In this document: positions 1 through 64,000 of the stretch, piece after piece
How the letters are laid out: every line of letters begins with the position of its first letter
Numbering within the stretch: position 1 is the first letter of the stretch
Source: Arthrospiribacter ruber
GTDB lineage: Bacteria > Bacteroidota > Bacteroidia > Cytophagales > Cyclobacteriaceae
NCBI RefSeq assembly: GCF_019343195.1
Contig: NZ_RPHB01000006.1
Location: 124,001 to 188,000, forward strand
Direction of reading: 5' to 3'
DNA: 64,000 bases
The notes under the pieces: model-generated
Told to the model about the DNA's origin: nothing
Database searches by the model: none
What the model saw: the letters and a program-made list of their open reading frames with translations, nothing else
Made by a program: the position numbers and the translations under genes

Positions 1-352
1 CATTTCCAAAAAGAATTCCATCTGGTAATTCTGCAAAAGCTTTGACAAAATATGGCCTTTCGATCGATAAGCCGCTTGTTTCGCCGATAAACCGCCCTGG
101 ATTCTCCCTAGCTCCTAGAGATATTATAATAGGTTGGGAAAAACCTTCATTATCAGAAATATAAAACCCGTGGTCGGAGGCATTGATAGCTTGGGTAGTT
201 ATAACCCTTCCTGATAACCTCATTCTTTCACCACTTACCAATAAGGCATCCTCTGTTACAATTGAAGGATTTAAATCTATCGGATCTTCACAAGAAAAAA
301 TCAAAATTGCTAAAAACAACCAAATTAAAGTCCTGGATACTACATTAATCAT
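1..352 (-). CDS. Surface lipoprotein with FnIII-like domain, N-terminal part
   Basis: The gene starts at the ATG at 350-352 and runs off the left edge, so only about 117 residues are visible. They begin with a short charged stretch and a hydrophobic segment ending in a lipobox (LAILIFSC, Cys about residue 21), which marks a lipoprotein. The rest (FYISDNEGFSQP, then RPYFVKAFAELPDG and GILFGN) resembles the fibronectin-III-like repeats of Bacteroidota surface proteins, where the phrase YFVRAYA..GT.YGN recurs. Function is unknown. It lies downstream of trmN6 on the same strand, separated by 94 A+T-rich bases with a weak hairpin, so it is probably its own unit. Confidence 0.75.
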   Translation of the reverse strand, partial: MINVVSRTLIWLFLAILIFSCEDPIDLNPSIVTEDALLVSGERMRLSGRVITTQAINASDHGFYISDNEGFSQPIIISLGARENPGRFIGETSGLSIERPYFVKAFAELPDGILFGN

Positions 353-399
353 TTAACTCTTCATTTAGAAAGTTTTTAAAATTAAGTGAATATTCAATT

Positions 400-426
400 T
401 TAAAAAATTTTAAGCCTTATGCTTAA
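400..426 (-). terminator. Possible weak terminator after trmN6
   Basis: Arms TTAAGC (410-415) and GCTTAA (421-426) enclose a 5-base loop. On the minus strand the hairpin is followed by AAATTTTTTA. It sits just past the trmN6 stop. The stem is short and A+T-rich, so the call is tentative. Confidence 0.35.
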
Positions 427-446
427 TAAAAAAAAATTAAATAGTT

Positions 447-1163
447 TTAAAAAATGATCAAGAACGGACTCAGTATTTTTTTATACCATTCAGAATATAC
501 ACCTTGATCATCTTTTATATTCACTTCTATTTCAGAATAATCCCCCTTACTTTTAGAAAAAAACGAAATATATCTAAAAACCCTTCCTTTATTTTTATTT
601 TTTATAATTATGCTTTTACAATTGAAAAGTTGGGATTTTTCTGCCATAGCTTTGAAAACTTTCATTTCGTATTCCGGAAGAATCAGCCATAACTCTCCTT
701 GTTCAGACAAAAGAGAACGAACTCCATCAAGCAATTCTTCAAAAGCCAAACTATCATTATGAATTGCTAGATTTCTTTTCGAATCTGGGGATTTGAGATG
801 ATTTGAGAAATATGGAGGGTTGCTGACGATCAGGTCAAACTTCTCTTCTCTAATAGGTGCAAAATCTTTAAAATCTGCTAACCTAAAACTGATCCTGTCT
901 GCCCAAGGTGAGCGATTTGCATTTTCTTCTGCCTGCTTCCAAGCTTCCTGGTCAATTTCCACCCCTTCAATCTTCGCCTGCTCAAACCTTTGGGCCAGCA
1001 TCAATGAAACCACTCCGGTTCCCAATCCAATTTCCAGTATCTTTTTAAAATCGCCCCCTTCTCCTGCCAATGCACCCAGCAATACTCCGTCAGTACCAAC
1101 TTTCATGGCGCATTTATCCTGATAAATTTCAAACTGTTTGAATCTAAAAGGCTTGCTGCTCAT
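447..1163 (-). CDS. trmN6: tRNA1(Val) A37 N6-methyltransferase
   Basis: Predicted S-adenosylmethionine-dependent enzyme that methylates N6 of A37 in tRNA-Val. The 238 residues show the Rossmann motif I EIGLGTG (44-50), an acidic SAM-ribose position (VEID, about 68-71) and the N6-adenine methylase signature NPPY (115-118). The opening with FRFKQFEI is typical of the YfiC/TrmN6 group. It is the last gene of a minus-strand cluster led by aroQ and starts 11 bases after the rnhA stop, so it is probably co-transcribed. Other small NPPY methylases exist, but length and the N-terminal phrase favour TrmN6. Confidence 0.85.
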   Translation of the reverse strand: MSSKPFRFKQFEIYQDKCAMKVGTDGVLLGALAGEGGDFKKILEIGLGTGVVSLMLAQRFEQAKIEGVEIDQEAWKQAEENANRSPWADRISFRLADFKDFAPIREEKFDLIVSNPPYFSNHLKSPDSKRNLAIHNDSLAFEELLDGVRSLLSEQGELWLILPEYEMKVFKAMAEKSQLFNCKSIIIKNKNKGRVFRYISFFSKSKGDYSEIEVNIKDDQGVYSEWYKKILSPFLIIF

Positions 1164-1174
1164 TTTCTAAAAAA

Positions 1175-1630
1175 TCAAATATTCCCTGATTCATATCCTA
1201 TATCTGCAGGCAAAATTGGCTGTTCGGCTGCTGCTACCGCCAATTGGTCGCAGCGCTCATTTTCTATATTGCCCGCATGGCCTTTCACCCAGACAAATTT
1301 GGGCCTGTATTTTAAATGTAAAGGAATATATTTTCTCCAAAGATCAGGGTTTTTCTTATCCTTGAAGCCCTTTTTCTGCCAGCCCCAAAGCCATCCTTTT
1401 TCTACAGCATCCACTACATATTTACTATCAGAGTAAATAGTGACAGGAATCCCTTCCACCTTGATTTCTTCCAATGCCTTGATGACTGCGAGAAGCTCCA
1501 TCCTATTGTTGGTAGTCAACCTGAACCCTTCTGAAAGCTCTTTCCGGTGCTGTCTAAATTTGAGCACTGCACCATAGCCTCCGGGACCAGGATTGCCTTT
1601 GGCTGCTCCGTCCGTATAAATTACAATCAT
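1175..1630 (-). CDS. rnhA: Ribonuclease HI
   Basis: Cleaves the RNA strand of RNA-DNA hybrids (R-loops, primers). At 151 residues it has the usual length for a stand-alone type 1 enzyme. The four acidic metal ligands are visible: D7 in YTDGAAKGNPG, E45 in NNRMELLA, D68 in IYSDSKYV and D128 near the C-terminus, plus the loop histidine H118 in KGHAG. The basic handle segment WGWQKKGFKDKKNPDLW is present. It lies 9 bases after marC and 11 before trmN6 in the same cluster. Confidence 0.95.
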   Translation of the reverse strand: MIVIYTDGAAKGNPGPGGYGAVLKFRQHRKELSEGFRLTTNNRMELLAVIKALEEIKVEGIPVTIYSDSKYVVDAVEKGWLWGWQKKGFKDKKNPDLWRKYIPLHLKYRPKFVWVKGHAGNIENERCDQLAVAAAEQPILPADIGYESGNI

Positions 1631-1639
1631 TTACATTTA

Positions 1640-2227
1640 TTAAAATAAGCCTGAATCTGAGCTCAGTGCTGTTTTGAAAATTTTAATGGCAATGGATAAA
1701 AGGATAATACCAAAAATCCTTCTTAACACATCCAAACCTGTTTTTCCCAACTTCCTTTCCAGCCAATTGGTACTTTTCAACACCACATAGACTATGCTCA
1801 AATTGATAATGATCCCGACCCCTATATTGAGTTGGGAATATTCAGACTTGAGGGTAAGAATGGTAGTCAGGGTACCCGCTCCGGCAATAAGCGGAAAAGC
1901 TATGGGCACTATGGACGCACTTGTGGTCGAGGCATCCGGATCTGGCTTGAACAGCTCAATTCCCAGTATCATTTCTGCTCCCAGAGCAAAAATGATCAGT
2001 GCCCCGGCTATCGCAAAATCCTCCACTCCTATTCCAAAAAGACCGAGGATTGATTTGCCAACAATAAGAAACAAAATCATCAACAAGCCAGCTGCAATCG
2101 TGGCTTTACCGGACTGTATATGCCCTACTTTTTTTCGCAGATTGATGATGATGGGTATAGACCCCAGAATGTCAATCACTGAAAACAATATCAGCGTCAC
2201 AGAAAAGATTTCCCTGATGTCAAACAT
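1640..2227 (-). CDS. marC: MarC/UPF0056 family integral membrane protein
   Basis: A 195-residue inner-membrane protein with about six hydrophobic segments in the MarC pattern (N-terminal FSVIDILGSIPI, central PLIAGAGTLTTILTL). MarC proteins were once linked to multiple antibiotic resistance in E. coli, but that link was withdrawn and their substrate is unknown, so no transport function is assigned. It sits one base after the aminotransferase stop and 9 before rnhA, which implies a shared transcript but no obvious shared pathway. Confidence 0.85.
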   Translation of the reverse strand: MFDIREIFSVTLILFSVIDILGSIPIIINLRKKVGHIQSGKATIAAGLLMILFLIVGKSILGLFGIGVEDFAIAGALIIFALGAEMILGIELFKPDPDASTTSASIVPIAFPLIAGAGTLTTILTLKSEYSQLNIGVGIIINLSIVYVVLKSTNWLERKLGKTGLDVLRRIFGIILLSIAIKIFKTALSSDSGLF

Positions 2228-2228
2228 A

Positions 2229-3287
2229 TCAGAATGCCTTAATAAAGCCTATCAATTTTTCAATTTCACTTTCGGTAATTGCAGGAAAATTGGCTATCCG
2301 GAAACTACTGGACTTCAATGGTCCATAACCGCTGCCAAGTTGCATACCTTCTTTTTCAGCCTCTTTTTTGATCCGAACAATCATCTCTTCCTTACCTTCT
2401 ACCGCCAAGACTGTAGTACTTCGTGTCTCTGGATTCTGAACTAGCATTCGGAATCCAGCCGTATTGGCAACGGCATCTTCCAGCTTCCTCATTCTGCTCC
2501 TTAGTCCTGCGTCTACATGCTGGATTTCTTCCAAATCCTGTAAGACACGCTTGAGCAAATAAATCCCAAAGACATTTGGAGTATAGTGTGTCTGGTAAGA
2601 CTGTGCATTTTCCAACATAAAGCTTAAACTGTTGTATCTGCCCCTTTCTCCCTTTCTATCCACTTTAGCTATGGCATCTGGCGAAACTAAAAGTATCCCC
2701 AAACCGGCAGGAAGCCCAAAACATTTCTGTACCGAAGCATACCAAATATCTGCTGCATGGAAATCCAATTTTACACCCCCCATTGAGGATGTGGTATCCA
2801 CTGCAATTATCTTATTCGGATACTTTTTTCTGACGGCATCTATGACATCCATTCTTACTTGGGTGGCATTGGATGTTTCATTTTGGGTGATGGCTATAAG
2901 ATCATATTCATTCCCTACTTGGAGTGCATCTACATCTATTACTTCCCCCGGTGCTATTTTATGGGCAAAAGTCTTCGGCTCAATGTGCTTGGCGTAATCC
3001 AACCATTTTTTTCCAAATGACCCAGAGAAGATGTGATATCCTGCCTGCTCCACTACGGATTGGCTGATGATTTCCCAGTTTTCGGTAGCAGATGAGGTGA
3101 AAAGCAACTTGTAAGAATCCGGAAGATGGAGCTTTTCCCTGAAAAGGGTTTCTGTCTCTTGGTACATATCCATGAATACCGCAGACCGGTGGTTTGCACT
3201 CAACACACCCTCTTCATAGGCCTCCTGCATGTACTGAGGCAGTTTATCATAGACCTTGGAAGGACCCGGAGCAAATGTCAGTTTCAT
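2229..3287 (-). CDS. Class V aminotransferase, phosphoserine-aminotransferase-like
   Basis: PLP-dependent enzyme of 352 residues. D164 (VDTTSSMGG) should contact the PLP ring nitrogen, and K188 in YASVQKCFGLP is the expected Schiff-base lysine. The opening FAPGPS and the NHRSAVF segment are shared by SerC and by alanine-glyoxylate/serine-pyruvate aminotransferases. A role in serine synthesis is plausible, but true SerC carries a different lysine context, so the substrate is left open. Its ATG overlaps the aroQ stop by four bases (ATGA), which suggests translational coupling. Confidence 0.8.
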   Translation of the reverse strand: MKLTFAPGPSKVYDKLPQYMQEAYEEGVLSANHRSAVFMDMYQETETLFREKLHLPDSYKLLFTSSATENWEIISQSVVEQAGYHIFSGSFGKKWLDYAKHIEPKTFAHKIAPGEVIDVDALQVGNEYDLIAITQNETSNATQVRMDVIDAVRKKYPNKIIAVDTTSSMGGVKLDFHAADIWYASVQKCFGLPAGLGILLVSPDAIAKVDRKGERGRYNSLSFMLENAQSYQTHYTPNVFGIYLLKRVLQDLEEIQHVDAGLRSRMRKLEDAVANTAGFRMLVQNPETRSTTVLAVEGKEEMIVRIKKEAEKEGMQLGSGYGPLKSSSFRIANFPAITESEIEKLIGFIKAF

Positions 3288-3709
3288 AATTGTGGATTTT
3301 GAAAATAAGAAATAGCTAGCTCATAGCCTTTAAGTCCAAGGCCAGAAATCATGCCTATACACGCTTTACTGATGATACTTTTGTGCCTGAATTCCTCTCG
3401 CTTGTAGATATTGGAGATATGCACTTCCATCACGGGAGACTTTACACCTGCTATGGCATCAGAAATAGCAACCGACGTATGCGTATAACCGCCGGCATTG
3501 AGGATGATTCCATCATACTCAAAACCTTTTTCGTGTATTTTATTGATAAGATCTCCTTCTACATTAGATTGGAAGTATTCGAGCACTACTTCAGGAAATT
3601 TGTTCTGAAGGGTGCCAAAATAATCCTCAAAGGAAGTGTGACCATAAATATCCGGCTCCCTTTTTCCCAAAAGGTTAAGATTTGGCCCATTGATGATGAT
3701 GATTTTCAA
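3284..3709 (-). CDS. aroQ: 3-dehydroquinate dehydratase, type II
   Basis: Catalyses the third step of the shikimate pathway (3-dehydroquinate to 3-dehydroshikimate). The 141 residues match the small dodecameric class II enzyme. Visible residues are the NGPNLNLLGKREP opening, catalytic R17 and Y22, N71 and H77 (LNAGGYTHTS), and H97 with R107 (EVHISNIYKREEFR). It is the first gene of the minus-strand cluster and has a good promoter match 29-61 bases upstream of its ATG. Confidence 0.96.
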   Translation of the reverse strand: MKIIIINGPNLNLLGKREPDIYGHTSFEDYFGTLQNKFPEVVLEYFQSNVEGDLINKIHEKGFEYDGIILNAGGYTHTSVAISDAIAGVKSPVMEVHISNIYKREEFRHKSIISKACIGMISGLGLKGYELAISYFQNPQL

Positions 3710-3737
3710 AGTATGTCTGTTTAGTGGTTTGAGGCCT

Positions 3738-3770
3738 CAAAAGTATCAGTTATTTGGCAGATTGCCCAAA
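3738..3770 (-). promoter_or_regulatory. Promoter of the aroQ cluster
   Basis: On the minus strand TTTG (3767-3770) lies 21 bases before TACTTTTG (3738-3745), matching the Bacteroidota form TTTG-N17-23-TAnnTTTG. The aroQ ATG lies about 29 bases past the -7 element. Confidence 0.6.
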
Positions 3771-3905
3771 ACAATCACAAGAGCCTTTTTTTATTTGAGA
3801 AAAAAATGGAATTTTAATTTCAAGATGAGATCCAATTACTGAAATGAGCCTATATACTCCTGAATTTCCAGCCTTAAAAATTTTTTCATCGTACTAAAAT
3901 CATAT

Positions 3906-4127
3906 ATGAAAAGACCTCCTCAAATGACTTTCAAGTACTTATTGGTTCAAAGCGGAATTGTTGCGATTCTGGTAACACTCATTCAGGTTTTTTGGATGGA
4001 AGAAAACCCCGAACTTCTCAAGGCACTGATTTTCTTTGTCATTTTCTATGCAGTTTACCTTTTGATCCTCTGTCTGATGTACAAAATCAATCCTTTCAAA
4101 AAGAATTTCAAAAGTCCCTACAAATAA
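3906..4127 (+). CDS. Small two-helix membrane protein, unknown function
   Basis: A 73-residue protein with two predicted membrane helices (about residues 13-30 and 38-58: LLVQSGIVAILVTLIQVFW, then ALIFFVIFYAVYLLILCL), separated by an acidic MEENPE turn and ending in a lysine-rich tail. No family was recognised. It stops 11 bases before the chosen xerD start, so the two are likely co-transcribed. No clear promoter consensus was seen ahead of it. Confidence 0.6.
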   Translation: MKRPPQMTFKYLLVQSGIVAILVTLIQVFWMEENPELLKALIFFVIFYAVYLLILCLMYKINPFKKNFKSPYK

Positions 4128-4138
4128 CCATCGACACC

Positions 4139-5044
4139 GTGTCTTCATCCTGGGAAAATCTTATCAGGCAATTCCAACACTATTTGAAGATCGAAAGGTC
4201 TTTGAGCAAGAATTCCATCTTGGCTTATTTACAGGACATGGAAAAACTAAGCAAATACATGGAGACAAATTACCCAGAAATAAACCCTGTAAATGCAAAA
4301 CTGACCCACCTAAGGGATTTCGTCAATACCATCGCTACCTTGGGTGTTTCTGAATATACCCAGGCACGGATAATATCAGGGATCAAAGCATTTTTTCGGT
4401 TCTTGATGTACGAGGACATGATTCAGGAAGACCCTTCTCAACTGCTGGAATCTCCGAAGCTTGGCAGGAAACTTCCCGACACATTAAGTTTTGAAGAAAT
4501 CAATTCTATCCTTGAAAGTATACAGCTAGGGCTGCCGGAAGGACACAGAAATAGGGCTATGCTGGAAATTCTCTACTCTTCAGGACTGAGGGTTTCTGAA
4601 CTGACCGACCTTAAGATGGCCAATATCTACACAGACATAGGATTTCTCCGAGTAATTGGAAAAGGAAACAAAGATCGATTGGTCCCTGTAGGAAAAGATG
4701 CCCTTAAGTACCTCAAATATTATATCGAAGAAATCCGCGCCCACCAATCCCCTGCCAAAGGGCATGAAGAATTTGTTTTTCTTAACCGCCGAGGCAAAAA
4801 ACTGAGCCGGGTAATGATTTTTTTGATCATCAAAAAACAAGTAGAAGCAATCGGTCTGAAAAAAAATGTCAGTCCCCATACATTCAGACACAGTTTTGCC
4901 ACACACATGATAGAGGGAGGAGCCGACCTGAGAGCAGTACAGGAAATGCTGGGGCATGAAAGCATCACAACTACGGAGATTTACACACACCTGGACAGAG
5001 ACTATTTGAGACAGGTTCTGAATGAATTTCATCCAAGAAAGTAA
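4139..5044 (+). CDS. xerD: Tyrosine recombinase XerD
   Basis: Site-specific recombinase that resolves chromosome dimers at dif, normally with XerC and activated by FtsK. The GTG at 4139 is preferred: it gives 301 residues, the family length, and puts WENLIRQFQHYLKIERSLS at the N-terminus. An upstream ATG at 3992 would add 49 residues that only re-read the small membrane gene in another frame. All six catalytic residues are present: R151 (SGLRVSEL), K175, H247 and R250 (HTFRHSFATH), H273 (LGHESITTT) and nucleophile Y282 (YTHLD). XerC versus XerD cannot be settled from sequence alone. Confidence 0.9.
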   Translation: MSSSWENLIRQFQHYLKIERSLSKNSILAYLQDMEKLSKYMETNYPEINPVNAKLTHLRDFVNTIATLGVSEYTQARIISGIKAFFRFLMYEDMIQEDPSQLLESPKLGRKLPDTLSFEEINSILESIQLGLPEGHRNRAMLEILYSSGLRVSELTDLKMANIYTDIGFLRVIGKGNKDRLVPVGKDALKYLKYYIEEIRAHQSPAKGHEEFVFLNRRGKKLSRVMIFLIIKKQVEAIGLKKNVSPHTFRHSFATHMIEGGADLRAVQEMLGHESITTTEIYTHLDRDYLRQVLNEFHPRK

Positions 5045-5136
5045 GGTTTGTATATTTTTTTCTGTAAAAAAAGATTAGTTTTAAATTTGTTTTTAGTTTA
5101 AAATAAACTAAATTTAACTGACAAAACTTATTCGAT

Positions 5137-5652
5137 ATGAAATACTTAAGCGTTTTTTTCTTCGTGTTATTTTTATTGAATTTCCAACCTGCAGAAGCAC
5201 AAAGTCCGGAACCATCCGGATTATTGATGTACAATCAAAAATCCGGAAAAACAAAATTTATCCCGGAGAACAAAAGAGTGACCCTTACCAATTATAGGGG
5301 ATTCAGGTCCAGTGGAAAGCTAAAGGTTATTTCAAAAGAAGAAGTTTTGGTACATGGTAGAAGATTCAGAGTGGCGGAATTGTCCAAAGTGCGGAGAAAT
5401 TATTTGGGTACAAAAATAATAGGAGCTGTATTACTAGTCGGCGGACAAACAGTCATAGAGGTTGAAAAGGCAGTTTCGACAGGCATGTTTGACAGCAGTG
5501 TAGAAACATTGCGTGATCCACAGGTTTCTGCGGCAGGCTTTATTATGATGGGCGCATCTCTTCCTTTATTGTTATATGCCCCAAATTACAAATATGACAA
5601 ATGGACTTATGAGGCTGTCCCAAGCCAAGCTCTTGAAGAATTCCAGTATTGA
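5137..5652 (+). CDS. Secreted or membrane-anchored protein, unknown
   Basis: A 171-residue protein with a clear signal peptide (hydrophobic core about residues 4-17, probable cut after AEAQ at about 22). The mature part carries a lysine-rich, beta-like segment (KRVTLTNYRGFRSSGKLKVIS) and two later hydrophobic stretches, about 90-110 (TKIIGAVLLVGGQTVI) and 130-148 (AAGFIMMGASLPLLLYAP), which could anchor it. No family was recognised. A possible -7 element TAAATTTG lies at 5082-5089 without a well-placed partner. Confidence 0.65.
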   Translation: MKYLSVFFFVLFLLNFQPAEAQSPEPSGLLMYNQKSGKTKFIPENKRVTLTNYRGFRSSGKLKVISKEEVLVHGRRFRVAELSKVRRNYLGTKIIGAVLLVGGQTVIEVEKAVSTGMFDSSVETLRDPQVSAAGFIMMGASLPLLLYAPNYKYDKWTYEAVPSQALEEFQY

Positions 5653-5690
5653 TTAAGTAAAATTATACCGTTAAAAATCAGTTTAATTTA

Positions 5691-5718
5691 TTGTATTCGC
5701 GGGCAAGTTCTATTTTTG
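5691..5718 (+). promoter_or_regulatory. Promoter of pyrD
   Basis: TTG (5691-5693) is followed after 17 bases by TATTTTTG (5711-5718), fitting the Bacteroidota TTG-N17-23-TAnnTTTG rule. Transcription would begin near 5724, just ahead of the GTG at 5742. This argues against a start codon at 5691, which would lie inside the promoter. Confidence 0.5.
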
Positions 5719-5741
5719 CATTGTCTAAAAATTATCTGCCC

Positions 5742-6791
5742 GTGTATAAATCCATCCTAAAGCCGCTACTTTTCACAAAAAACCCTGAAAGCGCTCATCA
5801 TTTTACTTTTTCCTGGATCAAAAGGACCTTTAACCTCCCTATAGTAAAAAGTGTCATTCAATCCAGTTTTAGATATGAGCACCCACTTTTAGAAAGAGAA
5901 ATACTTGGGTTGAAATTTAAAAATCCAATCGGATTGGCTGCAGGCTTTGACAAAGACGCCAAACTCATTGACGAAATGGCCATGCTAGGTTTTGGGTTTA
6001 TAGAAATTGGAACCCTCACTCCAAAACCTCAAGAAGGCAATCCACTACCAAGATTGTTCAGACTTCCTCAAGATCAAGCTCTGATCAACCGGATGGGATT
6101 TAACAATGGCGGCGTACAAGAGGCCGTACAAAGGCTCAAATCCAGAAAAACAGGTATTTTGATAGGAGGAAACATCGGGAAAAACAAAGTAACTCCCAAT
6201 GAAACCGCTCTGGAGGATTATATCATTTGCCTGGATACTTTACATCCTTACGTTGACTATTTTGTCGTAAATGTCAGCTCCCCCAACACACCCAACTTAC
6301 GGGAATTGCAGGAAAAAGAACCTCTGAAAAAGCTGTTGCTAGGTGTAAAAGAAGCCAATGAAGAACATCAAAACCCAAAACCAATACTTTTGAAAATAGC
6401 TCCTGACCTCACCGTAGGTCAGCTGGATGACATAGTAGAAATCATCATGGAGAGCGGTATTGACGGGGTAATAGCCACCAATACAACCATAGACAGAAGT
6501 ATGCTAACTACTTCGGCAAAAGAGGTGGAATCTATCGGTGCAGGTGGATTGAGCGGAAAAGTGCTGGCAAAAAGAAGTACTGAAGTGATCCGATACCTTT
6601 ACAAGCAATCCAACGGAGCTTTCCCCATCATAGGTGTAGGTGGTATATTCTCCGCTCAGGACGCCATAGATAAACTTGAAGCTGGGGCAAGTTTGATCCA
6701 GGTATACTCGGGCATGATTTATGAAGGCCCTTCTTTGGTAAAGCAGATCAAGAAAGGATTGGTCAAATATTATCAACAAGCGAAAAAATAA
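5742..6791 (+). CDS. pyrD: Dihydroorotate dehydrogenase (quinone), class 2
   Basis: Membrane-associated flavoenzyme that oxidises dihydroorotate to orotate with quinone in pyrimidine synthesis. The GTG at 5742 gives 349 residues beginning [11 protein letters not shown], followed by the amphipathic N-terminal helices (PESAHHFTF) that mark class 2. FMN and substrate motifs are visible: GLAAGFDKD (about 64-72), NRMGFNN (117-122) and [11 protein letters not shown], with S180 as the expected catalytic base, then GVGGIFS near the end. It is followed 22 bases later by ftsK. Confidence 0.94.
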
Positions 6792-6846
6792 ATTCAGTAT
6801 ATTTCACCCTATCTTGACGACAAAAAAGAGGAATCAACATCGTAAA

Positions 6847-9330
6847 ATGGCTTCAGAAAAACCCAGAGCAAATACTTTTAGAAAGAAAAACGAATCGAAA
6901 TCAAACGGAAAAGAAAAAAAGAAAGCAAGCTTTTCCTTAGGTTTCGTCAAGGACAAGAGAATACCACTGACTTTGGGTATTATTCTTTTGTCCATTTCTC
7001 TTTTTTTGTTTTTTGCATTTGTCAGTTACATGTTTGAAGGCAAAGCTGATCAAAGCCTTGTCGCTTCCGAATTGGAAGAGGACATTCGCAGCACAGCCTC
7101 AGAAGCCAGAAACTGGCTGGGACTCTTTGGAGCAAAGGTATCCTACATCATCATCCATAAGTGGTTTGGATTGGCAGCATTCCTTTTGCCTCCATTTGTC
7201 TTCCTTTTAGGTTTTCGGATGGCTTTCAAAAAGTCTTTGTATCCTATTCCTAGATATTTGGTATTTTCCCTGTTTTTCACTTTCTGGATCTGCTTGGTAA
7301 CCGGATACCTTGGAAAAATATCTACTGGATACAATGAATATGCTGATTGGAGCGGAGGCTTTGGATATGAGCTGGGAACTTTGGCCCATGAATTTTTGGG
7401 TTGGGGGACATTTATTTTGATTGGAGGATCACTATTGATCTTTACTGTTTTCTTTTTCAATATCCAACAGATGTCTTTATTTGGTTCTTCAAGAAGTGAG
7501 GAGGAAGATGAACTAGAAACGGCAACCAAGCCTCTTGCTAAATCACCTTTCGAAAAAATAGAGGAAGAACCTCTACTTAAGGATTATGAAGAAGAGATTC
7601 CTGAACCTGAGGAAGAGGAGGGTCTTGAAGATGATGGGAGTAGCTGGACCATAAAGTCAGATGCAGCATCAAATAAAAATACTTCATCTCAGCAACAAGA
7701 GCTTTCTCTGAATATTGAAGTCCCTAAAGAAGAACCTGCACTTGAGCCTCAGCCCGAAGAAAAGCGTTTTTCTGTTACCAAAGCAGAAGGGGAAGAAAAA
7801 ACCGCTAAGGAAGTCGAAAACCTGGACCCTTATGACCCTACTTTAGACCTCCCGCATTATAAGTACCCGACTTTGGAACTGTTGAATTCCTACGATTTAC
7901 AAAAAGTCACCGTAACCCGTCAGGAGCTGGAAGACAACAAAAACAAGATTGTAGAAACTCTGGTCAATTTCAAAATAGGAATTCAGGAAATCAAGGCAAC
8001 TATTGGCCCTACAGTGACGCTGTATGAAATTGTCCCTGATCCGGGAGTGAAGATTTCAAAAATCAAGAACCTTGAAGATGACATTGCCTTGAGTCTTGCA
8101 GCTTTAGGAATCCGAATTATCGCACCGATCCCAGGAAAGGGCACGATTGGTATTGAGGTTCCCAATAAAAACAGGGAACTTGTGCCTGCTAGGGCTGTAA
8201 TTGGCACAGAGAAGTTCATGAAAAGTGACAAGGACTTGCCAATTGCTTTGGGCAAGACCATCTCCAATGAAGTATTTGTTGTGGATTTGGCCAAAATGCC
8301 CCATCTTCTGATGGCGGGTGCTACAGGCCAAGGTAAGTCCGTGGGTCTGAATATGATTTTGGCTTCATTGGTCTATAAAAAGCATCCCTCCCAATTAAAG
8401 TTTGTATTGGTAGATCCCAAAAAGGTGGAACTTACCCTTTTCAACAAAATTGAAAGACATTTCCTGGCCAAACTTCCCGGATCCGAAGAGGCCATCATAA
8501 CCGATACCAAAAAAGTAATCTACACCCTCAATTCTCTCTGCATTGAGATGGACAACCGCTACGACCTGCTCAAAGATGCCGGTTGCAGAAACCTTAAAGA
8601 ATACAACGCCAAGTTTATCGCCAGAAAACTCAATCCTGACAAAGGGCACAGATTTATGCCGTATATCGTACTTGTCATAGATGAGCTGGCGGACTTGATG
8701 ATGACAGCGGGGAAGGAAATTGAGGGGCCGATTGCGAGGCTGGCCCAGCTTGCCAGGGCTATTGGAATACACTTGGTAGTAGCCACCCAAAGACCTTCCG
8801 TGAATGTGATCACAGGTATTATTAAAGCCAATTTTCCTGCAAGATTGTCTTTCAGAGTGACTTCAAAAATAGATAGTAGAACCATTCTAGATGCGGGAGG
8901 GGCCGATCAGCTTATCGGGCAGGGAGATATGCTATTGTCGTCAGGTTCGGAGATGACACGTCTTCAATGTGCCTTCTTGGACACTCCTGAGGTAGACGCC
9001 ATCTGTGATTGGATCGGGGAGCAAAAAGGGTACTCAGATGCCTATCTTCTACCGGAATTTGAGGGCGAAGAAGGAGATGGTGGTCTCTCAGATATTGATC
9101 TAGCAGACCGGGATCCATTGTTTGATGATGCTGCAAGGCTAATAGTCCTTCATCAGCAAGGCAGTACCTCTCTGATTCAAAGAAAACTTAAGCTCGGATA
9201 CAACCGAGCTGGAAGGATAGTAGATCAGCTCGAGGCGGCCGGAATAGTTGGCCCTTTCGAAGGAAGTAAAGCAAGGGAAGTCCTTGTGCAGGATGAAGCA
9301 AGTTTGGAACGGTTATTGAACAATTTGTAG
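6847..9330 (+). CDS. ftsK: DNA translocase FtsK/SpoIIIE
   Basis: Hexameric ATP-driven DNA pump at the division septum that clears chromosome termini and activates XerCD at dif. About 827 residues from the ATG at 6847; a TTG at 6814 would add 11. Order: basic N-terminus, four membrane helices (about 40-210), an acidic Glu/Pro-rich linker (about 215-340), then the motor with Walker A GATGQGKS (about 491-498), Walker B VIDELAD (about 609) and a C-terminal winged-helix gamma domain (about 757-825, QRKLKLGYNRAGRIVDQLE). It lies close to xerD, its functional partner, and appears co-transcribed with pyrD and lolA. Confidence 0.95.
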   Translation: MASEKPRANTFRKKNESKSNGKEKKKASFSLGFVKDKRIPLTLGIILLSISLFLFFAFVSYMFEGKADQSLVASELEEDIRSTASEARNWLGLFGAKVSYIIIHKWFGLAAFLLPPFVFLLGFRMAFKKSLYPIPRYLVFSLFFTFWICLVTGYLGKISTGYNEYADWSGGFGYELGTLAHEFLGWGTFILIGGSLLIFTVFFFNIQQMSLFGSSRSEEEDELETATKPLAKSPFEKIEEEPLLKDYEEEIPEPEEEEGLEDDGSSWTIKSDAASNKNTSSQQQELSLNIEVPKEEPALEPQPEEKRFSVTKAEGEEKTAKEVENLDPYDPTLDLPHYKYPTLELLNSYDLQKVTVTRQELEDNKNKIVETLVNFKIGIQEIKATIGPTVTLYEIVPDPGVKISKIKNLEDDIALSLAALGIRIIAPIPGKGTIGIEVPNKNRELVPARAVIGTEKFMKSDKDLPIALGKTISNEVFVVDLAKMPHLLMAGATGQGKSVGLNMILASLVYKKHPSQLKFVLVDPKKVELTLFNKIERHFLAKLPGSEEAIITDTKKVIYTLNSLCIEMDNRYDLLKDAGCRNLKEYNAKFIARKLNPDKGHRFMPYIVLVIDELADLMMTAGKEIEGPIARLAQLARAIGIHLVVATQRPSVNVITGIIKANFPARLSFRVTSKIDSRTILDAGGADQLIGQGDMLLSSGSEMTRLQCAFLDTPEVDAICDWIGEQKGYSDAYLLPEFEGEEGDGGLSDIDLADRDPLFDDAARLIVLHQQGSTSLIQRKLKLGYNRAGRIVDQLEAAGIVGPFEGSKAREVLVQDEASLERLLNNL

Positions 9331-9376
9331 ATACTTGCCATTTTAAATGACAAGGGAAATTTCAACAAATTCAAAA

Positions 9377-10027
9377 ATGAAAAAAACCACTCTTCTTGCC
9401 TTATTTCTTTCTTTGATTTCGATGCTTGCATTCTCCCAAAAAGACGCCGATGCAAAAAAAATATTGGATGGGGTAAGCAGTAAGTACAAATCCCTTAAGG
9501 GGCTTCAAGCAAGCTTTGAGTTCACCTATTCGGATGTTGCAGACGGCAGAAGCCAAAGCCAGTCAGGTGAAATCTCCATCAAAGGCGATAAATATCACCT
9601 CAAACTTCCAGAGCAGGAGATCTTCAATAATGGGAAAACGGTATGGACATACATTGAGTCCGGAGGATATAAAGAAGTAACCATCAACAATGCATCTGAT
9701 ATTGAAGACGAACTGACTCCTTCCTCAGTCTATACCATTTACCAAAAAGGTTACAATTACCGACTTTTGGGCGAGAGAAAAGAAAATGGAAATACCATTC
9801 AGGAAATAGAACTGACAGCAGAAAAATCCAGTGCTCCTTTTCAGAAAGTCAAACTATTTGTGGACAAAGACAAAAAAGACCTGATGGGCTGGGAAATATT
9901 TGATGATCAAGGAGGTGTATTCAAATACAGGTTCAAGTCTGTCAACACCAATGTAGACCTGAATGAAAGCTATTTCACTTTCAACCCTCAAAAATACGGA
10001 AAAGTAGAAATCATAGACTTGCGCTGA
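9377..10027 (+). CDS. LolA-like outer-membrane lipoprotein carrier
   Basis: Periplasmic protein of 216 residues with a standard signal peptide ([21 protein letters not shown]). The mature part reads as a LolA/LolB-type fold: [14 protein letters not shown], then [22 protein letters not shown], then a C-terminal [15 protein letters not shown]. Such proteins carry lipoproteins from the inner to the outer membrane. The ATG at 9377 is preferred over one 30 bases upstream because it places the signal peptide first. It starts 47 bases after ftsK and its stop lies inside a terminator hairpin, making it the end of that unit. Confidence 0.8.
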
Positions 10028-10060
10028 TAGATACATTAAAATCAGCGCAGCAATTTTTTT
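10020..10060 (+). terminator. Rho-independent terminator of the ftsK-lolA unit
   Basis: Nine-base arms TGCGCTGAT (10020-10028) and ATCAGCGCA (10041-10049) enclose a 12-base loop, followed by a run of seven T (10054-10060). The left arm overlaps the lolA stop codon. Confidence 0.8.
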
Positions 10061-10088
10061 ATCCTTACTTTTGGAAAAAACACCCAAA

Positions 10089-10904
10089 ATGGACAGCAAA
10101 GAACTTTTCAGCCAAATAAAATCCAAGCAATCCTTTTTATGTGTAGGACTGGATACAGACCCCGCTAAAATACCCCAATATCTTCAGCGGGAAAAAGACC
10201 CGATATTTGAATTCAACAAGCAGATCATTGACCATACGGCTGAGTATGCAGTAGCCTATAAGCCCAATATTGCATTCTATGAGGCTTTGGGTCCAAAAGG
10301 TTGGGAAAGCCTTCAAAAAACCCTGGAATACATTCCGAAAGAAATTTTTACCATTGCCGATGCCAAGCGGGGCGATATAGGAAATACTTCTAAACTTTAC
10401 GCAAAGGCATTTTTTGAATCCATGGATTTTGACTCTATCACCGTAGCGCCTTACATGGGTAGGGACAGCGTATTACCCTTCTTGGAATTCAAAGATAAAT
10501 GGGTTATTCTACTCGCACTGACGTCTAATGAAGGAAGTGAAGACTTTCAGATAATTCCGTCTACTGATGGTGAGCTTTTGTTCGAGTCTGTTTTGAAGAA
10601 AAGCAGGCAATGGGGAAATCCAGACAATCTGATGTATGTGGTAGGTGCTACCCGAGGAGAAAACATCGCAAAAGTAAGGGCCCTTGTTCCAGATCACTTC
10701 TTTTTGGTACCGGGAGTAGGTGCACAAGGAGGAAGCTTGGAAGATGTGGCCAAATATGGCATGAACAAACAATGTGGACTTTTGGTGAATTCTTCCCGCG
10801 GAATTATCTATGCAGGAAATGACATGGATTTTGGAAAAAAAGCAGGAGAAGAAGCTGAAAAATTACAGAAAGAAATGGCAATACTGCTCGAAAAATACCT
10901 TTAG
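10089..10904 (+). CDS. pyrF: Orotidine 5'-phosphate decarboxylase
   Basis: Last step of UMP synthesis (OMP to UMP). From the ATG at 10089 it is 271 residues and belongs to the longer PyrF subgroup. The catalytic Asp-Lys signature is [11 protein letters not shown] (K93 the proton donor), with [10 protein letters not shown] near the N-terminus and a C-terminal phosphate-binding region ([12 protein letters not shown]). A TACTTTTG -7 match at 10066-10073 suggests its own promoter, and the terminator at 10020-10060 separates it from lolA. Its last four bases overlap the 3' end of the facing RlpA gene. Confidence 0.95.
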
Positions 10905-11452
10905 AAGAGAAATCGATTCAAACTAGCGGAAACACTTTTTTGAAGGTCTACCTTGAGTTCCAAAAGACTGATATCAAACTTTTTGATCTCAATGGGCTCA
11001 TCGTAAACCCTTAATCTGATATCCTCAGGTTTATCGTCTTGATAATGTTCCATTAAAGCAAGGACGGTTTCCTGATCAGGAACTTCCATTTTAACTTTGA
11101 CTATTCCGTCCTGAATCATGTCGAGCTTCTTGGCTGCTCCCCTGGAAAGGTCTATACTTCTTTTCGATGATTGTGGCAGTCGGTCATTGATCCTCACCCA
11201 CACTTCCTTTCCATTTTTCAGGTTGGTCACTTTTAGCATGGTCCCAAAAGGAAGGTTTTTGTGCGCAGCCGTCAATTCTTCCATATTAAAGATCTCACCA
11301 TTAGCAGTCTTCCTCTGATGGAATCTCTTGCCGTAGTAACTGGCCACCCCTTCTTGGATGAGCAAGTCTTCATTTCCGTTTTCAGCACCATTCCCTGAAA
11401 AACCCAGGAGAGGCAAACTCAAAAGAAATATTAAAAGGCTGATTTTTTTCAT
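10901..11452 (-). CDS. RlpA-like double-psi beta-barrel protein, secreted
   Basis: A 183-residue exported protein: signal peptide (hydrophobic residues 4-19, GFSGNGAEN after it), then an RlpA-type barrel ([53 protein letters not shown]) and a C-terminal extension of about 60 residues without a SPOR domain. Some RlpA proteins are septal lytic transglycosylases. Here the usual NDRGPF is replaced by NDRLPQ, so catalysis is uncertain. The gene faces pyrF with a four-base 3' overlap and has a near-consensus promoter (TTTG, then TTAATTTG) upstream. Confidence 0.8.
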
Positions 11453-11690
11453 ATGCGGCTAATTAGCAAATTAAAGACCAATTTTTTTAAATCCAAAAAT
11501 CACTTGATTTTAAACTTGATTAAAAAAAATCCAGCACCAGAAAAAGATCCTAGTTTACTTTAATTTACCCGCTAATCAAACAGGTCTTAAATCCTTGCTC
11601 AAGTCATGAATAGCAATGCCAACACCATCCCATTAACTAAAAGGCGAAGCAATCTTTAAAAAAAGTGAAGACGTTAAGTATATTTAAACC
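11453..11690 (+). other. Divergent intergenic region, RlpA-like gene / sbcD
   Basis: 238 A+T-rich bases between the divergent RlpA-like gene and sbcD. A near-consensus -7 (TATATTTA) sits just before the sbcD ATG, and a near-consensus promoter points the other way. No RNA gene, hairpin or repeat stands out. Confidence 0.5.
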
Positions 11691-12920
11691 ATGAAGATCC
11701 TCCACACCGCAGATTGGCATTTGGGAAAAAGACTTCAGGAGTATTCCCGGATCGAAGAACAAAAAGAAGTATTAGATGAAATCATTGCAATCGCCGATCG
11801 CGAAGCTATTGACCTGGTGCTATTGGCCGGGGATATCTTTGATAGCTTCAATCCCAGTCACGAAGCCGTAGAACTGCTCTTTAAAACCCTCAGAAGGCTT
11901 TCCAATAATGGGAAAAGACCCATCATCGCAATTTCAGGAAATCACGACAGCACACAGTTTGTAGAGGCTCCTGACCCTTTGGCAAGGGAAATGGGAATCT
12001 TTTTTTACAGCCGATATGATTCCGTGATCCCTGTGGGGAAATTTGAAAACGGAATAGAAGTCCTGCAGTCGGAATCCGGCTTTATGGAGCTCAGATTATC
12101 CGGTCACGATTTCCCAATAAGGATTATCCTAGCTCCCTATGCCAATGAGACACTTCTGAAAACTTACCTCGGAGAAGAAGACAGAGAGCAGCAATTCAGA
12201 ACTTTGCTGGCAGACAAGTGGCAAGATCTAGCCAATCAATATTGTGATCCCTCTGGTATCAATCTTTTTATCGGTCACTTTTTTTTCACTCAGGAAGGCG
12301 AACCTCTACAGCAAGAACCGGAAAGCGAAAGGCCTATCCTCCATATAGGCGGTACACAGGCTCTTTTCACCGCAGATATTCCCAGCCAAATCCAATATGC
12401 TGCTTTGGGCCACTTGCACCGGTACCAAGCGGTAAGCAAAGAGCCCTTTCCTGTGGTATACTCTTCTTCACCTTTGGCATATTCATTCAGTGAAGCTGAT
12501 CAGCAGAAGCAGGTAGTGGTGATTGAGCTGACACCCGGATCCAAACCAAGCTACAGCCCCATTGGACTAAAAAAAGGGAAGCCTTTATTCAGAAAAACAT
12601 TCTCAAATCTGCAGGACTGTGTAGAATGGCTGGAAAATAATCCGGAATGCTATGTCGAGCTGACTTATGAAACAGAAAGTTCTATAGATGCAGATACGCG
12701 AAAAGCTATCATGAAAGTCCATCATGGAATAGTAAGCCTGATTCCAAAAATCAGCAATCCTGGATCAGTCGTGAACCTCGGTATTAAATCAGAAGACCTG
12801 GAGAAGGATATGGGAAGTCTTTTTTCACAATATTATGAATCTCAAAAAGGACTACAGCCTAATGAGGAATTATTACAGATTTTTAAAGAAATAATCAGCC
12901 ATACAGATGATACCCATTAA
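11691..12920 (+). CDS. sbcD: Exonuclease subunit SbcD (Mre11-like)
   Basis: Nuclease half of the SbcCD complex, which opens hairpin and protein-blocked DNA ends. The 409 residues show the metallophosphoesterase motifs in order: HTADWHLGK (4-12), LLAGDIFDS (about 44-52), ISGNHDS (about 83-89), IGHFFF and ALGHLHRYQ (about 237-245), followed by a capping domain. It overlaps sbcC by 14 bases, which fits coupled translation of a two-subunit complex. Confidence 0.95.
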   Translation: MKILHTADWHLGKRLQEYSRIEEQKEVLDEIIAIADREAIDLVLLAGDIFDSFNPSHEAVELLFKTLRRLSNNGKRPIIAISGNHDSTQFVEAPDPLAREMGIFFYSRYDSVIPVGKFENGIEVLQSESGFMELRLSGHDFPIRIILAPYANETLLKTYLGEEDREQQFRTLLADKWQDLANQYCDPSGINLFIGHFFFTQEGEPLQQEPESERPILHIGGTQALFTADIPSQIQYAALGHLHRYQAVSKEPFPVVYSSSPLAYSFSEADQQKQVVVIELTPGSKPSYSPIGLKKGKPLFRKTFSNLQDCVEWLENNPECYVELTYETESSIDADTRKAIMKVHHGIVSLIPKISNPGSVVNLGIKSEDLEKDMGSLFSQYYESQKGLQPNEELLQIFKEIISHTDDTH

Positions 12921-15900
12921 ACTGGAAATAGAAGGACTTTACTCTTACAAAAGCAAACAGGTAATTGACTTCAATCAGTTGACCTCAGCTGGTCTGTTTG
13001 GAATATTCGGAGCTGTGGGCAGCGGCAAGTCTTCGATTTTAGAAGGAATTCTATTGGCCCTTTATGGTAGTACCGAAAGGCTTTTGGCTAGAGGGGAAAG
13101 GGACAGCATGATGAACCTGCAATCAGACAAGTTGCTGGTCAATTTCTATTTTTTTGCAGGAAAAGGAAACTCCAAGGAATATCTGGCCAGATATGAAGCA
13201 AAAAGGAATAAAAAAAATCCTGATAAAGTAGACACCGGTGATCATGGTATCTATTTAAAATCAGGAGAATCATGGGCGAGGACAGAGGAAAGTGCAGAAT
13301 CCGTGGTCGGGATGAAAAAAGACCATTTCAAGCAGACCATCATCATTCCTCAGGGCAAGTTCCGTGAATTTGTCGAATTGGGACCAAAGGACAGGGCAGA
13401 GATGATGAAGGAGCTTTTCGGGCTGGAGCGATTTGACCTCTATGACAAAACGGTAAGGCTAAGAGCTGTCACCAAAGACCGAAAACTTGAACTGTCTACC
13501 CGAATAGATACCTTGGGAGAGATTGCTCCGGAATCTATACCAACTTTGAAAGCAGAACTGACTGAAAAATCAGAACTCTTGGATAAGGAAAAGGAGCTTC
13601 TGGAAGCTGCACAAAAGGAGGCAGAAAGACAGGAAAGTCTCTTTAAGTCATTCGAAAACTGGAAAAACCTCAAATCCAAGTGGGAATCGATTCAGCAACT
13701 GAAGCCCTCAATGGATGAAAAGAAAAAAAAATACAGGGACTATCTCACGGTAAAATCTGAAATAAAACCTGTTTTCGATAAGCTTCAGGAAGAAAAACTG
13801 GAGGCGGAAAAATTCTCCAGAAGTGTTGCCGTATGCCTAAAAGCCAAAGCCAATTTTGAAGAAAGTATTCTTAAAAAAGAAGAAGAGCAACGGCAACTCC
13901 AGGAAGATGTCAACAGAAATCCTGCCCGAGAAGCAAAAATCAGAGATTTCAAAAGGATAATCATGATTAAAGGGCATTTGGAAGAAAAGGAAAAAGTGAA
14001 AAAAATAGTCGAGGACTGTGCTTTGCAATTTGAATCTGCCAAAAAAACCCTGAATACCCTCAAAGCAAATATTCAAAAAACAGAACAAGAATCTGAGGAT
14101 ATCACACTCCCGGACCAACAACAGTTGACCCAGCTCAGCACGGTAAAAAACCTATGTGCTGAAGCTGAAAAAAAATCGCATGAAACAACAATGCGACTGG
14201 AGAAAGAAACGAAAGCTCTGGAAGATCAAAAATCAAAAGCCCAAAATCTGAAATTAAACCTTCCAACAGGGTTCGAAAACTTCAAAGACTGGAGCCAAAA
14301 CACTGAAGACAAGTTGTCCATTCTTGCCAAAAAAAGAGAAAAGCTTATCATCCGTATTGGCCTTCTTTCCCATGCACACACTTTGCAAAATGGTGAGCCT
14401 TGTCCCTTGTGCGGAGCTTTGGAACATCCCCTCCCGCTCAATCAAAGTACAGAAGACAGTGAACTGTCAGAATTGGATGAAAAAATCCGAATGGCTAAGC
14501 TGGAGATCAAAAGAGCAGGACAACTGGATGGGGAGTTGAACCTGGCAACCCAACAAATCCAAAACCATCAAAAGAATAGTGCGCAATTGGAGGAAGAGGT
14601 AAATAAACTGAATCATGATATCAAGTCCTATCGGGAGTCCATAGGTTCGTTTGGATTGTCTGATATGGAAGCTCTTGACCTGTTCCTGGATTCTGCCAAG
14701 CAAAATGCCGCAAAGAAAAAGCAACTTGAGACTGATCTGAAACACCTACGTAAGGAAGTAGAAACGGCAATCGATACCAAAGAAAAAGCAGATGCAAAAT
14801 CGCAGACTGCCACAGCCGAGTTGGAAAAACTCAACAGCCTGATCGCAGACAAAAACTCACAGCTGGAATACCCTGACTTCAGTAAAAAATACCTGGACCA
14901 GCAAGTCACTGAACTTCAAGTGCAAATCCAGAACACTGAAGCAGCAATATTAACACTCAAAAACCGACTGGAAAGTAAAAGAAAAGCACTGGAGGATGAA
15001 AGACTCAAACAATCCGAAAACCTGACAGAGCTAAGGACTTTCTCGGAAAGTCTGGAAACAAGTAAGAAAAATATCGCGAAGCTAGAACTTGAATTTGAAA
15101 GCAGTATTCAACAGAATGGTTTTGTAAAAGATTCCTATTTCTCCCAGTTATTGGAAAACGATATGGATGCTGACAAAGCCGATAAGGAAATCCGTGATTT
15201 TGAAAGGCAGCTAACCGAGACCAAAACCAGACTGGAAGATCTGGAAAAGATACCGGGGCTCTTGGACTTTGATCCGGATAAAAAAGAACAGGCCAAAGCA
15301 AAACTCAAAGAAGTCGAAACCAAGAGTGAGGCCCTACAAAAAGAAATTACCCTGATCCATAAACAAATTGAGGAAACAGAAGAAAAACTCAAGCTACTTC
15401 AATCCCTTGAAGAAGAACTTGAAAAAACAGAGAAGCGCTTGAGTTATCTGGACGAACTGGCCAATCTCTTTAAAGGAAAAGGTTTCGTGCAATATATCAG
15501 CAGTATTTTCTTACGCGAACTATGCCATACCGCCAACAAGCGCTTTATGCAGCTTACCAAAAACAACCTGAGCATAGAAATCGACGAACAAAACACTTTT
15601 TTGGTCAAAGACTATCTCAATGGAGGCAAAACACGCCTACTGAAAACCCTTTCCGGTGGACAGACCTTTCAGGCCTCATTATGTCTGGCTTTGGCGCTGG
15701 CCGAAAAAGTCAAATCCCTGAATCAGGCGGATCAGTCCTTTTTCTTCCTGGATGAGGGTTTTGGTGCTTTGGATAAAGAATCGCTCAGGGTGGTCTTTGA
15801 AACCTTAAAATCCCTGCGCCATGAAAACAGGATAGTCGGCATCATATCACATGTAGAGGATTTACAACAGGAAATAAGCGCCTATGCCAGAGTGGAACTT

Positions 15901-15939
15901 GATCCAGAGAAGGGTAGTCAGGTAGGGTATTCGTTTTGA
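12907..15939 (+). CDS. sbcC: Exonuclease subunit SbcC (Rad50-like SMC ATPase)
   Basis: ATPase and coiled-coil half of SbcCD. The 1010 residues have Walker A GAVGSGKSS (35-43) and the Q-loop IIPQGKFREF, two long Lys/Glu-rich coiled-coil arms (about 180-490 and 510-870), a zinc hook CPLC (about 499-502) at the apex, and the C-terminal signature LSGGQTFQASL (about 914) and Walker B FFFLDEGFGALD (about 943-954). The head-coil-hook-coil-head order is complete. It follows sbcD with a 14-base overlap. Confidence 0.96.
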   Translation: MIPIKLEIEGLYSYKSKQVIDFNQLTSAGLFGIFGAVGSGKSSILEGILLALYGSTERLLARGERDSMMNLQSDKLLVNFYFFAGKGNSKEYLARYEAKRNKKNPDKVDTGDHGIYLKSGESWARTEESAESVVGMKKDHFKQTIIIPQGKFREFVELGPKDRAEMMKELFGLERFDLYDKTVRLRAVTKDRKLELSTRIDTLGEIAPESIPTLKAELTEKSELLDKEKELLEAAQKEAERQESLFKSFENWKNLKSKWESIQQLKPSMDEKKKKYRDYLTVKSEIKPVFDKLQEEKLEAEKFSRSVAVCLKAKANFEESILKKEEEQRQLQEDVNRNPAREAKIRDFKRIIMIKGHLEEKEKVKKIVEDCALQFESAKKTLNTLKANIQKTEQESEDITLPDQQQLTQLSTVKNLCAEAEKKSHETTMRLEKETKALEDQKSKAQNLKLNLPTGFENFKDWSQNTEDKLSILAKKREKLIIRIGLLSHAHTLQNGEPCPLCGALEHPLPLNQSTEDSELSELDEKIRMAKLEIKRAGQLDGELNLATQQIQNHQKNSAQLEEEVNKLNHDIKSYRESIGSFGLSDMEALDLFLDSAKQNAAKKKQLETDLKHLRKEVETAIDTKEKADAKSQTATAELEKLNSLIADKNSQLEYPDFSKKYLDQQVTELQVQIQNTEAAILTLKNRLESKRKALEDERLKQSENLTELRTFSESLETSKKNIAKLELEFESSIQQNGFVKDSYFSQLLENDMDADKADKEIRDFERQLTETKTRLEDLEKIPGLLDFDPDKKEQAKAKLKEVETKSEALQKEITLIHKQIEETEEKLKLLQSLEEELEKTEKRLSYLDELANLFKGKGFVQYISSIFLRELCHTANKRFMQLTKNNLSIEIDEQNTFLVKDYLNGGKTRLLKTLSGGQTFQASLCLALALAEKVKSLNQADQSFFFLDEGFGALDKESLRVVFETLKSLRHENRIVGIISHVEDLQQEISAYARVELDPEKGSQVGYSF

Positions 15940-15973
15940 AATATGAGATATGTGATATGAGATTCGAGACGTG
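15940..15973 (+). repeat. Short degenerate GATATGA-type repeat
   Basis: Directly after the sbcC stop, ATATGAGAT, GTGATATGAG and ATTCGAGAC follow one another, a low-complexity tandem of about seven- to nine-base units. Its origin is unknown. Confidence 0.4.
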
Positions 15974-16023
15974 TGGAGTTTATAGGTAATAGTTTTCTTA
16001 CGTTTTTTGATTATTTTAAAATC

Positions 16024-16440
16024 ATGAAATTATCAAAACTCCCCTTTTGCTCTGTTTTCCCGATATTCACCATATTTCTTTGTTTCGTGTATTGTAGTCC
16101 AAAGGAAGAAGAGATTGAAATGGAAGAAATTGAAGGAAAAGCCAGCTATTATGCACGAAGGTTTGAGGGCAAAAAAACAGCGAGTGGGGAGATTTTTGAA
16201 AACCAAGAACTTACAGCAGCCCACCGTTCCTTGCCATTCGATACAGAAGTGGAAGTTGTCAATCCAGAAAACGGAAAGTCTGTAATTGTCAGAATAAATG
16301 ACCGTGGCCCATACCGCAGGGGAAGGATCATTGACTTGACCCGGGCAGCTGCACGTGAATTAGGCATGTTGGATTCAGGAATTATTGATGTGATTATCCG
16401 CTATCCCAAATTGGCCGAGGATATTGAAAAGAAACAATAA
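16024..16440 (+). CDS. RlpA-like lipoprotein, double-psi beta-barrel
   Basis: From the ATG at 16024 the protein has 138 residues: a hydrophobic leader ending FLCFVYC (Cys about 24, a relaxed lipobox with Tyr at -1), an acidic linker, then an almost bare RlpA barrel (GKASYYARRFEGKKTASGE, AAHRSLPFDTEVEV, RINDRGPYRRGRIIDLTRAAA). Unlike the paralogue left of sbcDC it keeps the canonical NDRGPY motif. There is no SPOR domain. A role in septal or peptidoglycan remodelling is likely but not shown. A GTG at 15973 would put a soluble stretch before the leader and was rejected. Confidence 0.8.
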   Translation: MKLSKLPFCSVFPIFTIFLCFVYCSPKEEEIEMEEIEGKASYYARRFEGKKTASGEIFENQELTAAHRSLPFDTEVEVVNPENGKSVIVRINDRGPYRRGRIIDLTRAAARELGMLDSGIIDVIIRYPKLAEDIEKKQ

Positions 16441-16469
16441 AAAATATTTACTTTTCTTATTGAGTTATT

Positions 16470-16547
16470 TTACTCAATACATTGAGTAAATTTTTAAAAA
16501 CACATATAAAAACTTGATTTACATGTGTTTACAAAAACATTTTTAAG
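16470..16547 (+). repeat. Left copy of a 78-bp direct repeat flanking an ATPase gene
   Basis: Aligned without gaps to 17828-17905, 67 of 78 positions agree by eye. It contains the inverted repeat TTTACTCA (16469-16476) / TGAGTAAA (16483-16490) with a six-base spacer, an ACATGTGTTTAC segment and the shared end TTTTTAAG. It lies 3' of the ATPase gene. Confidence 0.8.
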
Positions 16548-16556
16548 CCATAATAT

Positions 16557-16586
16557 AAAAAAAGACAGTCAACTAACTGCCTTTTT
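16557..16586 (-). terminator. Terminator of the ATPase gene
   Basis: On the minus strand AAAAAGGCAGT pairs with ACTGTCTTTTT (11 pairs, one G-U) around a six-base loop, then a T run. It overlaps the ATPase stop codon. Confidence 0.7.
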
Positions 16587-17778
16587 AAAATAAATCCACC
16601 ACATCCATTTCCAAAAACTCCTGCCAAGGAATCCCTCCTCTTCCGACTAAAAAGGTCCTGTGCGGCTTAAATTTTTCTCCAAATGCCTGAAGTCCGGAGA
16701 GCTTTCCTACAGCACCCGACTTTACTTCCAGACCAATCACCCTTTTTTTATACTCTACAACAAAATCCACTTCGTCATTCCCTTCCTTCCAGTAAAGTAA
16801 AGATAGTTTTTTATCCTTAAATGTCTGATTGATTAAATGCGCACCCACAGCCGATTCTACCCACCTTCCCCATACCTTGGGTTCTTCAAGCAGAGATTCT
16901 AGACTTTCATTGGAAATCCCGGACATAATCGCTGTATTATGCACCTGAAACTTTGGACTGGATGCACGCTTTCTGACCATATTGGGGCTAAATTTTTCCA
17001 ATCCACCCAGTAATCCTGCATCATTGAGCAAATCAAGGTAATTGGCCAAAGTAGTTGTATTACCTGCTTCCGTAAGTTGCCCCATGATTTTGGTCAAGCT
17101 CAAAACCTGCCCAGAATATGCAGACCCCAGCTCAAACAATCTCTTCATCAATGCGGGCTTATCCACTCTTGTCAACATAAGGATATCTTTGGAAATACTG
17201 GTCTCCAAAAGTGAGTCTCTTATATAATTCTTCCAGCGATCTTCGTCATCCTTTAGCATTATAGCTCCTGGATAGCCCCCAAACCAAACATATTCTTCAG
17301 GACTTAAACCAAAAGCCTCCTTCATCTCCTTCAAAGACCAATGGCCTAGATAAGTCGCTTCAAACCTACCCGCCAGTGATTCAGTAAGCCCTTGCTGAAG
17401 CATCAGCCTGGAAGACCCCAACAGGATTAGTCGAATGTCTATTTCCTCTTGGCTGTCTTTGTCCCATTCTGCTTTTATCTGTTCACTCCAGTTATGGATT
17501 TTTTGTACTTCGTCAATTACCAGAAGGAAAGGTTTATCAGACTGCAGGGCCTGTTGCTGCCTAGCAAGATCCCATTGCTGGGCTATCCACATGTGGTCAG
17601 TAGCAGGAACAGCATCGGCAGCAGCCAACTTGGAAGGATAATCAAGGTCTGACATGATCTGTCTCACCAAGGTGGTCTTACCTATTTGTCTTGGACCGTA
17701 AAGCACCTGAATAAACCTTCTTGGTTCATCCCGAAGCCGGATTAACAATTTGTTTTTCTCAATCCTTTGAAACGTCAT
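16585..17778 (-). CDS. AAA family ATPase with DUF4143 domain
   Basis: A 397-residue protein of the common AAA_14/DUF4143 type: Walker A GPRQIGKTT (28-36), Walker B FLLVIDEV (D89, E90), sensor region ILLGSSRLML (about 116-125) and a C-terminal DUF4143 part ending in a nuclease-like phrase (EVDFVVEYKKRVIGLEVKSG, about 333-352). The cellular role is unknown. It lies alone between genes of different function, with its own terminator, three inverted repeats just upstream and 78-bp direct repeats on both sides. This suggests gain or loss as a cassette. Confidence 0.85.
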   Translation of the reverse strand: MTFQRIEKNKLLIRLRDEPRRFIQVLYGPRQIGKTTLVRQIMSDLDYPSKLAAADAVPATDHMWIAQQWDLARQQQALQSDKPFLLVIDEVQKIHNWSEQIKAEWDKDSQEEIDIRLILLGSSRLMLQQGLTESLAGRFEATYLGHWSLKEMKEAFGLSPEEYVWFGGYPGAIMLKDDEDRWKNYIRDSLLETSISKDILMLTRVDKPALMKRLFELGSAYSGQVLSLTKIMGQLTEAGNTTTLANYLDLLNDAGLLGGLEKFSPNMVRKRASSPKFQVHNTAIMSGISNESLESLLEEPKVWGRWVESAVGAHLINQTFKDKKLSLLYWKEGNDEVDFVVEYKKRVIGLEVKSGAVGKLSGLQAFGEKFKPHRTFLVGRGGIPWQEFLEMDVVDLF

Positions 17779-17780
17779 CT

Positions 17781-17848
17781 ATTTGTAAATATGTTACTTA
17801 CAAATTTACTAAACTTATTTAGTAAATTTACTCATCATATTGAGTAAA
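17781..17848 (-). promoter_or_regulatory. Three consecutive inverted repeats upstream of the ATPase gene
   Basis: ATTTGTAA/TTACAAAT (17781-17788, 17798-17805), TTTACTAAA/TTTAGTAAA (17805-17813, 17818-17826) and TTTACTCA/TGAGTAAA (17827-17834, 17841-17848) follow back to back and are perfect. They could be operators, or hairpins of the flanking repeat element. Confidence 0.55.
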
Positions 17849-17905
17849 ATTTTAAATACACATGTAAATAATTGATTAACATGTATTTACAAAAATATTT
17901 TTAAG
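17828..17905 (+). repeat. Right copy of the 78-bp direct repeat
   Basis: Partner of 16470-16547 in the same orientation, with 11 mismatches and no gaps. It keeps the TTTACTCA/TGAGTAAA hairpin, the ACATGT elements and the TTTTTAAG end. It lies 5' of the ATPase gene, so the interval 16470-17905 is bounded by direct copies. Confidence 0.8.
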
Positions 17906-17922
17906 AGAATTTTTCAATGAAA

Positions 17923-17958
17923 CAATAAAAAAGCCAAACCTTTTTAAGGCTTGGCTTT
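17923..17958 (-). terminator. Terminator of the yceI-mhqO-mhqD-like unit
   Basis: On the minus strand AAAGCCAAGCCTT and AAGGTTTGGCTTT form 13 pairs (one G-U wobble) around a three-base loop, followed by TTTTTATTG. It lies about 30 bases past the stop of the esterase gene. Confidence 0.8.
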
Positions 17959-17987
17959 GTACGAAGTAAGGTAACTGCTCCGCTATT

Positions 17988-18596
17988 TTATAGAATATTT
18001 TCATTTACCCAATCTATCTCTTTTTTCCTGATGGTATGCTCATAATCCTCGAAAATCAAGGTTTTAACGACTGCCCCCAATTTAGTCATCAACTTTTCGG
18101 AAGCTTCTATCCTGCTTAATGGCACATGAGGGTCCTTAAATCCGGATCCTATAAAAACCTTGGTCTTCTTAAAATCACCTGAGTACTTTTCTTCCCTAAT
18201 ATTTTCCCCTATCAGTCCTCCTGTAAAAGCAATTACTCCTCCGTACTTTCCGGCATTTTGCGTTGCATATTCCAAAGCCAGACACGCTCCTTGGGAAAAA
18301 CCGATAAAGAATATCTGCTCACTTGTATAGCCATGGTTATAAGCCTTATGGACCAACTCATCGATTGTTTTGATTGATTGGGAAAAAGAAGGCTCATTAT
18401 TTTTATCAGGGGCCATAAAGCTGTAGGGATACCACGTATTCCCCGGAGCTTGAGGAGCAAGGATAGTGAAACCACTTAAATTCAAGCTTTCTTTGAGACT
18501 AACAATACTTTCAGCAGTGCCTCCTCTACCATGAATCATGATGGCTATTTTACCGGACTCACCCAACTTATTCCCTTTTGCCAAAATATCACTCAT
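17988..18596 (-). CDS. Phospholipase/carboxylesterase family hydrolase, MhqD-like
   Basis: A 202-residue alpha/beta hydrolase with MIHGRGGTAES (oxyanion region, about 20-30), nucleophile GFSQGA (about 98-103), acid GFKDPHVP (about 152-159) and histidine DYEHTI (about 185-190), a full triad. Together with the preceding dioxygenase it resembles MhqD and MhqO of Bacillus subtilis, quinone-stress proteins under the MarR-type repressor MhqR. Its start overlaps the dioxygenase 3' end by eight bases. The substrate is unproven. Confidence 0.8.
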   Translation of the reverse strand: MSDILAKGNKLGESGKIAIMIHGRGGTAESIVSLKESLNLSGFTILAPQAPGNTWYPYSFMAPDKNNEPSFSQSIKTIDELVHKAYNHGYTSEQIFFIGFSQGACLALEYATQNAGKYGGVIAFTGGLIGENIREEKYSGDFKKTKVFIGSGFKDPHVPLSRIEASEKLMTKLGAVVKTLIFEDYEHTIRKKEIDWVNENIL

Positions 18597-19539
18597 AATC
18601 TGATACGTTTAAAGTTACTTTTGCAAGTTTAGATTCTATTTTATCACGTTGCGACTCTACCCATTCCGGTAACTTTAGCGCTTCTCCGAGATGAGCTTCA
18701 TCTTCATCTATAGCAAAGCCCGGTTCATCAGTCGCTATTTCAAATAATACTCCGCCAGGCTCTCTAAAATATATGGACTTGAAATAATTCCTGTCCTTAA
18801 CTTCAGTAACACGGTACCCATTACTCATTAATATATTTTGAATCTCGAGTTGGGATTTATCATTTGCTGTTCTGAAAGCAATATGATGGACAGTACCCGC
18901 ACTCTGTACACCTTGTCGGCCATTAGGATCCACCAAGATATCTACAATATCACCAGGGAGACCTTTAGTGCCATACCTGTACCTTCCATTTTCTTCACCG
19001 ATAAACTTATAATCCATGTATTTGGTGAGCAACTCTTCTGTTTGATCCTTTGAATTTAGATTTAGAGTAGCTCCATAAAAACCCATGATTGCAGAATCTG
19101 AAGGAATATGACCTTTAGTCCATCCTGGTCTGGAATCTTTATCATTGGCTATGAGCTCTATTCCCATACCATCATGGTCCTCAAACCTTATCAGCTTTTC
19201 TCCGAATCTTTCCAGAACACTTGAAACGGTTACATTGAATTTTTTCAACCTTTCCTGCCAGTAGGCTATTGAATTTGCAGGAATGGAAAAGGCAGTATAT
19301 GTCAACTCCCCGGTTCCTTTGGTACCTTTTCTGGCACCTTCAAATGGAAAAGTAGTAAATACAGTACCAGGTGTACCCAATTCATCTCCGAAATAAAAAT
19401 GGTACACATCGGGAGCATCAAAATTGATAGTTTTTTTTACCATCCTTAGCCCCAAGATACCAACATAAAAATCAATATTTTTCTGAGGATGGCCTGCTAT
19501 GGCTGTTATGTGGTGGATACCTGAAATAAGCGCTGACAT
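18589..19539 (-). CDS. Ring-cleaving dioxygenase of the VOC/glyoxalase superfamily, MhqO-like
   Basis: A 316-residue protein built of two VOC modules. Metal-ligand candidates are a histidine in GIHHITAIAGHP (about 8-11), one in GTVHHIAFRT (about 217-219) and a glutamate in GGVLFEIATDE (about 266). Relatives (MhqO/MhqA/LinE-like) are proposed to cleave hydroquinones and catechols. The neighbouring esterase, YceI gene and MarR regulator point to handling of quinones or other electrophiles. It starts 59 bases after the yceI stop, past a hairpin. Confidence 0.82.
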   Translation of the reverse strand: MSALISGIHHITAIAGHPQKNIDFYVGILGLRMVKKTINFDAPDVYHFYFGDELGTPGTVFTTFPFEGARKGTKGTGELTYTAFSIPANSIAYWQERLKKFNVTVSSVLERFGEKLIRFEDHDGMGIELIANDKDSRPGWTKGHIPSDSAIMGFYGATLNLNSKDQTEELLTKYMDYKFIGEENGRYRYGTKGLPGDIVDILVDPNGRQGVQSAGTVHHIAFRTANDKSQLEIQNILMSNGYRVTEVKDRNYFKSIYFREPGGVLFEIATDEPGFAIDEDEAHLGEALKLPEWVESQRDKIESKLAKVTLNVSDYE

Positions 19540-19565
19540 ATCTTAATTTTTTTTATTTTAAATAA

Positions 19566-19589
19566 GACCGAAGCTTTTCAGCTCCGGTC
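19566..19589 (-). terminator. Hairpin between yceI and the dioxygenase gene
   Basis: On the minus strand GACCGGAGCT and AGCTTCGGTC form ten pairs (one G-U) around a GAAA loop, followed only by TTATTT. It may be a partial terminator or an mRNA-stabilising hairpin that sets yceI above the downstream genes. Confidence 0.45.
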
Positions 19590-19598
19590 ATTGAATTT

Positions 19599-20114
19599 TT
19601 ATTGTTTTACCAATTGCACGCTGAGCAAAAGCTTCACTTGGTCAGAAACTACCACGCTACCAGCTTCTGTTACAGCATCCCATTTTAGCCCGAATTCTTT
19701 TCGGCTGATTTTTCCTTCTATTTCAAAACCTGCTTTGGTATTTCCATAAGGATCACCTGCAACTCCTCCAAAATCTACGTCCAATTCAACCTCTTTAGTA
19801 AAATCTCTAATAGTAAGATCACCTTTTAGTTTGTCACCATTCAAAATTCCTTCAAACTTTAGGTGCGGGAATTTTTCGGCATTGAAAAAATCATCTGATT
19901 TAAGGTGTGCATCTCTATCTTTTTGATTGGTATCTATAGAATCAATTTTGGCACTGAATGACACTTTTGCTCCTTGAAAGTCATCAGAACTTGTCTCAGC
20001 AGCTCCATCAAACTCTCGGAAATATCCAGTAACGGTAGAGATTACAAGGTGCTTTACTTTGAATGAAACTTCTGAATGTGTTGGGTCAATCGCCCATTTA
20101 GTTAATGTACTCAT
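19599..20114 (-). CDS. YceI family protein
   Basis: A 171-residue lipocalin-like protein. It starts WAIDPTHSEVSFKVKHLVISTV, the family's opening, and continues with DDFFNAEKFPHLKFEG and GDLTIRDFTKEVELDV. YceI proteins bind polyisoprenoids or amphiphiles such as quinones in a beta-barrel. No signal peptide is present, so this copy should be cytoplasmic, unlike E. coli YceI. It leads the yceI-dioxygenase-esterase unit and has an operator-like site matching the one before marR. Confidence 0.9.
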   Translation of the reverse strand: MSTLTKWAIDPTHSEVSFKVKHLVISTVTGYFREFDGAAETSSDDFQGAKVSFSAKIDSIDTNQKDRDAHLKSDDFFNAEKFPHLKFEGILNGDKLKGDLTIRDFTKEVELDVDFGGVAGDPYGNTKAGFEIEGKISRKEFGLKWDAVTEAGSVVVSDQVKLLLSVQLVKQ

Positions 20115-20150
20115 TGTTTTGCTATTTTATTGTGAAAGTTTAATTGATTT

Positions 20151-20176
20151 ATATATACATTAATTGTCTATACACT
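20151..20176 (-). promoter_or_regulatory. Putative MarR operator before yceI
   Basis: On the minus strand AGTGTATAGACA (reverse complement of 20165-20176) shares AGTGTATAnACA with the marR site. The adjacent ATATATACAT (20151-20160) is a second half-like element. It lies 37-62 bases before the yceI ATG. Confidence 0.5.
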
Positions 20177-20194
20177 GAATTGTTTAATTTTTTT

Positions 20195-20644
20195 TTATAC
20201 CCTCAGTTTGTCCAAAAGATTATTGAGAAGTTCAATCTCACTTTGATCAAGGCTGATCAGCTCTCTATTGAGGATGTGAATTTTCTCCTGAAGTTCTTCA
20301 AGAACTTTCAGTCCATCTTCTGTTATTTTCACATCCACCTGCCTTCTGTCAGTTGGACATTCTTCCCTTACGACCATTCCTTTTTGTTTCAGTTTTTCAA
20401 CAAGTCTTGATGCATTGGACATTTTGTTGAGCATACGCTCTTGGATGGAAGAAACAGTGATAGGGTTGCCGTTTTGTCCTTTAAGTATCCTCAATACATT
20501 GTATTGCTCAGGTGACAGGCCAAATGGCTTGAAAAGGCTACTTTGCTTGCTGACAATGTAACTATTTGTATAAAGTAAGTTTACCACAGCTTTATTATAA
20601 ATGTCCTTAAATACTTTTTGCTGGATTGCCTCTTCTATCTTCAT
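20195..20644 (-). CDS. MarR family transcriptional regulator, MhqR-like
   Basis: A 149-residue winged-helix regulator: N-terminal dimer helices, then LSPEQYNVLRILKGQNG (about 43-59), recognition region VSSIQERMLNKMSNASRLVEKLKQKG, and the wing VVREECPTDRRQVDVKITEDG (about 91-111). The DRR motif in the wing is characteristic of MarR. A near-perfect palindrome just ahead of it suggests autoregulation, and the same motif before yceI suggests that it controls yceI and the two downstream genes. The inducer is unknown; quinones or electrophiles are inferred from the target genes. Confidence 0.9.
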   Translation of the reverse strand: MKIEEAIQQKVFKDIYNKAVVNLLYTNSYIVSKQSSLFKPFGLSPEQYNVLRILKGQNGNPITVSSIQERMLNKMSNASRLVEKLKQKGMVVREECPTDRRQVDVKITEDGLKVLEELQEKIHILNRELISLDQSEIELLNNLLDKLRV

Positions 20645-20659
20645 CTGTATAAATTGCTG

Positions 20660-20690
20660 ATGTATTTAATGTATATACACTTAAATACAT
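20660..20690 (-). promoter_or_regulatory. Putative MarR autoregulatory operator
   Basis: ATGTATTTA (20660-20668) and TAAATACAT (20682-20690) are perfect nine-base inverted arms, and between them lies the ten-base palindrome TGTATATACA (20670-20679). The site sits 16-46 bases before the marR ATG. Confidence 0.65.
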
Positions 20691-20754
20691 GAAAAGGTTT
20701 CGGTTTATGATAAATTTTTTTGTTTTTTTTATCGGATGCCTATTTAGGGCATCT

Positions 20755-21555
20755 CTAGAAGGCCTCTATCCATTCTTTTATCAAACGGTTGACTTCATCT
20801 GGTTTCTCGATACTGCTGCTGTGCCCTGCCCCAGGAACTATATGCAAGTCAGCATTGGGAATGGACATTTGGATAAACTTAGCCTTTTCAGGTTTAGTAG
20901 CCACATCTTCGTCACCTACCACCACCATAGTGGGGCACTTGATATTTCTGATCTCATCCTCCACACCTTTACGGTAGATCACAGCCTCTACTGATCTTGT
21001 AATGGTTTTTTTATTGGATTGAAGTTCTTTGACCCATCTTTTATAAGCTGCCTTATTACGGGGATTTTCTATCCAACTCTGGGCAAACATAATTTTCATC
21101 ACTGAATTTGCCACAGTGGGAATCACACCAAACCACTTGACTACCCCATTCAAAAATTTATATTTCGGAAGATTCTCCACAGGTTCTGTATTGGCAGAAG
21201 TCTCCAATAGAATCAAAGATTTTATTTTATCAGGATACCTTGCAGCAAGTCTCATCCCCACAAAACCTCCCATAGAAAGTCCTGCAAAGTGCACAGGCTG
21301 CCCGATGGCTTTTTCTATAAATTCCAAAGCGTCCATGGTCAACAGATCCATGTCGTAAGGCCCCTCCGTTACTTCGCTTTGCCCCTGCCCTCTGTGATCA
21401 TAGGCAAACACAGTATAAAACTTACTAAGATATTTTATTTGTGCCTCGAACATTTTGTGACTCCAAAGCAAGCCATGGGAAAATAAAATTACTTCCTTTC
21501 CTTCGCCTTCTTTCACGTAGAAAAGTTTGACATTATTTAATTGAATATATGGCAT
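20755..21555 (-). CDS. Alpha/beta hydrolase
   Basis: A 266-residue hydrolase of the AB_hydrolase_1 family, with no signal peptide. Visible are the oxyanion segment FSHGLLWSH (about 25-33), YDHRGQGQS (52-60), nucleophile elbow GLSMGG (S94), acid VVGDEDVATKP and histidine GAGHSSSIEKP. The phrase set resembles 3-oxoadipate enol-lactonase-like and esterase members, but the substrate cannot be read. The start at 21555 (MPYIQLNNVKLFY) is preferred over an ATG 36 bases upstream, which adds a non-conserved leader. It lies 110 bases before marR, with the operator between them. Confidence 0.82.
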   Translation of the reverse strand: MPYIQLNNVKLFYVKEGEGKEVILFSHGLLWSHKMFEAQIKYLSKFYTVFAYDHRGQGQSEVTEGPYDMDLLTMDALEFIEKAIGQPVHFAGLSMGGFVGMRLAARYPDKIKSLILLETSANTEPVENLPKYKFLNGVVKWFGVIPTVANSVMKIMFAQSWIENPRNKAAYKRWVKELQSNKKTITRSVEAVIYRKGVEDEIRNIKCPTMVVVGDEDVATKPEKAKFIQMSIPNADLHIVPGAGHSSSIEKPDEVNRLIKEWIEAF

Positions 21556-21599
21556 AATAGAGAAATTAGGCGAGCGACAATAATATATCATTCATTTGA

Positions 21600-23186
21600 T
21601 TACCAATCCAAACCTGGTTGTTTTAGCTTTCTTGACTCTTCCCGGGCCTTATGTTGGTCTACAATCTTACGGACATCCTCCAACAACTGTTTGGCATCAT
21701 ATACAATTCCGTCTTTTACAGTGTATTTTACTCCGCCTACCCTCACTGGTTCATTGTCATCACCTATCCTGATTGCTCCTGTACCATAAAGCACTTTGAA
21801 ATTTTGCAAGGGGTTTTCTTCTAAAATCACAAAATCAGCAAGTTTACCCACTTCAACGCTGCCCAATTCCTTGTCCACTCCCAAAGCCTCTGCTCCATGC
21901 AGGGTGGCTGACCTAAAAACTTCTAAAGGATGAAAACCTGCTTCTCTGAGCAGCTCCATTTCTCTTATGTAAGCAAAGCCATACAATTGATAAATAAATC
22001 CTGAATCAGACCCAGTAGTTACTCTGCCTCCTCTGTTTTTATATTCATTGACAAAGGTCATCCACAATCGGTAATTTTCTTTCCATTGGATTTCATCATC
22101 CGTCGTCCAGTCAAACCAGTATGAACCATGCGATTCCCTACTAGGCTTATAAAACCTCCACAAAGAGGGCAAGGTATATTCTTCATGCCACTCTGCCCTT
22201 CTGGCACGCATCAGGTCCCTGTTGGCTTCATAAATGTTAAAAGTAGGATCAATTGTAAAATCCAAATCAAGTAATTCTTGCATTACTTTATTCCAGTGCT
22301 CAGAATATGGTGCGGCAGCCTGTCTCCAGAGTTTTCCTGCTTCAGCAAACCTGTGCTGCTCATTCTGATAGTTATAATCCAGTCTATAATCCTGAATGGT
22401 CCTGTCTGCAAACAAAGCTTCAGGTAATCCGTACCAATGCTCCATACTAGTCAGCCCGGCTCTTGCAGAGTGCAGAACATTCCATCTTGCCACATCCATT
22501 TGGGCATGGTGCATGGCTGATCTCAGACCAAGCCTTTTATTTTCTTCCAATGCTGCCTGCATCACTTCAGGTTTGGCTCCAAAAAACTTAATTCCATCAG
22601 CCCCCCTGCTTTTATTTTGGTTGACCCAGGCTTTGGCTTCTTCCGCATTTGTAATGGCCTTATCGGCTCCCTGTCCAAATACGGTATAGGCAAAGATTCT
22701 CGGAGCAGTTATGGTATTGTCCAGTGCCTTATTCTTATGCTCCAAGACCCAATCGAGGCCGTTCCCAGCGGCAGGCTCTCTTATTGTGGTAATGCCATGT
22801 GCCATCCAAAGTTTGAACACATACTCTGCAGGGGTTCCCTGACCGGCTCCTCCAATATGCCCATGCATATCTATAAATCCTGGAAGCAGATAATGTCCTT
22901 CAAGATCCAACACTTTATCATTTGGACCAGCTTGAGGCCTCCTTTCTTCTTTGATATCTAATCCAGGATAGCCTACTATTCTCACTTCCTTGATGATATT
23001 TTTCTCTACCACGATATCTACAGGACCAATTGGAGGTGCTCCAGTCCCGTCCACCATGGTCACTCCCCTGATAATAAGCTTATCAAAAGGACCTTCTCCT
23101 TCGGCTCTGTTAGGAGATGGCATTACTTGGGAAAAAGCGAAATTTGATACAGTATAAAAGCAAAATAGCAGTAGAATTCGGTTCAT
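21600..23186 (-). CDS. Secreted amidohydrolase family protein
   Basis: A 528-residue metal-dependent hydrolase with a signal peptide (MNRILLLFCFYTVSNFAFSQ). Visible metal motifs are FIDMHGHIGG (HxH, about 108-117), SAMHHAQMD (about 223-231) and TTGSDSGF (catalytic Asp, about 419-426), within a TIM barrel. The C-terminal ADFVILEENPL is typical of imidazolonepropionase/prolidase-like amidohydrolases. Periplasmic or extracellular action on a peptide or cyclic amide is likely, with unknown substrate. It follows the ABC permease on the same strand after 58 bases. Confidence 0.85.
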   Translation of the reverse strand: MNRILLLFCFYTVSNFAFSQVMPSPNRAEGEGPFDKLIIRGVTMVDGTGAPPIGPVDIVVEKNIIKEVRIVGYPGLDIKEERRPQAGPNDKVLDLEGHYLLPGFIDMHGHIGGAGQGTPAEYVFKLWMAHGITTIREPAAGNGLDWVLEHKNKALDNTITAPRIFAYTVFGQGADKAITNAEEAKAWVNQNKSRGADGIKFFGAKPEVMQAALEENKRLGLRSAMHHAQMDVARWNVLHSARAGLTSMEHWYGLPEALFADRTIQDYRLDYNYQNEQHRFAEAGKLWRQAAAPYSEHWNKVMQELLDLDFTIDPTFNIYEANRDLMRARRAEWHEEYTLPSLWRFYKPSRESHGSYWFDWTTDDEIQWKENYRLWMTFVNEYKNRGGRVTTGSDSGFIYQLYGFAYIREMELLREAGFHPLEVFRSATLHGAEALGVDKELGSVEVGKLADFVILEENPLQNFKVLYGTGAIRIGDDNEPVRVGGVKYTVKDGIVYDAKQLLEDVRKIVDQHKAREESRKLKQPGLDW

Positions 23187-23244
23187 ATCGGATGTTTTTT
23201 TGATTTTTATAAATTAACCGAATTCCAAAAGAATAAAAAAACCG

Positions 23245-25764
23245 CTAATCCCTTAATATCTCCATTGGAGGTCTTTTGATAATCTTGCTTCCATTGAGCC
23301 AGCCCAACACCACAGTCAAAGCAGTGATGACAACATATACTATCGCTGCTTCCTTCCATGCAGGACGAAACGGCAACTGAAAAACAAACTGACTCAATAA
23401 AAACGCTGCCAAAAATGACAAGATGATCCCACTCAGAGAAGCAAGACTTCCTAAAAAGAAATACTCCATTGTATTGATGCTGCTTACCTTCGCAGAGCTT
23501 GCACCAAGTGTCCTCAGAAGAATACTTTCCCTCATCCTTTGATATTTACTGATGATCAATGAGCTGATCAATACCACTATCCCTGTAGCAATACTGAAAA
23601 AGGCCATGAACTGAATCACAAAACCAATTTTGGAAAGAATCTCCTCCAATGTTTCTACTATGGCTCCTAAATTCACCACAGATACATTAGGATATGCCCT
23701 GACGATTTCCGATTGAACTTCAGCTGCCTGCCTATCATTTTTTGTCTTGGTAATTACCACATGGAATTTTGGAGCATTATCCAGTACATTCTCAGGAAAC
23801 AAGACAAGAAAATTTGTAGAAACCTGATTGAATTTCACATCTCTAAAACTTCCAACGTATGTTTTGAGTGGTCTCCCCTGCACATTGAAAATGATTTCAT
23901 CTCCTATATTTACCCCAGTTCTATTGGCATAACCTTCATCAAAAGAAACAAATATTGAATCTCCTGCCTGCTCCACTTTCCTAAGTTCACCTTTGACCAA
24001 TCTCTCAGAAGCAATTAGACTGTCCCTGTAGGTAACCCTGAATTCCCGGTTATATAAACCTCTTGATCTTCTTTCTTCTTCAGGTAATGTATCATTTGAT
24101 TTCCTGTTTATACCATTTATCGATTCCAAAGCCATGGTTACTATTGGAACCCTCTGCATGATTGGCAAATCCCTTTTCTCCAATGCTTTCACCACATCAT
24201 CAACCTGTCTGGTCTGGATGTCAAAAAGCAACATGTTAGGCTGATCTTCCTTATCAGCAAACTTTACTTCATCCAATAATTGACCTTGCACAAAGAATAG
24301 AGTACTGATCATTGCAGTTCCCAGTCCAATTGTGGCAATTAGTGAAACAGTCTGGTTATTTGGCCTATATAAATTGGACAAAGACTGTCTTATGGTATAC
24401 CTAAGGGAAATCGGTAAAAACCTCCTTATTGACCACATTACTAAAAGAGCAACGGACCAAAGGGTCAGGAAAGCAAAAATGATAAATCCTGTAAATCCAG
24501 CTGCAAACCAAACTCCTCCTAACAAAAAATAGCTGAATCCGAAAACAAATAAAAGAATTGCCAATATCACCCCCCACCTGAGCGGGTCTTTCTTTATACT
24601 AATATTGTTTTCATCAGGCCTAAGGGTAGCCATAGGTGAAACTTTCCTGATTTTCAAAAGGGGCAAAAGACCAAAGAGAACAGAGACGAACAATCCTGTT
24701 ATCAAACCAAATCCCACACTGGTCCAGGCTACCCCCAGACTAACCTCTACCGGCAAAAAATCCGCAAAAACTGCTGGAAGAAGATATTGAAGCAAAGTCC
24801 CTAAAATAGCACCTACTACAGCACCAGCCATGCCCATGAGCAAAATCTGCAAAAGATAAATTTTCATTGCTGTCCATGCAGTAACTCCCAGGCACCTCAA
24901 GACCGCAACTGAGGCTACTTTTTCCTTAACAAATACATTGACGGCCGATGCCACCCCTACACAACCCAACAAGAGAGCAACAAAAGCCACAAGACTTAAA
25001 AAATTGGCCAGATTTTCAAAAGCGCGACCGGTCTGATTTCTTCTGGACTCTACTGTAGTGTAGTTTACTTTTTGTTCCTCCCAAGCTTCTTCATATTGCT
25101 CTATCAAAAGTTCGATCTCTATATCGGGCCCAAGTTGGTAGTATTTCTGATAATTGAGCCTGCTACCATATTGGATCAATCCGGTAGCTTCCGAATATTC
25201 CATGGGAATATAAACAGCAGGTGCCACAGTAGCTGTTATTCCTGTCTGCCCGGGTACTTTCTGTAACTCTCCCTCGATTACAAAAGTCAGTTCTCCGACT
25301 TTTATACTGTCCCCGACCTCAGCATTGAACTGGGCCATGAGAATCTTTTCCACAAGCGCTTTTCTCCCACCATCCCTAAAGCTTTTATCAGCACCTTCAG
25401 GGACTGTTTCAAGTCTGCCATAATAGGGGAAATCCCCTTTGAGCGCCCTTACTTGAGTCAATCTACTTTCTCCTGTTGAAGGAAAAGCCACCATGCTGGC
25501 AAAGTTGATTTCTTCCGCAACAGCTGAAGCCAAGTTATCTATTTCTTGATCACCAATAGGCTGATTATTACCCAATACCAAATCAGCTCCTAGTAGCTCT
25601 TTTGCCTGGCTGTCTATATCCTTGCTTAAATTATCTCCAAATGAACTTATGGCTACCAAAGCCGCTATTCCTACTACCATGGCAGAAACAAACAACATCA
25701 GCTTTGAGAAATTTTTTCTAAAATCTCTCATGGCCATTTTCAAAACCCAAGAATTATTACCCAT
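23245..25764 (-). CDS. FtsX-like ABC transporter permease, YbbP-like
   Basis: The ATG at 25764 gives 839 residues and an eight-base overlap with the upstream ATPase gene; an ATG at 25836 would add 24 residues that re-read that gene. The layout is N-terminal helix, a long periplasmic region, two FtsX-type blocks of membrane helices (about 235-470 and 710-825) and a second large periplasmic region (about 490-700), as in the ten-helix YbbP type. It should work with the adjacent ATPase in mechanotransmission or lipid/lipoprotein handling at the inner membrane. Confidence 0.88.
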   Translation of the reverse strand: MGNNSWVLKMAMRDFRKNFSKLMLFVSAMVVGIAALVAISSFGDNLSKDIDSQAKELLGADLVLGNNQPIGDQEIDNLASAVAEEINFASMVAFPSTGESRLTQVRALKGDFPYYGRLETVPEGADKSFRDGGRKALVEKILMAQFNAEVGDSIKVGELTFVIEGELQKVPGQTGITATVAPAVYIPMEYSEATGLIQYGSRLNYQKYYQLGPDIEIELLIEQYEEAWEEQKVNYTTVESRRNQTGRAFENLANFLSLVAFVALLLGCVGVASAVNVFVKEKVASVAVLRCLGVTAWTAMKIYLLQILLMGMAGAVVGAILGTLLQYLLPAVFADFLPVEVSLGVAWTSVGFGLITGLFVSVLFGLLPLLKIRKVSPMATLRPDENNISIKKDPLRWGVILAILLFVFGFSYFLLGGVWFAAGFTGFIIFAFLTLWSVALLVMWSIRRFLPISLRYTIRQSLSNLYRPNNQTVSLIATIGLGTAMISTLFFVQGQLLDEVKFADKEDQPNMLLFDIQTRQVDDVVKALEKRDLPIMQRVPIVTMALESINGINRKSNDTLPEEERRSRGLYNREFRVTYRDSLIASERLVKGELRKVEQAGDSIFVSFDEGYANRTGVNIGDEIIFNVQGRPLKTYVGSFRDVKFNQVSTNFLVLFPENVLDNAPKFHVVITKTKNDRQAAEVQSEIVRAYPNVSVVNLGAIVETLEEILSKIGFVIQFMAFFSIATGIVVLISSLIISKYQRMRESILLRTLGASSAKVSSINTMEYFFLGSLASLSGIILSFLAAFLLSQFVFQLPFRPAWKEAAIVYVVITALTVVLGWLNGSKIIKRPPMEILRD

Positions 25765-26434
25765 TCCCAACCTCCTGAACTTTACCTCCTCTGATATTGA
25801 TAATCCTATTGGTCTTTTTGGCAAGCTCCAGGTCATGGGTTACCAAAATCAGAGTGGTTCCCTGATCTTTATTTAACCTGAATATTAGCTCCTCTATTAG
25901 CTCTCCGGTCTCTGTGTCAAGATTTCCTGTAGGTTCATCAGCAAATAGAACCTTGGGTTGATTGGCAAAGGCTCGGGCTATCGACACCCTTTGTTGTTCA
26001 CCTCCTGAGAGCTGAGTTGGATAATGCCCTAACCTATCTCCAAGTCCAACCTTTTCAAGAAGACTCTTGGCGATCTGCCTGGCATCTTTATTCTTCTTGA
26101 GCTCTAAAGGAACCATTACATTTTCTAAAGCGGTAAGCGTTGGCAACAATTGAAAGTTTTGAAAAATAAAACCAATGTGCTGGTTTCGTACCTCAGCTCT
26201 TTCATCTTCAGTCAGGCTTTCCAGACTTTTATCCACCAACTTCACTGAACCATTACTTGCGGCATCCAGGCCTGCACAAAGACCTAACAAAGTGGTCTTC
26301 CCACTTCCTGAAGGGCCTACTATAGCTATACTATCTCCTTGGTCTACAGAAAAACTAACCTCATCCAAAACTGTAAGAACCCGGTTACCACTTTTATAAG
26401 TTTTGCTGACATTTTTTACTTCTAGTATGGCCAT
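25757..26434 (-). CDS. ABC transporter ATP-binding protein, YbbA/LolD-like
   Basis: A 225-residue ATPase of the MacB/LolD/YbbA group: Walker A GPSGSGKTT (40-48), Q-loop FIFQNFQLLPTLTALENV (about 89-106), signature LSGGEQQR (142-149), Walker B VLFADEPTGNLD (162-173) and H-switch VTHD. It precedes the permease with an eight-base overlap. Divergently upstream, 120 bases away, lies a TesA-like gene, the same arrangement as tesA/ybbA-ybbP in E. coli. Confidence 0.92.
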   Translation of the reverse strand: MAILEVKNVSKTYKSGNRVLTVLDEVSFSVDQGDSIAIVGPSGSGKTTLLGLCAGLDAASNGSVKLVDKSLESLTEDERAEVRNQHIGFIFQNFQLLPTLTALENVMVPLELKKNKDARQIAKSLLEKVGLGDRLGHYPTQLSGGEQQRVSIARAFANQPKVLFADEPTGNLDTETGELIEELIFRLNKDQGTTLILVTHDLELAKKTNRIINIRGGKVQEVGNG

Positions 26435-26554
26435 ATATAGATTAGATGAGTAAGTTAATTGCCTTTAACCTTAATACCCTTAAATTGTTGAATGATTGTA
26501 AAGGTTCCTATTAAAGGACAGTATTTTATCTAAATATCAAAAATATTTCACCCA

Positions 26555-27274
26555 ATGAGTTCTCAAATATTCTTCGGACGAAACCCCAAGGCCAAAATTC
26601 ACACGATCAGCCTTTTATTTATCTACGGCATACTCAACTTCACACTACTTTCATGCGGGCAAAATCAGCCTCAAGAAAAGAAAGAAGAACAAAGTGAAAA
26701 GAGCATGACAAGTGACAAACCCATTATTCTATTCTTCGGAAACAGTCTGACTGCCGGATATGGAATAGAAGAAGATGAAGCATATCCTTCTTTGGCGGGA
26801 CAGAGACTGGACAGTCTAGGCTACGATTACCAGGTAATCAATGGGGGACTGAGTGGTGAAACTACCGCAGGCGGACTAAGCAGACTGGATTGGTTTTTGG
26901 AAGAGAAACCTGAAATCTTCGTACTGGAACTTGGAGGCAACGATGGGCTTCGAGGGATCGAAATTGAAGAAACAAAAAAGAACCTCAAAGCTATAATAGC
27001 AACAGTCAGAACTAAATATCCTGACACTGGGATTATTCTTGCAGGCATGCAAATTCCCCCAAATATGGGACAAGACTACACCAAAAGATTTGCTGAAATT
27101 TATCCTGAAATTGCAAAAGAGGAAAATGTCACACTCATTCCTTTTCTACTTGAAAGAGTCGCAGGCAATCCAGATCTAAATCTAAGAGATGGCATCCATC
27201 CTACCGAAGAAGGGCACAAAATTGTCCTGGAAAACATTTGGCCTTACCTATATGCACAAATTAAAGATGCTTAA
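26555..27274 (+). CDS. SGNH/GDSL-type esterase lipoprotein, TesA-like
   Basis: A 239-residue protein with an N-terminal hydrophobic segment ending in lipobox TLLSC (Cys34), a charged linker rich in Glu/Gln/Lys and then a TesA-type SGNH domain: block I FFGNSLTAGYG (S64), block II NGGLSGETTAGG, block III ELGGNDGLRG and block V RDGIHPTEEGH (Asp and His). TesA-type enzymes act on thioesters, lysophospholipids and aryl esters. The lipid anchor would hold it at a membrane beside the divergent YbbAP-like exporter. Confidence 0.87.
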   Translation: MSSQIFFGRNPKAKIHTISLLFIYGILNFTLLSCGQNQPQEKKEEQSEKSMTSDKPIILFFGNSLTAGYGIEEDEAYPSLAGQRLDSLGYDYQVINGGLSGETTAGGLSRLDWFLEEKPEIFVLELGGNDGLRGIEIEETKKNLKAIIATVRTKYPDTGIILAGMQIPPNMGQDYTKRFAEIYPEIAKEENVTLIPFLLERVAGNPDLNLRDGIHPTEEGHKIVLENIWPYLYAQIKDA

Positions 27275-27369
27275 CTGTATTATTAAAATTGAAAGGAAAT
27301 TTTTTCACAAATTTGATTATTAAAAATTTTTACAGAACTTTCAGAAATAAAATAAAAAAATTAGAAAAC

Positions 27370-29112
27370 ATGAGTTTTGAAATCAAATCTTCCGGAGAGT
27401 CTTATGATGTGATCATTGTAGGGTCTGGTGCTGGAGGCGGGATGGCCTCCAAGATTCTTTCAGAAGCAGGCCTTTCTGTCGCTGTATTGGAAGCAGGAAA
27501 AGACTTTGATCCGGCCAAAGACGAAGACAGGACCCAATTGAGACCGGCATGGGAATCACCAAGAAGAGGGGCTGGAACCAGAGTTAGACCTTTTGGAGAC
27601 TTTGACCAAGCTATTGGAGGCTGGGATATTGAAGGTGAACCTTACACCCGTGCAAAAGGAACCTCTTTCGATTGGTTCAGGTCCAGAATGGTTGGGGGAA
27701 GAACCAATCACTGGGGAAGAATTTCCCTGAGGTTTGGCCCAAATGATTTCAAAAGAAAAAGCATAGATGGAATGGGGGACAACTGGCCTATAGGCTATGA
27801 CGACCTCAAGCCATATTATGACAGGGTAGACAAGCTCATTGGTGTATTTGGCACCAAAGAAGGAATATATAATGAGCCGGATGGATTTTTTCTTCCTCCT
27901 CCGAAGCCCCGACTTCATGAAATGTACATCATGAAAGGGGCAAAAAAAGCAAATATGCCCGTAATTCCTGGAAGGCTTTCTATGTTGACCAGACCTATCA
28001 ATAACGAAAGGGGAGTATGCTTTTTTTGCAATCAATGTAACAGGGCCTGCCAGGCATATGCGGATTTTTCTTCAGGAACATGTCTTGTCAAGCCTGCTAT
28101 GGCTAAGGGAAAAGTAGAACTCTACACCCAAGCGATGGTAAGATCTGTTACTACTGACGAAAGCGGAAATGCCACAGGGGTGTCCTTTATCAGCAAAGTG
28201 GACATGAAAGAATACAAACTCCGCTCCAGGGTAGTGGTATTAGGTGCCTCTGCCTGCGAATCTGCCAGAATAATGCTTAATTCAAAATCAAAGACCCACC
28301 CCAACGGCGTTGGAAACAGCAGTGGCATGGTCGGCAGATACCTGCATGATTCTACCGGAGCGGACAGAATGGGCATTATGCCAGAACTTATTGACAGAGA
28401 AAGGTACAACGAAGACGGTGTTGGAGGCATGCATGTATATACACCATGGTGGCTGGACAACAAAAAACTGGATTTTGCCAGAGGCTATCACATCGAATAT
28501 TGGGGAGGGATGACCATGCCATCTTATGGGATAGGTTTTTCTATGGACACGATGAGAAAATACCTAAAAGATGAGTTTGGAAATCCAAGCCCTAACGGTG
28601 GCTATGGGGAAGGCCTCAAAAAAGACATCAGGAGGATTTACGGATCTACCTTGGGTATGTCCGGCAGGGGAGAAAGTATACCCCAATTCACCAATTACTG
28701 TGAGATAGATAATAATGTGGTAGATAAATATGGTATTCCTGTACTAAAATTCCATTATCAATGGACAGATCAGGAAGTGAAGCAGGCCAAGCACATGCAG
28801 GATACTTTCGAGGAGATCCTTACAGAATCAGGAGCTGTACTTCTAGGAGAAAAACCAGGGCCAGAAACCATGTACGGACTGGCTACTCCAGGACGGATTA
28901 TCCATGAAGTAGGGACCACAAGAATGGGAGACAACCCATCTACGTCTGTTTTAAACAGCAACTGCCAGGCGCATGACTGTAAAAATCTCTTTGTAGTAGA
29001 TGCAGGTCCATTTGTGTCGCAAGCTGATAAGAATCCTACTTGGACTATCCTGGCATTGGCTTGGAGAACTTCTGATTATATCGTAAACGAATTGAAAAAG
29101 AAAAATATCTAA
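27370..29112 (+). CDS. GMC-type FAD dehydrogenase, large subunit with Cys cluster
   Basis: From the ATG at 27370 it is 580 residues; earlier in-frame starts add a leader without family resemblance. FAD-binding GSGAGGG is at 18-24, and the C-terminal catalytic His and Asn lie in HEVGTTRMG and KNPTWTILALAW. A cysteine cluster CFFCNQCNRAC (217, 220, 223, 227) plus C238 suggests an iron-sulphur centre, as in bacterial FAD glucose and gluconate dehydrogenases. There is no signal peptide. Export is expected by hitch-hiking on the Tat-signal small subunit encoded 11 bases downstream. The sugar or polyol substrate is not determinable. Confidence 0.85.
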   Translation: MSFEIKSSGESYDVIIVGSGAGGGMASKILSEAGLSVAVLEAGKDFDPAKDEDRTQLRPAWESPRRGAGTRVRPFGDFDQAIGGWDIEGEPYTRAKGTSFDWFRSRMVGGRTNHWGRISLRFGPNDFKRKSIDGMGDNWPIGYDDLKPYYDRVDKLIGVFGTKEGIYNEPDGFFLPPPKPRLHEMYIMKGAKKANMPVIPGRLSMLTRPINNERGVCFFCNQCNRACQAYADFSSGTCLVKPAMAKGKVELYTQAMVRSVTTDESGNATGVSFISKVDMKEYKLRSRVVVLGASACESARIMLNSKSKTHPNGVGNSSGMVGRYLHDSTGADRMGIMPELIDRERYNEDGVGGMHVYTPWWLDNKKLDFARGYHIEYWGGMTMPSYGIGFSMDTMRKYLKDEFGNPSPNGGYGEGLKKDIRRIYGSTLGMSGRGESIPQFTNYCEIDNNVVDKYGIPVLKFHYQWTDQEVKQAKHMQDTFEEILTESGAVLLGEKPGPETMYGLATPGRIIHEVGTTRMGDNPSTSVLNSNCQAHDCKNLFVVDAGPFVSQADKNPTWTILALAWRTSDYIVNELKKKNI

Positions 29113-29123
29113 CCAAGGGAATT

Positions 29124-29831
29124 ATGAACAGAAGAGAAAACCTTAAACTCCTTTTCACAGGATCCTTGGCTACAGGCCTCCTTTTGACCAATTGCAGCCC
29201 GGAAGACAAGCAAGCAGATCTTTCCCCAAAAATCGCGGGAGGAACTCCAGGTGGAAGAATTGAAGAAGAGATACAGCGAGATCAAAGACTACTTTCAGAA
29301 ACTTTCCTCACTGAAGAAGAAAGAGAAAAATTGAATGTCTTGGTAGATATCATTATGCCAGCTGATGAAGAATCAGGCAGTGCTTCTGAAGCTGGAGTAG
29401 TTGATTTTATTGAATTCATGATGAAAGATGCTCCTTCCTATCAAACACCCATGAGAGGCGGCTTGATGTGGCTGGACAGCTACAGCAATGATCAATATGG
29501 TAAATTATTTTTGGACTTGTCCGAAAATGAAAGAATGGAGGTAATCGATAAGATTGCCTGGCCGGAGAAAGCAGCTCCGGAAATGAGAGGTGCTGTTTCA
29601 TTTTTCAACATTCTTAGAAACTTGACAGCAACAGGGTATTTCACCTCAGAAATGGGATACAAATACTTAGGATACAAAGGAAATACGCCCAATGCTTGGG
29701 ATGGTGTTCCAAAGGAGGTAATGGAAAAACATGGGGTAGAACTACCTGAAAAGTATCTATCATACTATTTAAAACCAGAAGAAAGAGGAACTGTCGCTGT
29801 TTGGGACGATGAAGGAAATTTAATTGGATAA
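29124..29831 (+). CDS. Gluconate 2-dehydrogenase subunit 3 family protein
   Basis: A 235-residue small subunit. It begins MNRRENLKLLFTG, a Tat-like twin-arginine motif, and continues to a lipobox (GLLLTNC, Cys about 27), so it looks like a Tat-exported lipoprotein. The body (LNVLVDIIMPADEESGSASEAGVVDFI, about 71-97) is typical of Gluconate_2-dh3. It should carry the folded GMC subunit across the inner membrane and anchor it. No cytochrome c subunit gene (CxxCH) lies nearby, unlike classical three-subunit enzymes. A strong terminator follows. Confidence 0.88.
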   Translation: MNRRENLKLLFTGSLATGLLLTNCSPEDKQADLSPKIAGGTPGGRIEEEIQRDQRLLSETFLTEEEREKLNVLVDIIMPADEESGSASEAGVVDFIEFMMKDAPSYQTPMRGGLMWLDSYSNDQYGKLFLDLSENERMEVIDKIAWPEKAAPEMRGAVSFFNILRNLTATGYFTSEMGYKYLGYKGNTPNAWDGVPKEVMEKHGVELPEKYLSYYLKPEERGTVAVWDDEGNLIG

Positions 29832-29843
29832 CCCTTATGTTGA

Positions 29844-29874
29844 AAATCCCTCAAAAATTTGAGGGATTTTTTTT
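29844..29874 (+). terminator. Terminator of the GMC dehydrogenase operon
   Basis: Perfect 12-base arms AAATCCCTCAAA (29844-29855) and TTTGAGGGATTT (29858-29869) with a two-base loop, followed by further T. Confidence 0.88.
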
Positions 29875-29901
29875 ATTAAAATAACTAAATTAAATAATTT
29901 T

Positions 29902-29916
29902 CTCACTATTAGTGAG
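29902..29916 (+). promoter_or_regulatory. Palindrome upstream of the secreted gene at 30006
   Basis: CTCACTA and TAGTGAG are perfect seven-base arms around one base. It lies 90 bases before the gene and may be an operator. A near-consensus -7 TAATTTCG follows near 29972. Confidence 0.35.
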
Positions 29917-30005
29917 TATGTTATAATTTTTTAAGGATATTTTTCAACAAAAAAACTAATGTTTTTTAAATAATTTCGTGTAAAAAATAACCAATCAATT
30001 CAAAT

Positions 30006-30722
30006 ATGAAATTTATAAAGACAACATTTCTATTGTTTTTAGCTATCACCTTTTGTAGCGCACTTGCACCTGTATATGGCCAAAAGATTGAAAACTATTC
30101 AGGGCTTGAAGGATTTACCACAACATCAAATATTGAGATTCTGGATGATTTCAGCCAAACAGAAGGCCTTATTAAAATCGGAGATGCTTTTTCCAAAGCA
30201 AGAGGAGCTACTGCTTTTTCGGCGATAAATAACCTCAATAGAAGAGCTAAAAGAAAATTACTGGAGGAAGCTACTGTACGTGGTGCATCGCATGTTTTTA
30301 TTACCAAAGGGTTTCCTGATGATGGAATTGGTCTGACTACCATTTTTATTGGCCGCTTATTCACTTATCAGGCAATTTTTTATAAAAGTGAGGACAAAGT
30401 CCTGAGCGAAAATCAAGTAAAAAACATTCTATCCGGACACAGGTTTGTCAATACACAAAATATGAGCACAAACAGAAATGCCTTCAACGCAAATCATATA
30501 AGGATAGGAAGTGGAAAGCTTTTTACTATTGATGAAAATGCAGAACTATCTACAAGGAAAGGCAAAATTTACCTTACCACAAAATCTCCAAAGCCTATTG
30601 GGATAATTAAAGCAGATGAATTTGAGATTATTGGAATCAATGAAAACCACATTTTGCTCTCACAAGAATTGGTACCGGATAAAAAGTACCGGGCATTCCT
30701 GATGAAAAAAGACGCCAAATGA
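30006..30722 (+). CDS. Secreted protein of unknown function
   Basis: A 238-residue protein with a signal peptide (MKFIKTTFLLFLAITFCSALAPVYGQ, shown in part by its hydrophobic residues 7-22 and cut near GQ). No domain was recognised with confidence. The segment RRAKRKLLEEATVRGASHVFITKG (about 76-99) recalls the helix-then-strand core of RcsF/DUF4156-like proteins. The C-terminal half is lysine-rich and beta-like. It ends convergently with the Tricorn-like gene over a shared terminator. Confidence 0.6.
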   Translation: MKFIKTTFLLFLAITFCSALAPVYGQKIENYSGLEGFTTTSNIEILDDFSQTEGLIKIGDAFSKARGATAFSAINNLNRRAKRKLLEEATVRGASHVFITKGFPDDGIGLTTIFIGRLFTYQAIFYKSEDKVLSENQVKNILSGHRFVNTQNMSTNRNAFNANHIRIGSGKLFTIDENAELSTRKGKIYLTTKSPKPIGIIKADEFEIIGINENHILLSQELVPDKKYRAFLMKKDAK

Positions 30723-30723
30723 T

Positions 30724-30762
30724 AAAAAAAATGAGGGGTGAAATTCACCCCTCATTTTTTAT
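30724..30762. terminator. Bidirectional terminator between convergent genes
   Basis: ATGAGGGGTGAA (30731-30742) pairs with TTCACCCCTCAT (30744-30755), flanked by A7 on the left and T6 on the right, so it can serve both strands. It overlaps the stop codon of the protease gene. Confidence 0.85.
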
Positions 30763-33700
30763 TTTATCTGTTCCATCAATTCTTTTACTGCAGCTTCAAT
30801 CTGGGCATCTTTCCCGTACAAAATTTCTTCAAAAGGACTGTTTACTTTGATATCTGGCTCAAGCTGTAGGTTTTCCAAAGGTCTGTCCTCTTCAACACCA
30901 TAGAATGCTATCATTGGAATACCAAATACTATAGTAGGATCAATCTGGGTTTCCCACCAAACTGCCGTGCTGGTACCTGGCACTGGCATGCCTATAAGCT
31001 TTCCAATACCTTTGGCACGATAGGCATAAGGAAAGGCATGTGCATCAGAATAATTACTCTCACTCATAAGGACTACACTTGGTCTAGACCATTTGTCTCT
31101 AGGCTCCCCTCCTCGTGCAACAAAACCATATGGTCTAAATGTAGCATACGGCTTTCCATCAAGAAAATTGGACAAATCTTCATGTAGCCATCCGCCACCA
31201 TTGAACCTTGTATCCACAATCAATGCTTCTTTATCCGCATTCTTCCCGAGAACTTCATCATATACTGTTCTGAAACTGTTGTCATTCATACCCTGAACAT
31301 GGACATACCCTATTCTTCCCTCACTTAGACTATCCACCATGTCGCGCATAGTAGTCACCCATCTTTTGTATAGGAGCTGATTTTCTGTTCCAAGGGCTAT
31401 TGGCTTCACACTTTCTTCCCATCTTTCACCTGATTTTGGGTCATATAGAGATAACAGGATATTTTTCCCAGCCTTCCTATTGAGGGTTTTATTCCAATCC
31501 ATATCCAGATCCAAAACTGCACCGTCAATTTTCTCTATCACATGGCCAGCTTTTACCTTGCTGTCAGCTTTATCCAAAGGACCTCCGGTAATGACTTCTG
31601 TAATCCTCAAACCACTCTCCTTGGATGATTCATCATAGAACAAGCCCAATGAAGCTGTCTGATCCCCATTTTCTGGCCTGGGAGAATATCTTCCCCCTGT
31701 ATGAGAACCATTAAGCTCACCTAGAATCTCACTCAGCAGCTCCTGGAAATCATAATTGTTATTGATATGAGGCAAAAACTTAGCATAAGCATCTCTGTAC
31801 ATCTCCCAATCTACCCCATGAAGATCTGGGTCATAAAACTTCTTTTTCACCTGTCTCCATGCATGATTAAAAATATAATCTCTCTCTGCTGAAGCATCCA
31901 ATACCATTTCTTCATTAATCCCTATATTCGAGACCTTCCCACTGCCAGTATCAATTTTTGACAGCCTACCATTGGCCAATACAAAAAGATTTTTCCCTTC
32001 TTTATCCAACTCAATTCTTCCAGGTCCAGAGTTAGTTTTGGCCAGAGATTTCAGTTCTTTGGTTCGGGTATCAAAAGCCCAAACATCATACCTGTTCTCA
32101 AAATTGGCCATTAAGTACAACTTATCCCCATCAGGAGACATGTCAAATGAGGATAAGTTCAAGGATCCTGTAGTAAGCCTTAATTTCCTATTTTCTAATC
32201 CTTCCAGGTCAAATTTCAGGGGTTCATCGTTCTTTTTCTTCTCGTCTGAACTTTTATCACCCTTATCTTTCTTTTCCTTTCCCTTGATTAGGTCAAAATC
32301 ATCTTTGCTTAATCTAAATCTGTCATATGCAGCCTGGTCAAAGAAAAGTGCATAGACATCCAGTTCTCTTGCTCCCTGGAGTGCCAATGGCTTCTTCCCG
32401 TCTCTATCGTTGGCCCAGACAAGGGCTTTCCCGTTCATCGCAAATCTTCCTTGGCCATCAGAAAATCCACTGTTGGTAAGGTTAACTCCTTCTCCCCCCT
32501 CATTGACATCATACAAAACCATGTGACTTGCACCATAAAGTCCAAGTGAATTCTTGGCAACAAGCCATTTGCTGTCCGGACTCCAGGTAAAATCCTGATC
32601 CCCATCCCTGTAGGAAAAATTCTCTCCAGCCGGTATAATTGTTTTGGATGATCTACTTTCTAGATCATATACCTTGAGGATATTTCTTTCTTCAAGGTAG
32701 GCGATTTTTTTCCCATCTGGTGATACCAAAGGTTGAAACTCATCCTTATCACTTGCAATCACAGCTTCCTCTTTGATAATAGTGGCTGCAAAGAAATAAG
32801 GCTCTTCTTCCCTTACAATGCTGGCCTTGTAAATATCCCAGCTTTCTCCTCTTTCAGATGAGTAATAGAGTGTACGGCCATCCTTATCCCAACTTAGCAT
32901 TCTTTCTTGGGCTGGAGTATTGGTAATCCTTTTGGTCTGACTGTTGTCGGCAGAAGTTACAAACACTTCCCCCCTAAAAACAAAAGCTACTTCTTTCCCA
33001 TTTGGAGAAAGTGCCATTTCAGTAGCACCGCTGCTTACAGAGACGATTTTCTGGTCATTCCCACTGAAATCCCCAAAAATCTCTACTTCTACTTTACTTG
33101 GCTGACCGCCATCTCGAAGTGAATACACCTCTCCATTCCAAGAAAAAGCCAAAATCCCATTCTTTGAAATACTGAGATGCCTTACGGGATGATCTTTAAA
33201 CGCTGTCAGTTGAACTTCTTCATTGGTACCAAGACTTTTTTTAAACACATTTTGGGCTCCGTTTTTTTCGCTAAGGTAATAAACAGAAGTTCCATCATTT
33301 GAAAAAACAGGCTCTCGATCTTCACCTTCGAAATCGCTTATCTGCTGATAGCTATTTTCATTTATGTCATACATCCAAATATCCCTTGTCACTGAGGAGG
33401 TATGCCTTTTTCTCCATTCATCCTCGTACCCTTTTCGGTCTTGAAAAACCAACCTGTTTCCTTTAGGATCAAATGAAGCATGTTGCATACCAGCTGAAGA
33501 AATCAAAAAGCTTCTACCGCCCTCTGCCGGCACCGAATACAATTTGCCGAATAATCCCTTATTTGGAAACCTCACTGAAGTATTTAAGTCGTTACGTGGA
33601 GAGCTAAATACAACCTCCTTTCCATCTGGAGTAAAATCCCATGGGAAATCATTTCCCGAATGGTACGTCAATCTCTTGGCCTCCCCTCCCTCAGAAGGAA

Positions 33701-33977
33701 TTATAAAAACATCGAAATTGCCAAACCTGTCACTAGCAAAGGCAATACTCTTACCGTCAGGACTCCATACTGGCATCATGTCATGTGCATTATGGAGAGT
33801 AAGGGGAAGGGCTTTCCCTCCTTCTACGGCCACTTTGAACAAGTCCCCTTTGTAGCCAAACACAATTTCTTTTCCATCTGGAGAAATTGCCGGATATCGC
33901 AACCAGAGAGGATTATTCTGTGCAGACACACCTAACTGAATGCTTACAATAAATAGTAATACTAAAACTCTTCTCAT
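30759..33977 (-). CDS. Tricorn-like S41 family peptidase, secreted
   Basis: A 1072-residue exported protein (signal MRRVLVLLFIVSIQLGVSAQ). The first part carries beta-propeller repeats with the SPDGK signature (ISPDGKEIVFGY, WSPDGKSIAFAS, MSPDGDKLYLMAN), about 25-660. Then come the core domain with SHTGGRYS (catalytic His, about 769), a PDZ domain (about 790-870, RITEVITGGPLDKA) and the S41 block LMSESNYSDAHAFPYAYR (nucleophile Ser about 977). Tricorn peptidases cleave oligopeptides. The role here is probably periplasmic peptide degradation. It is transcribed alone, since a terminator follows enolase upstream. Confidence 0.9.
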   Translation of the reverse strand: MRRVLVLLFIVSIQLGVSAQNNPLWLRYPAISPDGKEIVFGYKGDLFKVAVEGGKALPLTLHNAHDMMPVWSPDGKSIAFASDRFGNFDVFIIPSEGGEAKRLTYHSGNDFPWDFTPDGKEVVFSSPRNDLNTSVRFPNKGLFGKLYSVPAEGGRSFLISSAGMQHASFDPKGNRLVFQDRKGYEDEWRKRHTSSVTRDIWMYDINENSYQQISDFEGEDREPVFSNDGTSVYYLSEKNGAQNVFKKSLGTNEEVQLTAFKDHPVRHLSISKNGILAFSWNGEVYSLRDGGQPSKVEVEIFGDFSGNDQKIVSVSSGATEMALSPNGKEVAFVFRGEVFVTSADNSQTKRITNTPAQERMLSWDKDGRTLYYSSERGESWDIYKASIVREEEPYFFAATIIKEEAVIASDKDEFQPLVSPDGKKIAYLEERNILKVYDLESRSSKTIIPAGENFSYRDGDQDFTWSPDSKWLVAKNSLGLYGASHMVLYDVNEGGEGVNLTNSGFSDGQGRFAMNGKALVWANDRDGKKPLALQGARELDVYALFFDQAAYDRFRLSKDDFDLIKGKEKKDKGDKSSDEKKKNDEPLKFDLEGLENRKLRLTTGSLNLSSFDMSPDGDKLYLMANFENRYDVWAFDTRTKELKSLAKTNSGPGRIELDKEGKNLFVLANGRLSKIDTGSGKVSNIGINEEMVLDASAERDYIFNHAWRQVKKKFYDPDLHGVDWEMYRDAYAKFLPHINNNYDFQELLSEILGELNGSHTGGRYSPRPENGDQTASLGLFYDESSKESGLRITEVITGGPLDKADSKVKAGHVIEKIDGAVLDLDMDWNKTLNRKAGKNILLSLYDPKSGERWEESVKPIALGTENQLLYKRWVTTMRDMVDSLSEGRIGYVHVQGMNDNSFRTVYDEVLGKNADKEALIVDTRFNGGGWLHEDLSNFLDGKPYATFRPYGFVARGGEPRDKWSRPSVVLMSESNYSDAHAFPYAYRAKGIGKLIGMPVPGTSTAVWWETQIDPTIVFGIPMIAFYGVEEDRPLENLQLEPDIKVNSPFEEILYGKDAQIEAAVKELMEQIK

Positions 33978-34053
33978 TGAAAATTACATTTGGATCAGAG
34001 GGAAAATTAGTAAAGCTCCCAAAAAACTCATACTTAAAAATTATAAATGGTCT

Positions 34054-34084
34054 AAAAAAAAAGCAGCCCTTCTGGACTGCTTTT
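34054..34084 (-). terminator. Terminator after eno
   Basis: On the minus strand AAAGCAGTCC and GGGCTGCTTT pair (one G-U) around a four-base loop and a long T run follows. It lies 26-56 bases past the eno stop. Confidence 0.8.
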
Positions 34085-34109
34085 CAATTTTTCAATCTGA
34101 TTATTTCAA

Positions 34110-35396
<1,287 letters not shown>

Positions 35397-35419
35397 TTAA
35401 AAGGTTTAATAGTTGTTAA

Positions 35420-36511
35420 TTATTTCATCAAAGATACAAAATCATCAAATAAGTATCTGGAGTCATGGGGTCCAGGCGATGATTCGGGGTGATATTGTAC
35501 CGAAAATGCTGGTTTATTTTTTAGCTTGATCCCAGCTACTGTATTGTCGTTAAGATGCACATGGGTCATTTCTACCGTATCGCTCTTTTCTACATCCTCA
35601 CGCTTCACCACGAAGCCGTGGTTTTGTGAAGTTATTTCACTTTTCCCTGTCAGGATGTTTTTAATAGGATGATTCAGACCTCTGTGGCCATGATGCATTT
35701 TGTATGTAGAAATTCCACATGCCTCAGCTAAAATCTGATGCCCCAAACAGATCCCGAATACCGGCTTACCTGTTTCTAAAATCTCTTTGGTGGTTTCCAC
35801 AGCGTATTCCATTACAGCTGGATCACCGGGCCCGTTGGAAAGAAAGTAACCATCGGGATTCCAACTTTGCAATTCTTCAAGCTTTGTTTTGGCAGGAAAG
35901 ACTTTGCAATAAACACCTCTGTCCGCAAGATTTCTAAGGATATTCAGCTTAATCCCAAAATCCAGACATGCCACTTTAATTGAAGCATCTTCACTACCAT
36001 AGTAAAAAGGTTCCTTTGTACACACTTGAGAAGAAAGCTCCAGGCCATTCATATCAGGCACCAAATTGAGCTGTGCCTTCAATCCAGCCAAATCATCTTC
36101 ATATTCTGAGCTGATAATAGCATTCATGGCTCCCTTAGCCCTTATGTGACGAACCAGCTTCCTGGTATCAATATCTGCGATTCCTGTAATTTTGTATTTA
36201 TCAAGATATTCCTGAAGTGATCCACTGGCATCCAGTCTAGAGTATATCTCAGAAAAACTATTGACTACAATGCCTGCTATAGTGGGGTGATCGGATTCCA
36301 CTTCAGAATCAATCACACCATAATTTCCGATATGAGAGGTTGTAGTTACAATAATTTGGCCCGTATATGAGGGGTCTGTATAGATTTCCTGGTAACCTGT
36401 CATTCCGGTATTGAAACATATTTCACCACCGTTTGTACCGGCACTACCGATGAGGGATCCTTTGAACATGGTCCCATCTGCAAGAAGAAGTGTTGCTTTT
36501 TGTTTTTTCAT
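35420..36511 (-). CDS. carA: Carbamoyl-phosphate synthase small (glutaminase) chain
   Basis: Releases ammonia from glutamine for carbamoyl phosphate in arginine and pyrimidine synthesis, in complex with CarB, which is not in the window. The 363 residues show the N-terminal CPSase domain (LADGTMFKG, TGMTGYQEI) and a class I glutaminase domain with nucleophile GICLGHQ (Cys about 247) and the His/Glu pair in QYHPESSPGPHDS near the end. It follows rplQ past a terminator and has its own -7 element. Confidence 0.96.
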   Translation of the reverse strand: MKKQKATLLLADGTMFKGSLIGSAGTNGGEICFNTGMTGYQEIYTDPSYTGQIIVTTTSHIGNYGVIDSEVESDHPTIAGIVVNSFSEIYSRLDASGSLQEYLDKYKITGIADIDTRKLVRHIRAKGAMNAIISSEYEDDLAGLKAQLNLVPDMNGLELSSQVCTKEPFYYGSEDASIKVACLDFGIKLNILRNLADRGVYCKVFPAKTKLEELQSWNPDGYFLSNGPGDPAVMEYAVETTKEILETGKPVFGICLGHQILAEACGISTYKMHHGHRGLNHPIKNILTGKSEITSQNHGFVVKREDVEKSDTVEMTHVHLNDNTVAGIKLKNKPAFSVQYHPESSPGPHDSRYLFDDFVSLMK

Positions 36512-36530
36512 TTCAATATTTTGGACTCGC

Positions 36531-36538
36531 CAAAGTTA
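36531..36538 (-). promoter_or_regulatory. Probable -7 element of carA
   Basis: TAACTTTG on the minus strand fits TAnnTTTG and is 20-27 bases before the carA ATG. No clear -33 TTTG is at the usual distance, so it is a partial match. Confidence 0.4.
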
Positions 36539-36580
36539 ATTATTTTAATGTTAGAGGCCTAAAGGAATTAGGATGGATAT

Positions 36581-36614
36581 AAAAAAAGGGATTGAACCGA
36601 AGTCCAATCCCTTT
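36581..36614 (-). terminator. Terminator of the ribosomal block after rplQ
   Basis: On the minus strand AAAGGGATTG (from 36605-36614) pairs with CAATCCCTTT (from 36585-36594), with a stacked inner GAC-TTCG-GTT tetraloop hairpin and a T run after. Confidence 0.88.
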
Positions 36615-36639
36615 GATATGTAAAAGAAAATAACATGAA

Positions 36640-37161
36640 TTAATCTTCAGATTTTTCTTCTTTTTTGTCGTCTGTGCTTTCGCCTTCAGCTTTTGCTGCA
36701 GGAGCTTCAGTTTCTGCATCAGATGAATCGGCAGCTTTACCGGATCCTCTTCTGCTTCTTCTTGTTGTTTTCTTGGCAGGCTTGGCGTCTTTCAACATCA
36801 ACTCGTTGAAATCAACAATTTCGATAATACACATCTCAGCATTATCCCCCAGTCTGAAACCGGTTTTGATAATTCTAGTATACCCACCATTTCTTGCAGC
36901 TACTTTCTCAGCTACTTCACCAAAAAGAGCTTTGATCCCCTCTTTGCTTTGCAAGTAAGAGAATGCTATCCTTCTATTGTGAGTAGTATCTTCTTTTGCC
37001 CTTGTGATCAAAGGCTCTACATATTTTCTTAGTTCCTTAGCCTTGGCAAGCGTTGTAGAAATACGCTTGTGAAGAATCAGGGAAGTCGCCATATTGGAAA
37101 GCATGGCCTTCCTGTGACTGGCTGTCCTGCCAAGGTGATTGAATTTCTTACCGTGTCTCAT
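36640..37161 (-). CDS. rplQ: 50S ribosomal protein L17 with acidic C-terminal tail
   Basis: The L17 core ([17 protein letters not shown] to about residue 117) is followed by about 55 residues rich in Ala, Lys and Glu ([11 protein letters not shown], then an acidic end), giving 173 residues against 127 in E. coli. It is the last gene of the block, five bases after rpoA, and is followed by a strong terminator. Confidence 0.96.
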
Positions 37162-37166
37162 TTTAT

Positions 37167-38156
37167 TTATTCTTCATCAAGTTTATACTTAGACAAGTCC
37201 ATTCCGAAAGTTAATCCTTTCTCTTGGATCAACTGCTCTAGTTCTGCCAAGGACTTCTTACCAAAGTTGCGAAATTTCATCATATCAGAAATCTCAAGCC
37301 TAGCAAGGTCGCCCAAGGTTTTCACATCAGCAGCTTTTAGACAGTTGAAAGCACGAACGGAAAGATCCAAATCACCAAGTGGTGTTTTAAGAAGTTTTCT
37401 CATGTGAAGAAACTCCTCATCTATCGGTTCCGGCTCAGAAACGCCTGTAGAATCAAGAACCATTGTCTGATCTGAAAACAACATAAAATGTTGGATCAGA
37501 ATTTTAGCCGATTCCTGAAGCGCTTTCTCAGGATGGACAGATCCATCTGTGGTTACTTCAAGTATCAGTTTTTCAAAGTCAGTTTTTTGCTCAACCCTTG
37601 TATTTTCCACGCTATACTTCACATTCTTGATCGGAGTGAAAATAGCATCGATGGGAATGACACCGAAAACCTGCTCTTTTGGTTTTGATTCTTCAGCAGG
37701 AAGATAACCTCTTCCTTTTTCAACTGTCAACTCAATTTCAAAACTTTTGCTGTCATCCAAGTGGCAGATGACCAACTCAGGATTCAAGACCTCAAAAGAG
37801 GTAGTAAACTTTGCGATATCTCCAGCAGTGAAAACAGACTGATTTGAAACCTCAACAGAAATTTTTCCATCAATTGAGTCGTGGACTTTTTTGAATCTTA
37901 CTTGCTTAAGGTTTAGAATGATATCTGTCACATCTTCCACAACACCCTCGATAGTAGAAAATTCGTGAACTACACCTGGTAGTTTCACAGAAGTAATGGC
38001 ATAGCCTTCCAAAGAAGACAAAAGAATTCTTCTTAAAGCGTTGCCTATGGTGACCCCATAGCCCTTCTCTAGTGGCTTAAAGGTGAATAAACCGTGGAAG
38101 TCATCGGCTTTTTCCATCACCACTTTCTCGGGCATTTGAAATGCTAGTATGGACAT
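37167..38156 (-). CDS. rpoA: RNA polymerase alpha subunit
   Basis: 329 residues with the N-terminal assembly domain ([20 protein letters not shown], about 33-52) and the C-terminal DNA- and activator-contacting domain with helix-hairpin-helix motif ([20 protein letters not shown], about 262-281) joined by an acidic linker. Alpha dimers scaffold beta and beta-prime. It sits between rpsD and rplQ in the standard alpha-operon order. Confidence 0.97.
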
Positions 38157-38187
38157 ATCAATAGTTCTATTTAAGTCTGAAATGTTA

Positions 38188-38790
38188 TTATTTAGAGTAA
38201 AGTTCGACGATCAGTTGTTCCTTGATGTTCTCAGGGATATCATCTCTGGAAGGAACTGATACAAACTTACCCGATAAAGATGAATTGTCCCACTCCAACC
38301 ATGGGAAACGGTTGGATTTTCCTGCTAAGCTGGAAGTGATGGCTTCAAGGGATTTAGAACGCTCCCTTACAGAAACTACATCACCTGGCTTAAGTGAATA
38401 AGATGGGATATTCACAACCTCACCGTTTACAAGAATATGCTTGTGGGAAACCAACTGTCTTGCACCTCTTCTGGTAGGGGCAATTCCCAACCTGAATACA
38501 GTGTTATCAAGTCTAGATTCCAACAGTACAAGGAGGTTTTCACCAGTTATCCCTTGCTTTCTGGAAGCAATGTCAAACATTTTGGCGAATTGTCTTTCCA
38601 ACACACCGTAGATGTATTTGGCTTTTTGTTTTTCTGCAAGCTGAATAGCATATTCAGATTGCTTCTTTCTTCTACCTCTTCCGTGTTGTCCAGGAGGGTA
38701 ATTTTTCTTTTGGAGAGCTTTGCTGTATCCTTCGATAGGCTCACCGAATCTTCTGGCGATTTTTGCCTTTGGACCTGTATATCTTGCCAT
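38188..38790 (-). CDS. rpsD: 30S ribosomal protein S4
   Basis: 200 residues, beginning [18 protein letters not shown], with the S4 RNA-binding domain ([34 protein letters not shown], in parts about 88-121). There is no Cys4 zinc motif near the N-terminus, so it is the zinc-free form. S4 initiates 16S assembly and in E. coli represses the alpha operon. It lies 31 bases before rpoA. Confidence 0.97.
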
Positions 38791-38811
38791 TCTTTATCTT
38801 CTTTTAAGAAA

Positions 38812-39210
38812 TTAAACTCTTCTACGTTTTGGAGGACGACATCCGTTGTGCGGAAGTGGAGTCACATCTATTATCGTAGTAACATCTAGACCTACGTTTT
38901 GCAAAGTTCTGATAGCAGATTCTCTACCTGCACCTGGACCTTTTACAAAAACCTCAATTTTTCTCAAACCCAAATCATAGGCTACTTGACCACAGTTTTG
39001 TGCGGCCATCTGAGCAGCGTAAGGAGTATTCTTTTTGGAACCTCTGAAACCCATTTTACCGGCAGAAGCCCAAGAAATAACCTGACCTGAATTATTGGTA
39101 ATAGAGATAATGATGTTGTTGAAAGAAGCTTTAATGTGGGCTTGGCCTACCGCTTCTACCTTCACTACTCTTTTTTTACCTTTAGCTTTATCGTTTCTTT
39201 TCTGAGCCAT
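38812..39210 (-). CDS. rpsK: 30S ribosomal protein S11
   Basis: 132 residues with the conserved C-terminal [13 protein letters not shown] (about 94-106) and [20 protein letters not shown] end. It binds the platform of 16S rRNA near the decoding site. It starts 15 bases after rpsM and 21 before rpsD in alpha-operon order. Confidence 0.97.
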
Positions 39211-39225
39211 AATCTAATTCAAGAT

Positions 39226-39603
39226 TTATTTAGTTGCTTTCTTCTTGTTAGCAACAGTTTTTCTCTTACCTTTTCTAGTTCTTGCGTTATTTTTGGTTTT
39301 TTGACCTCTAACAGGTAGACCCTTTCTATGTCTCAAACCTCTGTAGCAACCAATATCCATCAATCTTTTGATGTTTAGCTGAATTTCAGATTTCAGAGCT
39401 CCCTCTGTTCTGAATTCCTCAGCAATGATATTTCTAATAGCGGTAGACTCTTCGTCATTCCACTCACCAGCTTTCTTATCTAAAGAAATTCCTGCTTTAG
39501 CCAGGATCGCTTTGGCTGAACTTCTACCTATTCCGAAGATATAGGTCAAGCCAATCTCACCACGCTTGTTGTCTGGTATGTCAACACCTGCAATTCTTGC
39601 CAT
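39226..39603 (-). CDS. rpsM: 30S ribosomal protein S13
   Basis: 125 residues with the opening [26 protein letters not shown] and the basic C-terminal [25 protein letters not shown], the tail that reaches tRNA at the P site. It is first of the rpsM-rpsK-rpsD-rpoA set, five bases after rpmJ. Confidence 0.97.
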
Positions 39604-39608
39604 AATGA

Positions 39609-39725
39609 TTAACCTTGTCTTTGTTTAAACTTAGGATTCTTTTTGTTGATGACGTAAAGTTTACCTTTTCTTCTGATCACTTTACAGTCAGCACTTCTCT
39701 TCTTAATTGATGCCTTAACTTTCAT
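39609..39725 (-). CDS. rpmJ: 50S ribosomal protein L36, zinc-free form
   Basis: A 38-codon gene read directly from the sequence, starting [17 protein letters not shown] and ending [11 protein letters not shown]. Only one of the usual Cys3-His zinc ligands (the Cys in SADCK) remains, so it is a C-minus form that needs no zinc. It lies between infA and rpsM. Confidence 0.93.
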
Positions 39726-39761
39726 GTGTCTATAATTTATATTTCGACCACCACATATAAT

Positions 39762-39794
39762 TGTCTATGAAACCCGAAAGTCTTTCATCCGACA
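39762..39794 (-). ncRNA. Possible structured leader between infA and rpmJ
   Basis: On the minus strand TGTC-ATGAAA and TTTCAT-GACA arms (39783-39794 and 39762-39772, with small bulges) form a hairpin of about ten pairs in an 82-base gap. It precedes rpmJ-rpsM-rpsK-rpsD, the position at which S4 controls the alpha operon in E. coli. A regulatory function is inferred from position only. Confidence 0.35.
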
Positions 39795-39807
39795 CTTATA
39801 CGACAAT

Positions 39808-40026
39808 TTACTTGTATCTGTACACGATTCTTCCTTTGGTCAAGTCGTATGGAGAAAGCTCCAATTTGACTTTATCTCCAGGGAGAATCTTTATGTAATT
39901 CATTCTCATTTTACCAGAAATATGGGCGATCAATTGATGACCATTTTCCAGTTCCACTTTAAACATCGCATTTGACAATGCTTCCACTATTGTTCCATCT
40001 TGCTCTATAGATGTCTGCTTAGCCAT
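39808..40026 (-). CDS. infA: Translation initiation factor IF-1
   Basis: 72 residues, an OB-fold protein ([26 protein letters not shown], then [13 protein letters not shown]) that blocks the 30S A site during initiation. It starts two bases after the map stop, so it is coupled to map, a common bacterial order of secY-map-infA. Confidence 0.97.
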
Positions 40027-40028
40027 AT

Positions 40029-40802
40029 TTAGAATTTAAAATTTTCTTCTATGTACTTATGTGTAGTAAGTATTTCTGTTCTGTCTTCAAATATCGCAAC
40101 TGTATGCTCATAGTGAGCAGAAGGTTTACGGTCTGCAGTCCGAATAGTCCAGCCATCTCTTTCCTGAACGATATTTCTGGATCCAAGATTAACCATTGGT
40201 TCAATCGCTATTACCAATCCATCTTTGAGAATAGGACCACTGCCTCTCTTGCCGTAGTTGGGTACTTCAGGGGATTCATGTAAATTCTTTCCCAATCCGT
40301 GTCCCACTAATTCGCGGACCACAGTATACCCTTTTGATTCTACAAACTTTTGAATGGCATTGCCAACATCTCCGATTCTGTTACCAAATACGGCCTTTTC
40401 AATACCTAAATAGAGAGATTCCTTTGTTGCTTTGAGCAAGGACAATACTTTTGGAGAAACTTCACCGACAGGGTAAGTATAAGCGCAATCGCTATGAAAA
40501 CCTTGGTGAAAGACTCCACAATCTACTGAGATTATATCGCCATCTTTCAAAACATAATCACTTGGAAATCCATGTACTACTACCTCATTTACTGATATGC
40601 AGAGAGAAGCAGGAAATCCATTGTAACCTTTAAAGGAAGGCACACCATCATTATCTCTGATGTACTCCTCCGCTATTTTATCCAGAAAAGAGGTCTTTAC
40701 CCCTTCTTTAACATATTTCGCAACTTCGCCGTGAGCTTTACCTAGAATCTGAGCACTTTGTTTGATTATCTCAACCTCTTCCGAAGTTTTGTAATGGATC
40801 AT
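40029..40802 (-). CDS. map: Methionine aminopeptidase, type I
   Basis: Removes the initiator methionine from new proteins. The 257 residues show the five metal ligands in their usual places: D in ISVDCGVF and HSDCAYT, H in [13 protein letters not shown] in IEPMVN and a second E near VAIFEDRTE, plus the substrate His in VVHGFPS. Its start overlaps the secY stop by four bases. It follows secY and precedes infA. Confidence 0.96.
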
Positions 40803-42121
40803 ATTGCAGCAGCAAAGTTAGAAGGATTGTTTTTCATGTTGCCACTTTTCATCATTCCTTCATAATGTCTCATTAACAAATAACTCTCAATCTGTCTCAA
40901 AGTATCCATGATCACACCCACCATAATCAAAAGCGAGGTACCTCCATAAAACTGGGCGAATGAACCACCAACTCCAGCAATAATTGCAAAGGCTGGCAAA
41001 ATCGCCACAATTGACAAAAGGATAGATCCTGGAAGCGTAATTCTAGATATAATATTATCTATAAAGTCTGCTGTTGGCGCTCCTGGTTTAATACCTGGAA
41101 CGAATCCACCATTCCTTTTCAGGTCTTCTGCAATCTGCTCAGGGTTAACTGTGATAGCAGTGTAGAAGAAGGTGAACAGAATAATCATTATAGCAAATAC
41201 CAAATTGTACTGCCAAGATGTAAAGTCACTAAATGTACTACCAATATAATTGGCGATATCATTATCAGCAGACCATATCTGTGCAATCAAAGCCGGCAAG
41301 AACATTAGAGATTGAGCAAAGATAATCGGCATTACCCCAGAGGCGTTAACCTTAATCGGGATATACTGTCTTTGACCTCCATATACTTTTCCACCCACAA
41401 CTTGCTTTGCATACTGAACAGGCACTCTTCTCGTAGCTTCAGTCAAAGCTACCACACCTACTACTACAAAGAACAATACGGCAGCTTCTATCAGAAGCAA
41501 AAGCATACCGGAAGTTCCTTTGGATACTGCTTCTGCGATCATAGCTCCAGGAAGCGCTGAAATAATACCGATCATGATCAACATGGAGATACCGTTCCCG
41601 ATTCCCTTCTCGGTGATCTTTTCCCCCAACCACATACAAAACATGGTACCGGCAGATAATAACACCAAGGAGCTGAACATAAACAGAGAGGTACTTACCA
41701 TAACAGCACCTGTAGGCAAAATGGTTGCAGTAATGTAACCGATACCCTGTGCCACTGTGATGGCTATTGTAAGGACTCTAGTGATCTGATTGATTCTTTT
41801 TCTACCAGATTCACCTTCCTTTTGTAACTTCTGAAAATAAGGAACCCCAACAGTCAACAACTGCAACACAATGGAAGCAGAAATGTAGGGCATAATACCT
41901 AATCCGAAGATAGAAGCATTACTGAAGGCACCACCAAGAAATGTATCTATCAAACCGAAGATACCTTCCGGAGCATCTCCCAATTTAGAGGGATCAACAC
42001 CTGGTAGTACAATAAAAGAACCTAATCTAAAGACAACCAAAAATCCGATTGTATTGATAATTCTGATTCTCAGATCTTCAATAGAAAAGATATTCTTAAC
42101 TGTTGAGATAAACTTTTTCAT
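40799..42121 (-). CDS. secY: Preprotein translocase subunit SecY
   Basis: Core channel of the SecYEG translocon. The 440 residues carry about ten membrane helices; the plug/lateral gate region near GLGIMPYISASIVLQL (about 73-88) and the cytosolic loops ATRRVPVQYAKQ (about 228-239) and RNGGFVPGIKPG are conserved. It lies four bases after rplO and overlaps map by four bases, the normal spc-operon position. Confidence 0.97.
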   Translation of the reverse strand: MKKFISTVKNIFSIEDLRIRIINTIGFLVVFRLGSFIVLPGVDPSKLGDAPEGIFGLIDTFLGGAFSNASIFGLGIMPYISASIVLQLLTVGVPYFQKLQKEGESGRKRINQITRVLTIAITVAQGIGYITATILPTGAVMVSTSLFMFSSLVLLSAGTMFCMWLGEKITEKGIGNGISMLIMIGIISALPGAMIAEAVSKGTSGMLLLLIEAAVLFFVVVGVVALTEATRRVPVQYAKQVVGGKVYGGQRQYIPIKVNASGVMPIIFAQSLMFLPALIAQIWSADNDIANYIGSTFSDFTSWQYNLVFAIMIILFTFFYTAITVNPEQIAEDLKRNGGFVPGIKPGAPTADFIDNIISRITLPGSILLSIVAILPAFAIIAGVGGSFAQFYGGTSLLIMVGVIMDTLRQIESYLLMRHYEGMMKSGNMKNNPSNFAAAI

Positions 42122-42125
42122 TTAA

Positions 42126-42572
42126 TTAAAGCTTGTTTACTGTTCCGCCAACTTTTTCAATTGCTTCTACAGCGGAAGCAGAGAAAGAATGAGCACTTAC
42201 ATTTATTTTGGCTGTAAGTTCGCCTCTACCCAAGACTTTTACAACATCTTTTTTAGAAACTAGTCCATGAGAGATCAAAGTTTCCAAATTGATGGTATCC
42301 AAGTTCTCGGATTTAGCTAGCTCTTCAAGGACATTCAAGTTGATAGGCTTGTACTCAACTCTGTTAAGAGATTTGAACCCAAACTTAGGAACTCTTCTCT
42401 GAAGTGGCATCTGACCACCTTCAAATCCTAGCTTTGATTTATATCCTGATCTAGACTTGGCGCCTTTATGACCTCTTGTAGAAGTACCACCTCTACCAGA
42501 ACCCTGTCCACGGCCAATCCTTTTTCTCGATTTAATGGAACCTTCAGCAGGTTTCAGTGTATGTAATTTCAT
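42126..42572 (-). CDS. rplO: 50S ribosomal protein L15
   Basis: 148 residues with a basic, glycine-rich N-terminal extension (KRIGRGQGSGRGGTSTRGHKGAKSRSG, about 18-44) that threads into 23S rRNA, and a globular C-terminal domain (KINVSAHSFSASAVEAIEKVGG). It lies two bases after rpmD and four before secY. Confidence 0.97.
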   Translation of the reverse strand: MKLHTLKPAEGSIKSRKRIGRGQGSGRGGTSTRGHKGAKSRSGYKSKLGFEGGQMPLQRRVPKFGFKSLNRVEYKPINLNVLEELAKSENLDTINLETLISHGLVSKKDVVKVLGRGELTAKINVSAHSFSASAVEAIEKVGGTVNKL

Positions 42573-42574
42573 GA

Positions 42575-42754
42575 TTAAGCTTCCTCCACTTTTATAAGGT
42601 GACTTACTTTTCTTATCATTCCTGCCATATGTGGGTTATTTTCCACTTCGACAGTCCTGTTTATCTTACCTAATCCAAGAGCCTTGATTGTATCTTTCTG
42701 ATCTTTTGGTCTCTTGATAGTGCTTCTAACCTGAGTTACTTTCAATTTAGCCAT
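42575..42754 (-). CDS. rpmD: 50S ribosomal protein L30
   Basis: The ATG at 42754 gives 59 residues starting MAKLKVTQVRSTIKRP, the family start; an ATG 63 bases upstream would only add residues read through the rpsE 3' end in another frame. L30 is a late-assembling large-subunit protein. It lies between rpsE and rplO. Confidence 0.96.
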   Translation of the reverse strand: MAKLKVTQVRSTIKRPKDQKDTIKALGLGKINRTVEVENNPHMAGMIRKVSHLIKVEEA

Positions 42755-42758
42755 CTTC

Positions 42759-43277
42759 TTAACCGTTAAATACTTTAGACATCTTAACACCTCTTTGCTG
42801 AGAAACTGTGATAGCATCTCTTAGCTGTACCAAAGCATCAATAGTAGCTTTTACCACATTGTGTGGGTTGGAAGATCCTTTGGACTTAGCCAATACGTCT
42901 GTTACGCCGGCACTTTCCAAAACAGCTCTCATCGCACCACCGGCAATTACTCCAGTACCTGCAGAAGCTGGCTTGATCAAAACAAATCCACCACCAAATT
43001 TACCAAGTTGCTCATGAGGAATAGTTCCTTTAAGTACTGGAACTCTCACAAGATTTTTCTTGGCATCTTCAATTCCTTTGGTAATGGCATCAGTTACCTC
43101 ATTGGCTTTTCCAAGACCATAACCAACAACGCCATTTCCATCTCCTACTACAACAATTGCAGAGAATGAGAACCTTCTACCACCTTTCACCACTTTGGCT
43201 ACTCTATTGATGGCTACTACTCTCTCTTTAAGTTCAGTATCTGTTGCCCTAATGGGTTTTCTTTTAACTTGAGACAT
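42759..43277 (-). CDS. rpsE: 30S ribosomal protein S5
   Basis: 172 residues with the S5 double-stranded RNA domain ([24 protein letters not shown], about 22-45) and the C-terminal globular part ([18 protein letters not shown]). It helps decoding accuracy at the neck of the small subunit. It lies nine bases after rplR. Confidence 0.97.
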
Positions 43278-43286
43278 AATATCTGA

Positions 43287-43637
43287 TTAAAATTTAAGGC
43301 CTCCTTCTCTTGCACCTTCAGCAAGAGCTTTGACATTACCATGATATAAGTATCCACTTCTATCAAAAACGACTTCAGTGATACCATTGGCTACCGCTCT
43401 TTCAGCAAGTTTTTTACCTACTTCTTTAGAAACAGCAACTTGAATGTTTTTCCCATTTCCAAGCTCTTTGGATGAGGCATGGGCCAAGGTATGACCTTTA
43501 AGGTCATCAACCAATTGTGCATAAATCCCAGTATTGCTTTTAAATACTGATAAACGAGGTCTAGAATCAGTACCGGAAATTTTCCTTCTGATACCTTTTT
43601 TGATTCTGAGTCTTCTTAAGTTCTTATTAAAAGCCAT
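43287..43637 (-). CDS. rplR: 50S ribosomal protein L18
   Basis: 116 residues. [18 protein letters not shown] and [23 protein letters not shown] are the typical motifs. L18 binds 5S rRNA with L5 and L25. It starts five bases after rplF in spc order. Confidence 0.97.
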
Positions 43638-43642
43638 CTTAA

Positions 43643-44200
43643 TTATTTTTTACCGGCAGTTTTACCAGCCTTACGTCTTACATTTTCACCTACGAAGCGT
43701 ACACCTTTACCTTTGTAAGGTTCTACTTTACGCAATGATTTGATTTTAGCAGCAACTTGGCCAACCAATTCCTTATCTATTCCTTCTAGCGTTACTAGAG
43801 GGTTTTTACCTTTAGGAGTTTCCGTTTTAAGTGAAACACTCTCCGGCAATGCAAAGAAAATGTTGTGAGAATAACCAAGGGATAGCTCTAATACCTGACC
43901 CTGGTTAGACGCCTTATAACCTACACCGACCAACTCAAGTTCTTTCTTGTATCCTTCAGATACCCCAATTACCATGTTGTTGATCAAAGACCTGTAAAGT
44001 CCGTGAAGGGATTTATGTCTTTTTGACTCTGTAGGTCTATCAATGACAACTTGGTTGCCTTCGACCTTAACAGTGATGTCGGGATTCACATCCCTACTTA
44101 GTGTACCCTTGGGACCTTTAACAGTCACTTCATTATGAGAAGTAACGTCTACAGTAACACCCGCGGGCAGATCTATTGGTTTTTTACCTATTCTTGACAT
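43643..44200 (-). CDS. rplF: 50S ribosomal protein L6
   Basis: 185 residues of duplicated fold with [17 protein letters not shown] and the C-terminal signature [10 protein letters not shown]-like [19 protein letters not shown] (about 159-177). It contacts the sarcin-ricin loop region of 23S rRNA. It starts nine bases after the rpsH stop. Confidence 0.97.
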
Positions 44201-44209
44201 GACGTTATA

Positions 44210-44605
44210 TTAATATACGTAGCAAAGTACTTCTCCACCTACTCCTTCATTTCTTGCTTCTTTGTCGGTCATGATGCCTTTGGAAGTGGAAATGATGGCA
44301 ATACCTAGACCGTTGATTACTCTAGGCAATTCTTCATGTTTTACATATTTTCTTAGACCTGGCTTACTAATTCTGCTCAGGCTCACGATGGCATTCTGCT
44401 TAGTGGAAGGATTGTACTTCAAAGCGATTTTGATGGTACCTTGAGGTCCATTTTCATCAAATTTGTAGTTTTGTATGTATCCTTTATCATGAAGCACCTT
44501 CGTGATCTCCTTCTTAATATTAGAAGCAGGTATCTCAACGATTCTATGAGATGCCTTGATGGCATTTCTTAATCTTGTTAGATAATCAGCTATTGGATCA
44601 GTCAT
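44210..44605 (-). CDS. rpsH: 30S ribosomal protein S8
   Basis: 131 residues ([18 protein letters not shown], end [17 protein letters not shown]) with the S8 C-terminal motif. S8 binds helix 21 of 16S rRNA and in E. coli represses the spc operon. Here the gene has its own candidate promoter and a GC-rich leader hairpin in the 86-base gap from rpsN. Confidence 0.97.
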
Positions 44606-44622
44606 AATTATATAAGTCTAAC

Positions 44623-44654
44623 TACACGGCCCCTTTTACGGGCGTGCAAAGTTA
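44623..44654 (-). promoter_or_regulatory. Internal promoter and leader hairpin before rpsH
   Basis: TAACTTTG (44647-44654, minus) fits TAnnTTTG; the -33 is not clear. It is followed by a GC-rich hairpin (CACG.CCC with GGG.CGTG around GTAAAA) and the rpsH ATG about 42 bases on. This resembles the rplC leader layout. Confidence 0.45.
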
Positions 44655-44691
44655 CACAATGATTTTTAGAATAAAAACTCTTGTTTATTTT

Positions 44692-44961
44692 TTACCAGCT
44701 AGACTTAGTGACTCCAGGGATTTTACCAGCTGATGCCATTTCTCTAAATGTCACCCTGTTGATACCAAATTTCCTCATGTATCCTTTAGGACGGCCGGTC
44801 AATTTACATCTGTTGTGCAATCTTACCGGGGAGGAGTTTCTTGGTAATTTATCCAAAGCCTCATAGTCTCCTGCAGCTTTAAGTTCAGCTCTCTTCTTAG
44901 CGTATTTAGCTACTAAGCGCTCTCTTTTTCTTTCGCGTGCTTTTAGTGACTCTCTTGCCAT
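44692..44961 (-). CDS. rpsN: 30S ribosomal protein S14, zinc-free form
   Basis: 89 residues with the C-terminal [29 protein letters not shown]. Only one Cys is present, so it is the longer C-minus type without zinc ribbon. It lies two bases after rplE and 86 before rpsH. Confidence 0.96.
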
Positions 44962-44963
44962 AA

Positions 44964-45524
44964 TTAGTCTTGGTTATTTTTGTTAACGAAAGGCATTCCG
45001 AAAGCTTTCAAAAGTGCATAGCTTTCCTCATCTGTATTGGCTGTAGTCACAAAAGTGATGTCCATACCAGAGATTCTATTCACCTTCTCAATGCTGATTT
45101 CAGGAAAAATAATCTGCTCGGTAACACCTAGCGTATAATTTCCTCTTCCATCAAATCCTTTGTCACTGATTCCTTTAAAATCTCTAACCCTAGGAAGTGC
45201 TACGGTCATCAATCTGTCAAGAAATTCATACATCTTATCTCCTCTGAGTGTAACTTTGGCTCCAATTGGCATTCCTTCTCTCAACTTAAAGTTGGAAACA
45301 GAAGTTTTTGCAATTGTTGCCACAGCTCTTTGACCTGCGATGAGAGATAGTTCTTCTACCCCTTGGTCTACAAGTTTCTTGTCCGCTACTGCAGCTCCTA
45401 TACCTTTATTGATCACGATTTTGGTCAATTTTGGTACTTGCATTACTGAGGAATATTGGAATTTCTCTTTCAATGCTGCTACAATTTCAGCATTATATCT
45501 TTCTTTTACTCTAGGTTTAGCCAT
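44964..45524 (-). CDS. rplE: 50S ribosomal protein L5
   Basis: 186 residues with [14 protein letters not shown] and [27 protein letters not shown]5 holds 5S rRNA and the P-site tRNA region. Its start overlaps the end of rplX by eight bases, which suggests coupling. Confidence 0.97.
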
Positions 45525-45861
45525 TGATCACCTCCCCTGTTTTCTTAGAATACCTAACTAATTTTCCGTTCTCTCCGACTTTTCTACCTGTTTTGGTAGC
45601 TTCGCCTGTTTTTGGATCAACCAACATGAGGTTGCTTACATGGAGAGCTGCTTCTCTTTTCTCAATTCCTCCCTGAGGATTGTTGGCTGTAGGCTTCACG
45701 TGTTTGGTAACCATATTGATACCTTCCACGATTGCTCTTCTTTTCTGAAGATCTACAGATAGCACTTTACCCGATTTGCCTTTGTCATCCCCTGACAACA
45801 CCTTTACGGTATCACCAGTTTTGATATGCAATTTTGGTTGCTTATTAAATTTCCTTTCCAT
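45517..45861 (-). CDS. rplX: 50S ribosomal protein L24
   Basis: 114 residues with a KOW motif ([20 protein letters not shown], about 17-36) and [25 protein letters not shown]24 starts large-subunit folding near the tunnel exit. It lies two bases after rplN and overlaps rplE. Confidence 0.97.
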
Positions 45862-45863
45862 GA

Positions 45864-46232
45864 TTACAATACTTCTGGGGCCAAAGATACAATTTTCATA
45901 AACTGCTTTTCTCTCAACTCTCTAGCTACAGGGCCGAATATACGTGTACCTCTTGGCTCGTCATTGTTATTTAAAAGCACGGCTGCATTATCTTCAAATC
46001 TGATATATGAGCCATCTTTTCTTCTGATTTCTTTCTTCGTTCTCACGATCACCGCTTTGGAAACGGTACCTTTTTTCATGCTGGAGGAAGATAGAGCAGA
46101 TTTTACGGTTACAACAACCTTATCACCTATGGATGCATACCTTTTTTTGGTACCACCCAATACGCGGATCACAAGTACTTCTTTAGCACCGGAATTGTCC
46201 GCTACGCCTAGTCTGGATTCTTGTTGTATCAT
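45864..46232 (-). CDS. rplN: 50S ribosomal protein L14
   Basis: 122 residues beginning [19 protein letters not shown], with the end [28 protein letters not shown], a perfect family match. It contacts the 30S at bridge B5/B8. It starts two bases after rpsQ. Confidence 0.98.
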
Positions 46233-46234
46233 AA

Positions 46235-46498
46235 TTACTTCGCTCTTTCGATTATTTCAACCAATCTCCAACGCTTACTCTTACTCAGCGGACGAGTTTC
46301 ACTAATTCTGACGATATCGCCTTCATTAGCATCATTTTTCTCATCATGAGCCATAAATTTAGTAGTCTTAGCAACGAATTTACCGTAGATGGCATGTTTT
46401 ACCCTTCTTTCCACGGCAACGGTAATGGACTTATCCATTTTGTTGCTGACTACCTTTCCAATTCTTTCTTTTCGAAGATTTCTTTCAGTAGTAGCCAT
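46235..46498 (-). CDS. rpsQ: 30S ribosomal protein S17
   Basis: 87 residues of OB-fold with [18 protein letters not shown] and the C-terminal [20 protein letters not shown]. It binds 16S helix 11. It lies seven bases after rpmC and two before rplN. Confidence 0.97.
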
Positions 46499-46505
46499 TC
46501 TATTA

Positions 46506-46700
46506 TTATTTAGCTAATTTTTTTTCGGTCAAAGCTGTGTTCAATCTTGCAACTGTACGCTTCGCCTCCTTTATTTTATTCGGATTCTCAATTGGAGAAA
46601 TAGCATGAGCAAATCTCAATTTTGTAAGATTCTCCTTCTCAGCGGCTAATCTCTCTACGATCTCACTTTCGGTAAGTGATCTGATTTCTGAATTTTTCAT
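46506..46700 (-). CDS. rpmC: 50S ribosomal protein L29
   Basis: 64 residues of two-helix hairpin ([21 protein letters not shown], then [18 protein letters not shown]). It sits near the tunnel exit by L23 and helps dock SRP and trigger factor. It lies eight bases after rplP. Confidence 0.96.
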
Positions 46701-46708
46701 AGTTATTA

Positions 46709-47128
46709 TTATCCAACGTAATCTCTACGTACTACGAATTTTGTACTTACTGGTAGTTTTTGTTGAGCAAGTCTCAAAGCTTCCTGCGCAACTTCCAAAC
46801 TAACACCGGTTGCTTCGAAAAGAATGGTTCCTGGCTTAATTACTGCTACCCAATATTCCGGAGCACCTTTACCTTTACCCATACGTACCTCAGCAGGCTT
46901 TTTGGTTATTGGCTTGTCTGGAAAAATTCTGATCCAAACCTGACCTTCTCTTTTCATTGCTCTGGTCATCGCGATACGAGCTGCCTCGATCTGACGCGAT
47001 GTAATCCATCCTGCTTCCAGGGATTTGATGCCAAAGTTGCCGAAAGAAAGCGTGTGCCCTCTTTGAGCAAGTCCTTTGACTCTACCCTTATGCATTTTTC
47101 TATATTTAGTTCTCTTTGGCTGTAACAT
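46709..47128 (-). CDS. rplP: 50S ribosomal protein L16
   Basis: 139 residues beginning [19 protein letters not shown], with [18 protein letters not shown] (about 82-99) reaching the A-site tRNA region. It follows rpsC after 23 bases. Confidence 0.97.
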
Positions 47129-47151
47129 GATTTCTCACTTAAAAGGTGAAA

Positions 47152-47886
47152 TTAGTTATTTCTCTTTCTTCTTTTAGGCCCGCCTTCTCTTCTCTTACCT
47201 CTTGCATTGCCAGCACCTTTTGGTTCGTTGGCTGCACCGACATTCGGAGAAAGGTCTCTTTTACCGTAAACTTCACCTTTGAAAATCCACACTTTGATTC
47301 CAATGATTCCGTATACTGTATTGGCTTCAGAAATAGCATAATCGATGTCAGCTCTCAGTGTATGCAAAGGAATTCTACCTTCTTTGTACATTTCGGATCT
47401 AGCCATTTCAGCACCGCCTAATCTACCGGAAAGTTTGATTTTGATACCTTCTGCACCTACTCTCATGGAAGCTGCAATGGATTGCTTCATAGCTCTTCTG
47501 AAAGAGATACGAGCCTGTAGTTGTTGAGCTATTGATTCACCAACAAGTTTGGCATCAAGCTCGGGTCTTTTGATCTCAAAAATATTGATCTGAACGTCTT
47601 TGTTGGTCAATTTTTTGAGCTCTTCCTTCAGTTTGTCAACTTCGGCACCACCTTTACCGATAACAACACCTGGACGGGCTGTATGGATAGTAAGGGTTAT
47701 TCTCTTAAGGGTTCTTTCGATGATTACCTTAGAGATACCTCCTTTAGGGATTCTGGCAAGTACGTACTTTCTGATTTGTTGATCTTCATACAATTTATCA
47801 GCGAAGTCTTTACCTCCGTACCAATTGGAGTCCCAACCTTTGATAATTCCGAGCCTAAAACCAATAGGGTTAATTTTTTGTCCCAT
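47152..47886 (-). CDS. rpsC: 30S ribosomal protein S3
   Basis: 244 residues with a KH domain ([21 protein letters not shown], about 69-89) and C-terminal domain ([25 protein letters not shown]), then a strongly basic end ([18 protein letters not shown]). It helps form the mRNA entry tunnel. It lies nine bases after rplV. Confidence 0.97.
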
Positions 47887-47895
47887 AGTCTGATT

Positions 47896-48288
47896 TTAAT
47901 TAGATTTTTCAGTTGTTTCTACTTCATCAGCGGTAACTTCTGTAGAGTTGAATGAATCAACAATAAGGGTTACATGATTTGATCTTTTACGAATTCTATG
48001 AGCTCTACCCTGAGGAGCAGGTCTTAGTCTTTTCAGCATGCGTCCACCGTCTACGAAGATGGTTTTCACATAAAGATCTGCTTCTTCCAATTTTTCGTCA
48101 GGGTTTTTAGCCTGCCAGTTGGCCACTGCAGAAAGTAAAAGTTTCTCCAATTTGATTGCTCCGTGATTGGGGGTAAACTTCAATATACTCAATGCATGTC
48201 CTACTCTTTTACCTCTTACAAGGTCAGCTACCAATCGCATTTTGCGAGTAGAAGTAGGAACGTTGTTTAATCTTGCTACTGCTTCCAT
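47896..48288 (-). CDS. rplV: 50S ribosomal protein L22
   Basis: 130 residues with [19 protein letters not shown] and the tunnel loop/beta-hairpin [24 protein letters not shown] (in parts about 85-108). An acidic tail ([12 protein letters not shown]) extends it beyond the 110 residues of E. coli. It lies two bases after rpsS. Confidence 0.97.
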
Positions 48289-48290
48289 GA

Positions 48291-48569
48291 TTATCTCTTT
48301 CCTTTATCTTTTTTGGCGATGTGACCTCTAAAGTTTCTAGTAGGTGCAAACTCTCCTAATTTATGGCCTACCATGTTGTCTGTTACAAATACTGGAATAA
48401 ACTTATTCCCATTATGCACAGCAAAGGTATGCCCTACGAAATCCGGGGATATCATAGATCTCCTTGACCAGGTTTTGATCACGGATTTCTTTCCGGATTC
48501 GTTCATTACATCTACTTTTTTCGCCAAGTGATGTTCTATATAAGGACCTTTTCTTAATGAACGTGCCAT
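48291..48569 (-). CDS. rpsS: 30S ribosomal protein S19
   Basis: 92 residues beginning [19 protein letters not shown], with [21 protein letters not shown]. It pairs with S13 in the 30S head. It lies two bases after rplB. Confidence 0.97.
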
Positions 48570-48571
48570 AA

Positions 48572-49396
48572 TTATTTGGTTCTTTTACTGATGATGAATT
48601 TGTTAGAATACTTTTTACGAGATCTGGTCTTCTTGCCTTTTGCCAACAAGCCTTTTCTTGATCTCGGATGACCTCCTGAAGAGCGGCCTTCACCACCACC
48701 CATCGGGTGATCTACTGGGTTCATGGCTACACCTCTTGTTCTTGGTCTTCTTCCTAACCAACGATTTCTACCAGCTTTACCCAAAACGACGTTCATGTGG
48801 TCTCCGTTGGATACTGTACCTACAGTGGCCATACAAGTTCCAAGAACTAGTCTCATTTCACCTGAAGGGAGTTTGATTGTTACATACTTCCCATCTCTGG
48901 CTACTACCTGAGCATAACCTCCTGCACTTCTTGCTAATACACCACCTTTACCTGGCTTCAACTCGATGTTGTGTACAATTGTACCCAAAGGCACATTTGC
49001 AAGATTCATCGCGTTACCAACTTCCGGAGCTACGCTCTCGCCAGCTACGATTTCCTGACCTACTGTCAAGCCTTCAGGTGCAATAATATATGCTTTTGCT
49101 CCATCTTTATAATAGAGCAAGGCAATCCTTGCTGTCCTGTTTGGATCGTACTCTATGGCTTTTACTACAGCTGGTACACCGAACTTATCTCTTTTGAAGT
49201 CGATGATTCTATATCTCTGCTTATGACCTCCACCAATATATCTGGAAGTCATTTTACCTGAATTATTTCTACCGCCTGATTTGCTCTTAGGAGCCAACAA
49301 AGACTTCTCTGGCTTTGACTTGGTAATCTCGTCAAAGGCAGGAGCTACTCTGAATCTGGTTCCCGGGGTTACAGGCTTTAATTTTTTAACTGCCAT
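48572..49396 (-). CDS. rplB: 50S ribosomal protein L2
   Basis: 274 residues with the conserved [18 protein letters not shown] (about 222-239), containing the histidine near the peptidyl-transferase region, and the long basic N-terminal arm. It lies 13 bases after rplW. Confidence 0.98.
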
Positions 49397-49409
49397 GATT
49401 TTGATTCAA

Positions 49410-49697
49410 TTAAATTTCTCCGTAAAAATCAATAATATCTCCTTCAGCCACCTGAACGATAGCCTTTTTGAAGGCATTGCTGAAACCGGATACAATTTTT
49501 GTCTTTGTATATCTTGTCTTTGGCTTGCCTGCATACCTCATAGTACGAACTTCAACAACCTTGACGTCATACATTTTCTCAACGGCTCTTTTGATTTCTG
49601 GCTTAGATGCTTTTTTCTCAACAATGAATCCGTAAACTCCTTGTTCGTTCATCGCAGAAATCTTTTCCGTAATCAAAGGTTTTTTTAGTATCTCCAT
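49410..49697 (-). CDS. rplW: 50S ribosomal protein L23
   Basis: 95 residues (LKKPLITEKISAMNEQGVYGF, KRAVEKMYDVKVVEVRTM) at the tunnel exit, the docking site of trigger factor and SRP. It lies four bases after rplD. Confidence 0.97.
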   Translation of the reverse strand: MEILKKPLITEKISAMNEQGVYGFIVEKKASKPEIKRAVEKMYDVKVVEVRTMRYAGKPKTRYTKTKIVSGFSNAFKKAIVQVAEGDIIDFYGEI

Positions 49698-49701
49698 TTT
49701 C

Positions 49702-50331
49702 TTACTGCAATAAAAGGGTTTCCAACTTACTTACTGAACCTTCGCACAAAACCAAGTTATCTGCATGTAGCAAATCATAGGTGTTGATGCTATCAACAGT
49801 AATCACCTTTGCTTTAGGAAGATTTCTGCTGGACAAATAAACCTGCTTATTATTTTCTGGAAGAACCAAAAGCGTCTTTTTATCTGATAAAGAAAGTCCG
49901 TTCAAAAACGAAATATAGTTTTTGGTCTTGATGCTGTCAAAAGACACATTTTCCAAAACTGTAAGTCCGTTTTCTTTCACTTTATATGTCAAAGCTGACT
50001 TTCTTGCCAATTGCTTAAGCTTTTTGTTTAGCTTGAAAGAATAGTTTCTTGGACGTGGTCCAAATACTCTACCTCCTCCTTTAAACAAAGGAGATTTGAT
50101 AGAACCAGCTCTTGCTCCACCAGTTCCTTTTTGCTTTTTGATCTTTTTGGTAGATCCAGCAATTTCATTTCTTTCTTTGGCTTTATGAGTACCTTGTCTT
50201 TGGTTGGCCAAATACTGCTTTACATCCAGATAGATCGCATGATCATTAGGCTCAATGGCGAAAATGTCATCAGAAAGGGTAACCTTCCTACCTGTGTCTT
50301 CTCCGTTTTGTTTTAATATTGCTAATTCCAT
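49702..50331 (-). CDS. rplD: 50S ribosomal protein L4
   Basis: 209 residues with the basic tunnel loop ([30 protein letters not shown], about 63-93) and a C-terminal globular part. In E. coli L4 represses the S10 operon through its leader; here the rplC leader is the equivalent candidate target. It lies four bases after rplC. Confidence 0.97.
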
Positions 50332-50335
50332 ATGC

Positions 50336-50968
50336 TTACTTCTCTAGAATTACGAAAGAATTTTTTGGACCAGGAACCGAGCCACTCACCAAAAGCAAGT
50401 TCTTTTCCGGATAGATTTTGAGGACTCGCAGGTTGATCACTTTCACCCTGTCGCCACCAGTTCTTCCGGCCATTCTCATTCCTTTAAATACTCTTGAAGG
50501 CCAAGAACATGCACCGATGGAACCTGGGTGTCTCTGTCTGTTGTGCTGACCGTGAGTCTGACCACCTACACCACCAAAACCATGTCTTTTTACTACACCT
50601 TGAAAACCTTTACCTTTTGAAGTACCGATCGCATCGATGAAGTCTCCTTCTACGAATACTTGACCAGCTTCAACAGTTTTTCCAAGATCAACCTGACCTT
50701 CGAATTCGACCCTAAAGTCTCTGAATTCCACAACTTTCTGCTTTGGAGTGGTCCCGGCCTTTTTGAAATGACCGATAAGCGGCTTAGGAGTGTTTTTCTC
50801 CTTACGCTCACCATATCCCAATTGAACAGCGTTGTACCCGTCTGTTTCCACATTTTTTACTTGCGTCACTACGCAAGGACCAGCTTCTATTAGCGTGCAT
50901 GCGACATTTCGTCCATCGGCACTGAAAATGCTAGTCATTCCTACTTTTTTTCCTATTATTCCAGACAT
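50336..50968 (-). CDS. rplC: 50S ribosomal protein L3
   Basis: The ATG at 50968 gives 210 residues beginning [15 protein letters not shown], the family start; an ATG 66 bases upstream would cover the leader hairpin. The conserved loop [21 protein letters not shown] (in part about 126-146) reaches the peptidyl-transferase centre. It is the first gene after the rpsJ terminator and carries a strong promoter upstream. Confidence 0.97.
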
Positions 50969-50989
50969 CTTCTGTTGTATAATAAACTT

Positions 50990-51023
50990 GAAACCCAAGT
51001 GCTTACACACATGGGCCCTTTTT
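50990..51023 (-). ncRNA. Leader hairpin of the rplC operon
   Basis: Between promoter and rplC ATG, on the minus strand, CCCATGTG and CACTTGGG form eight pairs with one mismatch around TGTAAG. It is a candidate ribosomal-protein autoregulatory leader, as in other S10 operons; the ligand is not known. Confidence 0.4.
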
Positions 51024-51031
51024 AAGGACTG

Positions 51032-51062
51032 CAAAGTTAGAAATTAATATTCACCTTACAAA
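51032..51062 (-). promoter_or_regulatory. Promoter of the rplC (S10-spc-alpha) operon
   Basis: On the minus strand TTTG (51059-51062), 19 bases, then TAACTTTG (51032-51039), a full match to the Bacteroidota consensus. The rplC ATG is 64 bases past the -7. Confidence 0.75.
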
Positions 51063-51167
51063 CCCCAACTATAATATTTTCAAATATTTACGAAAATTAA
51101 TTTGGATTTTGAAAGGAGAACCAAACCTACTAGCAGTCTGACTATAGTTATTACTGGGAATACAAAA

Positions 51168-51198
51168 GAAAAACCCATCCGCCAAGGCGGACAGGTTT
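51168..51198 (-). terminator. Terminator after rpsJ
   Basis: On the minus strand AAACCTGTCCGCC and GGCGGATGGGTTT form 13 pairs (two G-U wobbles) around a two-base loop, then TTTCTTTTG. It divides the str genes from the rplC operon. Confidence 0.85.
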
Positions 51199-51224
51199 CT
51201 CTTATTTGAGTCTTTAATTTACTG

Positions 51225-51530
51225 TCAGACTTTGATTTCAACATCAACTCCACTTGGAAGCTCGATTTTCATCAAAGCATCGACAGTTTTTGAACTGTTG
51301 CTGTAAATGTCTACCAATCTTTTGTAAGTACAAAGTTGATATTGATCTCTAGCTTTCTTGTTGACGTGCGGAGACTTCAATACGGTAAATTTTTCCTTTT
51401 TAGTTGGCAAAGGAATTGGCCCTACCACAATAGCACCGGTAGATTTCACCGCTTTAACGATCTTTTCTGATGACTTATCCACCAATGTGTGATCGTATGA
51501 CTTTAATTTTATTCTGATTTTCTGATTCAT
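51225..51530 (-). CDS. rpsJ: 30S ribosomal protein S10
   Basis: 101 residues with [22 protein letters not shown] and [27 protein letters not shown] (about 38-64), a full match. S10 also takes part in transcription antitermination with NusB. It follows fusA by 13 bases and is closed off from rplC by a terminator, so it is the last gene of the str unit, not the first of the S10 unit. Confidence 0.97.
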
Positions 51531-51543
51531 TTTCTTCTAAGAT

Positions 51544-53664
51544 TTAGGCTTTCTCACCTTTAACTTTAGCAATTACAGTTTCAGCAATATTTGAAGGAAC
51601 AGCCTCGTAATGGGAGAACGTCAAAGATGCTGTAGCTCTACCTGAGGATATGGTTCTCAGATCTGTCACGTAACCAAACAATTCTGACAATGGTACAGAA
51701 GCTTTGATTACAGAAGAAGTACCTTTTGTATCCATACCTTTCATCAAACCTCTTCTTCTGTTGAGGTCACCTGTGATAGGACCTGTATATTCATCTGGGG
51801 TAACCACATCAACCGCCATGATTGGCTCAAGCAATTGCGGCTTACATTTTTTGGCTGCCTCTTTGAAACCGATCCTTGCTGCAAGTTCGAATGACAAAGC
51901 ATCTGAATCGACATCGTGGAAAGATCCGTGGAATAGCCTTACTTTCATCGCCTCGATAGGATATCCAGCAAGAGGACCGTTTTTCATAGCCTCGTTGAAT
52001 CCTTTTTGGATAGCAGGGATAAATTCCTTAGGAATCACACCACCTACAATACCATTAACGAAATCCAATCCTGGCTTAATCTCTCCGGATTCAGGATCTG
52101 GATCTTTTGGTCCAAGCTCGAATACGATGTCGGCAAATTTACCTTTACCACCAGTCTGCTTCTTGTAGACTTCTTTGTGTTCAACAGATCCAAACAATGC
52201 TTCTTTGTAAGCAACTTGAGGAGCACCTTGGTTGATTTCAACTTTGAACTCTCTCTTCAACCTGTCGATGATAATGTCCAAGTGAAGTTCACCCATACCT
52301 CTTAGGATGGTCTGACCGGTTTCATGATCAGTATTAACCTGAAGTGTAGGATCCTCTTCTACCAATTTGGCAATGGCCATACCCAACTTGTCAACGTCAG
52401 CCTGAGTTTTAGGCTCAATAGCATAACCGATAACAGGCTCTGGGAAAATCATGGACTCCAACACCACTTTACGGCTTTCGTCGCATAGGGTATCACCAGT
52501 CTTAATATCTTTAAATCCTACTACCGCACCGATATCACCGGCCTGAAGTCTTGGGATTTGATTTTGTTTGTTGGCATGCATCTGGAAAACCCTGGAGATA
52601 CGCTCCTTATTTCCTGATCGGCTATTGAACACATAAGAACCTGACTCAAGAACTCCTGAGTACGCTCTTACGAAACAAAGACGTCCTACAAATGGGTCCG
52701 TTGCGATTTTGAAGGCAAGACCAGTAAATGGCTCACTTTCGCTTGGGGAGATCCTTACGTCTCTTTCCTCGCTATCCAATGCATGAGCAAAAATATCGTC
52801 TTTATCCAATGGAGAAGGCAACAATTCCATAACAAGGTCAAGCATTGTCTGCACACCTTTGTTTTTGAATGAAGAACCACATACCATTGGTACGATTTTC
52901 ATGTCTATTGTAGCAGCTCTAAGAGCCTTCAAAATTTCAGCTTCAGTGATTGAATCCGGATCATCGAAGAATTTCTCCATCAATGACTCATCATAATCAG
53001 CTACAGCTTCCAATAGATGCTCTCTGTATTCTGCAACTTCTTCCTGCATATCTTCAGGAATAGGAACTTCTTCGAAAGTCATCCCCATATCTTCTTCGTT
53101 CCAAACGATAGCTCTGTTGTTGATCAAATCAACTACACCACGGAATTTATCCTCAGCACCGATTGGAAGCTGCAAAGGAACTGCATAGCTCCCTAGCATT
53201 TCTTTCACTTGCTTACACACTTCAAGGAAGTTGGCTCCGGCACGGTCCATCTTATTTACGAAACCGATACGGGCCACTTTATAATTATCTGCCAATCTCC
53301 AGTTGGTCTCTGACTGAGGTTCTACTCCGTCAACAGCACTGAAAAGGAAGACTAGACCATCCAATACCCTCAAGGACCTGTTTACTTCTACTGTGAAGTC
53401 AACGTGACCTGGAGTATCAATGATATTTATTTGATATTTCTGATCTCTGTAATTCCAGAATACAGTAGTAGCAGCAGAAGTAATGGTAATACCTCTTTCC
53501 TGCTCTTGGGCCATCCAGTCCATAGTAGCAGCTCCATCATGAACTTCACCTATTTTGTGGCTGACACCTGAATAAAAAAGTATTCTTTCTGTAGTAGTCG
53601 TTTTACCGGCATCAATGTGTGCTGCAATCCCGATATTCCTGGTAAATCTTAAATCTCTTGCCAT
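51544..53664 (-). CDS. fusA: Elongation factor G
   Basis: 706 residues. GTPase motifs AHIDAGKTT (G1, about 15-23), DTPGHVDF (G3, about 84-91) and NKMDRAGAN (G4, about 138-146) are present, followed by domains II-V (GELHLDI in the middle, the loop near [14 protein letters not shown] late). It drives translocation on the ribosome. It lies between rpsG and rpsJ as in the str operon; tuf is not next to it. Confidence 0.98.
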
Positions 53665-53670
53665 TATAAA

Positions 53671-54138
53671 TTAAAATCTAAAGTGAGAGAATGCTTTATT
53701 TGCTTCTGCCATTCTATGCGTATCATCTTTCTTCTTCACAGCTGCACCTTCTCCTTTGGAAGCGGAGATGATTTCACCTGCAAGTCTGTCCATCATAGTT
53801 TTCTCACCTCTTCTTCTGGCATAAGTGATCATCCACTTGATCCCCAGTGACGTTTTTCTTTCAGGTCTAACTTCCATTGGAACCTGGAATGTAGCACCAC
53901 CAACCCTACGACTCTTCACTTCTACAGCGGGAGTAATATTGTTAAGCGCTTTTTTCCAAACCTCAAGACCGTTCTCACCTACTTTTTCTTCAACCTTCTC
54001 GATCGCATCGTAGAAGATTTTGTAAGCAATACTCTTCTTACCATCCACCATTAGGCAGTTAACGAACTTCGTTACCAAAGTGTCGTTGAACTTTGGGTCA
54101 GGAAGAATATATCTCTTCTTTGGTTTCGCTTTTCTCAT
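53671..54138 (-). CDS. rpsG: 30S ribosomal protein S7
   Basis: 155 residues with [19 protein letters not shown], and [27 protein letters not shown] (about 85-111). It nucleates the 30S head and in E. coli represses the str operon. It lies six bases before fusA and 23 after rpsL. Confidence 0.98.
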
Positions 54139-54161
54139 TTCTTTGTAATGTTTTTAATCAA

Positions 54162-54551
54162 TTATTTTTTTGCTGGAGCGGCCTTAGGACGCTTAGCACC
54201 GTACTTAGAGCGACCTTGCTTACGGTCTTTAACTCCTGCAGTATCAAGTGCACCTCTGATAATGTGGTAACGCACACCTGGAAGATCCTTCACACGACCA
54301 CCTCTGATCAAGACGATTGAGTGCTCTTGTAGATTGTGACCTTCTCCTGGAATGTAGGCATTGACCTCCTTACCATTTGTCAACCTTACCCTAGCTACTT
54401 TTCTCATAGCGGAGTTAGGCTTCTTTGGAGTGGTAGTGTACACCCTGGTACATACACCTCTTCTTTGAGGACAAGCATCCAAAGCCCTAGACTTTGACTT
54501 GGTCTCAAGAGTGGTTCTACCTTTTCTTACTAACTGTTGTATAGTAGGCAT
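54162..54551 (-). CDS. rpsL: 30S ribosomal protein S12
   Basis: 129 residues with [16 protein letters not shown] (about 40-55) and [13 protein letters not shown] (about 85-97). The two lysines usually changed in streptomycin resistance are present, so the sequence looks streptomycin-sensitive, and the methylthiolated Asp site (KDLPG) is intact. It is first of the str unit, with a strong promoter 50 bases upstream. Confidence 0.98.
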
Positions 54552-54601
54552 TTAATAGATAAAATTAATTTGACTTCCTTAAACTTGTGAATTTTGGACT
54601 G

Positions 54602-54632
54602 CAAAGGTAGGAAAACCGATAAAACAAACAAA
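54602..54632 (-). promoter_or_regulatory. Promoter of the rpsL-rpsG-fusA-rpsJ unit
   Basis: On the minus strand TTTG (54629-54632), 19 bases, TACCTTTG (54602-54609), a perfect Bacteroidota match, 50-57 bases before the rpsL ATG. Confidence 0.75.
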
Positions 54633-54652
54633 ATTAAGCTGTTATATTTTAA

Positions 54653-54982
54653 TTAAGCCTCTCCAAAAGTCCCCCCGAAATTCATCGGAAAACTGGGGCC
54701 CTCTGATCCGCTTTCGATTTTTCCAAATGCAGCTTCATATTTACTTATGTTATCTTTCAGTGCCGCCAGTAGCCTTTTAGCATGATCCGGGGTCATAATT
54801 ATCCTGGATTTGACCTTGGCCTTGGGCACTCCTGGCATCAATCTGATAAAGTCCACGACAAATTCTGAATTGGAATGGGCTATCATAGCCAAGTTGGAGT
54901 AAACTCCTTCGGCAACTTCCTCTGACAACTCTACATTGATTTGTTGATCCTGTGCAGGTTTATTTCCTTTTCCGTCTTCCAT
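54653..54982 (-). CDS. DUF3467 family protein
   Basis: A 109-residue soluble protein: INVELSEEVAEGVYSNLAMIAHSNSEFVVDFI (about 16-47) and SRIIMTPDHAKRLLAALKDNI (about 61-81) define DUF3467, with a short glycine-rich tail. The function is unknown. It lies between rpoC and rpsL, 62 bases past the rpoC stop and behind a terminator hairpin, so it depends on readthrough or on a promoter not seen. Confidence 0.88.
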   Translation of the reverse strand: MEDGKGNKPAQDQQINVELSEEVAEGVYSNLAMIAHSNSEFVVDFIRLMPGVPKAKVKSRIIMTPDHAKRLLAALKDNISKYEAAFGKIESGSEGPSFPMNFGGTFGEA

Positions 54983-54999
54983 ATTGATTGGGATTAGAT

Positions 55000-55029
55000 A
55001 AAAAAAGGCCTGCGCGAACAGGCCTTTTT
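55000..55029 (-). terminator. Terminator after rpoC
   Basis: On the minus strand AAAAAGGCCTG and CAGGCCTTTTT form 11 perfect pairs around a six-base loop, followed by more T. It lies 16 bases past the rpoC stop and 18 before the DUF3467 ATG. Confidence 0.85.
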
Positions 55030-55044
55030 ATTAAGTATATCAAT

Positions 55045-58000
55045 TTATTTAACTGACTCCTTAGACTTTTTTGAAGACCTTTCTTTTTCTCCTGAAAGTC
55101 TGTCATAATCCTCCTGAGAACCGACGATAATGCTTTGGATCTTACGCTGACCAGTACCGGCAGGGATCAAATGACCCACAATCACGTTTTCTTTCAATCC
55201 TAACAATTCGTCACGCTTACCTCTGATCGCAGCTTCACTCAAAACCTTTGTGGTTTCCTGGAAGGATGCAGCAGAAATAAAGCTTTCTGTACCCAATGAA
55301 GCGGCAGTAATACCTTGTAAGGTTGGCTTGGAAACTGCTGTCTCCGCATCCCTCACCTGTACAAGCTTCAAATCCTTTCTCTTGAGACTTGAATTTTCAT
55401 CTCTCAGTCTTCTGGCAGTAACAATCATTCCTGGCTTAAGGGTAGACGAATCTCCCGAATCCATTACAACTTTCTTATCAAGAATATTGTCGTTTTCTTC
55501 ACGGAAGGCCCATTTGTCTACTACTTGACCTTGAAGGAAGTTGGTATCACCAGCATCAAGAATTTCAACTTTCTGCATCATTTGGCTTACAATTACCTCA
55601 ATGTGCTTATCATTGATTTTCACACCCTGAAGCCTGTAAACCTCTTGAATCTCATTTACAAGATATTCCTGAACGGCTGTTGGTCCTTTGATAGATAGAA
55701 TATCATTAGGAGTAATAGCGCCATCAGATAGAGGTTCACCCGCTCTGATAAAGTCATTTTCCTGAACAAGGATGTGCTTACTTAAAGAAACCATGTATCT
55801 CTTCTTAACACCATCTTTTGATTCAATGAAAATTTCTCTGTTACCTCTTTTGATACCACCATAAGTAACTACACCGTCGATTTCAGAAACTACAGCCGGG
55901 TTGGACGGGTTTCTGGCCTCAAACAATTCTGTTACTCTAGGAAGACCACCGGTAATATCTCTTGTCTTACCAACTGATCTTGGGATTTTCACCAAAATCT
56001 GACCGGCACGAACTTTTTCACCTTCTTCTACAGACAAGTGAGCTCCAACCGGAATATTATATGACTTAGCTTCCTCACCATAATTTACAATTACAGCAGG
56101 GTTCTTGGTCTTATCCTTAGTGTCTATGATTACTTTTTCTCTGTAACCTGTCTGATCATCAACTACTTCTTTGAAGGTAATTCCCTGAATAATGGAATCG
56201 AATTCTACCGCACCGTCATACTCAGAAAGAATTACGGCATTGTATGGATCCCAAGTACAAAGAGAGTCTCCTTTGGCGATCTTTTGACCATCTTTTACAT
56301 TTAACACTGCTCCATAAGGAACGTGATTGGAAACTAAAGTCTTACCTGATTTAGCGTCGTTTATCTTGATCTCTCCTGACCTACCCATTACGATAGACAC
56401 AGGTTCGCCATCTTTGTTGGTAGTCTCAATCCACCTTAATTCTTCTTCAAACTCAACCACACCATCAAATTTGGCATTGATTGTGGATTCGGCAGAAATG
56501 TTGGATGCTGTACCACCCACATGGAAGGTTCTCAATGTAAGCTGTGTACCAGGCTCACCGATTGACTGTGCTGCAATAACACCTACAGATTCACCTGCCT
56601 GTACCATTCCTCCTGTAGACAAGTTACGTCCATAACATTTGCTACATACACCTCTTCTAGTTTCACAGGTAAGTACTGACCTGATTTCCACTTCCTCAAT
56701 GGCTGATTCATCCACTTTTCTTGCGATTTCCTCAGTGATCTCAATTCCTGCTGGTACCAATAGCTCTTCAGAAATAGGATCATATACATCATGGACGGAT
56801 ACCCTACCCAAAATTCTCTCAGATAATGGCTCTACGATTTCGTCATTGTCTTTCAATGCGGAAACCACTAGACCTCTTAATGTACCGCAATCTTCTTCAG
56901 AAACAATCATGTCCTGAGCCACGTCAACAAGTCTTCTTGTCAAATATCCGGCATCAGCAGTTTTCAAGGCTGTATCTGCAAGACCCTTTCTCGCACCGTG
57001 GGTGGAGATAAAGTACTCCAATACATCAAGACCTTCTTTAAAGTTGGAAAGAATCGGGTTTTCGATGATCTCGCCTACTGAACCTTGTAGGTTTTTCTGT
57101 GGCTTTGCCATCAATCCCCTCATACCTCCAAGCTGCCTGATCTGCTCTCTGGAACCCCTAGCGCCAGAGTGCATCATCATATAAATGGCGTTGAACCCTT
57201 GCTTATCTTCCTCCATCTGACGCATCAGGATGTTGGTAAGATTAGAGTTAGTTCTAGTCCAGATATCAATTACCTGGTTATATCTTTCATTGTCCGTAAT
57301 CAAACCGAACTGGTAGTTATTTACCACTTGATCCACTTCTTCTTTCGCTTTTGCGATCAATGGATCTTTTTCTTCAGGAATAATGACATCATTAAGTCCC
57401 ATAGAAAGACCACCTGTGTAGGCCATTTGGAATCCTAGGTGTTTGATGTCATCAAGGAATTGTGCAGTTCTTGCAACTCCACAAATTTTGACTACTTCGG
57501 AAATGATCTGTTGAAGCTTCTTTTTCGTCAAAAGTTCATTAACAAATCCTACTTCTTCGGGAACAAACTGATTGAAAATCAATCTACCTGCTACTGTTTC
57601 TATAGTCTTAGAAGACAATTCACCATTTTCATCTCTTACATTCACTTTACACTTGATGTAAGCATGCTGGGAAACTCTGCCTTCATTCATGGCGATGATC
57701 ACTTCTTCTTCACCATAGAAAGTCATGCCCTCACCCAAAACCGGCTCCTCAGGAGTAGATCTTTTTCCTTTGGTTACATAGTACAGACCAAGAACCATGT
57801 CTTGTGAAGGCACTGTGATTGGGGCGCCGTTGGCAGGGTTAAGAATATTGTGCGAAGAAAGCATCAAGGTAGAAGCTTCCAAAATCGCTTCATGACCTAG
57901 CGGCACGTGAACAGCCATCTGGTCACCGTCAAAGTCGGCGTTGAATGCTGTACACACCAATGGATGAAGTTGAATCGCTTTTCCTTCGATCAGTTTTGGC

Positions 58001-59355
58001 TGGAAAGCCTGTATACCTAGCCTGTGAAGCGTTGGAGCACGGTTAAGCAATACAGGGTGTCCTTTCAATACATTTTCGAGGATATCCCATACTACAGGAT
58101 CTTTTCTATCAACGATCTTCTTGGCAGATTTCACTGTTTTAACAATACCTCTTTCGATCAGCTTTCTGATAATAAAAGGCTTGAAAAGCTCGGCAGCCAT
58201 GTTTTTAGGCAATCCGCATTCGTGTAGTTTCAACTCAGGACCTACTACGATTACAGAACGACCGGAATAATCCACCCTTTTACCCAAAAGGTTTTGACGG
58301 AATCGACCTTGCTTACCTTTAAGCATATCTGAAAGTGACTTCAACGCTCTGTTTCCGTCGGATCTTACAGCATTTACCTTTCTGGAATTGTCAAACAAAG
58401 AGTCAACAGCTTCCTGAAGCATCCTTTTTTCGTTTCTCAAAATCACTTCAGGTGCTTTGATATCAATCAGACGCTTCAAACGGTTGTTACGGATGATCAC
58501 TCTTCTGTACAAGTCGTTCAAATCAGAGGTAGCAAACCTACCACCGTCCAAAGGCACCAATGGTCTCAATTCCGGTGGAATAACAGGAACCATTCTTACC
58601 ACCATCCACTCAGGACGGTTTTCGATTCTGGTTCTTGCATCTCTGAATGCCTCTACTACTTTCAGCCTTTTGAGGGCTTCTGCTTTTCTCTGCTGAGAAG
58701 TATCAGTAGCAGCTTGGTGTCTCAAGCTATAAGAAAGGTCGTCAAGATCAAGTCTTGCCAACAACATTTCAATAGCTTCAGCACCCATTTTGGCGATGAA
58801 TTTGTTTGGATCGTCATCATCAAGCATCTGATTTTCTTTCGGAAGCTTGTCCATAATATCCAAATACTCATCCTCAGTCAAAAAGTCTAAATACTGTATT
58901 CCATCTTCGGCTTTGATTCCTGGCTGGATGACAGCATATCTTTCGTAGTATACAATCTGATCAAGCTTTTTGGTAGGAAGTCCCAACAAGTAACCAATTT
59001 TGTTGGGAAGAGACTTAAAGTACCAGATGTGAGCAACAGGAACCACTAATTCGATGTGCCCCATTCTCTCTCTTCTAACTTTCTTTTCAGTCACTTCAAC
59101 ACCACATCTGTCACAGATGATACCTTTATATCTTATGCGCTTATATTTTCCACAATGACATTCCCAGTCTTTTACAGGACCGAAAATCCTCTCACAAAAC
59201 AACCCGCCCATTTCAGGCTTGTATGTTCTGTAGTTGATTGTTTCGGGCTGCGTTACTTCACCATGTGAACTATCCAGAATGGATTCTGGAGAGGCCAAAC
59301 TAATAGTGACTCTTGAGAAGTCGTTGTTTAGTTTTTTGTTTTTTCTGAACGCCAT
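55045..59355 (-). CDS. rpoC: RNA polymerase beta-prime subunit
   Basis: 1436 residues. An N-terminal zinc site ([24 protein letters not shown], about 65-88), the catalytic [12 protein letters not shown] (Asp triad, about 461-472), the trigger-loop region and a second cysteine group ([16 protein letters not shown], about 885) are present. It has about the usual length for Bacteroidota. It starts 46 bases after rpoB and ends in a strong terminator. Confidence 0.98.
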
Positions 59356-59376
59356 AATTGTTGAAGAGTATGTGAA

Positions 59377-59390
59377 GGGCCTTGCGGCCC
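59377..59390. other. GC-rich hairpin between rpoB and rpoC
   Basis: GGGCC and GGCCC enclose a four-base loop, read as GCAA (a GNRA tetraloop) on the minus strand. On the plus strand it is followed by TTTTTTT, so a terminator reading would apply only to antisense transcripts. On the minus strand it may be a processing or stability element. Confidence 0.35.
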
Positions 59391-59401
59391 AGTTTTTTTA
59401 A

Positions 59402-62400
59402 TTAATCAAGGGTAATTTCAAGGGCTAGACCTCTTAGCTCGTGTACAAGTACATTGAACGATTCCGGAATATTTGGTTTCGGAAGGTTTTCTCCTTTTAC
59501 AATCGCTTCATAAGCCTTAGCTCTACCCACTACATCATCAGATTTGACAGTAAGGATTTCCTGCAACACGTGTGAAGCACCGAAGGCTTCAAGTGCCCAA
59601 ACTTCCATCTCTCCAAATCTCTGACCACCAAATTGTGCTTTACCACCAAGTGGCTGCTGCGTAATCAATGAGTATGGTCCGATAGATCTAGCGTGCATCT
59701 TATCGTCTACCAAGTGACCGAGTTTAAGCATGTAAGTAATACCTACAGTCACCGGCTGGTCAAATTTCTTACCAGTCAAACCATCATAAAGATAAGTCCT
59801 ACCGTAAGAAGGCAAGCCTGCAGCATCAAGTTCAGCGGACACCTCTTCCATAGTGGCTCCATCAAAAATCGGTGTTGCATATTTTTTACCCAACTTCATA
59901 CCGGCCCAAGCCAATACCGTTTCATAAATCTGACCAATGTTCATCCTAGATGGCACACCAAGTGGGTTAAGAACAATATCCATTGGAGTACCGTCCTCAA
60001 GGAATGGCATATCTTCGTCTCTCACGATTCGGGCAACTATACCTTTGTTACCGTGACGACCTGCCATTTTATCCCCTACTTTCAGTTTCCTTTTCTTGGC
60101 AATATACACCTTGGCCAACTGAACTATACCAGCAGGCAATTCATCACCTACTTCTAGGGTAAACTTGTCTCTCTTAAACCTACCTGAAATTTCATTTCTG
60201 GAATTCACGTAGTTTTTGACAAGCTTTTGAATCAGTTCGTTGGTATGGGCATCCTCAGTCCAATCATCAAGAATAATATCAGAAATAAGGTTAGCCTCTT
60301 CAGGTACATTGTAGTTAGACTCATCCCTGTATGGGTTCTTAGAAGGGAAGAGGTTCTGCTCGATGTTTTTCGCATTGAACTTCACTCCTTTACTGATGAT
60401 TTCATCACCGAACTTGTGCTTCACTCCCTGGGAAGTTTTTCCATCCAAAAGTGTCACAAGCTTGTTGATCATCTTCGCCCTAATACCCAAAAGATCCTTA
60501 GCATATTGGCCTTTAAGTTTTTCAACTTCCGCCTTCGCTTTAGCTCTTAAGTCCTTGTCCTTTTTAGGCCTAGAGAACAACTTGGTTTCTATCACCACAC
60601 CATTTAGAGATGGGGAAGCTTTCAAGGAAGCATCCTTAACATCACCTGCTTTGTCGCCAAAGATAGCTCTCAAAAGCTTCTCTTCAGGAGTAGGGTCTGT
60701 CTCCCCTTTAGGAGTGATTTTACCGATGATAATATCTCCTTCTTTTACTTCAGCACCTATTCGGATGATACCATTCTCGTCAAGGTTTTTCACAGCCTCT
60801 TCAGATACGTTTGGTATCTCAGAAGTAAGCTCTTCTTCACCTCTTTTGGTATCTCTTACTTCCAATTGGAATTCTTCAATGTGTAAAGAAGTAAAGATAT
60901 CTTCTCTTACTACCCTTTCAGAAATTACAATCGCATCCTCAAAGTTGTATCCTTGCCAAGGCATGTATGCAACTTTCAGGTTTTTACCAAGTGCAAGTTC
61001 TCCTTTATTGGTAGAATAACCTTCCACCAACACCTGACCTTTGGATACTTTCTCACCTTTCAACACCAAAGGAGTAAGGTTGATAGTAGTATCCTGGTTG
61101 GTTCTTCTGAACTTCACCAAGTCATATGTTTTATATTCATCACTGAAATTGACAAGAAGGTCATCATCAGTAAGGTCATATTTGATTGTGATTTTTTTGG
61201 CATCCACATAATCCACCACACCGTCAGCTTCAGCGAGGATCAAAGATCTACTGTCAATCGCTGCCTTACCTTCCAAACCAGTACCAACAATAGGTGCTTC
61301 AGCTTTAAGAAGTGGAACTGCCTGACGCTGCATGTTTGATCCCATCAAGGCTCTGTTGGCATCATCATGCTCCAAGAATGGAATCAATGAGGCAGCTACA
61401 GATACAATTTGATTAGGAGCAATATCCATGTAGTTGATGTCCTTTGGCTCAAGTACAGGGAAGTCACCTTCAAATCTTGCTTTAACTTTTTCATTGATAA
61501 AGTTTCCTTGGTCATCTAAAGGTGCATTGGCCTGAGCGATGTAATTCTCATCTTCTTCTTCAGCAGTAAGGAAAAGGATATCCTCCTCTTTCATACTTAC
61601 TTTTCCATCTTTTACCTTTCTGTATGGCGTCTCCAAGAAGCCCATAGAATTGACTTTGGAATGCACACAAAGGGATGATATCAATCCAATGTTTGGACCT
61701 TCAGGAGTTTCGATGGTACAAAGTCGACCATAGTGGGTGTAGTGAACGTCCCTAACTTCGAAACCTGCTCTTTCTCTGGAAAGACCACCTGGACCCAAAG
61801 CTGATAACCTTCTCTTGTGGGTCAACTCAGCCAATGGGTTGGTTTGATCCATAAACTGAGAAAGCTGATTGGTACCAAAGAAGGAATTGATTACAGAAGA
61901 AAGGGTTCTCGCATTGATAAGGTCTACAGGCTTGAAGTCCTCGTTATCCCTAACGTTCATTCTTTCCCTGATTGTTCTCGCCATTCTGGCAAGACCAACA
62001 CCGAACTGGCTATAAAGCTGCTCACCAACAGTTCTTACCCTTCTATTAGAAAGGTGATCAATATCATCAACTACTGCCTTAGAATTGATCAACCCGATAA
62101 GGTATTTTACGATATTAATGATATCTTCTGTAGTCAAAACAATTTTTTCGGAATCAATATCAAGTCCTAGCTTTTTATTGATTCTGTATCTGCCCACTTC
62201 ACCTAGGTCATATCTCTTGTCAGAGAAGAAAAGACCATGTATTACTTCACGAGCAGTTGACTCATCAGGTGCTTCTGTATTTCTAAGCTGCCTGTATATG
62301 ACTTCAACAGCTTCTTTCTCTGAATTGGAGTTATCCTTTTGAAGGGTATTGTAGATGATTGAGAAATCAGCAACGTTGACATCCTCTCTGTGAAGGATGA

Positions 62401-63277
62401 TAGACTTAGAACCAGAATCCAAGATCAATTCGATATCTTCTTCAGTAAGAATTGAGTCTCTTTCAAGAAGTACTTCATTTCTATCAATTGACACTACTTC
62501 ACCCGTATCCTCATCTACGAAATCTTCTACCCATGTCTTAAGTACACGTGCAGCAAGTTTTCTACCGACAACTTTTTTTAGATTGCTCTTATTGGCATCT
62601 ATTTCTTCAGATAAACCGAACAAATCCAAAATCTGCTTATCAGATCCGTAACCTATTGCCCTCAACAAAGTGGTTACAGGGAATTTTTTCTTCCTGTCAA
62701 TGTAAGCGTACATGACATTATTGATGTCGGTAGCAAATTCTATCCAGCTTCCCTTGAAAGGAATGATTCTAGCTGAGTACAATTTGGTACCGTTGGTATG
62801 CTTACTTTGAGCAAAAAACACACCTGGAGACCTATGCAATTGGGATACAATTACACGTTCCGCACCATTGATGACAAATGACCCTTTCTCAGTCATGTAA
62901 GGAAGATTACCTAAGAAAACTTCCTGTTCGATGGTCTCGAAATCCTCATTGTCTTCATCATGACACAGCAAACGGAGTTTAGCTTTAAGAGGTACTGAAT
63001 AAGTCAAACCTCTGTCAATACATTCTCCGACACTATATTTCGGTGGATCTACGGCGTAGTCAATGAATTCAAGGGTGAAATTTTCCCTGGAGTCAGAAAT
63101 AGGGAAATTTTCAGAGAAAACCTTGAAAAGACCATCTTGCCTTCTTCTTTCAGCAGGAGTATCAAGTTGAAAAAAGTCTTTGAAAGATTGAAGTTGGATA
63201 TCTAAGAAATCCGGATAGTCTTTGACTACCTTAATAGATGAGAAACTTTTCCTTACGGTTTGATTCTGGATAGCCAA
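59402..63277 (-). CDS. rpoB: RNA polymerase beta subunit
   Basis: 1291 residues. The rifampicin-binding cluster reads [29 protein letters not shown], in pieces with no typical resistance change. Other landmarks are [13 protein letters not shown] and [12 protein letters not shown] (about 1055). A TTG start is used, since no ATG in frame lies close by and the family opening [15 protein letters not shown] follows. It follows rplL across a 157-base gap with a hairpin. Confidence 0.97.
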
Positions 63278-63360
63278 GGCAGTATATGTTTTTAGTGAAA
63301 ATTATTATTTGAAAGCGACAATTTTCGCTTGAAATAGTGCAATTTTTTACCTGTGCACAA

Positions 63361-63395
63361 ACAGGAAAAGACCTGACTCTTTTTCAGTCAGGTCT
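63361..63395 (-). terminator. Hairpin between rplL and rpoB, possible attenuator
   Basis: On the minus strand AGACCTGACT (63386-63395) pairs perfectly with AGTCAGGTCT (63369-63378) around seven bases, then TTTTCCTG. The T run is short, so partial termination that sets rpoB below rplL is likelier than full stop. It is the only structure seen in the 157-base gap 63278-63434. Confidence 0.6.
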
Positions 63396-63434
63396 CTGTC
63401 ATAACCTTACCCTAAAAAGGAAAGGCTATTCAAA

Positions 63435-63815
63435 TTATTTGATTTCTACTTCAGCACCAGCTTCTTCGAGAGATTTTTTCAAACCTTCAGCCTCGTCTTT
63501 AGCGATACCTTCTTTCACTGCTTTAGGAGCACTGTCAACCAATTCTTTAGCTTCTTTCAAGCCAAGACCTGTCAATTCTTTAACAAGCTTAACTACAGCC
63601 AATTTCTGACCACCAGCTGCTTTCAAGACAACATCAAATGAAGTTTTTTCTTCGGCTTCGGCAGCAGCACCACCACCAGCACCTGGAGCAGCAACAGCTA
63701 CTGCAGCAGCAGCAGGCTCGATTCCGTAGTTATCCTTCAATATATCAGCCAATTCTTTTACTTCTTTTACAGTCAAGTTTACTAACTGTTCAGCAAGTTG
63801 ATTAAGATCTGCCAT
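63435..63815 (-). CDS. rplL: 50S ribosomal protein L7/L12
   Basis: 126 residues: N-terminal dimerisation helices (about 1-34), an Ala/Gly-rich hinge (about 36-57) and the C-terminal factor-binding domain ([38 protein letters not shown], in parts about 58-95). It recruits translation GTPases on the stalk. It lies between rplJ and rpoB. Confidence 0.97.
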
Positions 63816-63864
63816 TGTATTAATATTTAAATTGTTGATTTTTTACTTAATGATTTGATATAGA

Positions 63865-64000
63865 TTATTCTTTTTCAGAAAGAGTTTGAACAAGTCCGGC
63901 CAAAGTATTCTGTCCACTCTGTAGAGCAGAAATAAGGTTTTTGGCAGGAGATTGAAGAAGTCCGATAACGTCTCCAAGAAGTTCTTGCTTAGATTTCAAG
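63865..64000 (-). CDS. rplJ: 50S ribosomal protein L10, C-terminal part
   Basis: Only the last 44 codons are visible, reading KSKQELLGDVIGLLQSPAKNL and ending QTLSEKE before a TAA at 63865-63867, the usual C-terminal helix of L10. The position directly before rplL supports this. It continues past the right edge. Confidence 0.85.
   Translation of the reverse strand, partial: LKSKQELLGDVIGLLQSPAKNLISALQSGQNTLAGLVQTLSEKE

Follow-up and report, generated by a model that had tools for sequence, protein, structure and literature searches.

The closest described systems are the MhqR loci of Gram-positive bacteria. In Staphylococcus aureus mhqRED, a MarR-type regulator adjoins a ring-cleaving dioxygenase and a carboxylesterase-family hydrolase, and the MhqR operator is a 9-9 bp inverted repeat, TATCTCGAA-aTCGAaATA, placed before the operon and over the transcription start (PMC6798810, in excerpt). 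The same excerpt reports that MhqR is inactivated by quinones without a thiol, and an excerpt of PMC12893000 gives the quinone pocket residues as F11, F39, E43 and H111. Judged by listings from an open-access library, no paper links YceI, pirin or the operator described below to a MarR regulator in Bacteroidota. "MarR" was not found as a whole word in the accessible portion of a B. fragilis pirin study (PMC11304471); PMC10458429 names MhqR, and the two "bacteroid" passages in its accessible text concern rhizobia.

Our locus lies in a 64-kb stretch of the Arthrospiribacter ruber genome (the window). The original prediction grouped genes for MarR, YceI, a VOC dioxygenase and an esterase here, and four ORFs running from 20644 to 17988, all on the minus strand, confirm this (Table 1), with 8 bp shared between the frames of the esterase and VOC genes. 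As in mhqRED and the B. subtilis MhqR regulon, a MarR regulator sits beside a ring-cleaving dioxygenase and a carboxylesterase-family hydrolase, so the predicted likeness to the mhqRED gene set holds as far as the excerpt of PMC6798810 describes that set.

Table 1. Genes and candidate regulatory elements of the A. ruber locus (positions within the window).
Feature	Position	Strand	Evidence
Alpha/beta-hydrolase (carboxylesterase, Abhydrolase_2) gene	17988..18596	-	PF02230 86 bits
VOC-type ring-cleaving (hydroquinone-type) dioxygenase gene, MhqO-like	18589..19539	-	3oaj match
yceI, YceI-domain protein	19599..20114	-	PF04264 149.5 bits (cut-off 23.7)
marR, MarR-type winged-helix regulator, 149 aa	20195..20644	-	Pfam MarR/MarR_2 (PF12802/PF01047) above cut-off; fold of the model
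Candidate operator S2 TGTATAGACA, in marR-yceI gap	20165..20174	-	Kept in 70/78 loci
S2 plus partial second copy 15 bp on	20150-20174	-	Tandem 25-mer, 1 mismatch
Candidate operator S1 TGTATATACA, before marR	20670..20679	-	Kept in 76/78 loci
Outer palindrome arms flanking S1	20661..20689		Not conserved
AAACCTTTT element, 13-21 bp before S1 core	20692..20700	-	AAC invariant, 76/76 loci with S1

The VOC protein is MhqO-like, as had been proposed: it matches B. subtilis MhqO (PDB 3oaj) at 319 bits (E 2.4e-94, residues 5-307 of 316) versus 194 bits for PcpA (4huz), with near full-length similarity to both. Its His10, His219 and Glu267 occur in 80/80 loci and align with the two-His-one-Glu set of 4huz, residues which we take to be metal ligands in PcpA, and they are likely metal ligands here. 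The best PDB match of the esterase is 4h0c (206 bits), and its Ser101, Asp155 and His187, conserved in all 79 loci with a match, are likely the catalytic triad. Against the MhqD model NF047577 the esterase gave 26 and 23 bits (cut-off 325), a cut-off that the B. subtilis control also failed to reach. YceI resembles its family (TT1927b 1wub, the polyisoprenoid-binding 5w2d group and E. coli YceI 1y0g) over nearly its full length, best to 1wub (110 bits); it differs in that, judged by eye, the N-terminus has no signal-like segment in the window's clade, and the protein is probably cytoplasmic. Membership of this family is what suggests that YceI may bind a quinone.

The claim that marR and yceI share an operator began with AGTGTATAnACA, which occurs exactly twice in the 64 kb, before marR (20670-20681) and before yceI (20165-20176); shuffled windows hold a mean of 0.03 copies, and none of 100 shuffles reaches two. 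For its core, TGTnTAnACA, the window alone is weak evidence, because 5/100 shuffles reach the three copies found (0.88 expected) and the third copy, at 28434, is inside a gene. The real test is conservation in relatives, and this is strong. Family loci were 80 of the 135 from one scan; two without a marR match (L101, and L074, where the contig ends just before yceI) were dropped, leaving 78 Cyclobacteriaceae loci. Searching these related genomes for the motif, the check proposed beforehand, bore out the shared operator: the S1 core stands 31-36 bp ahead of the marR start in 76/78 loci and the S2 core precedes yceI in 70/78. One of the two loci lacking S1 has a single substitution (L070), and the other (L096) has a palindrome farther upstream. 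We judge the eight loci without S2 to be one group, since all are MAGs with similar marR-yceI gaps. By ORF calls in the family loci, the core lies within 150 bp of 71/80 yceI and 60/77 marR ORFs, compared with 0/80 VOC, 0/76 esterase and 7/416 other ORFs, and by their coordinates six of these other ORFs face the opposite side of S1 or S2.

The larger palindrome predicted around the marR site is present in the window, where 9/9 outer pairs match, but it is peculiar to the A. ruber genome. Among 76 relatives none has nine pairs and one has eight; the mean is 4.99 versus 4.79 with shuffled partners (largest shuffle 5.01), and in the other register 3.64 of 9 versus 3.53. We therefore reject it as a conserved element, pair counts at both registers being about those of shuffled partners. 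Promoter positions at S1 and S2 are treated as candidates, because the exact TAHHTTTG box is missing at S2 in 69/70 loci, which counts against S2 as a normal Bacteroidota promoter, and lies within 25 bp of S1 in only 34/76. A looser TAnnTTT[GA] is found 10 bp ahead of the S1 core in 49/76 loci, with possible alternative placements at +6 and +15, and the AAACCTTTT element possibly has a promoter role.

We think it probable that marR encodes a repressor acting on its own operon, which belongs to a phenol/hydroquinone regulon. The order of the genes, the conservation and positions of the operators, the enzyme families and the catalytic residues are observed; binding, repression, inducer, enzyme activities, substrates and the role of YceI are the parts that we infer. 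A MarR dimer would bind TGTnTAnACA at S1, in the marR promoter region, and at S2, before yceI-VOC-esterase, silencing both. It would be released by a phenolic, hydroquinone or quinone that either occupies the ligand pocket typical of MarR proteins or modifies Cys96 in the wing that contacts DNA. The VOC enzyme would then cleave hydroquinone-type rings, the esterase would act on the cleavage products, and YceI would bind a hydrophobic molecule, perhaps a prenyl-quinone. This repressor would also control an unlinked pirin gene; in A. ruber its targets would probably include a 3-oxoacid CoA-transferase and the aromatic hydroxylase and hydroxyquinol 1,2-dioxygenase of a hydroxyquinol pathway.

Sites elsewhere in the genomes bear on the extent of such a regulon. 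Among the 30 best-scoring pirin places of 43 genomes, the core precedes the unlinked pirin gene in 21 loci (20/29 relatives); it is missing in nine, including G095, whose genome has the marR-yceI-VOC operon. In A. ruber itself, the only tandem 25-mer without mismatch lies between hydroxyquinol-dioxygenase-like and FAD-hydroxylase-like genes, and a 1-mismatch tandem precedes a 3-oxoacid CoA-transferase gene, with the core kept in both 98%-identical relatives. Another 1-mismatch tandem lies at C3:106828, and two further intergenic copies of TGTATATACA (L133, L140) stand ahead of unrelated genes. The more distant homologues examined, L275-L277 (52-56%), and L246-L248 and L265 (71-75%), lacked the hydroxyquinol and CoA-transferase sites. 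Genome-wide, the core is not clearly over-represented (52 sites vs 59 for a reversed control), nor is the tandem at up to two mismatches (8 and 10 by strand vs 8 and 3). We inspected 24 of the 50 core sites listed (52 counted): three window sites, the L113 site and 20 others.

These catabolic sites invite the alternative that the regulator is of the HpaR/PcaV type, induced by a growth substrate or intermediate such as phenol, resorcinol or hydroxyquinol, with the operon feeding carbon metabolism and not defence. The best NCBIfam match of the MarR protein is indeed HpaR, far below the cut-off (39 of 121 bits), and its fold matches include phenolic-ligand MarRs. However, few of the examined genomes have these catabolic sites, and the widespread partners, YceI and pirin, are not known catabolic enzymes, so we regard this explanation as unlikely, although it is the strongest competitor of the repressor operon proposed above.

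How far the regulator itself extends was followed in a class-wide set of 70 loci (30 MarR loci plus 40 hand-picked from the listed matches in 207 genomes); within its own genome the A. ruber MarR is the sole match at E <= 1e-15. Four loci with the window's operon (L003-L006) were left out of the 66-locus counts and kept in the Cys96 and spacing counts; neighbours were counted by sequence clusters on the same strand within about 900 bp, with families checked on examples. TGTnnnnACA precedes marR in 45/66 loci (shuffled mean 3.4, maximum 8) and is missing in 21, and the strict core TGTnTAnACA does so in 20/66 (shuffled 0.5, maximum 3). Paired copies of TGTnnnnACA are spaced exactly 15 bp apart in 18 of 22 cases, and TAHHTTTG is near the operator in 35/45 loci, most commonly starting 10 or 25 bp on. 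Neighbours are YceI (35), pirin (11) and nitroreductase (4), with none of the three at 22/66 loci. For example, the pirin loci L017, L020 and L031 have the same MarR family and the same core, the latter also in the gap between marR and the next gene, but pirin (plus a nitroreductase-family gene in L020 and L031) replaces YceI-VOC-esterase.

The original prediction called the regulator MhqR-like, which raises the alternative of a true MhqR/MhqRED, transferred to or inherited in Bacteroidota, whose MhqR orthologue senses quinones through the MhqR pocket. The S. aureus gene set (as excerpted in PMC6798810), a VOC protein nearest B. subtilis MhqO, and the presence of MhqR structures among the matches all fit it. 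Against it, the MhqR operator TATCTCGAATTCGAGATA has no match at up to three mismatches in the window, nor has TCTCGANNTCGA at up to two before marR or yceI; here there are two candidate operators, of the form TGTnTAnACA. Among PDB matches of MarR, 3u2r (96.7 bits), 22oz, 8xt8 and 2bv6 all outscore S. aureus MhqR (9qdr/9smz), which comes sixth at 48.7 bits; the MarR model (pLDDT 94.1) aligns to 9qdr_B with Z 15.1 and rmsd 3.5 over 132 residues, a tie with many MarRs that favours neither view. Across the class this MarR adjoins YceI or pirin (42/66 loci), not VOC. In the model, Cys96, the sole cysteine, directly follows the first wing strand (strands 91-95 and 103-107). It is kept in 76/78 family and 59/70 class-set orthologues (absent in 11), so a thiol route of inactivation is possible for the A. 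ruber protein, whereas MhqR is described as non-thiol in the excerpted report. With the Gram-positive operator absent from the window, MhqR not the nearest solved structure and Cys96 highly conserved, the MhqR name is not supported, and we consider a true MhqR improbable. Still less probable is that another regulator binds TGTnTAnACA and MarR is just a target: the core does occur without an adjoining marR, and a Crp/Fnr-type gene adjoins several distant VOC copies, but the palindrome tracks marR across the class while neighbours change, and the core is at 0/12 Crp-type genes of distant loci.

By analogy, then, the repressor operon may function like the Gram-positive quinone-defence MhqRED, but it differs in an inserted YceI, an unlinked pirin site, the switch sequence and probably the repressor itself. 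More tentatively, and at somewhat less than even chances, there may be a class-wide (probably Bacteroidota-wide) MarR repressor family distinct from MhqR, in which Cys96 would sense quinones or electrophiles, tandem TGTnnnnACA at 15-bp pitch would lie within a TAnnTTTG promoter, and the regulon (YceI, pirin, nitroreductase, hydroquinone dioxygenase plus esterase, hydroxyquinol pathway) would vary by lineage. If the repressor operon is as proposed, it would provide a testable regulon, with exact predicted sites, for phenol and quinone handling in Bacteroidota; it would place YceI and pirin, widespread proteins of unclear role, in a quinone-related context; and it would mean that the MhqRED gene set has been assembled under a different switch.

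The MarR operon, with its two predicted operators, is real and conserved, and a small putative regulon goes with it. AGTGTATAnACA occurs exactly twice in the window, before marR (site S1) and before yceI (site S2), and none of 100 shuffles had two copies; its core, TGTnTAnACA, occurs three times (at least three in 5 of 100 shuffles). The motif search in related genomes that the original prediction proposed was run on 80 named-genome loci with a VOC relative, kept from 135. In 78 of these, marR and yceI matches were both present and ordered as in the window, and the predicted sharing of one operator held up: S1 lay within 150 bp before marR in 76/78 and S2 was present in 70/78. Regarding S1, L070 carries TGTATGTACA and L096 has a palindrome farther upstream, while the eight loci that lack S2 (L103, L104 and L106-L111) all belong to metagenome-assembled genomes and have similar marR-yceI gaps. 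By ORF calls at the same loci, the core stood within 150 bp upstream of 71/80 yceI and 60/77 marR genes, against 0/80 VOC genes, 0/76 esterase genes and 7/416 other ORFs, six of which face S1 or S2 from the opposite side. Five control palindromes gave 0 to 4 occurrences per gene class. Outside two free positions at S2, the core shows little or no variation, and the flanks are largely variable; the larger palindrome seen around S1 is not conserved in relatives. Two further elements precede the sites. AAACCTTTT lies 13-21 bp ahead of the S1 core, and its AAC does not vary in any of 76/76 loci; a AAAAAATTT tract near the marR stop codon lies 12-20 bp ahead of the S2 core, with TT invariant in 70/70.

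Features of the operon and of related sites elsewhere in the genome
Feature	Contig	Position	Strand
Esterase gene	window	17988-18596	-
VOC gene	window	18589-19539	-
yceI	window	19599-20114	-
Tandem 25-mer at S2	window	20150-20174	
S2 core	window	20165-20174	
AAAAAATTT tract	window	~20186-20194	
marR	window	20195-20644	-
S1 core	window	20670-20679	
AAACCTTTT element	window	20692-20700	
PcaD-like hydrolase gene	window	20755-21591	-
Pirin gene	C14	638831-639679	
L113, phenol-degradation genes	C16	263500-272500	
Tandem 25-mer, one mismatch	C3	106828	
L133, intergenic TGTATATACA	C1	75200	
L140, intergenic TGTATATACA	C14	585867	

The pattern recurs among 66 further MarR loci, partly hand-picked from the listed matches, of a class that we take to be Bacteroidia (GTDB) and with surroundings other than the window's operon. 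TGTn4ACA lay within 100 bp upstream of marR in 45 (shuffled mean 3.4, maximum 8) and the strict core in 20 (mean 0.5, maximum 3); three control palindromes gave 0, 0 and 2. The marR neighbours included YceI at 35 loci, pirin at 11 and nitroreductase at 4, and 22 loci had none of the three. Distant VOC genes are mostly paired with an esterase and lack marR, and the core lay upstream of 6/37 of them vs 3/233 other ORFs. Paired TGTn4ACA copies are spaced by 15 bp in 18 of 22 pairs. Because a TAHHTTTG box most often begins 10 or 25 bp after a copy's start, and TAnnTTTG is the -7 element of Bacteroidetes according to PMC6847099, the core promoter seems to contain the predicted operator, which is what one expects of a repressor's site.

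Unlinked sites in this genome suggest the regulon's other members. TGTATATACA adjoins the start of a pirin gene, and the core lay within 150 bp in 21 of 30 pirin loci, this genome's included (the 30 best-scoring places of 43 genomes); ORF calls gave 17/29 pirin ORFs of relatives vs 0/56 other ORFs at the same loci. A tandem 25-mer (the core plus a second copy 15 bp on) occurs without mismatch at a single genome site, between a dioxygenase-like gene (nearest hydroxyquinol 1,2-dioxygenases) and an FAD-hydroxylase gene (nearest 2-hydroxybiphenyl 3-monooxygenase), with a maleylacetate-reductase-like gene adjoining. One-mismatch sites are S2, one before a fused 3-oxoacid CoA-transferase gene, and one on contig C3; at up to two mismatches the two strands have 8 and 10 sites, and the reversed control has 8 and 3. 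Because the dioxygenase site is kept in the near-identical copy of the relative genome G333, the CoA-transferase site in those of G333 and another relative, G332, and both are absent from the more distant homologues examined, these catabolic sites are suggestive and do not count as conserved evidence.

The hydroxyquinol dioxygenase, FAD hydroxylase, second VOC and CoA-transferase of L113 are 94-99% identical in G333 (the latter two also 98% in G332), whereas the core VOC is ~80% identical; judged by this contrast, the phenol-degradation gene set has likely spread horizontally. Further intergenic copies of TGTATATACA lie before a short membrane-protein-like gene (L133) and between two divergent genes (L140). 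Two gene segments in three copies each, on C5, C12 and C19 (L135-L138, L144, L145), have TGTATATACA internally in the same context and are probably repeated elements.

The four ORFs run leftward from marR through yceI and VOC to the esterase, in a window that spans 124001-188000 of contig C17 in a 5.36-Mb genome of Cyclobacteriaceae type, a family name taken from matches such as the best named VOC match (Mongoliibacter ruber, 83%). The VOC protein is MhqO-like, as predicted, scoring 319 bits with B. subtilis MhqO (3oaj) vs 194 with PcpA (4huz). Its H10, H219 and E267, presumably the counterparts of the PcpA iron ligands, with which the 4huz alignment agrees, are conserved in 80/80 relatives. 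The esterase is an Abhydrolase_2 member (nearest structure 4h0c) with S101, D155 and H187 conserved in 79/79 relatives; its MhqD-model score is far under a cut-off that the B. subtilis control also fails to reach. YceI best matches 1wub. By eye, it and its clade have no N-terminal signal-like segment, and most YceI proteins adjoining MarR elsewhere in the class do; the YceI partner may have shifted compartment when VOC and esterase joined. Ahead of marR and facing the same way is a gene for a PcaD-like alpha/beta hydrolase; many relatives have it too, with the operator core at 0/49 of their copies.

MarR has an ordinary MarR fold in the predicted structure (pLDDT 94.1), and no specific NCBIfam model reaches its cut-off. 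Calling it the Gram-positive regulator MhqR is not supported by a defining feature: the published MhqR operator differs from TGTnTAnACA and is absent from the window at up to three mismatches. Against structures, the MarR profile scored 48.7 bits for SaMhqR, below 3u2r (96.7), 22oz, 8xt8 and 2bv6. The system can nevertheless work like MhqRED despite the missing MhqR operator. The sole cysteine, Cys96, directly follows the first wing strand in the predicted structure and is conserved in 76/78 family and 59/70 class-set orthologues. S. aureus MhqR reportedly senses quinones through a pocket and without a thiol (PMC6798810, PMC12893000), and the window's MarR could possibly use either route, Cys96 or pocket.

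As judged from the papers listed, searches of an open-access library brought up no earlier account of this MarR operon or regulon. Its putative function is likely phenol/hydroquinone handling.
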